Shown: one piece after another, positions 1 to 64,000 of the stretch | Layout of the letters: the number at the start of each line of letters is the position of its first letter | Position numbering within the stretch: position 1 is the first letter of the stretch | Source of the DNA: Rhodosporidiobolus odoratus | Lineage: Eukaryota; Basidiomycota; Microbotryomycetes; Sporidiobolales; Sporidiobolaceae | Length of the DNA: 64,000 nucleotides | Reading direction: 5' to 3' | NCBI GenBank assembly: GCA_034387635.1 | Contig: JAOANU010000010.1 | Location: 186,001-250,000, forward strand | The notes under the pieces: model-generated | Databases searched by the model: none | Told to the model about the DNA's origin: nothing | Seen by the model: the letters and a program-made list of their open reading frames with translations, nothing else | Position numbers and translations under genes: made by a program

Positions 1-2
1 TT

Positions 3-567
3 CATCTGGCCATGAACGCCGGAAAGCTGGCAGCAGATCCCAGCGCCATGAAGACAGACGAGTCGAGCGAGACTCACAATTATGTCGTCTTCGTCGGCGA
101 CGAGGGGGGACAGAAGAACTCTGGCGGTCGTCGAGGAGCGGATAGAGGAGGTCCTCTGATTCGTCGCGCCGCCATCGAATGCCGAGCTCGCGGGATCAAG
201 GCCAAGTTCGTCCGTACCCCGGAGCACTTCACCTCGAAGCGATGCTCAAAGCCCGACTGCAAAAGCGCCAATGGTCTGCGAAACGAGTGAGTAATTCCTT
301 CCAATTCTGTTGAGTTCGAGCAAGCTGACACAGCCTGAGTGCAGGCTCTCCCATCCCCGCTACGCCTCGGGGAGCCCGTGCTATCGAGTTGTTGCCTGTG
401 ATGGACCGGCCGGCCAGAATCGACCGCATGCCTCCCACCGCGACGTCAACGCCGGCGTCAACATCATCGCCAACGGGATCAGCTACCTTCGGAACGGTCG
501 ACAAGCTTGGCAGCCTAGGGCAAAGTCTCAGACGAAGGGCAAGGGAAAGGAAAAGGGAAAGGCATAG
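3..567 (+). CDS. Fanzor/TnpB-like RNA-guided nuclease, C-terminal part (5' end outside window)
   Basis: Two exons are visible, about 3-286 and 345-567, joined by a 58-nt intron (donor GTGAGT, branch GCTGAC, acceptor GTGCAG) that restores the frame. The frame is open to the left edge, so the true start lies outside. The fragment (165 residues from the first visible Met) has the TnpB/Fanzor tail: PEHFTSKRC with a conserved Glu just before TSKxC, a zinc-ribbon-like set of four Cys (CSKPDC, then CYRVVAC), and the RuvC-III motif HRDVNAGVNI with the catalytic Asp. It ends in a Lys/Gly-rich tail. In characterised Fanzors the RuvC-II glutamate is displaced toward the zinc finger, and the Glu in PEHFTSK fits that position. 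Family knowledge: TnpB and Fanzor are RNA-guided DNA endonucleases using a guide encoded at the element's 3' end. The motifs support family membership well; whether the whole protein is intact cannot be judged here. Confidence 0.8.
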
Positions 568-847
568 GGGAGGTAGAAATTGGGGTGGCTGAAGGGTGGG
601 CTTGATTTGGGTAGGAGGAGCGCTTGCCATGATGATAGGACTTCTCTCTCGTAGTACTGTGGCTTCTCTGTTGACTCTTTGTCGCTGTTTCCCCTCTCTC
701 TTTCATCTCTCCCTTCCTGTAATCACGGGTCGCTTGATGCACACGAGAGGAATCAGAGAGCCGAGAACACAGGCTTGGTTTCATGCAACACACAAGTCTC
801 AAGCGGGAAGAAAAGTAGACACTGACGAGAAGGAGGAACTACGAGTC
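568..847. other. Convergent intergenic spacer; only room for the nuclease element's right end and guide RNA
   Basis: These 280 nt lie between the stop of the Fanzor-like gene and the stop of the convergent downstream gene. No coding sequence is supported. Fanzor and TnpB guide RNAs usually overlap or follow the 3' end of the nuclease gene, so any such RNA and the element's right end should fall here. I see no clear terminal repeat, and the left end is outside the window. Confidence 0.5.
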
Positions 848-2032
848 TCAAGTGTAACGAGTGCGCTTGCGGGAGGAGCTACCGTGATCGGCGAGTGCAG
901 CCTGCGGTAGCGACTGGTGAGCACGAGGGAAAGAAAGGAGGGAGCAAGAGAGAGGGGACCGCACCACCTGCTCACGCAACTCGGTGTTCTGCCGGAGAAA
1001 CCAAGTCAGCTCGGAAAAGTAGCAAAAGTAAGAACGAGAGACCAGGCGTACCTCCTTCTTAAGCTCGGCGTTATCGAAGCGGAGTTGCTTGAGCTTGGCC
1101 TCAATTGGGCTGACGGGAGTATAGTCCTGCAGAACAACAAGTCAGGCAAGAAGAGTGGGAGAGGAGAAAGGGAGACAACGTACAAACTCTTTGATCTTGC
1201 CCGTTCCATCCTCAAAGGTGATACAGCCCACCAGCTCCTGAATCTTGCGCATAGCCGCATCTTCGCTCGGCAGAGGAGGGAAATCTTCGGCGCTCAATTG
1301 GGCGAGCTGAAACCTGTGGACGTCGCGATCTTCGAGGTACTCGTCGTAGCCTTGGGCCAGGGCGCATGTGAGCCCGTAGAAGATCTTGTAGTAGGCGCGA
1401 TTCTGGCTAATGTTGAGGTAGTACTTGCTGTCGTCCAGCTCGTGGCCGGTTAAATGGTGGGACAGGTTGGAAATGAGAGAGTGCGGAAGAAAGTCGCATG
1501 TCGGGTCGGGGAACGGGAGAGGAAGCTCGGCATGGAGGCTGTTCTTGTGAAGGTTTGCGATGATATATTCCTGGAGGAGAGTTGGGAGACCGGTCGTGAC
1601 TTGGCCGGCTTGAAGGGCGATCTTGAAGGCGCAACGACAGACGGGGGACAGGTCGCGCAGCCATACCCAGAGGCGACACTGGGCTGACTCGGGCGCATGG
1701 ATGTTGCCGCAGACAAGGTAGGGTCTGCGAGAACCAGTCCTCAGCAAAATATAGAGGAAGGGACAGAGGGGAAATGTACTCGAGGTAGTGAAGGTTTGTC
1801 TTCGAGATCTTGAACTGAGCGGGATACGGCTTACAACCATACTCGAAGCAGTAACAATGCAGGACTGCCAGAGCAAAGGGATCAGCAATCGTAACCGAGG
1901 CGCGGGAAGAGTGAGCGGAACAGGCATACAAGGCTCGAGATCGTCCAGTTTGGCCTGCTCAACAGCCTCAATGGTCTTGAGCGAGTTGCCGTGCTTGTCG
2001 CAGGGAGGAGGCGTATCCTCAACAAAGCCCAT
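848..2032 (-). CDS. Hypothetical protein with C-terminal leucine-zipper-like coiled coil
   Basis: A six-exon model gives 292 residues with all phases consistent. Exons (minus strand) are about 2032-1930, 1864-1780, 1724-1184, 1126-1052, 988-968 and 901-848. It starts MGFVEDTPPP and ends in a heptad-rich helix (EAKLKQLRFDNAELKKE, then NTELREQ) followed by a basic tail, SSSRKRTRYT. The middle has no motif I can name. The tail is spread over two short exons (75 and 21 nt), and the donor after the 21-nt exon (GTGGTG) is weak. A longer upstream open frame reaches 2566, but its composition is not protein-like, so the ATG at 2032 is preferred. Function unknown; a coiled-coil dimerisation role is inference. 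Confidence 0.55.
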
Positions 2033-2564
2033 GATGTGGTTGATGTGGTGATCGATGCGGTGGATGAGAGAAGTGGGGTGAAGGAGAGAAGAAGGAATGC
2101 GGTGCGACCCTGTGTCGGCTGCAGCCAAGGTGGCATTCGAGCAAACAGGAGGCAGGACGAAGCGGGAAGCGAGATTGCCCAGGGCTCGCTTGAGAAGGTC
2201 AGTCATCAGCAAACGAGCGGAGAAATGTGCGGAGTGAATACGTCTTGAACCAGCGCAGAGATCAATCAGACACGTTAACAGGGTACGCTGTGTGAGCAAG
2301 CGAAGCAAGCAGTACAGCGAGACACCTTGCACAGGTTGAGCGAGCCGAGGACCATGAGCGAGCGAGATGACCCAAATTGAGAAGGTCGAAAGGTTGTCAA
2401 CCGGAGAGAGGACCAGAACCGGACCACTGGGGATGAGTAGGCCGCATGCAGGCGAAGTAGACTCGCACAAGAGCGAGGTCGTGCGATGGTTTCCGAGAGG
2501 GATGCTGAAGCGTAAGAAAGTACATGGATGCGTGCACCGGGCACGCCTCCTGAACTCAGTTCTC

Positions 2565-3518
2565 ATGACTTTCTCTCGCGCTTGTCCGCTCTCTCTTTCT
2601 TTCCTTCAGTTCACTCTCTCCCAACAGCATCTTGAACCGAGGTGAGTATCTTGTATCGACTCGTGCTTACCCTTGGGCAAAGAGCTGATCTTCTCTTGCC
2701 CGCTCCGCTCCCTCTCCCGTCCCTCCCTCTGCTACACCGCTCCTCCTGCCGCCTTCTTCGATAGCTCAGCGTTCAAGGATGCCTCCAACCTCACCTGGAC
2801 TGGTCAAGTGCTGGAGGAAGGCAAGACACAGTGAGTCTTTTCTGATGTACTGGGTTTGTCTGAAAGCAGTGGCTGACCCGTAACTCGGCGCACAGGTCTG
2901 TCGATGCGGACCTCCAAGTGAGCAGTATCTGACAGATTTTACGCGTACCCGGCTAACGTGGGACCCTGTTGAGTACCAGGCTCCAGCTGAATCACCCCCG
3001 CATTGTTTCCCTCTCCGTTCATCTCTTCTCTTCTGCTCTGTGGTTTTGAGGTGCGTATGCTTCATATCCCACCAGCGACTGGCCTTGCTGACTTACTCTC
3101 TACATAGCTTCACCCTCCCTCAACCGATCCTCCGCCCCGTTGTCTTGTTGACCCTGGTGCGCGCCGCTTCTCTCTCTCTCGCTCTTTCGAGTATTCAGAT
3201 CTTGACCCACTTGGCTCTTCAGGGCGTCTGGTCATTCCGGCTTGCCGTAGAGTGACTGAGGTGGTGAGGGGAGTTTGTCTCTTTTCAGGCCGCCCAGACA
3301 AGGACGGCGGCAGGGGCCTTTGTGGACCCGGTGCTGTAGCTCAAACCACGTCCGATGAAGCGGGGAGGTTGTACGAGTTTTTGGGAGAAAAGGAAGGGGG
3401 GGATTTGGAGAAGATTAGGGAGAACCTGGAGGGGAGGATGGGGTGGATTTGGGAGGAGGATTTGGAGAAAGAGGTGGAGAGGGTGGGGAGGATGATGAAG
3501 GACTCCGGCAAAGAGTAG
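2565..3518 (+). CDS. Poorly resolved multi-exon small gene, function unknown
   Basis: Several good splice signals bracket short open segments: about 2565-2641, 2765-2830, 2896-2917, 2980 onward, and a final open segment ending at 3518. The second and third read as one frame (FKDASNLTWTGQVLEEGKTQ, then SVDADLQ). The last segment encodes an acidic helical tail, LYEFLGEKEGGDLEKIREN, ending MMKDSGKE. I could not find a splice set that joins the middle to the C-terminal segment without a stop, so the model is incomplete. The CT-rich stretch before 2640 looks like a 5' leader. It is short, helical at the C-terminus and without recognisable catalytic motifs. The alternative is a spliced noncoding transcript with a chance ORF at its end. 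Confidence 0.3.
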
Positions 3519-3794
3519 AGATGGGTAAGTTCTGGTATACGGTGTTAACGCACGCAAATCCGATCGACTAGAGAACGCAGCGAGACGAGGCGAGTAAGCA
3601 GAGCGTGCGGAGCGACTTATACTCGGCTCAAATGGTCGTCGCATGAGCAGTATGGCCTTAGCCTCACTGCTCGGGTCGACGAAGGAAGCAATTTTACAGG
3701 CAACAAGCTCAAAACCAACGGCGACAAAGACAAAAGACGACAGTCCCTAACCAGAACAACCTTTCGCTAAACCCGCCTCTCCCTTTTCTCCCCC

Positions 3795-6700
3795 CTACAT
3801 CTGCGTAGAACGGAATCCCCCTCGTCCCCACTGCGGTCTACCTAGCACACCCCCGCTACGGCCGCCTTTGACGCCTCCGAATGGTTGGAAGTTTGAGCTC
3901 TGATTCCTCGGACCGGTGGGAACGCGGTTATGAGCACCGCTCGCTAGTTTTGTGGCGGGAGAAAAGGAAGGGTTGACGAAAGCGGAGGTCGAGGACATTG
4001 CTGGAGGGTTGTAGACGACGTTGGAAGGCGCAAAGGCGGGGTTTAAGTGACCGCTATACGGACCGTAATTGAGCGGAAGAGGTTTGGCATGAAACGCCTG
4101 TGAGTGACCAAGATGCGGAAGAGACCAGGAAAACAAGAAGCAGGTCAGTCCAGGGAAGCGAGCTGATGCAGCGACGTGCGACGCACGGGATTCTCGACGC
4201 CCTCCATAGCGCTACCTTGCCCATCTACGACCTCCTCCTGCGCAGCCGGCAGGCAGTGCGGCCATATCCCGCCTTCGCCCTCTTCATCCTCATGAACGAC
4301 GCCTCGACCTCCCTCCTCAGCGCTTCTTCATGATCGAGCCCAGCCGATTGAGCACCATGCCCGTCGTCAGGGTGACTCCCGGGCGTGTTCGTGCGCGAGG
4401 GAACAAAAGCAGGTTGTTGTTTGCGGCCGGGAAGAGTCGAAGGACCGACGCTGGATCCAATATGAGAAGGGTTCGTCACGTGATGGGACGTGGACGGGAA
4501 GCCTGAGTCGATGTTGTGGCGTAGAGCTTGAGCGGTGAGAGCGGGGCGAGGGGGAGAAGGCGGAGTTTCACGAGAACCGCCAGAGTGGCGGTAATTTGTC
4601 GGCGAGGGAGAGAGTGGGGTGAGGAAGGCGGCTTCGTGCGAGACGCAAGACAGACTGTCAGTACAGGAGCAGGGTGCATGCCAAGGTAAGAGAAGAAACC
4701 CACGCCTCGGAGCCGTCCAAGCGGGCTCGTTCAGGCGGATAACACGCTGAACTTCCTGAAGCGCGTCCAGGAGCTGCTCGTCGCGCACAAACTTGAAGAT
4801 GAGCTTGCAGCCCTCTTCCGACGAGAAGACGAGGCCGACAGCGACCCTTGCGACGCGTTCGATGAAAGGGACGACGCTTTGATCGCCGACGAATTCTCCG
4901 GCGACGCTGCAGGGGATACTGGGTAGGCGTCTCTCATTGGTCAGTACTCGTATCACATGACTGCCGATGGGAGCAATCGGCGAGCTCTGACGTACTCGAG
5001 CTTGTACACCCTCTTCCCGTCGCCCTCACCGACCGGGACCGGCGGCATCTTCCTTTCAGGCCTTTTACCGACCGCTTCGGGCTGAAACTTAGCAGAGCAC
5101 CTGTTGAGGTGCGAAGTGCTTGATGGCTGCTGTAGGGTGGGCTGGTGAGGAGCGTGGCGACGAGGACGGGACTCGCCATGACGAGTTTGAGAAGGTCCGC
5201 GACTCCTTGAGTCGGATTTCGCTATGAACGAGGACCGGTCGTTCCTCCTCCTCGCTGCCTGCGGCTGGGGGGAGACGGAAGGTACCTTGCGACGCGACGA
5301 GCCTCTGCTGGTATCGTGGTAGTCGAACCGGTCGGACGAGCTTAAACGTTCGCGCGAGATGGACCGAGTCTTGCCGTCCTCTGAGTGGCCGCGGAAGCTG
5401 CTGCGCCAGCCTGAAGACCACGAGTCGTTGGTAGAAGGACGTTTTGGATGCTCCGCTCCGAACTCCCGATGGGGATTGACGCGGCTCAACGTCGAGTTGC
5501 GACGTTGAGGAGGAGGAGACAAGGACCGCTCGTCTCGCTGACGGTAATAGCCCTCCCTCGAGGACGCGTAGGACAGAGAACGACGACGAGATACATCTGG
5601 AAGGCCGGCGCCACGGAGTGTGCAAGCAACAGTGGGAGTTGGCGGGAGTGTGTCTGCGATGGAGCGGCGGCGAGAGGGTGGAGGGCCTTGACCCCGGGGC
5701 GGATAAGGCACCCGATGGCCCGTGGACATTGTCGGAGGTCGGGACCCGGATGGCTCACCTGCCCAGCGCTCTTGCAGGGCGAACCTGGTCAGCAGCTTGC
5801 AGCGGTTGTCGAAAAAGGTACACCAACGTTCATCCTGAATGCGGGGCCAGTCGAAGTCGCGCCAGTGGCCCTTGAGCTCAACGTAGACGAAGTCGCGCAA
5901 GAGGCTCAGTAGCCGGTTAATGGCGCCAGGCGTGCCGACCATGTCCAGTTCGGATCTTCCGTCGTCCCGAAAATACACCTTGAGGTGAGCCATGTTGGCC
6001 GCCTGGGTAATGTCTCGCCGCTTGTTAGGGACCTTGAGCAGGCGTACGCCGATTTCGCGAAGAGGAAGAACGAGTTCGTAGCGGTAAGCCTCCAGGTGAG
6101 GCGGAGGTGCCGGAGAGAAAGATGCGAGAAGGCTGCATCCGTGGAAGAAATCGTCTCGCTTCTGGGATATGTGGAGCAAGTTCCGCTGCAGGTATACCGT
6201 AAGTCGTCAGGACGAAGAGGGCAGAAGGGTCTCATGGAAGGAATCCCTCACCTTTTTGGGGGACTCAGGTGCTGGTGGACGGCCGCGACTCTGCTGTACA
6301 GCCTGGCCAGGCTCATAAGCGGGGGCGGTGCCGAAAGGCTGCAGGTCGATGGGTCAGGCGAGCAAACAGCAGACAATGTCAGAGAAAGCCGTTGCGCACG
6401 GCTGTGCTGCACTCGCCAGCATTCTTGACCGGATTGGGTGACCGCAGTACGTAGGACAAACGCGAGGGCTGGATAGCACGAGGTAGTGAGTACTGTGGAC
6501 GCCCTCCAGCGGAAGCAGGGGGGGTGTTGCACCTACACATCTCTCGAGCCGCTCATCATCTTCGACGTCCATCGCCATTTGCCCCGGACCTGGCCGCCCC
6601 TCGGACGCGCGACAATCTAGCACCTCGCGCTCGCCATCCGACTCGACGGCACTGCTCTGCATGTCCTCGTCCTCGCCGATATCAATATGGGCGAGGGCGT

Positions 6701-6902
6701 TTGGTTGATCGAGTGAGTCGGGTTGCGGTTTCTGCAGCGGGTGTAGGTGTTCTCTAAGTTCCCCTTCCTCCGCAGAGGCGTGACTGAAGGAAGGGCTGCG
6801 GCGCGTAAGAAGCTCTCGTGAGGGTCCCGAGCGAGTGGGGGAGGGGGAAGGACTGCGACGGTTACAGATTGGAGAATCGGGGAATGCTGGTTTGAAGCTC
6901 AT
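3795..6902 (-). CDS. KH-like-domain protein with Ser/Arg-rich linkers, paralogue of the 26-28 kb gene
   Basis: The ATG at 6902 opens a Ser/Pro-rich N-terminus (MSFKPAFPDSP). Exons about 6338-6252 and 6185-4996 follow, then 4930-4704 and 4631 onward. A first KH-like unit begins YELVLPLREIG, contains DMVGTPGAINRLLSLLRD and ends GHWRDFDWPRIQDERW. A second begins YKLERLPSIPCSVAGEFVG and ends DALQEVQRVIRLNEP. Between them lies an Arg/Ser-rich linker. Neither unit has a good GxxG loop, so RNA binding is inferred from the paralogue, which has IGxGG. The 3' end is unresolved: one frame stops at 4225, while another is open from about 4330, crosses a strong intron (GTGCGT...CACAG) and ends at 3795 in a Gly/Arg-rich tail (GGVKGGRSGG). 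The first intron's donor (6410-6550) is also uncertain. Confidence 0.55.
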
Positions 6903-7271
6903 CGGATCCGCTCGGTTCAGCTAAGCGCGGTCGGTGGACTCGTGGGAAAGAAAGAAGGGAGTAGAGAAGCTCCCCAATACCAATATCAGGAGAAGAAAGA
7001 AAGGAGACGACTGGGTCCGAGCGAGGTCTAATGTAAACTTTATCAAGAACTCCGAGAACCCCATTTTGACTACCGCACAACCACCTGAACAGCAGCAACC
7101 AGTCGGCTCAACCCAGTAAAGCCCCAACGAACACTTTTTTGCGAGCTCGCAGGAAGCTCACTTGAGAAGGCCAAGAAAATCACAGCCTCGTCCGTTGCAG
7201 TCTTAAGGCGCTCCGGCTCGAGCTTCTGCGTACTGTACCTCCCTCTGCTACGACAAGATCCCTCTGCCGTT
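6903..7271. other. Intergenic spacer between tandem minus-strand genes
   Basis: This stretch separates the stop of the Ser/Pro-rich gene from the start of the KH-like gene. It must hold the terminator of the former and the promoter of the latter. I see no recognisable element. Confidence 0.4.
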
Positions 7272-8738
7272 CTACCACAGCAGAGCCATCAGCGCCGCGA
7301 TTGCTCTCTGCGTCTCCATCGCCTCTCCCGGAAAAAGCCCTATCTCCTGAACCGTTTCATTGCTGCAAGCCAACGGCAAACCGGTCGGGTCCAAGTCCGG
7401 GATAGGTGTCGAGGAAGGCGAAGAAGGGGCGTTGGAAAGCGGCGAAGAAAGGGTGTGCGTCTCGAGCTCGTTGTTGTTGAGAGGTGGAAGGGCTCGAGTT
7501 GGCGGTGGTAAAGGTCGTTCAGGCGTGGCAGGACGCGAGCCAGCGTCCGGAGAATCGAGCGCAGTGATTCGTGCTGGTACCGGCGGCTGACTCAGCGGAG
7601 AGCGCGAAGGCTGATCGGCGTCGGCGTCGACTTCAAGGCGCTCCTTATCTGCCCCGCGCGCCTCTGCCTCATTTGCCGCCTGGTCAACCCCTAAGCCGTT
7701 GCCCTCACCGAGTACCGTAGTCGACAGCGGCGATACGGGGAACCTGTCGAACGCGTCCACCACGTAACCTTCCTCCTCCGAAACTGCTTCCTCAACTGCT
7801 TCCTCAAGCGCCTTCAACTGCAATACGTCCGAAAGCGCACCCACCTCCGGCACGGGATGCGAAGCAGCACCAGGATGGAGGTAGGCCTCAACCCAATCTG
7901 GCAGGCTGTCCCTCTTCAGCGGGAGGCAAATCAGCTGTGCCTCGTCGCTTTCCTCAGCCGGCGGCGGTAAAGGCGGGAGTGGAACGTGTGCTGGGACTGG
8001 AGGAAGCGCACGAGGATGAAAGAGCGGGGAATCTGGTGCGGGAGAAGATGCGCTGAGAGGAAGAAGGGGAGGTGTAGCAGGAGGAGATGGGGGAATAGAG
8101 GTATCGCGGTCGACGATGGAGGACGTAAGAGACGGGGTCGAGGGGCCGTAAGGGTGGAAGATGTGGCTGACGATGGGAAATGGAGGAGGAGTATCATGAG
8201 AGGTATAGGAGGAAGGAGTGCGAAGGGACGTATCGGGGAAGCGGCGGATAGTTGGCATGAGAAGGCGGAGGCGACCGATGGACCTGCTTGCTGCTGTGCG
8301 ACCGACGGAACAACGAAAGACGCTTCTTTCGAGCTTCACCGCGAGGAGGTGTTGTTGGCTGTTGCACTTCCCCTTTAGGCTCCTCGTTTGTCACGACAGG
8401 GAGAGCATGGTGATTCGGCGGATGTGCCGAAGCTGAAGCCTTACGAAGCACGCGTGCCTTGTATGAGGAGTGGTCTTCGCCTTGTGGAGATGAATGCGGC
8501 GAGAGAATCGAAGAGAGCAGGTGGGAAGGGGGCTTGGGCAGGGAATGGAAGGGAAGCGAGAAGCGACGATGATGAACGAGTTGGCGAGGTGAGGGGTGGT
8601 TGCTGTGGTCGAGGGACTCAGCAGTAGTTCCTGCAGTGTCGAAAAATCAACGAGGTTGAAGGCTTTTGGAGGACCAAAAAGCTACTTACGAGAGGAACCC
8701 TCCGATGCCTGCTTTGACGGAAAGTGCAAGTTGGTCAT
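7272..8738 (-). CDS. Ser/Pro-rich hypothetical protein
   Basis: The ATG at 8738 begins MTNLHFPSKQASEGSS. A clear intron (GTAAGT...CTGCAG, about 8693-8631) leads into a long open frame containing RKKRLSLFRRSHSSK. A change of frame is needed between 8340 and 8167 to reach the second long frame (HIFHPYGPSTPS...), which ends at 7272 with AIAALMALLW. An intron from GT at 8275 or 8302 to the AG at 8167 would restore frame, but both donors are poor; a sequencing or real frameshift is the alternative. The protein is low-complexity, with Pro-rich stretches (PPLPPPAEES) and one acidic helix, EAVEEAVSEEEGYVVD. No domain is recognised; a scaffold or regulatory role is only a guess. Confidence 0.5.
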
Positions 8739-9063
8739 CTTCAGCCTTCCTTACCAATGCGTTGCAAGCAAGCAGCAGAGTACTGGTCAGAATGACCAGC
8801 CGGAGTCAACCGAAGGTGCTTCAAGCGGGTCTCTCCATGCTTGAGGCCGGTTGAGGTTGTCTCAGAAGGGTCGAGAAGGCTTGCGCAGGGGAAACAGTAA
8901 GCCGAGATAGGTGGGAATTGAGTGCGCCGACGTCTTGACGACCCTAGTTGAAGTAGGCTGGCGGCGATGTGGCAGCAGACGCGCGCGAGAAGCCGAAAAG
9001 GGCGAACTGAGTTTCCGGCACTGATTTGCGTTTATGCTACAGCTTTGCACGTTGTATTTCGGC

Positions 9064-9961
9064 TCAAACTGTGTCAAGTGGTGTCAGCGAGGGCTTAAAT
9101 CCGCAGAGTCGGGGAGAAGAGGGCAAGACGCACCAACGCTAACAGTCACGTCAATGTTACCACGAGTTGCGCGGCTGTACGGGCACATCGCGTGCGCCGC
9201 TTCCGTCAGCTTTTTGATCTGCTCGTCGCTGAGACCGATCTCCTTTAGCGGCGCCGAGTGGACCTTGAGCTCGACAGCGAGTAGGAAACCCTGCAAGAAA
9301 GCAATTGTCGAGGTCAGATCTCCCAAGGACGTTTCGAGCAGCATCGCTCGGGCAGGAACAGGACCAGGTGCGGCGGACAACGTCGCGCAGACCAGATGAG
9401 GGGCTAAGAGAGTAAGCAAGCGTACCGGTTGCTTGTCAGTAGCGTCCTTGCCAATGCTGACGATAGCGTCGACGGTGGTCGATTTGGGCAGCGGCTTGGC
9501 GCCCTGGTTGAGCTGACCGTGCGTGGCGCCGAGAGCGCTCAGGAAGCACGTCGCGTAGGCTGCACGGCAAATCAGGTCAGCTTCTCTTGCAGCATTGCCA
9601 AACCTTGGAATCAGGTAGGGAATGGAGACATACCGGCACCAAAGAGCTCTTCCGGGTTGTGGTACTTTCCAGCGCCACCGAGCTACACATGAGCGAGTCG
9701 CAATCGGTGGAAGGGGAGAGACAAGACTGTCAGCAATTTTTCGCAAGTCCCAGCCACGAGCGGCCAGCGACATACCGCCTTGGGCAGATCCATCTTGAGC
9801 TCAAGGCTTCCAGCCTTAGCCTTACCATCCGCACGAGATCCGCTGGCAGAAGTGTGGGCGACGTAAGGGTCTTTGAGCTGGTTTACCGTCGAGGCGAAGC
9901 GAACTTGGGTAGCACGACGGGGACCGGTGCGAGCGAGAGCGAGGGCGGCGGAGCGGAGCAT
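9064..9961 (-). CDS. Ohr/OsmC-family organic hydroperoxide resistance protein, probably mitochondrial
   Basis: Five exons (9961-9776, 9682-9634, 9559-9426, 9290-9134, 9068-9064) give 176 residues in frame. The N-terminus MLRSAALALARTGPRR is a typical mitochondrial presequence. The family signatures are present: NPEELFGAAYATCFLSAL with the first catalytic Cys and the conserved Glu, then HAMCPYSRATRGNIDVTVSV with the second Cys. Family knowledge: Ohr proteins are thiol peroxidases reducing organic and fatty-acid hydroperoxides with lipoyl-protein reductants. Most residues needed for that are visible. The last coding exon is only 5 nt long including the stop. The neighbours are unrelated. Confidence 0.93.
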
Positions 9962-11768
9962 AGTGGAAGTATTCTGTGGTTTGATCGGGACTGCATAATA
10001 GGGCAGATTACGCACGGAGAAAGGCAGAAAGTGGATGTCAGCGAAAGGTGTGGAATCAAAAGAGGCTGACCGATGTTGCACGGGCGAGTCGCTTCCTGTC
10101 CCTCACTCAGCGGCGTCACCTGACAGCGCTGGCGTCTCCGGCGCTCCGTATGCTTGCGCCTGTTCCTGTACACCACCCGGCCGTTGCAAGGTGGGGAGCC
10201 GTCATCGCGCCTCGAAAAGGGCGACAACGCATCGTGTCGACCATGGCGAAAGTTTCAGAGTGTCTTACGAGGATAGAGCGTACTTGCAGGGACCTCGGTG
10301 TGGAGCGACGGAAGTTGTAAGGTCAAGAGGAGGACGAGCGGTTTAATTGAAACTCGTCTGGTTCCACCGCTACCTGAACTGGCCGAACAGCCTACAAAGA
10401 CACAGCCTACAAAGACACATGCGCTATCTCTGCACGAGCTGCATGCGCCCTAGGCCGTCCCTCTGATCCCGCCCGACATTGATCACGCCTCGACAGCGCA
10501 ACTCGCCCACCGAGCTACGATGCACAGCTATGCCGAGGCTGCATGGGACGAAGACAAGGTGGCTATAAGGGACTCGCCCGACGTACGCCTGAGCCATCGG
10601 CACCGGGCTGGCCTCAGGTTCGTATGCTTTATCCTCCCTTCCTCCTGTATTACATGCTACCCACGTCCCTCGTACAGTCTGATTTCGCGCTACTGACGAG
10701 ATACACTATGGCTGTAACAACGCAAGACCGGAATCTACTGATATATCAATCGGCGTTTATCAACGGGTAGTGGGAGTAACGGAGTTTGTCGGACGGTTAG
10801 AGCTCAGGAACGCACCTGGAAGGTCCAGGCGCATAAGGAGGGAAACGGCCAGCCTGCGCATATTCATTACTTCAAGCGCTGGGATGGTTAGATTGAGAAG
10901 GTCAGGGAGCGGAGTTGCGGTTGTTTGGTTCTCGACGCTGGTCGATAGGGGGAGAACTCAACCTAGCACTCTATAAATCCGGATCTCGTTCGCGCTCCTT
11001 CCTTCTCTCTCCATCGCTTTCGCGTCTTCAGCCCCGGCTTCAGATCGGTCCTCTCCAGTAGAGGTGCGTTCCCTCCGCTCAACTCTCTCTCGCTATTGCG
11101 TCGCATAGGCTGATCTCAGAGCGTCTCACTCAGGTCTTCGCCCCCGGCCAGCTTACCTCGAGTACAGCGACCTCAGCACCAGCACGATATCGAAGCGTGA
11201 GCCTCGCTCTCTTCATCGCTCCTTGACGTTCAAGTCATTGACAGTGGGTTCCACCTTAGCCCAGCTTCCGAGCGTTACTATCGTAGCAAGGCCTTAGCTA
11301 GACGCTGATTCCAGTATCGTACGCAGCCTCGCTCGTCTCGGACTGATTGGCGGAGCTAACTCCTCTCTCTCAGCAGCCCGCTTCTCGAGTAACTCGCTGC
11401 TATCCTCATCGAACAGTGTCGTGCTGCTTCTTTCAGGTTCGTTGCTCGAGCTCCCTCAGCAGCGGCTAAGGCGGCAGCTGGCGGATTGGGACTGACCATA
11501 TCTGTATTGCTTCTTTCAGTTGTCGCTGAACGCCGCTCCTTCGTTGTTGATCGCCCACCCACCTTCCCTACGTTGTATTTTGCTTGCCTCTGTAGTACCC
11601 ATCACCCATAGACTTGTCCATCGCTCTCGTCTCATTCTGCTCTCTCGTGTTTTTTTCTCCCTCCTCCTTTTCCTCTCCTCTCCTTTCTTCTCCTTCGCCT
11701 CCCTCTCTTCGTACATCGGACGAGCGCGCGTCTCTCTCAGACCGCCTCGATCAGCTTTCTTCGCAACG
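9962..11768. other. Long intergenic region, CT-rich in its right half
   Basis: No credible gene is seen in these 1.8 kb. Two direct copies of a 15-nt unit (CAGCCTACAAAGACA) sit at 10388-10417. A TATA-like CTCTATAAAT lies near 10968. From about 11000 the sequence becomes CT-rich with several splice-like signals, which looks like the 5' leader of the decayed gene that follows. Confidence 0.4.
10388..10417 (+). repeat. Tandem duplication of a 15-nt unit
   Basis: Two exact, adjacent copies of CAGCCTACAAAGACA. No further copies were noticed nearby. No function is implied. Confidence 0.85.
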
Positions 11769-13038
11769 ATGATACCTCACCGTTACCCAGGCTCGGACTG
11801 TCAGGACGACGAAGCCATTCGACATCAACAACCTGATCCCTTGTCAAGAAGGAGTCATCCCGATCTGGGGCTTGCGGCCGGAGATGGGGGCCAGGGATGG
11901 GAGGACGGAGTGCGCTGGAGCAGCTGGACGAGACTGGGTGTGTTGAACGGATTTTTTCCTCTGCTCTTCCGTTGGCAGACAAGTGAGCTGACTTCGAGGA
12001 AGGTAGGTACGCTGTCATGCAGCACAGCAGCGCTCAGGCCAATGTTAAAACCCTCTTGAGTGTCGAGGGAACTGATAGCTATCTGAATGAGTCTTGCGAG
12101 TGCGCAAATCTGTTCCTTTTCTTCTTCTTCCGAAGGGCAACCTGGATCATTCTGTTCAACTCCCCTCAGGCTCTTCAGGCCTCTTCTTCGCGCGACAAAG
12201 TCATCGCGTGGAACAGCGTGATCCGTACAGCCGATGTAGGCATCGCCACCAAAGACGTCAAGGAGACGAGGCAAAAGCAGGCTGAGAAGGCTCTTCCTCC
12301 TTCGAGTCACATCAAGGCGACGGCAGGGAGCGCACATGTGGATCAAGACGAGGAGTATGCGAGGACTATCATCAAGAGGGCAGCTGGTAAGGCTTTCCGT
12401 TACGTTTCTTGCCTTATCTGCTCTCGCTTTCTTCTGCATCACCACCGACTGTACTCACCCCACCTATCGTTGTCTGACGGGCGACGAAGCTCTCGACCGC
12501 TACTCGCGCTTACAGATCGTCAACCTATGCGTCCGCTGCGGTGGGCTACTTTAGCTTCGTCGCCTGTTCCGTTTAATCAAGGCTGATTCGTTTGAGTTTC
12601 CGCAGAGGCCCAGTCACCAACAAGCCCCTTGCTGTCAGTGATTTCCGGAGTATGGACGTCGAGCAGGATACCCTCAGAATGTCGAGGTCTTATGGCACGG
12701 CATTGTCTGTATCATACTCGCGTGCGTCTTCCCCTTCATCCTTTCACGCCCCAATTGTCCGTGCACCGCGACTCCGTCTGATTCGCCGGCCCGTGATGAC
12801 GATCAACCGGTGTTTGCTCGCAGCTGGTCAGCGATGGGCCTACAGTTCCCATCAAATGCCTTCAGAGACACTAGCGCTTCGATGCTACGACTCGAACATG
12901 GGTCGCGACGGAGAAGCTTTGTATACCGGCCATGTCGCCTGCGACATCGTCGACGAGCCTACGTTGCCGGAGCTGGAGGGGAAACCACTGGTGCCGAGGA
13001 TTAGCTGCGAGGTCAGACTGATAGTCTTGCATGAATAG
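11769..13038 (+). pseudogene. Probable decayed multi-exon gene
   Basis: Protein-like segments follow one another but sit in different frames that good splice sites do not reconcile. In order: MIPHRYPGSDCQDDEAIRH at 11769; VIAWNSVIRTADVG to DEEYARTIIKRAAG (about 12170-12390); EALDRYSRL (about 12490); GPVTNKPLAVSDFRSMDVEQ (about 12605); LQFPSNAFRDTSASMLR (about 12842); and YDSNMGRDGEALYTGHVACD to the stop at 13038. The joins DSFEFPQR/GPVTNK and SMLRL/YDSNMGRDG look like small indels, because no GT-AG pair separates the frames. The layout faintly recalls the C-terminal part of fungal Hsp70-like ATPases, but no ATPase core is present and I cannot assign a family. A gene with unusual introns remains possible. 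Confidence 0.4.
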
Positions 13039-13173
13039 ACGGATTCAGCGTGACACTGTTCGAGCGCAGCGAAGAGGCAAAGTCCGGACATCGTGAGGTC
13101 AGCTGGCACCACCGACAGCGCCCTGGTAGGTAGCGATGCGGCAGACTGAGAAGGTCGCGGCTCAAAAAAGACT

Positions 13174-14300
13174 TCAGTCGAACAAACTTCTTGTTCTCCA
13201 CGCCACCACCGCACCGTTCTCTACATCTACTCCCTTCTCCTCGCAAAGCTCCAGCAGCCTCTGTCCGCCGAACTCCCGGAAATCTTGCGGGGCTGGAGCC
13301 CGGGGAATGCTGAGTTTCTTGAGACCGCTGAGCACGCTTGCGCTGTCTTGCAACCGTTCAACCAGGGTGGTGGACATCTCGGCAAGGTTGTAGTCTAGCT
13401 CGATTGTAAGATGGCGGAGGGCAGAAGCACCGGTTGAAGGTAAGGGAAGGGCGTCGAGTACGGCAGGAAGGTCGACCGCGAAATGACATTCGAGGTGAGA
13501 GAGCGAGGTAAGGACGGCGAATTGCTCGACTAGAGCGGGGGAAGGTCGATGCTGCAGTGAAAGATGACGAAGGTTGGGGGCGACTCGGGGAAAACAGGCG
13601 ACTAAGGCGTAGTAGGTGGGTGAGGACGAGCCCGTTAGAAGGGTCAGGGAGCGGAGCGAATGTGCGGACGTGGTGAAGAGGCGAGAGAGGAATGAAGGCG
13701 GGTACGAGCGGTTATAGAGGGAAAGAGAGCGAAGGTGGAAAGGGAAGGTGAGAGCGCTGAGTGTTGCGGGCTTGTCCGGGAAGGAGGTCATGAGGATGAG
13801 TATGCGGAGACCTGGGAAAGCGCCATAGAATCAGTATCGGACGTGACCGAACGACCTCGATGGGCCAGAGTAAGAGAAGGGAAAGGCTCACCAGCCAAGT
13901 TTTCGTTCTGCAAAACCCTGCCGCTCAACCTTCCAAAGTCCGCTAACCTTAGCCACTGTATTCCTCTCAGCTTCCCGAGCACTCTCGACGCCGTCGATCC
14001 GCTCAAACCCTCCACGCCGGCGTGCACGCCGACCAGATCCAGCTCGTGCGTGCCGTATTGACCCAAGACGGGCGAAGCGAGCAGACGTCGTGCCACCACC
14101 GGAGACTGGATTCGAAGGGAGGACCATAGGACGGCTTGCGCGGGAGAGCGAAAGATTCTCGATACGAGGGAGCACTGGCGGACGAAGGTGGCTCGGCTCG
14201 AGATGGCGGCCGACGAGCTGGAAAGGTCGACATCCGCCACAGCGAGTTGCAGGATCTGCTCGACTAACTCGAAGGGTAGCACGTTGATGGTGGCGGCCAT
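13174..14300 (-). CDS. F-box protein with leucine-rich C-terminal region
   Basis: Two exons (14300-13892 and 13811-13174) joined by a consensus intron (GTGAGC...CCCAG). The start MAATINVLPFELVEQILQLA opens an F-box: LPFELVEQIL, then FVRQCSLVSRIFRSPAQAVL, about residues 5-55. The rest is rich in Leu and reads like degenerate leucine-rich repeats (LRSLSLYNRS, LRHLSLQHRP, LRHLTIELDY). Family knowledge: F-box proteins bind Skp1 and recruit substrates to SCF ubiquitin ligases through C-terminal repeats. The substrate is unknown. An upstream in-frame Met at 14498 is less likely because the intervening sequence is not protein-like. It is divergent from the alpha/beta-hydrolase gene. Confidence 0.8.
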
Positions 14301-14917
14301 TGTTCGTGGGGCTCGACCGATGACTTGCGAGGGGGAGAGCCGGGAGCGGGTGGCAGATTTAGCTGGCGCTTTGCGAGCTGGTTTACAGGGTGTACTTGCG
14401 CATTCTAGAATGCGCTTGCCTGAGTGTAGCCTGCAGCTTAAAGCGTCAATCGAAGGTTGTTTAGGGTGATCAGGATCTGTTGAAGCGATTTGTCTCATCT
14501 CATCTCATCTCCACCCTGTGATTCTTGTCCAGGCGTTCCTCCGTCCTCGAGACCGGGAACGTTTGACCTGCCATCTGTGCTTGATCCGACTGGGTCCTGT
14601 TCATCGAGCTGTGCAGTCTCGCCCCACCACTGGCCTGCCGCTTTCATCGCTCCTTCCTCTTTAAGCAGTTGGCAGTCCGGCGTCTTGTCAAAGTCTCGCC
14701 CTTCCTGCACATAAAGCCCCCGGGATCAACCACAACCAGCTCGGAACGACCGCACAGCTACACCTTGCTTCGATCCCGTTCTTCCCACCTGTGACAGAAC
14801 CCTCGCCGTCCGCCCACCCCCCTGCCTTTGTACTCTCGACCCGCCGCTTCTCGTCAGACTACACACCGCTGCTCCACTCAGACCTTCGTCGTCGATAGCC
14901 CATCCGTGTCTGCCAGC
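14301..14917. promoter_or_regulatory. Divergent promoter region, F-box gene / hydrolase gene
   Basis: 617 nt between two divergent start codons, so it should hold both promoters. The only visible feature is a short run of TCTCA/CATCT units near 14490-14510. No specific operator was recognised. Confidence 0.4.
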
Positions 14918-16808
14918 ATGCCGCATGTCAACCTTCCGGGAGGCGTTCAGCTCTACTACGAGCAGCACGGCGCTGCAGACCCTTCCCTCGCATCGCTGTC
15001 GCTGTCGGAGTCTGCTGCCCCACCCGCCTCTCAGCCGCCCGTGTCGTTCGCAAAACCCAGTATGCTCTTGCTCGCTCCGTCCTTCCTCAACAGCACCTAC
15101 CTCGAACCCTACGTCGAGGCTTTCAAGGACGGCTTTGATGTGACCACGTTGGAGCTGCGGAGCATTGGCAGAAGCCGGAATGCGGGATCAGCAATATACG
15201 ACTACTGGGTTGCCGCAGCGGATATAGCCAACACCATGGTAAGCTGTGCGCTTTCTTCCATTCCCTCCTCTACTCACCGGGTTGGCCGCTCCAGGAAGCA
15301 TTGCATCTTCCGCCTTCGCACGTCTTCGGTGCCGGTTGTCTTGCATTCCAAGGTTTGTCCCCCTGCTATCTCCTGCTCTGTAATGTTGCTGACTCTCTAT
15401 CCTCCCTATAGCCGCTCTCAAGCTCGCCCTCCTTTTCCCCGACCAAGTCCTTTCTCTCAGCCTTGTCGGCGCCCCGACCCTCTTCGCACCACCTCGAGCT
15501 CTCAGTGCCTTCCAGGAGATCACGGAAGCCTGGGTGCGCCCTTCAGACGAGGAAGATTGGGTCGATGTCACCGGCGGTATTGGCGAGTTCTTATTGGGAG
15601 AAAAAAAGTGGGACAATGCAGATGATGACTGGGACAGGGTTATTGGAACGGTCGCGAGAGTAAGCTGGACCTGTGTCCTCATCGTATATGCACCCAATGG
15701 GCTGACTATTCCGGCCTCCAGCGTTACAGCCCGTATTCCGCGCAGCAAATTTTCACGGTTACCTCGCCAAATCAGCGGGTTCGTCTCGATCTTACGGTTC
15801 GACGCCGTCTGTATCGCTGACTCATCCTGTCTATGTTACCTTGCGCAGGATCCAGGGCTGACACCTGAGCTCGTTGCCACAATCCGGCAACCCATCCTTT
15901 TCATCCAGGTGCACTTACTCGCCCCCCTGCCGCTTGGGTACTCATACTCAGACTGACTCTAGTTCGTTTTTGCCCTGCAGGGGGATAATGACCTGTGCTT
16001 CGGGCTTGACGAGGTCGAGGAGCAGTCGAGGCGGTTCACTGGCGCGCGGGAGCTCGAGTTCCATGCTATCGCGGGTGCGCACTTCTTTTTTCTCCAACAT
16101 TCTGTCCCGACGCTGATCAAGCTGTCTGCAGGTGGACCTCATCTCCTCGCCGTCACGCACACATCCGAAGTCATCGCCTTCATGCAACCCTTCCTTAGCC
16201 GCCACACCCCCGCTCCTCTACCTGCCTTAACCCCGATCGACTCACTGACAGCTCTCAAATACGCGGCCTCTCTCGCCAAGGATCCCAAAATCGCTCTTCG
16301 CAACCCCCACTACCCCGAATCGTTCTCGCTTCTCCCCGCGGACGAAAAAGCCGCAGTATCGAAACATCTAGCCGAAATGGTGGAGATTGAACGGACGTGC
16401 GAGTTTGACCTTCCCATGTGCTTTCAACGGCAAGACTGGGAGGCTCCGAAGCTGGAAAATGGAGAAGACGAGAGGCGATGGACGTAAGTCTTTTCTTTCG
16501 TTCCTGCTTCTCCCTCGGGTTCCATGTACTGATCTGCGTACTTTACCCTCAGATGGTCAACACGAGAAGAATATTTTCTCCCTTCCTCCCCAGTCTCCTA
16601 CAGCCGCTCTTCTATCTCGAACGGCACTTCCCGTCCTCTCTCCATGTTCTCCCTACAGGACAGCGTATCGGTCCTCGTCGAATCTAGCGAGCAAACCTCG
16701 CGGTCAGCGCTTCCGGCGGGTACGGCGGGCAGTGGATCCGCGGATGGGCTGTCGGGACAAATCAAGGCCGTCGAAGGATCGGTTTCAGCGGCGGCTGCTG
16801 CACATTGA
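14918..16808 (+). CDS. Alpha/beta-hydrolase-fold protein with Cys at the nucleophile position
   Basis: Eight exons: 14918-15238, 15295-15352, 15412-15659, 15722-15778, 15849-15908, 15981-16074, 16132-16483 and 16553-16808. The N-terminal strand region LPGGVQLYYEQHGAAD, then SMLLLAPSFLNSTYLEPYVE and ELRSIGRS, matches the start of an alpha/beta-hydrolase fold. The nucleophile elbow reads HVFGAGCLAFQAALKLALLF, where Cys replaces the usual Ser. The acid region (PILFIQGDNDLCF) and a His (GGPHLLAVTH) are in the expected order. The last third is a fungal-type extension, Ser-rich at the end. Substrate unknown. The Cys could be a true thiol nucleophile, as in dienelactone hydrolase, or mark loss of classical esterase activity. 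Confidence 0.78.
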
Positions 16809-17217
16809 GGCGGCGTGTCGATGCATACGCCTGAACTCGCAACAGCTCAATGATCTTGTAGCCTACTATCTTTCATGCTCGCAGTACCCTGTCTTGTTGA
16901 ATCACTCCTTTGTACTTTTTGTCTCCAGGCTTTCACACGATTTATTGATGCAAAACGGCCCCGTCTGTTTACTTTCTCTTGCTCCGCTGAGCTGTCTGGA
17001 AAGGAGCAGTGGCCAGCGCAAAGCTTCGAACGACTGCTCCTTTTCCAGCGCCGACGGCACTTCGCCACCATCGTCGCTCGAAACCGCTCTTGCCATCTCG
17101 CTCTCCTCGTCTGCCTCGAATCCGCTCGAGACTGCAAAAGAACAGTGATCGACACCATCCGAGCGACACGTATAGACCGCCACCCGCCCCTAACCGTCGT
17201 TGCCAAACCCTTTCATC

Positions 17218-17997
17218 ATGTCAACCTCATCATCTCCACCTTCTCCATCAACAACAACCCCATCAGAAGCATCCCTACCCTCCGAAACCGCACAAAAACC
17301 TACAATCCTCGACGCAGCTCGTACAATCTCCCCCATAACCGACCTGCAACGCCTCCCCGAAATTCCCTGTTCTCGCAACTCTTTACTGTTTGGCATCGTA
17401 GCCGGCGCGGCAGTTGGAGGCTTGCGATTCGTATTTTCAAGAACCGCTCGGAGGGGGAGGTTATACGGTGGCGAGAGTGGGTGGAGTGAGATTGGGTCGG
17501 CGGCGAATTGGGCGGTAGGGGCTTGGGGAGTCGGAAGTTTGGGGGCTTGGTGCGTCGCTTTCTTTCTGTCCGTGGTCGCGCAGTCTTCTCGAGCTGGGTG
17601 ATATTTCAAGCCCGGGTCATTTACTTGTAAGACGACGAAACTGACTTTTCTTCTTATCCCTTCTTCCTCCGCTTGCCCCGGCTCACCCTTTCCTACCCCC
17701 TCTATTTCCATGCGCACTCGCCTGTAACGTTATAGGGAAACCTGCCGAGCGCGTCAAACGGCCGAAGCCGCCCGAATGCACGCCCTCGTAACCGAAATCA
17801 AGCAAAAACGAGCTGCCAAACTCGCTCGACAAGCCGATCGAGAACGGGAACGAACGGCTGAGAAACCGATAGGGGGTATTTTGATTGGGGACAAGGGAAG
17901 GGAGATTTTGAGGGAGAGGGAGGAGAAGCGGTTAGAAGGGAGTGCTGGGGACGAGGCAGAAAAGAAAGGAGGAGGGTGGTTCAGCGGGCGGGTCTAG
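17218..17997 (+). CDS. COX20: COX20-like cytochrome c oxidase assembly protein
   Basis: Two exons (17218-17549 and 17736-17997) give 197 residues. The core reads LQRLPEIPCSRNSLLFGIVA, then a hydrophobic stretch AGAAVGGLRFVF, then SAANWAVGAWGVGSLGAW split across the intron from ETCRARQ. The pattern of IPC-R-SLL, two membrane segments and W-E-C-R is characteristic of COX20/FAM36A. Family knowledge: it is an inner mitochondrial membrane chaperone for newly made Cox2. The C-terminal part is a charged helix (EIKQKRAAKLARQADRERER) and a Gly/Lys-rich tail, a little longer than in yeast. It lies tail-to-head behind the hydrolase gene. Confidence 0.88.
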
Positions 17998-18207
17998 AAC
18001 CGACGGTGGAAGCGATAGATATTTCGCTAAGGTCATACGGAGTCGTGTCGCCGTCCTGCGCTTGACAGCATATCTGTGCTAATCGCTTCTCCTGCCTGCT
18101 CCCTTCGATCTCGCTAATGCTCAATACGTTTTCAATATCCTAGGCTGCAATATGATCTATCTACGCCCCAGATCCCATTCAAGCATCAACCAGTCTAATA
18201 GGTAAGC

Positions 18208-20101
18208 CTACAACCGAGCCCTAATCTCTGGCATTCTGACCTGCGCGACCTTGCCAGTATCCAAATCCCGTCTGACAATCGGTCCCTCCCCTCGAGACTT
18301 GTCAAGCCGCGTCTTGTCCCCGTAGAAAGACCACAAGCGGGCGAGGTTGGACGGCAGAGTACCGGACAGGGCTGAGCTGATCCAGGAGGGGACTAGGGGG
18401 AGGAATTTGAAGGCGTGACCCTGCAGCGAGAGGAGAGATTCAGTCGTAAAGAGAACGAAAATGGTAGGGGGAGGACGTACGGATCCTCCAGCGGCGACAA
18501 AGAGAGAGTTGTTAGCATAAGAGGGATGGAAGTCGAAGAGGAAGTCGCCGCTTTCCCGATCAGAGTACCTGAAGTAAAGAAACGAGTGAGCATTTGCAGT
18601 GCAGGCTTCACAAGGCGGTAAGAAAGAAAGAAGCGTACCAGCACAGCCGGGTCTCTCCTAACTTCGTGTCGAGCCAGCTACCCAATTCTGGGTGCACCCG
18701 CTTCATTCCGTGCCGGAGTGCCTCGAATGCGGACTGCGGAATCTGCTGCTTCTCGTAGCCAACGCTCTTTATCGTACGAGGTAGGGAGGGGAGGCAACCG
18801 GAAGGAGATACCCAGCCTCGGTCGTGAATTGCTGTAGGATGGACGGGCGTTAGTGCGAGGCGGCCGGAGGCAAGGCAGTCGAAAACGTACCCATTTTAAG
18901 AACACCATTCTTGGTCGGCGGGAAGCAGTAGAAACCAGTATCCATGAATAGAGAGACCTGTACACAGCGCCCGAGTCAGAATTCGAAAAGTCACAAAGGA
19001 GATTCAGCCAGCTAACCGGCATATTTTGGTATCTCTCGCGCTCCTCCTCGTTCAGCAGAATGGTCGCCACAGTCTGACCACACGGCATACAAGCCTCCGC
19101 CAACTCAGGCAGCAGCTCGGGAGTCCAGCTTCCACATGCTAAGATTGTCATGTCTGCTTCGACGGTTCGGCCGTCGGCGAGGCGTACACCGCGGATGGAA
19201 GGTTGGGGCGAAGAGGACGACACAGATGACGAAGAGGGAGTAGACTGGATTAGGGAGATAGCGTCGCCTTGTGTGAAGGTGACGCCGAGGGAACGAGCGA
19301 GGGAGATGGTGTGAAGGACGGCATCACGCGAAGCAGCCCAGCCGCCGACGTGGTTCAGATCTGCGCCGGAGCATGCTTCAGTCATGCAGGGGAGAGAGAG
19401 TAGGGAAGGGGGAAAGAACGAACAAGCCTCCGATCCCTCGAACTCTCCAACGTGAAGCCCCGCCTTATACAATCCCTGTACCCCCCTCCCCTTCTCCAAC
19501 TTGCTGACTTTTGCCGTCTCACTTTCCTCGTTCAGTTGATGTGAATTGCGCACGTAACCGACTTGGGGATCTAAGGATGAAGAGCAGACGACCACGCCGC
19601 ACTCGTGGTAGTATTGCTTCCAGCGCGGGGTGCGCCATTCGGAGATAGCGTCGAGGGCGAGGGCTTGGTAGATGGGGTCGGCGTAGTCGGCACGAACCTG
19701 AGAAGCGACAAGAAGGCGGAAAGAAAAGAGGGTAAGTGTCGGCAGGGGAGCAGAACGTGAACCGCGGAGGGGGGGAACAACCGAGAGACCGGGGTCGTCA
19801 GAGATGAAGCCGGGGACATCGTATGGCGCAGCAAGCGGTCGAACGTACGATCTGCAGGAAGAAAAGTGGTCAGTCCCTTCCCCCGCAGCTGACTTTCCCC
19901 AGGTCCCCACGTAGAGCGCACCTTGTTATAGTCCGAGCTGGCAGCATCCACCTCTAGCTCACCGTTCTGCCCCCGCTCCACAACGGTGATCAATTCCGCC
20001 CGTCCCTTGTACGCTCCTTCGGCCAAAGCGAGGGCGGCGGATGCGCCGAACTCGCCGGCACCGACAATGAGCACTCGCTGTGGTGGCGACGGACCAGACA
20101 T
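18208..20101 (-). CDS. FAD-dependent amine oxidase of the fructosyl-amino-acid oxidase / sarcosine oxidase (DAO) family
   Basis: The model has eight exons including a 3-nt one: 20101-19922, 19850-19848, 19697-19424, 19360-19017, 18957-18891, 18832-18639, 18568-18481 and 18420-18208 (about 453 residues). It opens with a Rossmann FAD fingerprint, VLIVGAGEFGASAALALAEG. The family signature SSDYNK-I-VRADYADPIY follows, then YYHECG, LNHVGGWAASRDAV, DTGFYCFPPTKNG and GSGHAFKFLPLV near the end. Family knowledge: these flavoenzymes oxidise the C-N bond of secondary amines such as glycated amino acids or sarcosine, giving H2O2. No signal peptide or PTS1 is visible (C-terminus EIRARL). Exact substrate unassigned. 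It is divergent from the lyase-like gene at 20478. Confidence 0.85.
19848..19850 (-). other. Predicted 3-nt microexon (ATC) of the flavin oxidase gene
   Basis: On the minus strand the triplet ATC is flanked by a strong acceptor (CTTCCTGCAG) and a strong donor (GTACGT). Including it gives DYNK-I-VRADYADP, which fits the family pattern NKIVR; skipping it gives NKVR and keeps the frame. The introns are about 71 nt upstream and 150 nt downstream. Confidence 0.6.
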
Positions 20102-20477
20102 GGCGAGCCTGGATGGAGCGCTTGGGTGGTTTGAGGAAAAACAGTCAATGCCAAAAAGACCGAGAGCCGCGCAAAGCGGAGTTCGGCAAGGCGGTAATTC
20201 TGAGCAAAGGTAAGTCAAATGTGAGGTATGTGTCCGCTTTACAAGTATCGGTAAGCTTCGGCACGACTAGCGCGTCGGGACGCGCGCAAGGAGAAGGGAG
20301 AGAGCAGCGATCCAACGAGGAGAAGCGCCCGTACGAGCACAGCATCATCGAGAGATAACGTGCAGCAACAACATCGCAGCACAGCGACTCCTCCCTTCCC
20401 AACATTCGCCCATCTTATGTCGCTCACTCCCCTCGGCCTCATCTCTTCCTCGACCTCTTCAACGCCACTCAGCTAAC
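20102..20477. promoter_or_regulatory. Divergent promoter region, flavin oxidase / lyase-like gene
   Basis: 376 nt between divergent start codons. Its arrangement would allow co-regulation of the two genes, but no specific binding site was recognised. Confidence 0.4.
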
Positions 20478-21562
20478 ATGCCACCGCCGCCTCTACCAGC
20501 TCGACCAGGACAAACAGGCCCACCGCCCATCCCACCTCGTCCACCCCCACCTGGCGAACAGCTTCCCTGTCCTCCTTCTTTCCCTCCTGTCTGCGTTGGC
20601 CGGCTCCTCGCAGATGGCACTGCACCTCAAGCTGGCGTGGTGCAGGGTGTCAAGGGTGTCAAGTGGCAAGCCAGCGGGCTACTCGAAGAGGGATGCAAGT
20701 GAGTTGTGCTGTATCCTGCGTTTGCCGGGCTGCGAGGGAAGAAAAGCTGACCGCGCCTGGCTGGGTCCCGCATGTGCTTGCAAACAGTCTTCCGGGACAC
20801 AGCGTCAATGTACAGCGACCATTGACCATTCACATGGGACCTCCTGGTTCGTTATCGGTTCTCGCTTCAACTCTCTCTTGCTTACTGTGTGTCGCTTCGC
20901 ATAGGCACTACGATCGACGCTAAGGGTAGGCAGCGTACGGAGATCTTGAGCTGGCCGCCATCTGCTCCCGGAGAAACGTGGATCTAGTGCGGCCCTTTTT
21001 GTCTTTTCTCGACCTTCGCAACTTAGTCGTCTACTATCGCTGGACGTGTACTGATCTCTCCCGCCTCTCCCGTGCATAGCAAGTGGCGTTTCCATCTCCA
21101 CGGCCCGCTCCCCACTTCCTCCAAATTCTTCCACCTCACCCAGCTTCTCTCCCGCGAGTCCGGCGGCTTTGTCGTCGCCCTTGGCCTCGTCAATGGCAAA
21201 GTCAAGATTAGCTCTATCCTCCCACCTTTACTCGACGCAGCTGGTCAGCCGCTGCCTTTGCCAGAACTACCGGCTGAGCAGTACTGGAATAGGACGGTAT
21301 ATCATCGAGCTGTGGTCAAATGGGGACCTGGCGGGAGCGTCGACTGTACGATCCCCTTTTTCGCTTGCGCTGTATACGTCCGGCTCACTTCTTTGCTCCT
21401 GCAGACACCGTCGCTGACGCCGCAACCGACGAGCTCCTCCTCCGTTACGCCGTTAATGCCGACGTCCCCGCCAAGGGCAGCGTCAAATGCGGGCTGTACC
21501 GTGCGCACGTGTGCAGCACGGCTACCGCCGTGGTCGGGGACTTTGATTTCAAGAAGCGGTAA
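20478..21562 (+). CDS. Polysaccharide-lyase-like beta-jelly-roll protein (tentative)
   Basis: Five exons (20478-20698, 20788-20846, 20905-20986, 21080-21345, 21405-21562) give 261 residues with every phase consistent. The Pro-rich start (MPPPPLPARPGQTGPPPIPP) is not a signal peptide. The core reads RTEILSWPPSAPGETWIYKW, RFHLHGPLPTSSKFFHLTQL, SRESGGFVVALGLVNGKV, YHRAVVKWGPGGSVDYTVAD and GSVKCGLYRAHV. The W-x-Y-x-W-x-F-H-L and FFHLxQL pattern followed by GSxKxGxYR resembles fungal glucuronan/alginate-lyase-type jelly rolls. I recall this pattern rather than having aligned it, so the family call is tentative. Lack of a secretion signal would be odd for an extracellular lyase. Confidence 0.55.
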
Positions 21563-22179
21563 CGAGCGGCGCGGAAATACAGGTGCGCGGCATCTCCCAG
21601 CTTGCCTCTGCACTCACTGCCTTCTCTACCGTTCTATTGGCTGAACAAGAACCGTGATAGTATAGACACTCGGCGCCGGTAGCTCGCTGGACGAGAGAGG
21701 AGGACCTCACAACTAGCTCGCGGCTGCAAGCTTCCCTTCCCTCTTCTTCTGTGACCGAGTCTGTACACGCCCAACTACTCCGCCTTGGCAGCTCGTCAAC
21801 TCCCTGATAGTCCGCGCACACGGCTGGCTCATTCTTCGGAGACTGCTTCAGGTCGTTTTCTCTCGGAAGAAAAGCCGCGAGTGGGGCGGGAGGAATCGCA
21901 TATCAATTCCACAACGACACGAGCAGATTCTCAGCAACGACACGAGAGGCGTGCTGGAGCTGCAAGATGCTGAAAGAATATATGTTTAAGAGATCGAAGT
22001 GGGCGAGATCGAGAGTTGCCTTGCTTGCTCCCGAAACCAACGCCTCATCGAGTGACATTGCTAGAACCGATAGACCAGGTCACCGGGCACTCCAACAGCT
22101 ATCTCCGACCGTCCCCCGGCTACTCCATCGCGTTCGACGTCTTCTTTACTTCGCTTCCTCCTGTCTCATCAGTCTGAAC
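21563..22179. other. Intergenic region upstream of the Ypi1-like gene
   Basis: 617 nt downstream of the lyase-like gene and upstream of the next start on the same strand. Short open frames are present but none looks like protein. It presumably holds a terminator and a promoter. Confidence 0.4.
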
Positions 22180-23006
22180 ATGGCCACCGCTTTCCGACCC
22201 CAGACCTCAACAGCCTCACATGGCTCTCGCACCATGACCATCACGTCGACTCCCTCGGGCGAGGGTACTGGCTCTGACCCGACATCGGGAGGAAATGAGG
22301 CCGGTCCTTCGGGCGAGGTTGTTGGCGTTTTGAGGTTGCGAGGGAGGGGGCCAGCAGGTCCGAGGGTGCAGTGGACGGATGAGACGGTCGATAATGAAGG
22401 ATTGGGACGGAAGAAGAGCAAAAGTACGTCGCCCATCTTTTTTCCCCATTTTCCGGTTTCTTTCGTCCCGTCCGATCCTGTCTGGTTCTTCCGTCCTCTG
22501 TTGCCCGCCGTCCGCTATCATCTTATCCGAGACTGACTAGACTCCGCGCAATAGTCTGCTGTATCTACCACAAACCTAAGCCGTTTGACGAATCAAGCGA
22601 CGAATCTTCCGGTTCCGACTCATCCGCCTCTGACAATAGCGATTCCTCAGCCGGCTCCCTCGACTCCCGAGGCAGCGCCGCTGATCGAAGACGAATACGA
22701 CGGGTAAATCGGCGCTCACGTCACCATCACCATCACCACCACCAGCATGAAGGGCCTTGCGAGCATGAGGAAGAGGGAGGGACGAGGAGAAATGGGGGGA
22801 GCTCGACTGTGCTCGAGCAACCGAGGGAGGAGATACCGGAACCGAATGCGTATGAGCGAGGGGGCGGCGGGGGAGGCAAGGGGAAAGGTATGTTCTTTCT
22901 CGTGGCCTCGCCTTCATACGCCGCATTGCCGCCTCTCGCTTCCTGCTAAAGCCCAGCGCATACGAGCTGATCCCATTGGCTGGCTTTCGTAGGCAAAGCT
23001 ACATAG
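22180..23006 (+). CDS. YPI1: Type 1 protein phosphatase inhibitor (Ypi1/PPP1R11)
   Basis: Three exons (22180-22423, 22555-22887, 22993-23006) give 196 residues. The family core is clear: VLRLRGRG, then VQWTDETVDNEGLGRKKSK and ICCIYHKPKPFDE, interrupted by an intron between KSK and ICC. Family knowledge: Ypi1/inhibitor-3 binds PP1 (Glc7) through this region and shapes its nuclear pool and activity. The C-terminal half is disordered, with a Ser/Asp run, seven consecutive His, an acidic stretch (GPCEHEEEGG) and a Gly/Lys tail. The final exon is only 14 nt. The length is close to yeast Ypi1. Confidence 0.92.
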
Positions 23007-23419
23007 ATATTATGCGCAGCGCCGCTTTGAGCATCAGCGTTCTATTTCTCTTTCGACTTTGGGCGCCATGAATCGTCTTTCTTGCAGTATCATCTCTTCT
23101 GTTGATGTTGTACTTGCTGAGCATCAGCGTCGTCTGCTACATGACATTCCACACCCGTTGCGCGTTAGAGAAAGGGTGCGAGTTGGACTTGGACGCATAG
23201 TGGGGCGCTTCTTGCTGGTTCATCAAACATCAACCTTACGTATGACAACCGGTCAAACTGCAGGTCTCCGACCTCTTAAGACGTTGTGTCAAGACCGTTT
23301 GCTGAGGCAAGATCGAGAGACCGGCATGCGATCCTTACATGGTGCTGCGCAAGAAGCAATCCTAGAAAACGAACGAACTACCTTTGCACCTTCATCCAAG
23401 CCGTCGTTGTCTAACTACC

Positions 23420-24897
23420 TTACTCGTCCCAAAGACTCCTCAGCTTGGCATTATACTGCTCACCCTTGATCGGGTTCTCCTCGATGACCTTGCGAATAGC
23501 AGCAATGTCCTCAGCTGAAAGAGTGATGTCGCGGGAAGCAAAGTTCTCCTCGAGGTACTTGACGGACTTGGTCTGTTGGCAGGAACGGAACAGGGTCAGA
23601 TGGTCACATGTCACGAAGGAAGGATGGGAGAAACATACACCGGGAATAGGGATGATGAGGTCGCCGTGAACCTGCGAGTCGAAGGCGAGAGCAAGTTGAC
23701 CCGGCTTGCAGCCCTTCTTCTCGGCAAGCTTCTCGATAGCTGCATTCTTGACAGTGGTAAGCAAAAGGCTGTGACAAGAAGAGGAAGATGGTAGGACGCA
23801 CCTTGCACGAGTTTGAAGTTATGCTCCCAGACGTCCTCGTTGAAGCGAGGGAATGCACCAGCACCGCGCATGTCGCCGTCCTTCTGGACGTCTTCAAGCT
23901 TGCGGAAACGACCAGTCAACATGCCTTTGCCGAGGGGGCTGTAGGCAAGAATCTTGACGCCGAGCTCTTTGCAGGCATCGATAACGCCGTTGTCCTGAGG
24001 AGGATGGGGGTCAGGTTAGCCTCATAACTATACGCAGGCCGCAGGCGGTCATCCAAAGCAGATCGAGGCACGTGGAGGGGATCGAGAAGTGACATTAGGA
24101 AGACGAGGACGCACTTCAATGTGCAGCTCAAAAGGAGAGTATTCCATCTCGACGAAGTCAATCTTGGCGACCTTGGCAGCACGACGAAGGGTGTTGGCAG
24201 ACATCTGCAAAGGGAGCGAGAGCGCTATACGTAAGCGACGGCCTGTCTGAGGACAGGTATATCGATTGAAGCGTTCCAAGACAAGGTAGGAGAGAACGAC
24301 GAACCGCAGAAAGCCCGATGTACTTGCACTTGCCCTCCTTACGAGCCTCCTCCATCGCCTTGACACTCTCTTCGACCGGGGTGTTCTTGTCGATACGGTG
24401 GAGGAGCCAGATGTCGGGCGCCGAACCAAGGTTCTCGATAGACCGCTCGAGGCACTCGCGGGCGAAAGCAGCGGAACCTGCGCAGCAATCCGATGAGTCA
24501 GTTCGAGCCTTGGCTGATCAAGGAAAGGGTATCGAGGCGCACCGTCCGTCTCCATGCCGCCTTCGATAGCTCTCAGTCCCCACTTGGTGGTGAGGGTGAC
24601 TTTGGAGCGGTTGTCGCCCTCGCGGAGAACCTCACCGAGCAACTTCTCGTTGTGCTGGTTCGGACCGTAGATCGTGGCAGTGTTCCAGAAAGTGCAGCCC
24701 TACGAGACGAAGAGAACGTGAGAAAGCCGCAAGGAAACGGGGAGAAAGACGAAGCGACGTACGATTTCGAGAGCTTTGCGGAGAACCTCCTTACTTTCTT
24801 CGTCGTTGGCCTTGCCGTAGCTCTGGCTCAGACCCATGGCGCCATAGCCGGGAATAGGAACGCGAAGGGTGGAGTCGATTTGCACGGTGTTAGCCAT
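23420..24897 (-). CDS. Aldo-keto reductase
   Basis: Seven exons (24897-24763, 24699-24543, 24477-24305, 24204-24115, 23994-23802, 23739-23639, 23572-23420) give 333 residues. The family order is intact: MGLSQSYG near the N-terminus, FWNTATIYG, LTTKWG with the catalytic Lys, WLLHRIDKNT with the catalytic His, FVEMEYSPFE, LAYSPLGKG and the NADP-binding end IPIPGTKSVKYLEEN. It resembles the AKR8/AKR13 (pyridoxal reductase / YakC-like) branch. The Asp of the usual catalytic tetrad (DTA..YG) is Asn here (FWNTATIYG), while the Tyr is kept; related pyridoxal reductases also depart from Asp. Predicted role: NADPH-dependent carbonyl reduction in the cytosol. Divergent from the KH gene. Confidence 0.9.
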
Positions 24898-26086
24898 TTT
24901 CGTGGTGTTCAGAGAGGTGTCACGATTGGTTGTGATGAAAGGAAGAGAGCAAGAGCAAGCTGAACTGCAGAGGCTTGAACAGGCGAGAGCGGAGGTGGAG
25001 CAGAGTGGAGCGAGATGGAGCCCATTCAACTGCAGCGACGCGGTGCTGCTGGGTGGAGGCGTCAAGTGGAGGTTCGAGATAGACGTCCGACAGAGTCTCC
25101 TACACGTCTGAGCAGCGGAAGTTGCGCAGCATTCTGGAGGTAGCGGGTGGAGTAGGGTAGCGAGACAGGACACTCTCCACCGCTGCAGCGTTGTGGGCTC
25201 TACGTCCACTCTCCATCCGAGAAGGTGGAGGATTGAGCAGATGGCCGCGTTGTCCCGGCGATTGCTCGAGAAATGACGGTCGTAGCATGTTATGTGCGTC
25301 AGGCGACGTGGGTATAGCAGGGACACCGGGGCGCCAATCTGCGTGCTGGAGCGGCGAGGTGAGCAGAATTGCAAGGAGGAAGAAAAGAAAAGAAACGCAC
25401 GTTCGCTTGAGTCAGGTCCTACTCGTTGCGGGCATGTCCAGCTGTTCGGTAGCAGTCTCCGCAGCAGTCTCCGCAGAAGGATGAGGCTGAGCAGTACCGT
25501 ACGTGTGCAAGTGAAGCGCGTCGCCGACGACAATCTTCAACTGGGCGCGTCGACCAACTTGACAAGTCGTCGCGCACACCCAGGGCGTTTGCTGCACCCA
25601 GTAGGGCGTTGTCTTACCTTACGCAGCTGCTCGGAGCAGCCGAATAAGCGTCAGGTCAGCTGCTCAGCGAGAATTTGAGCCCTCCTCGAATGACACGCTC
25701 CGACGAGGAGGAGACAGCTTCGATCGGCTTGAAGCTGGCGGACGACAGCCGGAGGTGCTCTGCCGTGTAATTTGGTAGTGTCGTCTAATCTTATATGCTA
25801 CCTGAGCGTAGTATGCTAGCCAACAACCGCCCAAGGTATTCTTGTGTTTGTCCTCCACTATTCGTTTCACTGCAGTTCCTCCCGGTGCATAGCAAATCAG
25901 GCCTTGCCCACTTCACAGTCTCCGAGTCAGTACAGAGCACGCTCGCCTGAGCTCTCGTTTCGCCATCCAAGTTTCCCTGAATTCACTCGCTCAGCACCTC
26001 TCCGCGACCTTGAAGCAGCAGCCAGCGACACCCGCGTAGCACTCTAGTACTCAGCGCAGACGGAGTAGCATTTATAGCAGCATACG
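24898..26086. promoter_or_regulatory. Divergent intergenic region, aldo-keto reductase / KH gene
   Basis: 1.2 kb between divergent start codons. No gene, RNA or repeat was recognised. Open frames on the minus strand here only extend the first exon of the reductase upstream and are not protein-like. Confidence 0.4.
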
Positions 26087-28454
26087 ATGCCGGGCATGTA
26101 CGCAGACCGTGAAGATCTCGGTATGAACGACGCAGTTCTCAAGATCGACAAGTTGGTGAGTTCGCAACCTAGGAAGCAAGCGTCTTACGAGCTCTGGCTT
26201 ACCCGTCCCGATACTCACGTCGATGGCTCATTCCTGCAGGTCGAGGACGAACCGGCGCCGCCACGAGCACCTCTCCCTCGTCCTTCGCCGTCGCAGACTG
26301 CTGCTAACCTCGACCCCAACCTGCGACACTACACGTTCAACCTCCCTGTCGCACGCATCGGCGGCGTTCTTATCGGCGTAGGCGGGCACGGCCGCCGATT
26401 CTTCCTCCAGAGCTCCGGACTAGTCAACTTCCATGTCATCCAGCCTCAAGGTTCTCAAGGTCCCGCAAGTTGCCAGTTGACTGGCACGGTCGAAACTATC
26501 CAGCAGGGTCTGAACATCATCGAGCACCTCGTCTACGTCCAGATGCACGGGCAGTGGGCTTTGCCTGAGTGGAAGATACTGTCTTTTGGAGGACGGAATT
26601 GGGTACGATACGACGCCAGCCGACTCCTCAACTTGGACGGCACGGCTGTGCCCGCCCCGGCCACCCCAGCTGCATCGTCCGCGCCGCCCAAGTCCGCTCC
26701 TACCGGGCCTGCCAACCGTTCCGCCGTTCCCCCTGCTCGTTCTCCGCCTCCCGAAGCTCCCCGCGGTCCAGCAGCCTTCTTCAAAGGGCAGAACGCCGGC
26801 TCCTCTCAACCTACCTCACGCCGCTCCGCTCAGCCGACCCGCACGCAAGAGCGTCCATCCTCTTCTCACCAGCTGCACGACCACCCTCCTTCTCCTCAAC
26901 ACCCAGATGAGCGCCCTCCTTCGCCTCGCCGCAAGTCCTCTACCTCGCAGGTTCGTCGGCGCGATACTCGTTATGCCTCCGTGTCGCCATCGCCATCTCC
27001 GTCACGTTCGCCGTCACCCGAACCTCGTCGTCAGAGGCGCCCATCTTATGACTCTCCGGCCCGCAACGGCAGAGAGACTCGTTCGAGGCGAAGAAGCAGC
27101 TCGCCCCCGCCGCGTCGTGCTCGCTCACCCTCGCCACCGCCTCGCCTCGTTCGCTATGCGCTCGACCTTCCTGTCCCCGGTCTCGGACCCGCCGTCATCG
27201 GTCGCGGAGGAAACGTTCACAAGCGTATTCGTGCCGATGCAGGGCTGCACGCTCTCAGTCTCAAGAGCGACAAGCACGGCGATTTTGTCGAATTGATGGG
27301 TCCGCAAGAGGGCGTCCGCGAAGCCCTCGAGATGCTGGAGGATCACCTGTACCACAGCGGAACGCTGAAGAGCGGCGAGTTGGACGATGTCGACCGCCGG
27401 TGGATCGACTTCAAGGAAAACAAGTGCGAGGTTCTCAGCTCGGAAGAGGCGCGCCGAGCGGAAGAACGCGCTTCATCGATTTTTTACTACCCTACTATCC
27501 TTCCTTTCCGCGCTCTCGGCGAGCCGCTCCACGAGTGTGCCCGCCGCATTGAACGCGTCTCCGGGATCGTCTCCCTTGAGATCGTCCACGACAGGAAGCG
27601 CATCGCTCATCTCGACCTGGTGGGAACGAAGCGGTCTATCCGCCTGGCGCTCGAGGAGGCAGAGGCTATCGTGTACGGCGAGGAGTGGCATACCTGGGAT
27701 TCGACGCAGCGGGACCGTCTGCATGGACGTGCGTGGTCTCGGTTCGCGGAAGGGAGGGCGGAGCGAGTTCGTGATGGTGGACGAGGAGGGAAGCCTCGTG
27801 ACTCCGCCAGGGGAACGGAAAGGACTCGATCTCCTCGTCGTGATCGCAAGGTCGAGATGAGGAGGGAGTCTCGCTCGCGTTCTCCCAGGCGTGAGGAGCG
27901 CCGGCGTGCGTCGTCTCGCACTGGGCGTAAGGCGAACGGCGAGTCGAGCCGGTCAAACGGAGGAGGAGATGTTGAGATGGATGGTGCCGGCATTGGCGGG
28001 AACAGCTGCGAGGTCAGGTGCGTCTTTCCCTCACTGACTTGTCTTTCACTCCCTCGCGATGGCTTTCTTCCTTCTTTCCCCTTTGATCCCTCCCTTCTCT
28101 GGCGTTTCCATTTGTGCATTAACTGACTGTGTGCACTCCATTTTCTGTCCTACAGCATCCCCTCGTCCGCTGCACCGTCATTCCTCGCCGACTCGCCAAC
28201 TGTCACCTTCATCGCTAGTGCAACCGGCTGCAAGCTCTCCCTCCTTTCTTCCCCGAATGGGACCAAAGTGCGCATTGAGGCGCCAGGCTCCGAGGAACTG
28301 GAAGACGCAAAGAGGGATGTCGAGCGTGTCGTGAAAAGACTGGCGAAGGAGGCTGAGGCAGGTACGCGCAGAATCCCTTGCCCTTTTTCTCCCTTCTTGT
28401 CCAACCCTGACTCGTACTCTTCCTGCAGACGCTCCTTCCGCCCAAAGCTCATGA
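26087..28454 (+). CDS. Protein with four KH-like RNA-binding units and an RS-rich linker
   Basis: Four exons (26087-26155, 26240-28017, 28156-28361, 28429-28454) give 692 residues. KH-like unit 1 (about residues 53-125) has GVLIGVGGHGRRFFLQ and unit 2 (about 327-400) has PAVIGRGGNVHKRIRADAG; both keep the IGxGG loop of KH domains. Units 3 (about 439-515) and 4 (about 617-685) are degenerate. Between units 1 and 2 lies a long Pro/Ser/Arg linker with RS dipeptides (SPSPSPSRSPSPEPRRQRRP), and a second RS-rich block follows unit 3. Units 1-3 are each followed by a Trp-containing tail (GQWALPEWK, RRWIDFKENK, EEWHTWDSTQ), also seen in the paralogue at 4-7 kb. Likely a nuclear RNA-binding protein; targets unknown. 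Confidence 0.78.
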
Positions 28455-29022
28455 AAGCAGAAAAGACTCGAAACGAGGGGGAAGGGCAATGTGCGCTTCT
28501 CTAGTTTCACCCGTTCTCTATCTGTCAGCTGAACGAGGCTTCACTTCAAACAGCCGCCTCCTTCCCCTCGAACAGTAGCAGACGGCACTGCTACCTCGTA
28601 TCACGCGAGCTAGTAGTGCTCGGTGAAATGAAGCTTGGATTGACCAAATCGCGCAAGATAAGCCACAGGTTCCAAGGAACCCTCGCTGCGCTGAATACGC
28701 TTCACGATACATTCGCTCGCTCGCCTCGACAGTGTTGCGTGGTCGCTGTCCTTGCTCTGGAGAACCAACGTTCACTGAACGCCACTGTCAAGCCGGACGC
28801 CAAGTTCCCGATAAGTCCGGGTGTCGGCCGAAAACGCACCTTATCGCGGTTCACCCGCTTCCTTCTTTTGTGCGCCGCACTTTCGCTTCTTTGTCGCATC
28901 TCTTGCATTCCCAGATTCGGTTACGCCTCTGTGACACCTAAGACAGTGCACGACAAGCTCAACACGCAGCCACTTCCGCGACCGCCACCCCCGCTTCCCT
29001 CTACTAATCTTGTTCAAGATCC
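28455..29022. other. Intergenic region upstream of the aldolase-like gene
   Basis: 568 nt between two plus-strand genes. No supported gene is seen; it presumably carries the terminator of the KH gene and the promoter of the next one. Confidence 0.4.
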
Positions 29023-30457
29023 ATGTCGCCCGTCGCCCTTGACCCACCTTCAGCATCGCTGCCAGAGCCACAATCTGGCAAGGTTGACGACTTTGACCCA
29101 GGAAAAGTGCAGACGGGTGCGAAGAGTATGAACTTCCCGGCGCCCCCCGGTGCGTTATTTCCCTCTCTTTCCTCGGTCAGCGTAACCTATGTTGGCCGGT
29201 TCGAAGGTCGGCTTGGCCCTTGCCAGTCAAGTTCGGCTCGGGCTTGCACTGGATAAGACTAATTCCCAGTTGTCTTCAGTGTGGCCTAACACGGAGGAAG
29301 GAAAACTGGCCGAACGGAAGCACAAATTGGAAAGGCTAGCTGGAGCGTTCCGGATCGCCGGAAAACTCGGCTACGACGAAGGGGTAAGTCCGTCTATGCT
29401 GCCCCGCACTCTGGGTTGCGCGCTGACTCGTCCTATCCTGGCAGATTTCCGGTCACTTCACCCTTCGCGACCCTATTCTCACCGACTGCTTCTGGGTCAA
29501 CCCCCTCGGCCTCGCCTTCTCGCTTGTCTGCGTCAGCGACTTACTACTCATCAACCCTCAAGGCGATATCATCGCGGGAGGGAAGCCGAACAGGCAGGTA
29601 CGTTCACGATGCTTTGCTTTTCCCTCCTATTCCCTCGACTCTGCGCTTCGCGCTGACCCAGCTTGAAGAGCAGATCTACAATGCCGCCGCTTACGAGATT
29701 CACCACGCGGTCCATACTGCTCGACCCGATGTTCATGCCGCTTGCCACGCTCATAGTCTGTATGGTAAGGCTTGGTCGGCGTTCGGACGGAAACTCGATA
29801 CCTATGTACAAGACGCTTGCGCTTTCCACAATGACTTGGCGGTATACCCTAGCTTCGGGGGTGTCGTACTGAGCGGTGGAGAGGGAGCCAAGATCGCAGA
29901 GTACGCTTCGCGATCTTTCCCTTCCTTTTCTCCTCCCACATGTCGCTGACGCGGGAACATCGATCTCTCGTGCGTCCCACAGACACCTCGGCAGCTGCAA
30001 GGCAGTTTTGATGCAGAACCATGGTCAACTGACAGTAGCGGGAACGATCGACGCTGCCATCGCCTGGTACATCTTCCTCGACCGCCTCTGTCACGTTCAG
30101 CTTCTCATCGAAGCTGCGAAAGCGGACGGCAAGGGACCTCAACCGGTGCTGATTGGGGAGGAAGAGGCAACTTGGACGAGGTCGGTGGTACGTACCGCTT
30201 TCTATCGCCTTGTCGCAGCGCAGCAGTACTTAGTATGATTCCCGCCGACAGACTGGGACCGAAAACGCTGGATGGAATGGTGCACAAATGTACTACGACA
30301 CCATCGATGTGCGTGACTTGGTCTCTTTCCTCGTCCTATGTTCTATACTTCCCTTCGCTGCTCCGCACGCCGGCATCGTTTATCTGTTTTTTCCCCCTCC
30401 TCCTTACTGACTCTCTCGTTTTCGTAGGCCGAGACCGGAGGCTCGTACAAGCTGTAG
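29023..30457 (+). CDS. Class II aldolase/adducin-domain protein
   Basis: Seven exons (29023-29149, 29280-29383, 29445-29597, 29674-29900, 29983-30187, 30252-30308, 30428-30457) give 300 residues. The domain begins FRIAGKLGYDEGISGHFTLR and continues FWVNPLGLAFSLVCVSDLLL. The metal-binding part has IHHAVHTARPDVHAACHAHS (two His of the Zn site) and LMQNHGQLTVAGTIDAAIAW (third His). Family knowledge: class II aldolases, epimerases and adducins share this fold. Proteins of this length in fungi are mostly uncharacterised and may act on small hydroxy-acid or sugar substrates. The acceptor of exon 4 is ambiguous by 12 nt (29662 versus 29674). Confidence 0.9.
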
Positions 30458-30756
30458 AGCTGCTTCCGGGGCTGTATCGCAGAACCTTATCAGTACGACT
30501 CGTCCTCAGGCGAGGAAAGAGAGAAAAGCCTCGCACTGAGAAGGCAAAGAGAGATTTATCAAGATGGAGAACTGCGAAGTGTGTACGCAGACAGACGGAA
30601 TAAAAGGGAACAACTACAAGGGTGTCTGGGGGCAATTTGGGTAAAAAGCTGCAGCAACTTCAAGATGCTGACCCACGTCCTGTGCTCGCGCAAGCGTTTC
30701 TACCTCTATCCTGATGGTACCCCTTTCTCGAGCTGCTTGGAGATCCCGTCTAAAGC

Positions 30757-31457
30757 TCACCAAGCTCCCTCACAACTAGCCCTTCTCTCCACCTCCGCCG
30801 CAGTCACACAGCAAAAACTCTCGGTCGAGCCGGTGCCGAACTCGGTAGGGGTCGAGCTGCTATAGCTCGAGGCTTGGGTCAACCCTAGAGGCGAAGACCA
30901 CTGAGAAGAGATTGTAGGCGAGTGGAGAGAAGGAGAAGGTGGACGTTCTTGCTGATCCATGTGCAGAAGGAAGAACGAAAAGATGTCGCCAAAGTTGTCT
31001 TGCTCCGACTTGTACTCTGAACGCGGCTCGCTCTGCATGATCGGAGGTGCGGAAGTCGGGCACTGGCCATGAGGGAGCAATGGACTGTTGGTGTTGCGAG
31101 ATGGAGTAGGTGTGAAGAAGAGAGGAAAGGGAGCATGTAGGGCATCGACGGGGACATTATCGACAGAATAGGGTGAGCGAGGACGAAGTTTCTCGAGTGG
31201 AGAAGTAAGGGCGAAAGGTAAGGAATCGTGGCCGAGGGTGGCTTGGCCAGAAGGGATGGAAGAAGCAGGAGGCGACTGGAAGGGAAGACGGGCGAGTGGG
31301 GCGTAAAGTACTGCTTGGAATCGCACCGAGGGATCAGGCAATGTTTCGAAAGAACGCATGAAGTGGCGTACGCACTTTCATCTGCGCTTGCAGTACCCGA
31401 TGCTGACTCAGTCGCCTTCTTCTTCTGGCCGACAAACCTTTGAACGATTCCTGCCAT
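30757..31457 (-). CDS. Ser/Pro-rich hypothetical protein
   Basis: Two exons (31457-31376 and 31310-30757) give 211 residues, in frame across a GTGCGT...AAGCAG intron. It starts MAGIVQRFVGQKKKATESAS. The rest is low-complexity with Ser, Pro and Thr and no recognisable domain; the most ordered-looking part is NFGDIFSFFLLHMDQQERPP. It converges with the aldolase-like gene. No function can be assigned. Confidence 0.5.
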
Positions 31458-32089
31458 GCGGTGTTTGCTTTTAAAAGCGTCGAGGCAGCGAGGCAAGATC
31501 ATGCTAATACAGTATTCGAAGGAGTAACTGATACAGTGTAGGCCTGGTCAACGGAAGGAGAAGGAGGAAGTCCGCTTATCGCCCCACCGCCTTGATGCAG
31601 CGTTGCCACGCTCGCATTTGACCGGCCTCGGCGGAATAAGAGACTGATAGCGACGTGCGGACTTTTCCGCTGCGCGAGTGAGGGCAGCATGAAGGGCATT
31701 AGCGACTGAGGTGAAGCCAGAGATGGAGAAAGAAAGCCAAAGGCAAAAGATGGTGTTCGGGTGACACACCCCACTCCGATCCTCGGTGGCCCCACAGCCA
31801 TCGGACGAGCAGAAGCGAGAAGGATTCGACTGGCACCAATGCAGGGCGGTCGACAGCGACCAGCAACGAGTCCGCCTGTAGCAGTCCCGAGGGGTCAAGG
31901 GGCGGGCAGTGTCGGGTGCTAGATAGCGAGGCGGTTGCGGTCCGCACATTCGGTGCTGAGACGTCGGCGGGAAGATAAGCCAGATTGCGGTCACTCTCCG
32001 GAGTGTGCATGAGCAGAGGCAGGAGAGAAGAAGACGGACAACATGGTACAACTACCAGACTCGCAGCCCTACAAGCACCCGTCTCCTGC
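31458..32089. other. Intergenic region between two minus-strand genes
   Basis: 632 nt between the start of the Ser/Pro-rich gene and the stop of the SERINC gene. Open frames on both strands overlap one another and do not look like protein. Nothing else was recognised. Confidence 0.4.
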
Positions 32090-34097
32090 TCAATCGCCGA
32101 ACCTATCCGGCGCAATGAGAGGCGCAACCAGACTCCAAGCGTAAAGGAGCAAGCAAACCCACGAGCTGACGATCCGCATCCAGAACGCGACGTGAGAGCG
32201 TCCGATACGGACGGGAGTGCCATCTCCGTCGTGGGAGGAGGAGACGACGGGAGTGACGTAGTTCCTGACAGGAACAAATGGAAATCAAGGAGAAAGGCAG
32301 GAAAGGCCAAGTTGAGAAGGTCAGTATCGTCTGCGTGGTCAAGACAGTGAGGAGGAGCTTACCAGTTCGTGAGCAGGGCAGCGGTGTACATAGTAGCGAG
32401 TATGAAGATGACGTGGAACCATGAGTAGGAGTAGCGAGTTCCCGAGCGCTCGTCGTCGTTGACCGGGGCGTCAAGGGCGTCTTCTTCCTCGTCGTCCGAG
32501 TCTTCCTCAAGCACCGAGGCAGGCAGAGAGCTGTACAAGGGGGGAATCATGAGAAGACGCTCCGCAGAGACAGGGCAATTTGTATTGGAGGAGGAGGAGA
32601 CAGAAAAGCCAACGTACCCTTCTTCCACCGCCGCCTTGAGCGCCTGATACCTCAAAGTCTCCTCCCTCTTCATCTTCTTAGTCGCACCCGGCTGAGTCGT
32701 AACAACCTCATCCATCTCCCCCGCCTCCGTATCATAATCCTGACTAACCGCCGCATACCCCCCTTCACTAGCATCCGGTCGCTTCTTCCCCTTCCCCGGT
32801 GCAAAGGCTTTGCTCTGCGTAGCGGCCCGGCTGGTCGAGTAGGCGATGGCGAGGAAGGTGAAGACGGCGCCGAGGATGACCATACCGGTCCTAGCGCCCG
32901 CCGCTCGAGATTGAAGTGGGTTGCAGTGTCCGTCCCCGTCGTCGTGGTTCGCAATGGCCGAGGTGATAAGGTATGAGCAGTAGGTGACGACCATCCCACT
33001 CTGCGCCAATCCAGAACGAGGGTTGCTCTCCTGGATCGAAGGAGCGATGGAAAGAACCGACACCGCAAGCGAGAGAACCCAATTAAGAGTGATGAGGGTC
33101 GTGTTCAACCCGCACCCCTTGCCCGAAAAGAAGACATACTGCACCACCGTCAACGCGACCGTAACAGCATATAATCCCAAGGTGGAGGAAATGAGGGTCC
33201 ACTTCCAGACGGGCGAGTCGGTCGCTTCCCATTTTTCGAGGCAGGTTTCGCTCCAGGAGTGGGCGAAATCGACTAGGAGGACGAGGCCGATCAGGATGAA
33301 GAGACCGGAGCCTGGCAGGGAAAGGAGGGGAGAGTAGAAGCGGATGAAGAAGGCGTTGGGGAGGAGGAAGGAGATGTAGATGAGGGGGAGCCAGAGGAGG
33401 ACTTTGGGACCCCACCAGCTGTCAGTCAGGAAGGAAAGCTCAGCATGCTGCGAATGCGGGGACACTGACGAGAGCGTGCGTACCCGTTCTGGATAGCCGC
33501 GCGCTTGGTGCGAGTGTCCTTGACGCCGATGAGGAGGAGAGTGTGGATAAGGTGGAAAAGCGCAAGGCCGAAGCAGATGCGATGGACCTGCAGACGTCGC
33601 ATGCGAGATTGGTCATCTGAATTTTCCGAGTCCCCAGAGAACAACTCTCGCCACTGAGCTGATGTACCAACCCGACAAGCGAGAGACAACAGGGCGACAA
33701 AAAAAAAAAAACGCACGGCAAGAACTCCATAACACTCTCCATCCGCACAGGCCATCTTGATCCACCCTGCCGAGTACTTCTCGAGAAGCTTGATTGCCCA
33801 GTCACTGAGCATCAACCATGCTAAAAGCGAGTTGAGGAGGAAGATGATGGAGAAGCCGACGCGGGTCGCCACAGACGAGTTGCAGTTGCACGAGCGGGTG
33901 AGGGCGGAGGCCTGTGGACATCATGATGGGTATGTTCAAGCTTGATTGGTTGAGGGTAACTGCGCAAGAAGGAAGGGAAGGGAACGCACAGCTTGCGAAG
34001 TGCAGAAAAAGGCCAATCCGCTGACGCAGGCACTTACGGCTGAACCGCCTAGTCCGGCTATACCCCCGAGGAAGGGAATGGAGAGGAGGGCGCCCAT
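32090..34097 (-). CDS. TMS1: SERINC/TMS1-family membrane protein
   Basis: Six exons (34097-33990, 33911-33717, 33587-33484, 33418-32618, 32530-32363, 32264-32090) give 516 residues. The N-terminus MGALLSIPFLGGIAGLGGSA is followed by SACVSGLAFFCTSQAAS and the Cys motif TRSCNCNSSVATR. Family signatures continue with RAAIQNGWWGPK, PRSGLAQSGMVVTYCSYLI, RYSYSWFHVIFILATMYTAA and the final LTNW...RIVSSWVCLLLYAWSL segment. About ten or eleven hydrophobic segments are expected and mostly visible. Family knowledge: SERINC/TMS1 proteins are multi-pass membrane proteins, implicated in serine-lipid handling or scrambling. The loop between residues about 330 and 430 is acidic. The second intron begins with a 13-T run. 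Confidence 0.95.
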
Positions 34098-34772
34098 TGT
34101 GTAGGCCAGTCGGGTCGAGGTGTACTGCTCAAGGTTTGGAGGAACAGCTGACTACGAGGAAAGTGGGGCGGACGAGCTGCAGGATAAGGGTGTTAGTGCA
34201 GCTGCTCGGACTAGCTCTATAGCTTGCTGCTGGAGAAGTGCCTGTCACGGCTTTGCAGACAGTCCTGTTGTCAGACTGGGTGCTGCCGGCTCCTGCTTCG
34301 GGAGGAAAAGGCGCCCCTCGACCGCCTTTCCCGGAGCCGGATCAGGCCGTACATGCATTGACACGGCAGAACCCCAATCGCGGCAAGGCAGGCGGTCCGT
34401 TGACGGGCCCTGCCCTAGCGGTGGGTGCCGCGTGTGGAGGTTGACGGACGCACCTGTGAAGAGAGACGCCGATACGCCGTTCCGCTTCTACCGTCGATTG
34501 ATTCTTGAGGAGGAACTTGTCTGTACGCCTCTGTACGCGGCAAGAGGTTTTTTTTTTTTTTTCAGCGTAGAGTGGTCGAGGCAAGGTGCACTACAAGGAC
34601 GAGGAGATCTAGACGATGGCAGTCTCTGGCTTCCATACACCCGCTATACCTCAGGAGATCCTATAGTCAGCGAGAACCCGGACTCAAGCTACTACTGTCT
34701 GCTCGCTCCACCTTTCACCGCTAGACACGCGCCGAAGCACCTCGTAGTTGACCCGCTCCACCTCATCTCATC
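34098..34772. promoter_or_regulatory. Divergent promoter region, SERINC / ARPC2, with a T15 tract
   Basis: 675 nt between divergent start codons. A run of 15 T lies at about 34548-34562, directly followed by CAG. Such tracts can be nucleosome-depleting promoter elements or the 3' end of a leader intron. No B-box or tRNA-like sequence is next to it. Confidence 0.45.
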
Positions 34773-36541
34773 ATGTTGTCACTCGAACCCGCCAATCGCT
34801 ACCTGGCAGACACGTTGACAGACAAGTACATCAAGTAAGTCACTCTCTACAACCCTGCACTCCTTTCAACCGCCAAAGTTGACAAGCTGGTTGCCCTGTC
34901 TCTCGTCACTCGCCGCCCCACCTCGCTCAACTTGCCTCATCTCGTCTCCTGCAACTCTTACTCGACTGTACCACCTGCATCGCACTCTGATCCATACTCG
35001 CAGACCCAGTACCCTCGACCAATCCTTTGTCGACTTTGACTCGGTCCGCTACCACCTCTCGACCCCAACCCGCAAAACCGAACTCCTCCTCTCGATCGAC
35101 ATTCCCTGCTACGCTGAACTCGCAGCTTATGGCGCACGCGAAGTGCTCGAGAGGGAGTATGGCGAGAGGTTGTTGCCCCACGAGCAGACCGAGGAAGGCT
35201 ACAGCGTTAGTTTGGTGCTCGATCTGGAGAAAGGACCAGAGGAAGGAGGTAAGTCAGCAGCGTACTCCTCCTTTCACCTACGACGACGACAAGTCATGGC
35301 CGGAAGGTACGGACGCAACGCCTCGACTTCTAATCCTGCTCTTACACGTCCACAGAAGCCCGTTCCGCCTTGATCACCTCGCTCTCCCTCCTCAAGCGCA
35401 ACGCCCTCGCCGCACCCTTCGAACGCGCCTTTGCCCTCTCTCACGAAATCGAAACTTCCCCCGTCGAAGAAGGCGCATCCGACTCGCGCACTTCCGTCAT
35501 GAGCATCCACTACCGCCCTTCCGAAGCCATCTACCTCCTCCCCTCCTCCGACCGCGTAACCGTCGTCTTCTCCACCATCTTCAAGGAAGAGACGGATCGG
35601 ATTTTGGGCAAGGTGTTTTTGCAGGAGTTTGTCGATGCGAGGAGGAGGCCTAGTTGTCAGACGGCTCCGCAGGTGCTTTACTCCAACAGGGAGCCGCCGC
35701 TTGAGATTAGGCATTTGAAGGGACTCGAGACGACGGAGAGGGCGGGATATGTGACCTTTGGTGCGTGTGCTGGGTTTGAACCCGAAACTTGTCCTGACTG
35801 ACCTTGCGTTTTTCCTTTGTTCATCTTTTCCCCTCTTCCCCCGTCATGGCGTGCCACTCGACCCAATTTCTCTCGCACGCATAACCATTACACTGAACCC
35901 CTTCCGATGTGCTGCATTGCCCCGCTCGCCTCCTGCCTTGCCTCTTCGAAATCACCCCTTCACACTTGATTTCCTTCTCACGCGACCTTTCAGTCCTCTT
36001 CCCTCGCCACTTCTCCAACCCTACCGTCGCCGCCTCCACCGTCACCCACATCCAGATGTTCCGCGACTACCTTCACTACCACATCAAGGCTTCGAAGGGT
36101 ACGTCGATCCCTCGACTTCTCCTTTCCTGGCTTTCCTTTCCCCTCTTATTGCCTACCACTAACCATAAACTGACACACTCGCACACACACAACTGAATAT
36201 CACGCCTAATTTTGCCCTCTGCGACCTGCAACCCTAACCTCCGCCCGAAAACGACTCGGACCAACAGCATACCTTCACAGTCGATTGAGGTTGAGGACTT
36301 CGGCATTCCTCAAGGTGCTCAATCGAGCCAAGCCAGAAAAGCCAGAGGATGACAGTAGGAGGGTTACCGCTTCGTACGTTCCATCTCTCACCTCCCTCCC
36401 TCGAACGGTCGAAAAAGGGCGCGACAAGAACTGACTTTTTCGGTTTTGACCTTCCCCTTCTCCTTGATGTCTTCTTCTGCGCCTCGATGTCTTCCTTGTG
36501 GCTTGCGGATGCGAAGTGGACGGTCTTTTGTGCGCTCTTAG
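34773..36541 (+). CDS. ARPC2: Arp2/3 complex subunit 2 (ARPC2/p34-Arc)
   Basis: Six exons (34773-34834, 35004-35248, 35356-35760, 35994-36098, 36268-36373, 36517-36541) give 315 residues, close to the usual 300. It starts MLSLEPANRYLADTL. Family landmarks follow: SFVDFDSVRYHLSTP, VLEREYGERLLP, YRPSEAIYLLPSSDRVTVVF, VLFPRHFSNPT and FRDYLHYHIKASKAYLHSR. The C-terminus ASGRSFVRS is read across a weak-looking AAG acceptor but restores the typical SGR end. Family knowledge: ARPC2 with ARPC4 forms the core of Arp2/3 that contacts the mother actin filament. It is essential for branched actin and endocytic patches. Confidence 0.95.
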
Positions 36542-36789
36542 GGTGTGGAAGGAGTGTATAGGTAGGGAAAGGGAACGAAATGGACTTTGTTTTGTCGATT
36601 GCTCAGAGGGGAAGACCAGGTCGAGACGGCTGAAAGAATTCGGCTCTACAGCTGTCGGTTCGCCAACATGCAAACAGGCATGTTCAGTGGAGGTGGTCAC
36701 CTGAATCGCAAGAGCCATCTACAGAACTTGCATACAGAAGGTTTTGGCGATGAACTGTTATTGCGGATACTACTTTCCTTTTTACGAGC

Positions 36790-37985
36790 TTATCTTCGAT
36801 ATCGACGATACGCTTTGTTCGGTTTAACCTCGAAGATGCCTAATCACCAGGGTTGCACACGGAGAGTCAACTCGGCGCGGAAATGCACGAGAAAAAGACA
36901 AAAGAAGTCGAAGCAACGTACTGTATTTTTTTTGCGGCTGCTCAGTTGGCGTGGTGGGTTGTGGGTTTGATCTCGAGGAGGATGGACCGCTGCTCTCTCT
37001 CGTACGGTTTCGACTGACCTTCCCTTCTTGTTCTGCTTCCTCTGCTTCTTCTTCATCGCTCAACGATGCCAACGCGGGCTTTTTACCTCTCAAACGATTC
37101 AAGAACCGACGAGAGAGGGGAACATGTGGATTCGCTGCAGAGGAGAGATTCCATCATCAGATTGTTCTGCAGCTTGGGACCCCCCAGAAAATAGTGTGAC
37201 CGTGGGAGAACCCGAGGCGGCGAAGGAGATTTACCGCGAGGCATCGATTCCCTCAACGTCCTTGCGTCCTCGTCCTCTCTTTCTCCTCCCTGAGAGCCTC
37301 GAGGGGGGTTCGGGTCGAAAGTATGGTAGCTAGGCGCCGCAGTCGCCATCGTCGAACTCGTTCCTGGTCGACCAGGAGCAGGTGGAGGAGACATTTGGTA
37401 CGTCGGAGGCAAGGACGATGCAGAGGGAGAGGGCGTCCGCGGCGGAGGAGCCGGTTGAGGCGCGAGGCGTCGACCGCCACGCGTACCAGATTCGGACTCA
37501 GACTCAGACTCGTAGGAGACGGGGTCGGGTTCGGTAACGGGACGCAATGGGGCGGACCGATGGTTGCCGTGGTGGCGAATGGAGTATCTTCTTAGTACGT
37601 TGGGATTGTTGGAGCCATCCGGGGCGAAGTGGAGGGGATCCATCTGGGGGCGTCAAAGGCGAGAGGAGAAGAGTAAGAACTCACTCGACCGTCGACGAGG
37701 AGAAGAGAAAGAAGGCGTTTGTAGGGTCGACGAAGAGAGAAAAAAAAAGCGGCTAGCAGACCGAAAGAGCTGACCGGACATCATCAGCTGAGCTGCATAA
37801 CCACCCACTACTTTGTCTCGGACACCGCCATTGTCCTGTTTGAACGTCGGAGAGCGGCGATCAAACGGAGACCAAGGGGGAAAAGGAGGTCTGGGAGCGG
37901 TTCGAGTAGGCGGCGAACAGCCTCGTTTTTGGCCTTGTCGAGAGGAGGTGGTTGCGTGCTTTGTGCTCGGAAGGCGGCATGGCAT
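36790..37985 (-). CDS. Ser/Pro-rich hypothetical protein with acidic, Arg-rich C-terminus
   Basis: Four exons (37985-37812, 37643-37181, 37134-36922, 36839-36790) give 299 residues with consistent phases. The N-terminal half is Pro/Ser/Arg-rich with an acidic repeat, SYESESESESGTRGGRR. The C-terminal part reads SHYFLGANPHVPLSRRFLNR, LRGKKPALASLSDEEEAEEA and ends SIFEVKPNKAYRRYRR. No domain or membrane segment is recognised. The start is chosen as the first ATG that gives an in-frame splice. A different frame over the first exon also looks protein-like (RRLLEPLPDLLFPLGLR), so the N-terminus is uncertain. It converges with ARPC2. Confidence 0.5.
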
Positions 37986-38792
37986 GGCTTGACACGGGGT
38001 CGCCCAGAGCAGGCGAAGAGCGAGGAAAAGGCAAATGCTGCGGCCTTGTTGAAGGACAGGGTTTCCGCTGCATGATTCGAAGTTACGGTGTAAATGGAAC
38101 GCTAGCTCTGAACAGCCCTCGGAGCGGGAAGCTTCGAATTAGAATAAACCGGTTAGTCGCAACTTGGCAGGGGAGACTAGAGACGAGCGTACTCCGGGAC
38201 GCTGACGCGCCTATGCCTAGCTCTATCGTGACATGCTCTGTTTCCCGCACGTTGCAGGGTCGAGTCCGCCTCGCTAACCCAGTCGTGCGTAGAGACCTCA
38301 TCGCGACGCCTCAAGTCAATAACTCCGATGGCGCGGATCAAGTAGTGTTATAGATAAGCAGTCATACTACGCAAGCAGCGCTTCAGGTCTAGCAGTGACA
38401 GGGAGCGGGAAGGTGAAATGCTGAGCTTCCTGGTTCCAATTCCGCCTCACCGCTAACGCTGCTACGACTGCTGTCCGATTGCTGTTTGAATTGCACAGAG
38501 GCACACACAAGAGACACGGTAAGCCCCTCAGCCCTTCAGTCAGTGCTGTAAAGCCACTTGCCCTTTCTCCCATTTTAACCTCGCGTTCCACCTGAATCAC
38601 CGCATCTCGACAATCACCAAGTGGACGAGACACGCAACGAGTCAGTGTAGAGCAGTTACTGACGATCTATCCGCCCCCTATCTCCCTCGTCTTGCCCGGT
38701 GACTCGACTACCCTTCAATTACCTTGACCACTTTCAGCACCCTGTTCTCTTCCCCTTTACAACCACTAGCAGCGCATTAGAATCAGCCCAAT
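37986..38792. promoter_or_regulatory. Divergent intergenic region upstream of eIF3i
   Basis: 807 nt between the hypothetical gene and eIF3i. No gene is supported. A GGGTCGAGTCC string near 38259 resembles a tRNA B-box, but no tRNA fold can be drawn around it. Confidence 0.4.
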
Positions 38793-40828
38793 ATGAGGCC
38801 CATCATGCTGTCAGGTCACGAGCGATCGCTCACCCGTACGTCCCCTGCTTTCTTCTCACCTCCCCACTCTCTGCTCTTTCTGAGCATCCACTCACACGCT
38901 TCTTGTACAGAGATCAAATACAACGCTGAAGGCGACCTCCTCTTCTCTTGCGCCAAGGACCACGTCGTCAACGCTTGGCACTCGCACAATGGTGAAAGGT
39001 TGGGCACTTATGATGGGCACAACGGAACCGTTTGGACGGTGGATGTTGACTGTGAGTTTTTGTTGCTTTCCTCTAGTCTCTCTCATTTTACGTGGAAGGG
39101 TACCGATAGAACTTGCGGGGTCTGCGCTCGTCGAAGATACGGAGGGGGCGAAATGAGGTGCAAGAAAAGCAGTTCACCCAGAGAAAGGGGGCAAAGCCAC
39201 AGATGCTCCTGCCAATCCTACACATGTGCTCCTGGTGGCTTCGTATTGACCCCTCTTGCATTTGCAGCCACTTCCACCCTCCTCGTCACCGGTTCCGCCG
39301 ACAACATGCTCAAACTCTGGAGCGTCCGCACGGGCGAATGCCTCTTCACCTGGGAGTTCCCCACCGCCGTCAAGCGCGTCTCGTGGTCCGAAGACGATTC
39401 TCGCATTCTCGCTGTCACCGAGAAGCGAATGGGTTACCCCGGTGGTGTGTCCGTGTTTGAGATCAACCGGGAGGATCCGACACAGCAGAAGAAGGAGGCT
39501 CAGTTTGTTATCAAGCCGAGTGGGAGCAAGGCTACTGTTGCTGGGTGGTGTGGGTTGGACGAGTTTATTGTCACGGCGCACGAGGATGGAACGCTCAACT
39601 TGTGGGACACGGTGCGTTACGAGACCCGACGGCTTGGGTCGCATCTTACCTCGCGATGAGCTGTGGCTGATTGACGTCCTTGGGCTTGTTCGTGCAGGAG
39701 GAGGGCTACATCTTCTTCGACAAGGAAGAGAAGGCGCACTCTGGTCTCATTACCGACTTGCAAATGTCGCCGGACGGAACTTACTTTGTTACCTCGTCAA
39801 AGGACAAGTCGTCAAAGGTGCATTCCGCCTTCTCTATACTTCGCGCAGGAGCAGTGACTCACGTTGCTCCTTTCTCACATTCGTTCGATGTCGTCGCCTT
39901 TGTCACTCTTCGCCTGTCCCTTACTCGCCCGATCTGCGCCCTGCTCGCCTTTCTCCTCCCACTCTCTTCCGCCTTCCGACCCCCGCCCGTCCTCACCCAT
40001 CCGCTACGTTCCGCGATCCCTCATGTACCCATCGTCTTCTCCCTCGCGCTCAGATCTGGTCCGTCGGCCCGCACAAGAACGCCCGAGGCGAGGAAGAATA
40101 CCTGACGTTGATCAAGACCTACGTTGGAGACCCTCCTCTCAACTCGGCTGCGATCGTACCAGGGAAGCCTTATGTGCGTCTCTCCCCTTCCCTCCCTCGT
40201 TCTTCCCTAGTTGGCGTCTCCTTTTTTGCTGACAAGGTGCGGAAACAGGTCCTCATGGGAGGTGGTCAGGAAGCGATGAACGTTACGACTACGGGCGCAC
40301 GGCACGGTCACTTTGAGATTCGGTTCTTCCACCGGGTGTTTGAGGAGGAGGTGGCTAGGGTTAAGGGTGGATTCGGGCCTTGCAACACGTATGTTCCCTC
40401 TCTCTATCTTGCCCTTCTGCCCTCTCATCCGCGGTCTGAGGGCTAGTATTGACCCGTGCTTGTGTGCTATAGCGTTGCGACTCACCCGCAAGGGAAGGGA
40501 TATGCGATCGGTGGTGAGGATGGATGTGCGTACTTGTCTCTTTTCAGCTTCCGCTCATGTCTCTGTTTGTCTCGGGAATTGTACTGATCGCGCTTTACTC
40601 TCACAGACGGTACGACCGTGCTTCTGCCTCGCTCGCGTTTGCGCGCCTCTGAGGTTCCCGGCTGACCAGTTGTTTTCGCTCGTGTCTTCTCGCAGTCCGT
40701 GTGCACCACTTTGACGCCGACTTCTTCACCTCTGTGCGTGTGCTCCCTTCGCTCCGCAGTGACGTGTCTGACCTTGATTGCTTCTCGTGGTGCAGAAGCC
40801 GTACGGTCAGCTCGAGCCGGAGGATTAG
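38793..40828 (+). CDS. TIF34: Eukaryotic translation initiation factor 3 subunit I (WD-repeat protein)
   Basis: Ten exons (38793-38835, 38911-39051, 39268-39611, 39698-39817, 40054-40173, 40249-40388, 40473-40525, 40607-40609, 40696-40733, 40796-40828) give 344 residues. It starts [19 protein letters not shown], which is near-diagnostic for eIF3i. WD repeats follow: [51 protein letters not shown] and [20 protein letters not shown]. The end reads [20 protein letters not shown], then [10 protein letters not shown]. Family knowledge: eIF3i is a seven-bladed propeller that binds eIF3b and helps scanning. The eighth exon is a single triplet. Confidence 0.95.
40607..40609 (+). other. Predicted 3-nt microexon (ACG) of the eIF3i gene
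   Basis: ACG is bounded by a strong acceptor (CTCTCACAG) and donor (GTACGA), with an 81-nt intron upstream and an 86-nt intron downstream; both have CTGA-type branch points. The triplet is split 2+1 between codons: T+AC gives Tyr and G+TC gives Val, making DGYVRVHHFD, the conserved eIF3i sequence. Skipping it keeps the frame but gives DGFRVHHFD. Confidence 0.75.
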
Positions 40829-41174
40829 ACGCGAAGAAGGGAGAGAGGGAGAGGAGGAAAAGCGGGCCTGTACCGGTCTAGAGGGAGAAGGAGATGAGGG
40901 TTGTCGTTGCGCGCCTGCATTGTGCATTTAGCTCGGTCATTTTGCTGCACGGAAGAGGTGAAAAGAGAGCCTTCTTGGACTAGATATTTGACGTTGGTCG
41001 CTCGTTCCCTTCCTTACTTGCACACTCTCGCTCTTCTCTTCTCTTTCTACATCAAATAGCTTGGTTATTGGCTACACAGTCTAGTCACGCATACAACAGA
41101 CACTCGACCGGTCGCAGCATCTCTCCGTCAACTCCCCCTTCCCCTCCTTCATCATCCTCCACCGCGTCGATATC

Positions 41175-43162
41175 ATGGCGTCTCCCCTCGCTCCACCTCC
41201 AGTCGGTGGAGGTCTCCTCGCCCGTCGCAAGAATCGCAATACCAAAGGACTAGCCCTCTCCGCCGAAGCTGCCAAACCTGGAACTCTGTCAGGCGCATCA
41301 GCCTCTGACCTCCTCAAGAAACCTCAGCCTCCACCGGTTCCTTCAAGACCTGCACCTGTACAAGTCGCTGGATCGTCGAGATCGAGTCGCATCTCGCTGG
41401 CTGGAGGGAATGGAGTAGGAGGAGGAGGAGGGGTGGGGGCCGGCGAAGATGGACTCCCCACTACTGCTTCTCTTTCCGGGCCTAGTGCGGCAAGTGCCAG
41501 TACCTCAAGAGGATTGAGCGAACAACTCGCGACGCTCGAGTTGGGAGTCGAGTTCAAGTTGGATTTGAGGAATGAGGATTTGCAGGTCCTCAACGAGTTG
41601 GGCAGTGGAAATGGAGGGACGGTCAGTAGGGCTTTGCATGTTCCCACGAAAGCTATTATGGCTAAAAAGGTGCGCTGCCATTGTCCTCCCTCCTCCCTTC
41701 TTTCAAGTAGGCACCCGACTGACACATCTAGAGTGAGCATAGGTCGTCCACATTGCCACGACGGATACGACCAGGAAACAGATCCTCCGTGAACTGCAGA
41801 TCATGCATGATTGCGCTTCGCCGTATATCGTCTCGTTCTATGGAGCGTATCTGGCCGACCCGCATATTTGCATGTGTATGGAGTTTATGGACAAAGGGTG
41901 CGTTAGATTGGACCCACTCGACTTTCTTTCTTCGTCCCGCGGCTTGTGCGGTAGAGACTGATGGAGGTTTTGCTTGTCTTGCACGCAGCTCACTCGATAA
42001 CATCTACAAGAAGGTTGGACCGATTCCGGAACCTATTCTTGGAAAGATAGCTCTCGCCGTCGTTTCGGGTTTGACGTACTTGTACGAGGTCCACAAGATC
42101 ATGCATCGCGGTACGCTTCTTCCCCACCTCGTCTTGGAGTGACAAGACTGAGCAACGAACTGCCCGCTCAGACGTCAAGCCCTCCAATATCCTTCTCAAT
42201 TCGCTCGGGCAAATCAAGATTTGCGACTTTGGCGTTTCGGGCGAATTGATCAACTCGGTCGCTGATACTTTCGTCGGCACTTCCACCTATATGAGCGTAC
42301 GTCCTCTTCTGCCTCCTCCACGCGCGTCGAGTCGCTCATCTGTCGCTGGCTACAGCCCGAGCGCATCTCTGGCGACCCCTACACCGTCAAGTCCGACGTC
42401 TGGTCCCTCGGCATCTCGCTAGTCGAGCTCGCCATTGGTCGTTTCCCCTTCTCTTCCGACGACGAACCTCCTTCGACAGACGAAGACGAAGCCTTTACCC
42501 GTCTCTCTCTGGCGGGCGTAAACGAAGAGGTGGAGGGAGAAGAGGGAGAAGGACAAGACACAGTCGACGACCTCGACCTCGGGGATGATACCCTCTCTCC
42601 CGCCAAACCCGACCGGAAGCGAGAAAGCATCATGCTCGCCGAGAAACAACGCGCCGCCAAACGAGAGTCTCTCCGTTCTACCACCGCCGCCAGCTCAGGT
42701 CACGGAGGCGGTCCGCCTCGGCCTCGCAAAACTAGTACCGCTTCGCAACAGTCTTCTTCGTCCACCCCCGCTACGCCTAGTAAACGCAAATCTGTCGCGG
42801 GCGTCTCCCTCGCTGGATCGGGGCATCAGATGTCGATCCTCGAGTTGTTGCAGTACATCGTCAACGAACCGGCACCGAAATTACCGCCTGGCAAATTCAG
42901 TCCCATGGTTGAAGAGTTTGTGGAAGCTACGTTGAGGAAGGAACCGGTCGGATGGAATGTCAAGAAGAAGGGTCCGTTGCCAAAGGAGGTGGCGAGGCCG
43001 ACGCCTAAGGAGTTGTTGGTGCGTTTGTCAACCCCTCTATACTTCCTACGTCAGGCTAGTGCTGATGTTCTGCGGCTTGGTCGAGTGCAGTCCTCTCCGT
43101 GGATGCAACATTCCGCTGCAGCCGACACGGACGTCGAAGCGTTTGCGCGGTCCATTCCCTAA
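41175..43162 (+). CDS. MAP kinase kinase, Ste7-like (pheromone/filamentation pathway type)
   Basis: Six exons (41175-41669, 41743-41897, 41989-42110, 42172-42296, 42356-43018, 43091-43162) give 543 residues. After a disordered N-terminus, the kinase domain begins about residue 135 with [20 protein letters not shown] and the Lys region IMAKKVVHIA. Then come [51 protein letters not shown] and [20 protein letters not shown]. The activation loop SVADT matches Ste7/Fuz7-type MAPKKs. A long acidic and Ser-rich insert (about 110 residues, from [15 protein letters not shown] to [20 protein letters not shown]) interrupts the C-lobe. The C-terminus carries [10 protein letters not shown]. Presumably phosphorylates a Fus3/Kpp2-type MAPK. 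Confidence 0.92.
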
Positions 43163-43563
43163 CCTCTTCCTCTCGAAAACTCTCCGTTCTTCCCTTTGTT
43201 TTTTCGCTTTTCGTACCGGTCCCGCTTCCATTCCAGCATGTCTCTACTCCACTCTCTCCCGTCCTCGTCTGTCGCATTGTCTCTGCTGCCGCTGCTGATC
43301 CTGGTGTGTAGTGTACCTAACTTTTTTCTTCGCGTTAAGATACCCCGCCCACAATCCTTCCTTCCGACTCCACTTGAGGTGTGATAAAGCAAAGCTTGTC
43401 GTTCGTTGTCTGTGCATTGGCATTGCGGCTTACAGGGGCTAGTAGACAAGATTCTGTGTGACCAACGGGAAGGAAGCGAGTTCGGCCAATTACTCTTTCG
43501 CTTGCACACTTTGTCGACTGGCTCGCAACAAGCCTTGAGGAGTCTCAGTCCACAGTTAGAGGA
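43163..43563. other. Intergenic region between MAPKK and MFS genes
   Basis: 401 nt between two plus-strand genes; no gene or element was recognised. Confidence 0.4.
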
Positions 43564-45584
43564 ATGGTCAACCCAGCCTCACCCACTCCATTTCAGCGCT
43601 CAACCTCGCAGAGTTCCCCCACTTCCTCCTCCACTTCCCTCTTTATCTCCCTTCTCTCCCATTCCCTCATCTCAATCTCCCTCCTAGTCTACATCAACGC
43701 ATCGACCTCCTTCCTCCTCACTCAGTGTCTCTCCGTCTCCCCCTCCAGAACAGGAAGCTGGACCGCCCGCCTTCTCTTCGCCGACGAGATCACAGCCTTG
43801 ACAGTCTACCTGCCCGCTGGAGCAGCAGCTGACAGGTGGGGGGTCAAGAGAATAGCGATACTGGGACATGGTGTAGCTGCGGTGGGGCTTATAGCGTATG
43901 CGAATGCGCCATCGTTGGGGTGGTTGATCGTGGCGAGGGTTTTGTTCGCTGTGCGCTCGTCGTCTCTCGCTCCTTCCCGTTGTTGGAGCCGTCTCTGACG
44001 CTTGAGTACTACAGCTGGGAGCCGGAACACTCGTCACGACACTTAGCTCAATGTTGTCCGCCGTTTCGGCTTCTTCGTCCACTTCCGTAGCAGCTTCTTC
44101 CCCTCGTTTTCCAGCAAGGCCAGTCCCAGATGAGGAGACTCCCCTATTCCAGAACGGAGATGGTGTCGACTTGGCCGGGGCAGGAGCATCGCCAGCGAGC
44201 AAGAGGGCCGGCAGGCTGGCCGGGATGATGGGTTTCGCGAGCGGACTTGGAGCGTTGCTCGCAGGTCAGTCGTCTCGCTTACCTTTCCCTGCTCATCCAG
44301 TCACTGATCACTTTTTCTCGCAGTTTTCGGCTTCCTCCGGCTTCCTCCTCTCCTCTCCCACATCCTCTCGCCAACAGCTACCCCCTCACCTCGCACCGAA
44401 TCCCTCGCTCTCATCCTCACTTTCTACGTTGTCGCCGCGTGTGCTTTCCTCGAGGCCCTTCTGCTGGCTTCCCTACTTCCGGCGACACCATCACGAGCGC
44501 CGCGACCAGATGCAGAACGGAAGAGCGCGCGTGACAGGGTAGGGGAGAGTGTGAAAGGGTTGTTTGAGGGGTTCAAGTTGGCGTGGGAGGAGGGAGAGGT
44601 TGGGTTGGGGTATTTGTCAAGTTTTGCGGTCCGTATCTACCTTTCCCCAGTCGTGCTCATACCCCGCAAGAGGAGCCTGACCTTCGCGTCTTCGTCTCTC
44701 GCAAGAGTCGCGCCCAAGCGGTAATCGTCACCGCTTACATTCCCTTACTCGTCACCCGTGTAGGTTCTTTTCTCTCGCCTCAACGACCACCAATAAACTG
44801 ACACTCCACTGTTGAGCAGTACCTCACCTCGCACGACCTCTGCTCCACCACCTCGCCCTCGTCCCCCTCGACCTCCTCCTCCTGCCCAAAAGCCTACATC
44901 CTGTCCTCAATCCTGACCGGCACCATCCAACTCCTCTCTCTCCTCCTCTCCCCTCTAATCGGATACCTCTCGACCTGCCCCCTCTTTCTCCGATCCTCCC
45001 CTTCCTCCTCCTCCTCCTCGAGCCGCTCCCCCTCCCTCCCCCTCACCCTCTGCCTGACCTTCACCCTCGGCGCCCTCGCCCTCGCCCTCTTCTCCCACCT
45101 CCCTCACGACGGCGACCCTCGGCCCCCCCAATCTTGGGTATGGATCTCTATCTCGGGGATCGGAATCGCTCAAGCTGCGGGGGTCGTACTTAGTTTGGCT
45201 TTGGTAACGGATGGGGGGGTTAGGTTGGCTGAACGGAGGTTGCAAGAAGAGGAGGGCGAGGGAGGGGAGGGAGGGAAGAAAGAGGTTGCGGGGAGGTTGG
45301 GGGGTTCTTATGCTTTGAGCGGAGGTAGGTTTTACTTTTCTCTCCACTTTCCTTCTGTCGCTCTTCTTTCCCCTCTCGTGTGCCTTCAAGCCACTCTTTG
45401 TGACATGCCACTGCTGCTGACCGACATGCCTCCATGGGCTCGAGCAGGCCTAGGTATTCTACTCGTCGGATCCACCGCCGGATGGATCTTTGATCGTTGG
45501 TGGTCTGGCGCACCCTTTGCGTTGATGGCTGTAGTGGATGGGATAGTAGCTTTAGCGGCGGGGGTGGTCTGGCTGAGAGGGTGA
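43564..45584 (+). CDS. Major facilitator superfamily transporter
   Basis: Six exons (43564-43950, 44015-44264, 44324-44628, 44706-44759, 44820-45324, 45448-45584) give 545 residues. Hydrophobic segments alternate with loops throughout: LFISLLSHSLISISLLVYIN, LTVYLPAGAAADRWGVKRIA (with the MFS loop 2-3 signature GAAADRWGVKR), ALILTFYVVAACAFLEALLL, ILSSILTGTIQLLSLLLSPL and LGILLVGSTAGWIFDRWWSG. The long middle loop contains ESVKGLFEGFKLAWEEG. Substrate unknown. The acceptor of the 54-nt exon is AAG rather than CAG/TAG, so that junction is less certain. Confidence 0.85.
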
Positions 45585-45762
45585 GGTGGGCGTCGAGTGG
45601 ACATACCGAAACAAAAGCAAAAAGAAGAAGAAGAAAAAAGAAAGGTGGTTTGGTAGTCTTTTCTCCACAAGCCGTGTTGTGAATACCTCTCGCTCTCCTT
45701 CTCCGCTAGTTTACGTAGAGCAGTTGTCTTGTGTTGCACACAGCCAGACAAGGGCTTGTCGA

Positions 45763-48216
45763 CTATTCTTCATCGCAAATCCCGATCAAGTCGATATAAG
45801 CGTCAGCTATTGGCTCGGCCGCGTCGAGGCGGAGATCTGTAGCCGTTGGACGAGGGACAAGGAAGAAACAAAAGGACGATGTCAGTGCAAGGCGAAGCAA
45901 GCGAGTCCACGGAAGAGAGGGAAGGATGGGCCAATCGGGCGAAGTAGCGCGAAGGAAAGGTGGAAGGCGTGCATAGACGGGAAGAAGAAAAGGAGGAACC
46001 TGAACGCACAATGCACTCCATCTCCAACAATCTGATCCACCGCAACCGGTCTAACCCTCTTCCCAACCTCTACAACCTCCCACCCATTCTCCTCCGCCAC
46101 CTCCTTGATCCTCTCATTAGTATACTCCAACCTCGGTCCGGTCCGACAATCATGATTGTGCAATTGAGGGTGAAAGGAAGGCATGGTTAGGAAGATTAGG
46201 GTAGGGTTTTTGTGGGAGGATCGGAGGGCGTGACAGGATCTGATTATTCGAGGCCAGGTTGTGAGGGTTTTGGTTAGCGAACGGAGGAGGGTGGAGGTTC
46301 GGGGACAGTTCCAGCAGATTTGGTGAGTGCCCTGCGATGGTCAAGTCAAAGAGAGGTGAGTAAGGGAGCAAGGAGGCGAGACGCAGAGGCGAGACACATA
46401 GGCTGGACGGACAGTAGAGATGGCGATCGAGTCGAATTTGCTGATGTAGTCGCAGGCTGGTTCGGCGGTCAGGAAGGGATCCCTGAAAAAGCGTGAGAGG
46501 GTGTAAGCGATCTGTTTCACGCTGTCGAAGCGAAGAAGGGCCGAACCACAAGAATTCCTTCTCGTATCGTGCGACAACAGGACCACCACCGAGAGATCAG
46601 TACAGAGTCAGGAACAAGGGTTCGAATACGCGACGCACCATGAACATATTCCCGACATGCGCCTTCCGACTCAGCGCTTTCGGACTCCCTTCAACAACAC
46701 TATCATTCCCCTCCAACCTATGCGCCACAATATCCAACAACCCCCTCGCATGCGAATCTCCCATCAAAAACGCATTGTGCTTCTTCGTAATACAAGACGT
46801 GTGATCGCGGAATCGTTGTCCTGCATGGGTGTATTGACAACCGGAAGGGATGAAGGTTGAGAGACCGGCTACGGGACGAGTGTAGCGGTGGTCTAGGGGG
46901 ACGGGGTAGCGGGGGTGGATCAGGTCGAGGGGGTTGGAGGGGATGTAGGAGCCGTCGACGGGATCGTCGACATCGTGGCAAGAAGGGAGAGCAACGGAGG
47001 ACTCTTCAGTAGTCCGTGGGGAGGAGGAGGTAAAGAATGCGGAGAATAGATGCGAGAGGGAGGAAACTGAAGAGGACGGTCGTATCGTAGCTGGGATGGA
47101 GGATGGCGGACCGAGTCGAGGCGGGACAAAGGGAGTGCATTGCGACGAGCAGAGATCGAGTTCGAGCGGCGAAGGCGTGATTGGTCGCATGAGTAAAGGA
47201 GGTTGAGGTCGACTCTGTTCGGCAAAGTCGCCCTCGAGAAAAGCGTTGTAGTCCTCGTACGTTTGCGTGACGTTCAACCACATCCTCCCTGCGTTGTTCG
47301 CCTGAACCTGGTACAGATACTTGCAGTCTCCCAAGTATCGGCTGGGTGTTTCGAACGCTTTCCGTTCCGCCCCTTCGACCTGCACCAAGAAGCTGTCCGG
47401 CCCTAGGTTCCCCCTAATCCATTTCTCGAGCTGCGGGCTGTCGTCTGCTGGATTGATCGAGCTCTCCATCTTCTGGCAGTCTTCGGAAGATGTGCGAGAG
47501 ACGACGAGGTCGAACGCGTTGCAGATACTGGTGGAATAGGAAAGGGAGAGCGAGAAATTTGGAGAGGCGGAAGGTAGAGTGAGGGGTGCGGAGAAGTAGC
47601 GAGAACTGAATGCTGCTGTGGGACGAGGTATTCGGGGATCGGGGCAGTGATATGGCGGACCGCGTAAGCTATTGACGACCTATGGGAGGCAAGGCAGCGT
47701 GAGGGAATTTGACTTGAGAAGGCAAGAAAGGAGAAAAGGGCACACCTTGACTACCACGAACAACATAGTGCCCGCCACTGAAGCTCCTATCAGCCAGCAA
47801 CAGACGGTAGCTGCAGGGCTCCGCTTCCCTCTCCCTCGGTAGGTCGCTCTGCTCGGCGGTCCTCCCTGCTTGGAAAATTCGCGTTAATTCCCCAACCCTG
47901 AAAAACGAGAACGAATGGGCTCACCAATCTTGGACTTCCTCCTCCGACCACGCCCAGTTCGGCGTAGCTTCTCCGCCTAGATCCCCAAGCTGCATCATCC
48001 TGCCCGACCGGTGCGTACAAGCCTCCGCTAGGTCCAGCTCCTCCCAGTTCTGCGGCTTTTGCCCAGAGACTCTGTTTTGGCGGTACAGGCGGCGCTGTGT
48101 CTTCGTGCTCGTCTCGTGGGCCGTGTGAGCTGTGGAGACGAAGGATGCGGTGAGATCACTGCGGCAGTCGGGGGCCGGGAGAAGCGGACGCACGCACGAC
48201 GGACCATTGATGCCAT
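45763..48216 (-). CDS. Type II membrane SGNH/PC-esterase-like protein
   Basis: Seven exons (48216-48194, 48129-47925, 47865-47746, 47679-46646, 46557-46413, 46331-46010, 45836-45763) give 640 residues. A Pro-rich cytosolic N-terminus precedes a single membrane anchor (CCWLIGASVAGTMLFVVVKV, about residues 98-117). The lumenal part has the SGNH block 1 motif AFLMGDSHARGLLDIV (about residue 420), then FDSIAISTGTHQICWNC, FLTMPSFHPQL and a terminal Asp-x-x-His pair split by an intron (DGVHYLRLDA). This layout fits PC-esterase/Cas1-like Golgi enzymes that add or remove acetyl groups on glycans. The fourth intron needs a weak GTTCAT donor. Divergent from the GT92 fusion gene, which also ends in such a domain. 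Confidence 0.72.
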
Positions 48217-48793
48217 CTTGCGTGAACTCTAGCGCTATATACAATCTGGAAGCAGCAGGATCGCGCGAATACTAGACGAGAACAAAAGGGAAGCCAGCCT
48301 CCGAGTTGTCGAATCTGAAATTACTACACAACAGCGACAACAGCTTGGGTGAGGTCGAGACTGCGTAAGGGAGTTTAGGCATACCTTGTTAGCTCTGAGA
48401 CGCCCTTTCCAGCGTTCTTCACGGTGTGAGACGCGAGACCAGCTCCCCACTTTTCCCCCGAGAATTGTGTCCTCCTTTTGGCAATGCTTCAGATGTGCGC
48501 GATGGAGTGCGCGCCGATGATTCTAGGCTGATGTATGAAAGCCTCGGGGGTCCAGCGAAGACATGGAGCTGCATCGGGACTTTTTCCATTTCGAGAGCCA
48601 TCGGAATTCCTGCTGTTTGGTTGTCTCTTCCTTTCACCTGGAGAGACCCGGACGTACCGGCGCGTAGAAGCATACAAGTAAAGCAACATCAGCCCCCTCG
48701 ACCGGAGCAGCCCGACGTCGTCAGTCTCTCGTACCCTTGTACATTTCCCGCCTCATCTCGACTCCACTTTCTCGCTCTCTGCACGCGGCAAAT
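48217..48793. promoter_or_regulatory. Divergent promoter region of the two SGNH-domain genes
   Basis: 577 nt separate the divergent start codons. The arrangement allows shared regulation of two enzymes likely to act on surface glycans. No specific operator was recognised. Confidence 0.5.
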
Positions 48794-51700
48794 ATGATGC
48801 GGGCACGCTCAAGGTACGCTCATTCCCTTCTCCCATACCTGACTCCCGGCTCATCCCTCCTATGCAGTCCGCCCGCTTCCCCTCGTGCGCAATATATCCC
48901 TCTCAATCAACATCACCAGTCCTTCGATTCGCCTGGGCTCTCGCCGAGCACTCCCACCTTCCGCAGAACGTCGGCAGTGTCGGCAGGCGAGTCGGACGCG
49001 GGAAGTGATGAAGGAGGGTGGGCACCGCGGCCGGTTCGTCGTTTCTTTCCTCGTCTCATCCAATCTTTTCTACCTGCCTTACGCCTCCTCGTCGTGCTGA
49101 CATTGCTCCCGCACTGCACAGCAGAGCTTGCAACAACGAAGACGGAATACAGCAGGCTGGCTGAAGTTGCGGACAACGATGTTTGGCAAAGTCGCGAGGG
49201 TAGTGATGGTGCTCGCGGTGCTTATCGGCCTACAACAAGTACTCTCTTCCGTCGCCTTCCCTGATGATACTGCCTATGCTGATCACTATCGCGTGCAGCT
49301 TGCCTTTCCGTCGTTTCGACACGAGACAAAGGTGATCAAGCCGGCTTATACTGGATCGGAACCGGCGTACCGAGGGGCCGTGCAGGAAACACTGGCCAAA
49401 GTTGGGCTGAATTGGGGCAAGGTTCGCTCGCTGCTTTCTTGGGTCAATATCACCTCGCTGCGTATTAACCACCTAGACTGCAGGATGACCCATTCGTTGC
49501 TGCCCTGGAAAAGAGGCTCTTGAACCCGCCGACTCCGCCATATCAGTTCCTTGTCGGAACGATGGAGCACAACGAAGAGCGGGATATACTCGAGTGGCTC
49601 TTTTACCATATCTCGCAGGGAATGGACCATTTCGTCGGTCCGTACAAGCCAGCCTTTTGCTAATCCCGCAAAGACTTAACCTTCTGTTTCCTACCAGTCT
49701 ACGACCACTTCTCCACCGACTCGACACAAGCACTCCTTGCCCCTCTGGTCGACCTTGGCTGGGTGACCTACGTCCCTTACACCGTCAATGACGCCTGGGC
49801 CCAACCTCGCGCCTTTGAAAAGTTCATCGCCGAATGGAAACTCCGCTCGAAATGGCTCTTCTTCTTCGACATCGACGAGTTCATCATCCGTAACGAAACT
49901 CTGCTCGCCGGCACAGGGGAAATGAATGAGCCGTTCGCAGAGTGGTTTGATCAGAAGTATGGCAAGTATGGAGGAGTTGCGATGCCTCGACTCTCGTTCT
50001 CCAGCAATGGAAGGTACACCCACCCTCCCGAAGGTGTCCTCGCCGGCTATACCGAAACTCGCGAGATCGGCCGCGACTTCTTCGCCCCCAAGGTCATCTC
50101 GCAAGCGCGGTTCAAGAAGGCGGGAGGAAATATACACGGTCAGGAGTATACGCCGGAGAGTGGGTTGGAGATGGTGGACCCGTTGGAGAAGAGTGGAGGG
50201 AAGCTTTGGGAGGATAAGAGTGGGTATCCGGTTTACCTCAACCATTACTGGAGTAAGGATTTCGAGGGGTGCGTGAAGCGGATCAAGCAGCAGGTGCGCC
50301 TTCTTTCCCTTCCTATGATCGTCTAGGCTTTTTTCATCTGACTCCGTTGCGTGTGATGTGCAGGCCTTCCCCGGCTCGTGGCGCGAGATCATGGGAGACA
50401 AGTTTTGCAAGCTCGAGATGTCGATGACCGACGACCACGCTACTCTCGCTCGCTACCAAGAATCTACCCTCGCCAAGTACGGCCCAGGAGTCATGACCGT
50501 CGTTGAGCGTTATAAGCAGCGCTTCCCGATCTTGACCCCTAACGACTTCACCCTTTCGACCCTTTCTTCAACCCGCTACTCCACCAAGCGGGTTCCCTTT
50601 CTTCCCTCAAGCGGCGACCGCGTCGAGCCCGGCATGACCCTCGTCGTCGATGCCCCTTCCCCTGGACCCGGTTTCATCGAGGTTGTCCTTTCCACCAAGA
50701 ACTCGAAGCGCGCTTTGCCGGTTACCTACCGTTCCGATGGCGGCGCATCATTCGTCATCCCTTCCTCGACCTCCAGCGACTCCGACTCCGGCTTCCACGA
50801 GCTCAGCATCATTCAGCAGCACCCTGCTGCACCCGATGCAACCCTCGACCCGGTCAGTCCTTGCTCCATCGTCGGTCACATCCGCAATCGCCCCGAAGTC
50901 CCGCAACTTCAGCAGCTCGTCAAGGGCGAGTGCAAGGACGTTGACCTCGACTCTGCATGGCAATTGGCCACCATGACCTGGCCTCATTCCCACTACCGCG
51001 GCGAAGTCCTCTTCCGAAGGTTCTTCAAGCTGTCCCCCGCACCTGTCCTTCCCTCATCCGATTCCCCCTTTCCATCTTCGTCCCTCTCTCTCGACACCCT
51101 CGGCCAAGGCCGCTGGAAACGCTTCGCCATGTCTGCCTTCACCGCCAAAATCGCCTCGACTTCCCCGTCCCGTCTTTACACTACCGAGCGGTGTCCCCGT
51201 CGCTTCGACCCGGGCTACTGGGACCCCGTCTGTGGGAATGAGACGACCCTCGCCCAGGGCGGTGGCGTTCTCCGCTGGGTCCCGGATGGCGCGACCTCGT
51301 ACACCGACTACGTCCTCCCTCCCGCCGAACTCAAGACCTGCCTCGCATCCGGTAGCGCCTCCCCGAAGAAGGTTCTCATCGTCGGTGACTCGGTCGCAAG
51401 CCACACCTTCATGGCCTTCCAATGCATGCTCGATCAAGCCGGCCTTCCCGAACACGAACATGTCCGGTTCCACTCTCTCCAGTACGAGATGTTTGACCTC
51501 GTGGGCGAAACGGGTCCTTTCACTCGGGAAGCATGGGAGAGGTTTATCAGCTGGGATTATGACGAAGTGGCGAAGAAACCGAAGAGTGTTCCGGATATTG
51601 TGGTGATCAATATTGGGTTGTGGGCGGTTAGTTGGGGTTCTGCTGCGGGTTACAAAGCGGGTTTGGGAGAGAGTCTCCGGAGTTTGAAGGAGTTGGAGAA

Positions 51701-52101
51701 GGAGCATGGGGTTAAAATTGTGTGGAGGGAGACGACGGCCGTGTTTCCGCATAAGAAGGAGGGTGATCCGTTGAATCAGATTAATCCTAGGGTTGAGCTT
51801 TTCAATCGGATCGCGAATGAGGCGGTGGATGAGACTGGGATGGAGAGGGTCCCGGCGTATGAGATGACGGTGCCGAGGAGTGATGCCGCGAGGGAGTACG
51901 TTCCCTTCCTCTCTTGTTTACCCTTTCCCGCTCCGTGTCTTTCCCGGGTCTTCCTACCGCTTCCCTCGAGTCTTTGTGCTGACTCTGTTCCTTGTGCCTT
52001 GCGTTCTGTACAACAGTAACGCCCATATGTGCTCCTACGTCCAAGGCGACCTTGCCGAAGTCCTCATTCACGGTTTGTGTCGAAACGTTCTCGTTGCCTA
52101 A
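48794..52101 (+). CDS. GT92 (DUF23) glycosyltransferase fused to a C-terminal SGNH/PC-esterase-like domain
   Basis: Seven exons (48794-48813, 48868-49033, 49122-49421, 49484-49637, 49698-50293, 50364-51895, 52017-52101) give 950 residues. A short N-terminus and a signal anchor (VARVVMVLAVLIGLQQVLSS, about residues 85-104) make it a type II Golgi-type protein. The GT92 part has FLVGTMEHNEERDILEWLFY, HFVVYDHFSTDS, a DxD-type motif in WLFFFDIDEF (about 271-273) and VYLNHYWSKDFEGCVKRIKQ. After a linker comes the second domain: KVLIVGDSVASHTFMAFQCM (SGNH block 1, about 750), DIVVINIGLWAVSW and DNAHMCSYVQGDLAEVL as the Asp-x-x-His end. Predicted to build and acylate or deacylate a galactan-like surface glycan. 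Confidence 0.85.
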
Positions 52102-52549
52102 AATTCGAGGTATTCCTGTCTGTCTCTTTGCCGTTGTTATACCTGCACAGGGGGTCGCTAGCTTATTTATGGCAATGCATTGCGATTTTTGCATTATCTC
52201 GGTCAGAATGGAGGGGAGAGGAGCAGTTGAGTGCTACGATTTGAGCGGTCCCGGACACTGCGATATGCCACAATCTGGTGACGCGTGACGATGTCGTGCT
52301 GTTGCACTAACCCATCTGCGGCAGTGGCCAAGTCACGTCCACTGGACGTGGTTTGACCTTCTCAGACTACCTTCTTTTCCATTTGTGAGGCCGTCAACCT
52401 CCACTTCTGACAGCACTGAGGCCCTCATGAGCCCATGTTGATGTTCAATCGTGGGTAACGAGGATCACATGCTAACCGAGGAAATACAACAGGACTGACT
52501 CCCGCACAAGCCATACGAATAACATAGACCTTTCGTCCCCTTTGGCACT
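52102..52549. other. Convergent intergenic spacer
   Basis: 448 nt between the stop codons of two convergent genes. No supported gene or RNA is seen; it must hold two terminators. Confidence 0.4.
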
Positions 52550-54662
52550 TCAGCCCTCCTGAACGACCTCGACAATTGCCTCCCGGATGATCTTGCACGC
52601 CTTTGCCATATCCTCCTGAGAGATGTTGAGAGGAGGGATGAAGCTGTATCAAACATTGTTAGCTTGATGATGCGGCGAAAGACAGCAAGGACTAAAACGA
52701 ACCGCATCGTCTCGTAAATGCTGGTGGTCAGAAGCAGCAAATCTTTCTCGAGGGCCTTATTCTGTACTCGCGACGCGGTATTCTTGGGGATGCTGGACGT
52801 TGAGGGAGTGTATGGGTCGCCGGGAGATTTGAACTCGATCTACGGAGAACCTCGAGGTAAGCGTGAGGGGAGGACACCCCTTCGGGGCCGCGAAGCAGGG
52901 GGATCGGAAGCCCAGAGTGAAGACCCTGAGAGGACGTGGAAGGCCAAGATATGCATTCGAAGAAAGGCACTCACACCGACCATTAACCCTAATCCACGAA
53001 CCTCAGCGATCGTCTCCCCAACTTTCTCATCCTGCTGTAGCTCGCGTAACAGCCCAAACAGATCCCTCGACCGTGCCTCGACGTTCTCCAGGATCCCTTC
53101 CTCCTTGAACGCGTCTTGGACGGCACAAGCGGCGGTGCACGAGACGGCGTTACCTCCGTAGGTCCCGCCTTGAGAACCGGCCTATAGAGCGCTGAACGAT
53201 TAGAGAAGCGGCTCAGGAGAAGGGTAGCGGTGGGCAACAGCGACACGTACCGGCTGCTTGTCCATCAGTTCCTTCCGAGACACGATACCGCTCAGCGGAA
53301 ACCCGTTTGCGATACCCTTAGCGTAGACCATGACATCAGGTACAACGTCGGGGTAGTGCTCCATAGCGCTGCAGAAGGCTAGGGTTCAGCATCGCTCATA
53401 GCCATCAAAGCCGAAGAGAGCGGACAGGTACGCACAAGTACTTGCCCGTTCGCCCAAATCCAGTCTGTACCTCATCTGCAATGAAAAGCATATCATGCTT
53501 CTCACAAATCTTCTTCAGTCCCTCGAGGTAACCCTTGGGGGCGGGGATGTACCCTCCTTCTCCCAGAACGGGCTCAATAAGGATAGCGGCCGTGTCGCGC
53601 GGGGCGGTTTCTTGCTTGAGGAGGAGCTCGAGCTGGATACGGAAGGAACGAACTGATCAGCAGCGAGGCGGCGTGAAGTGATAAGGAGTGGAAAGTTACG
53701 CACGCGATAGAGGGCGTTCTCGACGAGGTCGTCGTTGTTGGTGGTATGAGGAAGACCGAGTTGGTGCCAATAGGGGTAAGGGGTGGTGAAAACGCCAGGC
53801 TGCGATAAGGATGGGTCAATGGTGCTTCTCTATCTCGTTGGAGAAGCGAACGATGCACCATCAACGGGGCGTATCCAGCGCCGTAGAGGGTCTTTGACTT
53901 GGTAAGGGCCATAGTACCGAAGGTTCGCCCGTGATAGCTGCAAAGAAGCACGCGTTAAGTCTTGCATCGAAGTATGAGGCGAGGAGGGAGGAAGACTCAC
54001 CTGCCCTGGACTACGATAATGTTCTGTTTGCCGGTAGCGTGACGAGCGAGCTTGATCGACGCTTCGACTGCTTCCGCCCCCGAGTTCCAGAAAAAAAAGG
54101 TATCGAGCGATTTGTGCGGCATGACGGGGAGGAGTTTGTCGATAAGCTGGAGGTAGGGCTTGTTGAAGCCGAGGTTGACCTGCACCGATATGGGAGAAGC
54201 AGAGTCAGAAAGGTAGAGTGCAGATTGACAGGAACATGGAGATTCAGCAATTTAGTGGGTAGGAGGGAGGACGAGGGGAAAGGAAAAGGACGCACCTGAC
54301 CATGGACGAGGGTACCGACTTGGTCCTGGGCGGCCTTGGTCACCTTGGGGTGACAGTGACCAAGGTTGGTCACGCCGATGCCGCAGGTGAAGTCGAGCAG
54401 GTTGCGTCCACCTTCGACCGTAACGTACGTTCCCTTCCCACTCGTCATGACCAAGTCGGTGAAGCGGCCAACGCTGTAAGGGCGGAAGGTCGTTGTGAGA
54501 TTGCATTGTCTTGGAGCCACCTAGATAACCGCTAGCGCATCGCGATTGCAGTCACGGCGGTACGCAGCAAGACGGGTACTGGGAGGAGAGCGAAGTTGGG
54601 AGAAGGAGACGGACGAACCCTTTGGCTACGTGCTTGATCCCTAGCTGAGCGAGGCTGGACAT
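52550..54662 (-). CDS. Class III PLP-dependent aminotransferase (4-aminobutyrate aminotransferase-like)
   Basis: Ten exons (54662-54619, 54509-54296, 54179-54001, 53937-53859, 53799-53704, 53632-53436, 53368-53251, 53181-52975, 52839-52703, 52643-52550) give 454 residues. Class III landmarks are all present: [90 protein letters not shown] and [16 protein letters not shown], with the PLP-binding Lys in [21 protein letters not shown] follows. The family includes GABA, ornithine and alanine-glyoxylate transaminases. GABA-type is my best guess from the overall pattern; the substrate is not proven. The acceptor of exon 2 (CCAAG) is chosen because it alone keeps frame. Confidence 0.92.
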
Positions 54663-54979
54663 ACTACGAGGCTGAACGAGCGCGGAAGAACAGCAGATAG
54701 CTTGGAGCAGGAGCGGGACCAGCGGCGACGAAGCCAAATCTGGATCTATGCAGTATCTCGTCCGCGAGTTGCCGGGACTCAGAATCTGGGGAATCTGATG
54801 AGACACTTGAAGCTTGAAGCAGTCCCCCCTTATCAGCTTTTTCACCTTCTCGCCCTCTTTCAACCTTCCGTTCCAGTGCTCAGCCGCTCTGCCTCTACCT
54901 GTGCTTGCCCCTCTGCCTGCAACACTAGAGTACGCTCTATCACTACCCCCGCTCGCCCTCACCGACCACTCTCATCTTC
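54663..54979. promoter_or_regulatory. Divergent promoter region, aminotransferase / helicase
   Basis: 317 nt between divergent start codons. No specific motif was recognised. Confidence 0.4.
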
Positions 54980-57900
54980 ATGCAAGCACCTCTCTCAGCA
55001 GGCCCAGCAGTCCCTCTCCTCGGATGCGCAACTTGCCGCCGAGTCTTTGCGACGCCTAACGTCCTCAAGGAGCACCTCGCCAGTCCCTTACACGCCAAGA
55101 GGGTCGCCTTCGAAGCGAAGCAGGGGGACGTACCTAATCGTTTCAAACGATGCGACACTTGCGGCACGGATATACTCGACAAGCACTGGTCTCGCCATGT
55201 CAACTCGGCACGACACGCGAACGCCCAGCGCTTCAAGAACTATCAAGCCGCTAGGGAGAAGGCTCAAAGCGATCAGGGAGGAGTCGAGATTCTGCCGGGC
55301 GAGCTGGACTTTGGGTTTGTCGAGTTTAAGGCGTTCACCCCGAAGACGGAGCATTCCAACAAGGTGCTCGAGCTAGCAGTAAAGACGGGCGGGGTTGGCT
55401 GCACAATCGTGAATGCTGAATTTGGCATAGGCCGTCCTCGTAAGGGTCTGAAGCAGTGCGTGCTCCGTCTTCCTGCTTGATCGCCTAGCTTGAGCTTACC
55501 GCTGTTTTTCAGCTTCTCTGTACAAAACTTCTCGGATCGACCTCTGCGCATCAACCCGCACAAGACCGCTCGAATTCCCGTACATTTCACTCCTCGTAAC
55601 ACCATCGGCACCTTCGACGACGTCCTCGTTGTCACCCTATACCTCGACTCTTCGTCTGCATCCTCCGCTTCCGAGCCGGTGACTATCCACCGTACCGTTC
55701 GTGGCCAAGTCGGCTGTAAATCCGACATTGAGCAGCACGGTCCGAAAGAGCCCTACGTCCCACGTGCCCAGCGACCCGCCTTGCCTCGAGCCACGGAACA
55801 GGACACGGTCAAAGCCCCGAAAAACGCCGATTCGGGCTTCAAGCAAAATGTGCCGTGGACCGGACGGTTACCAGCATTCTTCGTTTGGCCGTGGCTGAAG
55901 GAAATACTCGAGGAGCATCCGGTTGGGGAGGCGATTCAGCGGGTCAAACAGGGACTACCACGGTTCGACTATGAAGGATATAGCCGGTACTGGCTGACTT
56001 TGCTGCATGCCGAACGGGTGCAAGAGGAGTACGTTTGCCCATTGCGTCCTCCAGAGTTCGAGACTGACCCGCCACCCGGAACAGTCTCGACATTCACGGG
56101 TACGACATGGAGGCCACAAGACTGCAAAGAGGGCCTAATCGGACTTATTAGTGAGTTGCCAATCCTTTCCTTCCAACTCGAGAATGCTGCTGATCAAGAT
56201 GGGACCTCCTGCTTAGCCTCGACGTACCTGGCTTGGCGGAGAAGCGACCGTCCGTTCTTCGAGGCGACCGCATCAAGGTGCGAGGGACAGGTGGCACTGG
56301 TCGATGGTTCGAAGGGGCGGTCACCGCGATCGAGCTCTCCCGAGTTGCGCTCCGCTTCCATAACTCGTTCAATCCCGGAGCGTAAGTCAGGCTACTACGT
56401 AACAGTGTGTCTCGTGCTTATCTGACTTCACCCACAGCGCTGCTACTTTCGATATCCAGTTCACCCTCTCTTCCATTCCCTCCCGCCGACAGATGCAAGC
56501 ACTCTGCGGCGCCAAGCCGCGCAAAGAGCTCCTCTTCCCTACGCCTGGCGCTTCTTACCCCGGTCGCCCAGCTATGCACGACATCATGGGTCATCATCGA
56601 TTCTTCTCCCCCGAAGTCGAGGCAAACCCACATCAAGCTGAAGCGGTCCTTTCGATCTTTTACCGGTCTCATGGCAAGGCGCCGTACATTATCTTCGGTC
56701 CGCCTGGAACTGTGCGCCTCATTCTCGCTCTACTGTTGCACATTTGTTTTCCTGCTCATCTACCTTTCTACAGGGCAAAACCGTCACTCTAATCGAAACG
56801 ACCAAGCAGCTCTTCCACTACATCCCCTCCTCCATCCTACTTCTCACTGCACCGTCCAACGCCGCTGCCGACCTACTCTGTTCCCGCCTTGCCCTGGACC
56901 CGTCTGTTGTGCTCCGCCTGAACGCTCCTTCTCGTGCTCCATTCGAGGTTCCCCCCGAAGTCAAGCCGTACTGCTTCGAACTCGAGAACTCGTACGCGTG
57001 CCCTCCGCTGCAGCAGTTGAAGACGTATCGGATTATCATTGCTACCACAATCACGGCCAGTATCCTCGGCGGAGTTGGGTTGCCAAAAGGGCACTTCACC
57101 CACCTGATCACCGACGAGGTGAGCTTTCAGTATTACTTGCATATAGCGTCGTAGTAACTAATCTTCTTTCCGCAGGCCGGTCAAGCCACTGAACCGTCGA
57201 GTGCGTTTCCCCTTCTTGTTTCCTACCTCATCTCCCCTAACTTGTCCGCCTCCTTGCCGCAGCCTTCCTTCCGCTCAGTCTCGCAGGCGAGTCTGCCAAT
57301 GTCATTCTCGCCGGAGACCCCAAGCAGCTAGGCCCGGTATGCTTTCTGGTTTTCGCTCCTCTCAATTTGAACCGGGCTGACTTCCTTCCCGTGGGCAGAT
57401 CATCCGCTCTCCTGTCGCGTCTCGCTTCGGGCTCGACACTTCTCTCCTCGAACGCCTCATGAAACACCCCGACTTCCTCGACTCGAACCACGCTATGCGA
57501 GGTACTACCTACAGCAAGTTAACCCGCAACTACCGAAACCACCCCGCCATCCTCAAACTCCCCAACGAGCTCTTCTACCTCAACGAGCTGGAGACGAGAG
57601 CTCGAGCCAAAGTTACGGATAGGTTGGCGACTTGGACGGGATGGCCGGCCAAGGGATTCCCGATTTTGTTTCACTCGGTCAGAGGCATGGACGAGAGGGA
57701 GGGCAGGAGCCCTTCTTTCTTCAATGTGGCAGAGATTAGCGTGGTCAAGATTTATGTGGAGAGTCTGCAAAATCGATCGGGCAGAGCTAATCTACGAGAT
57801 GCGGATATCGGTACGTGCTTCTCCTCAAATCGACTTTCGCGCCTTTCGCTAACGGCTCATTCTTGCTGTGCAGGCGTTATCACTCCCTACGCTTCGCAAG

Positions 57901-58393
57901 TCAAGAAGCTCACTGCTGCGCTGAAGAAGCCCGACATGACTGTGGGAACCGTCGAGCAATTCCAGGGTTCAGAGCGATCGTACGTTTCTTGACCTTCTCC
58001 CTCACTACCACCGATCGACAGCCCCGACACGCTATATCCCACAGTATGATCATCATGTCCACCGTCCGTTCGAACCAGGACTACCTCGCCCACGACAAGA
58101 AGCACGCGATTGGGTTCCTCGACAACCCCAAGCGCTTCAACGTCGCCCTAACCCGAGCCCAATCGGGTCTCATCATCGTAGGAGACCCAGACCTTCTCGC
58201 CCTCGATCCCATGTGGCGCAAATTCCTTTTGTATGCGTACGACAATGGGGGATGGGCGGGACAGGATTGGGACGCTGAGGCGTTTAGGGAGGAGGATGTG
58301 GATCCGGAGAGGAGGGCTAGGGAGGAGATGGAGGCGTTTGTCAAGAGCTTTTCGTTGACCAAGTTGGATGATTTGGATAGGGTTTGGAAGTAG
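54980..58393 (+). CDS. MOV10/SDE3-like superfamily 1 RNA helicase with two N-terminal zinc fingers
   Basis: Eleven exons (54980-55455, 55513-56028, 56085-56150, 56217-56381, 56438-56711, 56774-57118, 57176-57200, 57263-57336, 57399-57810, 57874-57979, 58045-58393) give 935 residues. Two U1-type C2H2 fingers come first: C16-C19-H32-H38 and C58-C61-H73-H79. Then a beta-rich region (KTARIPVHFTPRNTIGTFDD), as in MOV10. The helicase core has IIFGPPGTGKTVTLIETTKQ (Walker A, about 495), LITDEAGQATEP (motif II), AGDPKQLGP (III), LTRNYRNHPAILKLPNELFY (IV), GTVEQFQGSERS (V) and RFNVALTRAQSGLIIVGDP (VI). Family knowledge: MOV10/SDE3/Armitage helicases act in RNA silencing and transposon control. A role in RNAi here is inference. 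Confidence 0.93.
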
Positions 58394-58815
58394 GTTCGAG
58401 GCATAGAGGGTCGGTTTCAGTAAGAAAAGTATTTTGGAGCATGTCAGGCAGTCTTTCCCGGTCTCGTTGGTTCGTTGTAGAACCCCGGTGTTGACAGGGA
58501 GCGGTAGTCTCAGGAGGGGGAACGTTTGAAGGCGGATATGCCTCTGCTTGTTCCTCGCCATCGCCAAGAGCGACGTCCTTTTTTTGCCTCAAATTGCGAA
58601 GGTCGCGCTGGAAGTCGCTCCCCCCCCTCCCCCCTCCCCCCTCCCCCCTCCCTGCTAACGCGCCCTCTGACTACTGAAGCTTGCATCCTCACACTACTGA
58701 GAGCCTCCGTTCATCCTCTCCCGCCAGTACCTCGCAATTGTGCACGCTCCTTTCTGCCTCCTCTTCCTTTCTCCCTCTTCCTGCTCACTCTCACCACACT
58801 CGTAGTACACCGGAC
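58394..58815 (+). other. Intergenic region with a C6T tandem tract
   Basis: This spacer before the I-BAR-like gene holds a run of about four CCCCCCT units near 58620-58650, roughly 170 nt upstream of the start codon. The minus strand therefore carries repeated G6 runs. The rest shows nothing recognisable. Confidence 0.6.
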
Positions 58816-61503
58816 ATGCTGAAACGCATCTCCGACACCTTCAATAAAGATTCGGCATCCGATCCGGCCTTTCTCATCCCTCCAGGAGGGCGATCCATCC
58901 CTCCCTCATCCCCCAAACTTACCAAATCCCCTCGAGGCTCTCCTTCTTCCCAGTCCTTTCCTTTACCGCCAGTCGCTCCCGCGTCGCCCTCCTATCCATT
59001 TCCTTACACTCCTGTACCGCCCGTTCCGACCCTCTCCCGTTCTCTTGAACGACCCGTCCTCCACCGTTCTCTCGCAGCACTCAATGCTCTCCTCGTCGCC
59101 CTTGATGAACTCAGGGAGACCTCTTCAGCACAAGCCAAAGCAGAGAAGAAGGTCGCAAGAGCCGTCAAGGACCTCGCAGGAGGATTTACCGAAAAAGTCG
59201 CAGGGTCAGGAGGGAAAAGCGAGGTCATCGTTGAAGCTCTGGGAGGATGTGCTTCGATGTTCGAAATGCTGAGTGAAGTGGATGGAAAACATGCGAAGAG
59301 TGTGCAGAAGGAGTATGAAAGCGTCAATGAGACGGTTTCAAGATACTTCAAGAAGACCGCGGTGCGTTGAATTCGGATACTTCGCCTCCTTTTCTTCCGC
59401 TGACACCTTCTGTGTGCAGAAAGAAGAGAAGACCTACGACGACACGCTCTCGACTCTCGACGCCAAAGTGTCCAAGGCAACCGCTTCGTACCAATCTTCT
59501 GCCGCCCCCTCCTCCACCTCACGCAACCCGCATGCCGCTCTCAACTCTCTTACCTCTCAGCACAGCGCCTACATGCAGCTTCTCTCTCAGCTTTCGGGCC
59601 AGGTGCAGCAGATCAAGGGATCTTACGCCGAGACTATCGCGGTCAAGCGGGAGGCGGTGGTAAGAGAGGTGGCGAAAGTCGCATGCGGGATGGCAGAGAG
59701 AGAGTGGAGGAATCGGGTCGAAGGGACGAGAAAAGGTGGAAAAGAGATTGGAAAAGTCGTCGCCGGCGGGACATGGTGCGAAGCGGGAATGGAAGAAGGC
59801 GGCGCGGCGACTTTTTCTGCTGAAGCCGCCGAGCAGCAACCGGCGAGGGAGGAAGTAAGCCGGACGCCTACCGCCCCCGCACCTACAAATGATGCTTCTC
59901 CGCCCTTCCGACAAGGGCACTTTGCCATGCCCCCCGATCGCAACCCTGCGCTGCGCGGTCCTCGCCCTTCGTCCGCTTCGACGACTTTGACCGGCGAATC
60001 TACGTCGCACCCTTCGCAGAGCGGTAGCTCGATCTCGTACGACTCTTCTTTGAGCGCTCCTACGAGTTCGACACGGCAGCAACAACCCGTGCCGGGAGCT
60101 CTTGAGTCGCGACAGGCGACAACCTTCTCAACCTCGACCCGTCCGCCTCAGCAGCGGCGCGACTCGGAGCAACTCCCCGCTCCTTCCGCCCCTCCCGCTA
60201 CGTGCAAGATCTCGTTCGACATTGAGCCCGACTGTTCGCGGAAAGCGCGCCCCGCTGGACAGAGTGGCGAACTTGGCGGCGGGCGGACTTTGCCGCGAGG
60301 CTTTTACGTCGACCCTTCCTTCTCTGCGCCAACGGAACTTGCTACACCTCGAGAAGAGCTACGTAGTCCGCCCCTTTCAGCTTCGACAGCAGAGTTGAGG
60401 AAACCGACGCCGAGGTATGGGTCTACGCCTGCGGGTGCCAGTGGGTCGCAGGCGCAGAATGAGGTGGACGAGTTTGGGAGAGCGTCAGCGGCGACGGTAA
60501 AGAGGGAGGATAGCTTCGTGGCGAGGATGAGCCAAAAGTATGCGGGTGGAAACAGTCGGGTTGAGCTAACCGGCTTGGAGGACAGCCGGAGCCGAGAGAC
60601 CGGCGGACACTCGGTGCGTCCTCTCCAAGCCCTCCTGCCCGTCGTTACTCATGGCTCACCGTTCTATCGATCCAGGCCGAGCAGACTCAGCCGGCTGGAC
60701 ATCATCGTTCTTCCTCGCGTGTTTCACAGCTTGCGAAGCGGTACTCGTCCCCGCCCGAGGCAATCTGCCCTGTTCCTCCTACTTCTCCTACGACCGTCCA
60801 ACAATGCACTTCACCTGCCTCAAGAAGCGACCGTCGTCCCCTGCCACCAGCCCATCGGCACTCGACCAGCATGCAGAACTTCTCGACTTCCTCCACCGGC
60901 AGTAACACCCTCGACCCCTCCCCCGGTAGCTCTTCCATCTCTTCCCACCTGCCTCTACCCTCAAGTCGCCCTCAGTTCGGGATTCATCCGTCCAATCAAG
61001 CTTCGACGTCTTCGTCCGGGTCCTCCCACAGGCAGCAGCAGCAGGAATCGCGTCGCCCTCCTCGCGCTTACGAGCGCGCATCTCCATTGCCTTTCTCGCG
61101 CGAGGAGCAAGCAGAGTCGATTGATCCTATTCGTGCCGGGGCGGGGCAAGCGCAGGAGCCTAGTCGCTCTGTAACTTCCGGTCCTTCAGTTCATAGAGTG
61201 ACTTTTTCGTCTTCTTCACCTCCACCTTCGATGTCGTCCTCTTCCTCCGACCTGTATGGCACTACTTCACACCAGTCTCTCCGAGCGCAAGACTCGTACC
61301 AGCACTATCACCAGCAGCAGCAGCAGCACCTCTCTACCCCCTCCTCTTCCTCCTCAACCCAAGTCCCTCCCAACACCCTCCCTCACACCCGTATCTGCGC
61401 CTGTCCCGATTGTACAGTCTCAAAATATGGTACATCGAGTGGAGCAGGTGGAGAAGGGATGGGACAGACGGAGGAGGAGAGGCTGCAGAGGATGTTTATG
61501 TAG
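58816..61503 (+). CDS. I-BAR/IMD-like protein with long Ser/Gln-rich disordered tail
   Basis: Three exons (58816-59361, 59420-60613, 60676-61503) give 855 residues. The N-terminus MLKRISDTFNKDSASD leads to a Pro-rich stretch, then a helical domain of about 200 residues: LHRSLAALNALLVALDELRE, AEKKVARAVKDLAGGF, YESVNETVSRYFKKTAKEEK, then TSQHSAYMQLLSQLSGQVQQ and KREAVVREVAKVACGMAERE. Three long charged helices with this spacing resemble fungal Ivy1-type inverse BAR domains. Family knowledge: such domains bind and bend phosphoinositide membranes. The remaining 500 residues are low-complexity (Ser, Pro, Gln), including a Gln run from CAG codons near 61312-61330. A pair of Cys (CACPDC) lies close to the C-terminus. 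Domain call moderately sure, biological role unknown. Confidence 0.7.
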
Positions 61504-62051
61504 AGGCGGGGAGAAGGAGGGGACGTTGAGGGGGCTGTTGAATAGGGTGGGTTAGCTTGGGCGTTGACCGGAATCAAAGGTGCGAGAGAGGGGGCGTAGA
61601 TATGTCTGTGCTGCTGATGTAGATGTGCTTAGTAGGTTTGTTTCCATGTCATTGTCAGCCGATATGTTTGCCCCGTTGCACGCGCTGCAGCCGCGTTCCC
61701 TGCTTGAGTATCAGCTGAGGACCTCGTCAGCTGCGACCACCTCTCGGACTGGAGAACGATCCGATGCAAGCCCGTGTAAAAGGGAAATGATTCAAATCGA
61801 CCTTCCCAACCTAGACTGAGAAAACCAGTCCAACCCATTTCAGCGCAGACTGCTACATAAGCAGTGAAAGCAAAGGGATCGAGATTGCCCGCCCGTACCT
61901 TTCGCGTATCGCCTAAGAAATTGCACAGAAATGAAAGAGCCGCGGACGCCACTGCAGAAATAGGTCAATGCGAATTCCGCTTGTTCCACTTTCTCCTGCA
62001 CTAGTACTTATCGCCTGCACACTAGAGTCTTGTCCTACAAGCGTCACCCGC
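61504..62051. other. Convergent intergenic spacer
   Basis: 548 nt between the stop codons of the I-BAR-like gene and the nucleoporin gene. Short ORFs are present but none looks like protein. Confidence 0.4.
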
Positions 62052-64000
62052 TCAAGCCTGCACCCCAACCCTACCCAAACTCCCTTGCCAGAAACTCCGA
62101 TTCGCAGCTTGGATATAAACGGCTCGATCCGATTCGGGGAGGAGGGAGGGTTGGAGGAGGGTGAGGGAGGACTGGTGGGTGAGTGGGCGGGTGTGAATAC
62201 AAACAAGGAGAGAAGAGGAGAGTGATCGTCAATGCGTGTAATCGGACAAGGCAGGGCCACAGGGGAAAAAAAAAAAAGGCGAAAACCAAGCGAAAAGGTT
62301 GTGAAAAACGTACCTTCTCCCCCCTCTGCGTGGCGGTGGCTGCGCTAGCCTTACTCAAAACCGCCAACCGACTCATCATCTCCCCCACTGCCAATCTCAA
62401 TTTCTTATTCCCCTTCAACTTGGGAACAGTTTGAGCGCGATGCGAGAGGGATTGGACGGCGCTTATGGCTCTTGGGAGGAGAGTAGAGGGCAGGGAGGAA
62501 GACGAGGTGAGGGAGTGGGAGGTTGAGGTTAGGAGGTGGAGGTAGAGGAGGTAGACCTGTGTCGATCACAACGACGCGAGCTCGCATCAATTTCCACGAG
62601 AGTCAAAGAAAAGTGCAAGCAGCGTACCTGTCCACCTTCTTCCCACCCCTCTACACTCCCCCTCGAATCCCCATCTCCTTCACCTCCCTCTCCATCTTCC
62701 TCATCCACCACAAACGGCTCCAACAACCTCCTAACCAATCCAACATCCCCTCTTACAATAGCCTCAGGAACAAGGTCCTCGACCGCAATGGTATGAGCCT
62801 CGGACGGACGAAGGGCGCGGAGGAGGAGCGTGTAGGAGCCGAAACGGGAGAGGGGGGAGGAGAGGGCGCGGTCGGCCTGTGGAGTCAAAGCAATGTTTGG
62901 TCAGGATTTACAGAAGCAAAATGTCAAGGAAGGAAGGAAAGAAGGTACCAGAGCACTCCAGATCCACACGGCGGGAATCTTGAGGGTTTCGGTGACAAAC
63001 TTGAATTTTTCGCCCTCGTCGCCTGCTTGTTCCAGTTCCTCGGTGTGACGAGCCAGGAGTTCTTTGATCGCTTTGGTCCGGCTATCGTCGCACCAACACA
63101 TGTCAGCACAAAAGGGAAAAAAGCCGGAGTCGGAGAGCAGGGGAAAAACCACAAGGACGTACCACCCCTCCAACTCTAGATGCAACAAGACGAACGCGGC
63201 CCACTCCCACTGCCCCGCACTCTCCAACTGCTCCGCATAGCTCACCGTAACCCGATCCGCCGTAACCGAGTTCCCCTCGACCATCATACCACCCTCTCCC
63301 ATTCCCCCTTCCCCTTCACCCTCCGCCTCGACTTCCTCCCTGTCCTCGAAATCCCTCCTTCGTAGAACTCGGGAGAAAAGGACATAAAAATGCCAAGTCA
63401 ATCGGTAATCGGTCGGTGAAGTCCCAAAGTTCCTAGGTAACAAGGCTGAAGACAGCGGGTGGATGGGCGAGGTGAAGAGTTTGAGAAGATGGAAGGCGGG
63501 ATCTTGAGGTGGTTCAGATTCTTGCAAACTCGGGGCCCAGCTGGTTCGTCCTTCGTGGTCTCGGTCGGTGTCGACGACATAAGAAGGAGTAGGTTTCGCC
63601 ACCCTTTGATCCGCCTCAACCGCCTCCTCATACCACCTAACCGCCTCACTCACCCCCGCATCCCCCCCTCCACCAGCACCAAGTCCATACCAAACCCCCA
63701 TCCCCACAGCCCTCTTCCACCCCAACCCGTCAAGCACATGAACCTCCTCCGTCCGATCCTCTCCTGCACCCCCAGTCCTCCCTTCACTAATCCCCAGATT
63801 CCCAGCAAGGACTTGATAGACCTTCCTAACCTCTTTTGAGATCTGAGCGTCCACTCGATACTCGTTCCATTTCGAGATTTGGACGAACACGTCTTGGGAG
63901 AAGGAGGGGTCGGGAGGAGAGGTCGGGTTGAGTTGGGACAGGAGGGTTGCTAGATGGAGGTTTTGGGTCGACAGGGCCGTGTCGCAGGCGAGGGAGAGTT
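62052..64000 (-). CDS. Nucleoporin Nup98-Nup96-type precursor, Nup96/Nup145C C-terminal part (N-terminus outside window)
   Basis: Minus-strand exons are about 64000-63163 (open to the edge), 63082-62949, 62876-62628, 62556-62314 and 62171-62052. The visible protein reads LACDTALSTQNLHLATLLSQ, FVQISKWNEYR, FHLLKLFTSP, DYRLTWHFYVLFSRVL and QLESAGQWEWAAFVLLHLEL, then TKAIKELLARHTEEL. It ends RAVYIQAANRSFWQGSLGRV. This is the helical alpha-solenoid pattern of Nup96/Nup145C. Family knowledge: it is a subunit of the Y-complex (Nup84 complex) of the nuclear pore, usually released from a Nup98-containing precursor by autoproteolysis. The upstream part needed to confirm a Nup98 fusion is not in the window. 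A charged insert (VEAEGEGEGGMGEGGMM) lies in the largest exon. Confidence 0.85.

Follow-up and report, generated by a model that had tools for sequence, protein, structure and literature searches.

Probable remains of a Fanzor/TnpB-superfamily gene on a ~9-kb transposon-like unit in the red yeast Rhodosporidiobolus odoratus

The window analyzed here is a stretch of 64,000 nucleotides (contig C10:186001-250000) from the genome of a basidiomycete red yeast (Pucciniomycotina, Microbotryomycetes, Sporidiobolaceae), assembled in 24.8 Mb and 45 contigs. Its left edge, positions 3-567, is very probably the C-terminal end of a gene of the Fanzor/TnpB superfamily, carried on a ~9-kb transposon-like unit in a copy that has decayed and is most likely dead. 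The catalytic residues are kept in this copy and its upstream half is broken, making it most likely a relic. The C10 copy is a decayed addition to the known TnpB/Fanzor kind, in a genome that has several divergent relatives with long upstream parts.

Two coding exons lie on the forward strand of the window. The penultimate exon (3..286), clipped by the window edge and beginning outside it at about C10:185239, encodes the end of the RuvC domain, the relocated Glu and zinc cysteines 1 and 2; the last one (345..567) encodes cysteines 3 and 4, the RuvC-III RD and a basic tail, ending in a TAG stop at 565-567. They are separated by a 58-nt GT-AG intron (287..344) and form a single open reading frame across it. 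The splice boundaries and the length of this intron are the same in a second copy of the gene on contig C3, yet its sequence differs. An earlier note on this DNA, made from the letters of the window, had proposed a two-exon C-terminus with a clean intron, zinc-ribbon cysteines and a RuvC-III Asp motif, and all three hold: the four Cys codons are read directly at 243-245, 258-260, 379-381 and 397-399, and the RD codons at 439-444, within HRDVNAG. Its reading of the Glu ahead of TSKxC as the relocated RuvC-II glutamate is also borne out, as the Glu codon is read at 222-224 and six residues separate it from the first Cys (E-HFTSKR-C).

Protein pieces of this gene, called family A here, were found in the same two places of the genome, on C10 and C3 (exon 1, two matches among three candidates; exon 2, two among four; the 358-aa exon, two of two). 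Searches with an exon of family B (six of eight candidates matched) and one of family D (six of seven) led to another six places, identical for both queries. These protein searches placed family B at C9:895298-895540 (L008) and C5:610870 (L017), family C at C16:583702 (L018), C16:495222 (L019) and C7:102442 (L021), and family D at C3:935345 (L020). The genome thus holds at least eight Fanzor-like places in four families (six of families B-D and two of family A), one of which appeared in a Pfam family search of the genome. An alignment of five rows (A1) was built from both family A copies and one copy each of families B, C and D.

The RuvC-I Asp, which the earlier note had suggested seeking left of position 1, was found there and completes the D-E-D triad. 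The motif TSFVGVDPGN stands in the leftward continuation of the penultimate exon, from position 7239 of the 8 kb left of the window (L002, in whose numbering window position 1 is 8001), with the Asp codon at L002:7673-7675; GVDPGN is present in both family A copies. The fingerprint stated for Fanzors is a DPG at RuvC-I together with a Glu six residues ahead of the first Cys of the ribbon (PMC10711439). Family A has the DPG, and the relocated Glu is found as E-HFTSKR-C in C10, E-HFTTKR-C in C3 and E-FRTSxx-C in families B-D, where it is kept within DEFRTSxxC and RuvC-I reads DGG, DLG or DTG, never DPG. A broader TnpB/Fanzor signature is given as D-X(125,275)-[TS]-[TS]-X-X-C4-X(5,50)-RD (PMC3627910). 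In A1 numbering, D12 of family A is followed after 185 residues by T198 and S199 and then C202, within the 125-275 range, and the ribbon C202, C207, C228, C234 (C-x4-C / C-x5-C) is followed after 13 residues by RD 248-249. The invariant residues of A1 include D12, G14, E195, T198, C202, C207, C234, R248 and D249. The DPG-to-E distance in family A is 180 residues, above the spacing in the search pattern of PMC10711439, which is printed there as 120160 and which we read as 120-160; the same source speaks of insertions in Fanzor1s.

The HMM search that the earlier note had also advised gave a divided answer. Pfam PF07282 (Cas12f1-like_TNB / OrfB_Zn_ribbon) was matched by all five A1 rows, with a best E-value of 5.2e-9 and 3.7e-4 for the first row, a family A sequence. 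On its own, family A falls short of the curated 26.3-bit cut-off, with 21.0-22.6 bits and E 1.2e-4 to 3.7e-4, the upper score being that of the joined window exons (22.6 bits, E 1.2e-4). NCBIfam guided_TnpB was matched by three of the five rows (best 8.4e-6), and the first row had no NCBIfam match. With the PHROG_506 transposase profile, 5/5 rows gave a match under an E limit of 1, the best at 8e-6 and the one from family A at 0.019, and PADLOC returned weak Cas12 matches alone on A1, with none for the first row. Against PDB sequences, the A1 profile matched seven at E up to 1: two TranC (8.2e-4 and 8.5e-4), the mimivirus TnpB-like L79 (0.017), two TnpB (0.18), a transposase (0.42) and the Guillardia Fanzor1 (0.54), the TranC and TnpB matches spanning just the last ~35 positions of A1. 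A longer alignment (A4), in which a wedge-like stretch ahead of RuvC lines up by eye across the four families, gave PDB matches of the same kind, weaker. With families B-D alone the Spizellomyces Fanzor was matched at 0.94, near chance matches such as fermitin (1.1). No PDB sequence was matched by the joined exons of family A under an E limit of 1, nor did a profile built from its two copies find a nuclease there. The family A profile did match that of families B-D (E 2.1e-5, probability 77%); exon e of family A had no blastp match to the ORFs of families B-D.

These values allow one to ask if family A could be a chance look-alike of TnpB/Fanzor from some unrelated family of zinc-ribbon proteins, as its score under the Pfam cut-off and the want of a PDB match of its own might suggest. 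We consider this extremely improbable. The whole signature is present, with the upstream RuvC-I Asp and the correct spacings, and the match to the families B-D profile, the PF07282 matches in every row and the guided_TnpB matches in three all point the other way. The match of the window exons goes beyond chance, because all five rows match PF07282 and because the changes between the two family A copies avoid amino acid replacement, as described below. The family call of the earlier note therefore stands on the upstream RuvC-I Asp, the relocated Glu, the C4 ribbon, the RuvC-III Asp, the PF07282 match and the weak PDB profile matches. Judged by its sequence, family A is assigned to the TnpB/Fanzor superfamily as a member with the Fanzor fingerprint, an assignment that stops short of a choice between Fanzor1 and Fanzor2.

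The reading frame extends upstream of the window through further exons (a-g in all), among them exon b at L002 3433-5688. From the frames and splice sites common to the two copies we infer a full family A gene of ~1,800 codons, for which we had to guess the first exon and the GC-AG intron that goes with it. Three in-frame stops interrupt exon b of the C10 copy, and close to where exons c and d meet, a difference of one base in length sets these two exons in different frames; exons d-g are open, with no stop. In the C3 copy, c and d are one open frame, and there are two stops: exon b holds the first, the RuvC exon the second, ahead of RuvC-I. Neither copy thus has the intact reading frame expected of an active nuclease gene. 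The earlier note saw no stop or frameshift, which is right for window positions 3-567 and fails in the broken exons upstream. It had also supposed that this may be an intact nuclear gene and had named stops in the upstream exons as the mark of a relic; such stops are present, three with a frame break in C10 and two in C3, and the intact-gene reading is most likely wrong.

The C10 and C3 copies were compared over 1,740 codons. The overall dN/dS was 0.495, with 0.56 for exons a-c, 0.42 for exons d-g and 0.372 for the RuvC-zinc exons f and g together. Single exons ranged from 0.17 (a) to 0.66 (b), 0.68 (e) and 0.85 (d, on 4 changes), constraint being weak or unclear in b, d and e. There were 154 amino acid changes, against 184.6 +/- 7.2 in a neutral simulation in which the same substitutions were randomly placed (0/500 runs as low), and five stop differences against 5.6 expected under neutrality. 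Fewer replacements than simulated, together with stops at the neutral number, indicate that the ancestor was constrained and that stops are no longer avoided. The family A protein was once under constraint.

The differences between the two copies also carry a mutational bias. C-to-T differences were found at 73 of 831 TCG sites, 75 of 2,137 other NCG sites and 192 of 7,480 non-CpG sites; the Fisher p for the TCG excess is 1.7e-8, a value that is overstated, each unchanged site being counted once per copy. The other four copy pairs showed the same direction at non-significant levels (p 0.19, 0.37, 0.098 and 0.058). Repeats of Pucciniomycotina are described as hypermutated at TCG (PMC12730594, whose source is PMC3318451). 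The C10 copy was probably hit by TCG-biased C-to-T mutation resembling this repeat-targeted process: the likeness is the excess of C-to-T at TCG between repeat copies, and the difference is that we infer the cause here, from rates taken between repeat copies. This probable mutation and the interruption of the long upstream part are the reasons for regarding the C10 copy as most likely dead.

A shorter gene could in principle still be working, with a Met start in exon d and an uninterrupted protein of ~730 residues, the broken upstream part being separate or dispensable. Exons d-g of C10 have no stop and hold the wedge-like stretch (by eye), RuvC and the zinc parts, and the fungal Fanzor1 SPu-1-1p has just 633 aa (PMC3627910). 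The absence of lesions from d-g is not itself evidence, because the chance that all four C10 lesions would land in the first 1,008 of the 1,740 compared codons is ~0.11. Exons c and d, one open frame in C3, have the appearance of a single gene; constraint also extends to exons a-c taken together (dN/dS 0.56), stop differences are as numerous as under neutrality, and in the divergent families B and D related ORFs lie a long way upstream of the RuvC part. A live shorter gene is thus quite unlikely.

The gene lies on a dispersed unit of ~9 kb that extends from C10:180357 to about 189341 and, on the other contig, from C3:975378 to about 984354. BLAST aligns the two units over 9,011 columns at 93.9% identity, opening 31 gaps; when they are aligned by MAFFT, the identity is 94.2% and there are 10 gaps. 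The right-hand part fills window positions 1..3341 and ends in GTAGCT (3336..3341), a terminus at which C10, C3 and a fragment on C21 all stop matching. This fragment (C21:286991-288235) has 1,245 bp in common with window positions 2097..3341, at 99% identity, and is the sole truncated one among the copies compared. DNA searches found the right part of the unit in three places (C10, C3 and, for the 1,245 bases at 99%, C21), its left part in two and its middle in two long places plus six short ones of 37-49 bases. The right end is a common base in all three places, with differing flanks beyond it; the left end is not sharp.

These features have to be weighed against a segmental duplication of host DNA, of which the Fanzor-like gene would be a host gene or an old passenger. 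There are two long copies only. No terminal inverted repeat (TIR) was found, nothing longer than 12 bases matching between 900-base stretches around both unit ends, and no target site duplication (TSD) was seen by eye, the left end being vague. Neither a transposase nor a recombinase was recognized in the unit pieces tested. The unit also holds a second reading frame, a multi-exon one on the opposite strand (window 1010..2032, with approximate limits, splicing by eye and a chance-level Pfam match). Against the duplication reading stand the three right ends, which have their last base in common and lie next to unrelated flanks. The TCG-biased mutation is of the kind reported for Pucciniomycotina repeats (PMC12730594), and published Fanzor elements can be without TIRs, as are MCi-2, MCi-5 and CMe-1A (PMC3627910). 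We regard a segmental duplication as unlikely and prefer a transposon-like unit. Near the unit ends, a frame with many short introns (window 2560-3341) seems by eye to stop two bases before the terminus, and to the left of the unit the minus strand of L002 (387-1283) carries an ORF whose CPL1-like domain scores above the cut-off of PF21671 (E 2.4e-9). ARAGORN, run with bacterial settings, found no tRNA in L002, L007, L022, L028 or the window.

Family A resembles the Fanzor1 proteins (SpuFz1 of Spizellomyces punctatus, GtFz1, PpFz1) in its RuvC D-E-D, its C-terminal ribbon with RD and its probable carriage by a mobile element, and in the DPG with a Glu six residues ahead of the ribbon stated for Fanzors (PMC10711439). 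The single ORF of SPu-1-1p sits on an element of ~2.1 kb that has TIRs (PMC3627910). Family A, in contrast, spreads an inferred ~1,800 codons over several exons, no TIRs were found on its ~9-kb unit, its C10 copy is broken and its ribbon is C-x4-C / C-x5-C. With Fanzor2 and the IS607 pro-Fanzor TnpBs it has in common the active-site fingerprint, and L79 is among the better PDB profile matches; it differs from them in its introns, its much longer inferred frame, its DPG-to-E distance beyond the published range (as read) and the lack of a recognized recombinase in the unit pieces tested. MCi-2 and MCi-5 of Mucor circinelloides are fungal Fanzor elements without recognizable TIRs, and MCi-2 copies have their 3' region in common, like the family A copies (PMC3627910). 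Unlike these, the family A unit showed neither a TSD nor a transposase of the Crypton or Harbinger type, and has two long copies only.

By analogy with these relatives, the ancestor of family A was most likely an RNA-guided DNA endonuclease with a RuvC D-E-D site. Its wedge, RuvC and zinc parts would have bound a guide RNA made by the element, as modeled on Fanzor1 structures (PMC11423790), and the complex would have cut matching DNA beside a short motif, for which SpuFz1 serves as the model (PMC10432273). Such cutting may help the element to persist or spread, a benefit likewise suggested by the relatives. Six stretches (five of the window and one of family B) were folded in search of a guide (omega) RNA; with z-scores of -1.24 to 1.42, none stood out.

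Relatives of family A were sought twice among 5.8 billion proteins; none of the 6,145 and 7,993 candidates was accepted, in a search whose length limits leave no room for a protein of 1,800 residues. A control with a host gene (window 26078-28123) gave two accepted matches among 7,989 candidates, including a Rhodosporidiobolus odoratus protein of 99% identity over 94% of the length, so the database does hold proteins of this yeast. In viral contigs, searched with one peptide pattern, 10 stretches matched and none encoded a relative. Published Fanzor hosts, as far as the sources cover them, include early-diverging fungi, some ascomycete yeasts, protists, animals and viruses. Our literature search found no co-mention of Fanzor with Basidiomycota, or of Fanzor with XPG; a major survey, which reportedly covers fungi broadly, fell outside its scope, so basidiomycete Fanzors may already be described. 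TnpB has its eukaryotic counterparts in the Fanzors, which serve as a source of gene-editing nucleases. The presence of four families in a single basidiomycete yeast, with decay in at least one, would widen the host range and show how such elements age, and related yeasts are a place to seek active, unusually large Fanzor forms.

Upstream of the family B and D parts, and on the same strand, lie ORFs of XPG/FEN1-like appearance. Three of four candidates matched, all on the minus strand: C9:899123-899623 and C5:620088-620588 upstream of family B, and C3:938900-939382, with one in-frame stop, upstream of family D. The family D copy has the XPG-like motifs APHEAE, GVDTDN, GQDY and FGLAHAL. The XPG-like N-terminus of B and D gave no match in Pfam or NCBIfam and no relevant one in PDB, and a profile comparison with four host XPG_I exons reached a probability of 23%, covering the GxDY part only. 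The upstream pieces of family A were unmatched among the ORFs of families B-D (best E 0.24). One gene and two neighboring genes are both compatible with the XPG-like and RuvC parts of B and D, and the XPG reading is a lead only. A bolder idea, which we hold to be improbable, is that the red-yeast Fanzor RuvC is the C-terminus of very large transposon proteins (well above 1,000 codons, ~1,800 in A), following an XPG/FEN1-like nuclease-like part in B and D; if true, the transposon would encode an RNA-guided protein with two nucleases, in some cases with DGG, DLG or DTG in the active site in place of DPG.

The C5 copy of family B (C5:606001-622900) has its upstream part present and is interrupted near the middle by an insertion of ~5 kb; with the insertion set aside, the unit can be matched piecewise to C9 over about 9.2 kb. 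The 11-mer GCATTTCATGC, sought at the ends of the family A unit and absent there, occurs 32 times genome-wide against 6 for the reversed control. It marks the right ends of family B (C9 and C5, inverted) and the left ends of family C (L019 and L021), and stands inverted at both ends of a 7.6-kb stretch, C1:902248-909852; it is probably the terminus of another transposon group. Just upstream of the family C copy in L018, an ORF (L018:3-2627) looks by eye like a Ty3/Gypsy polyprotein.
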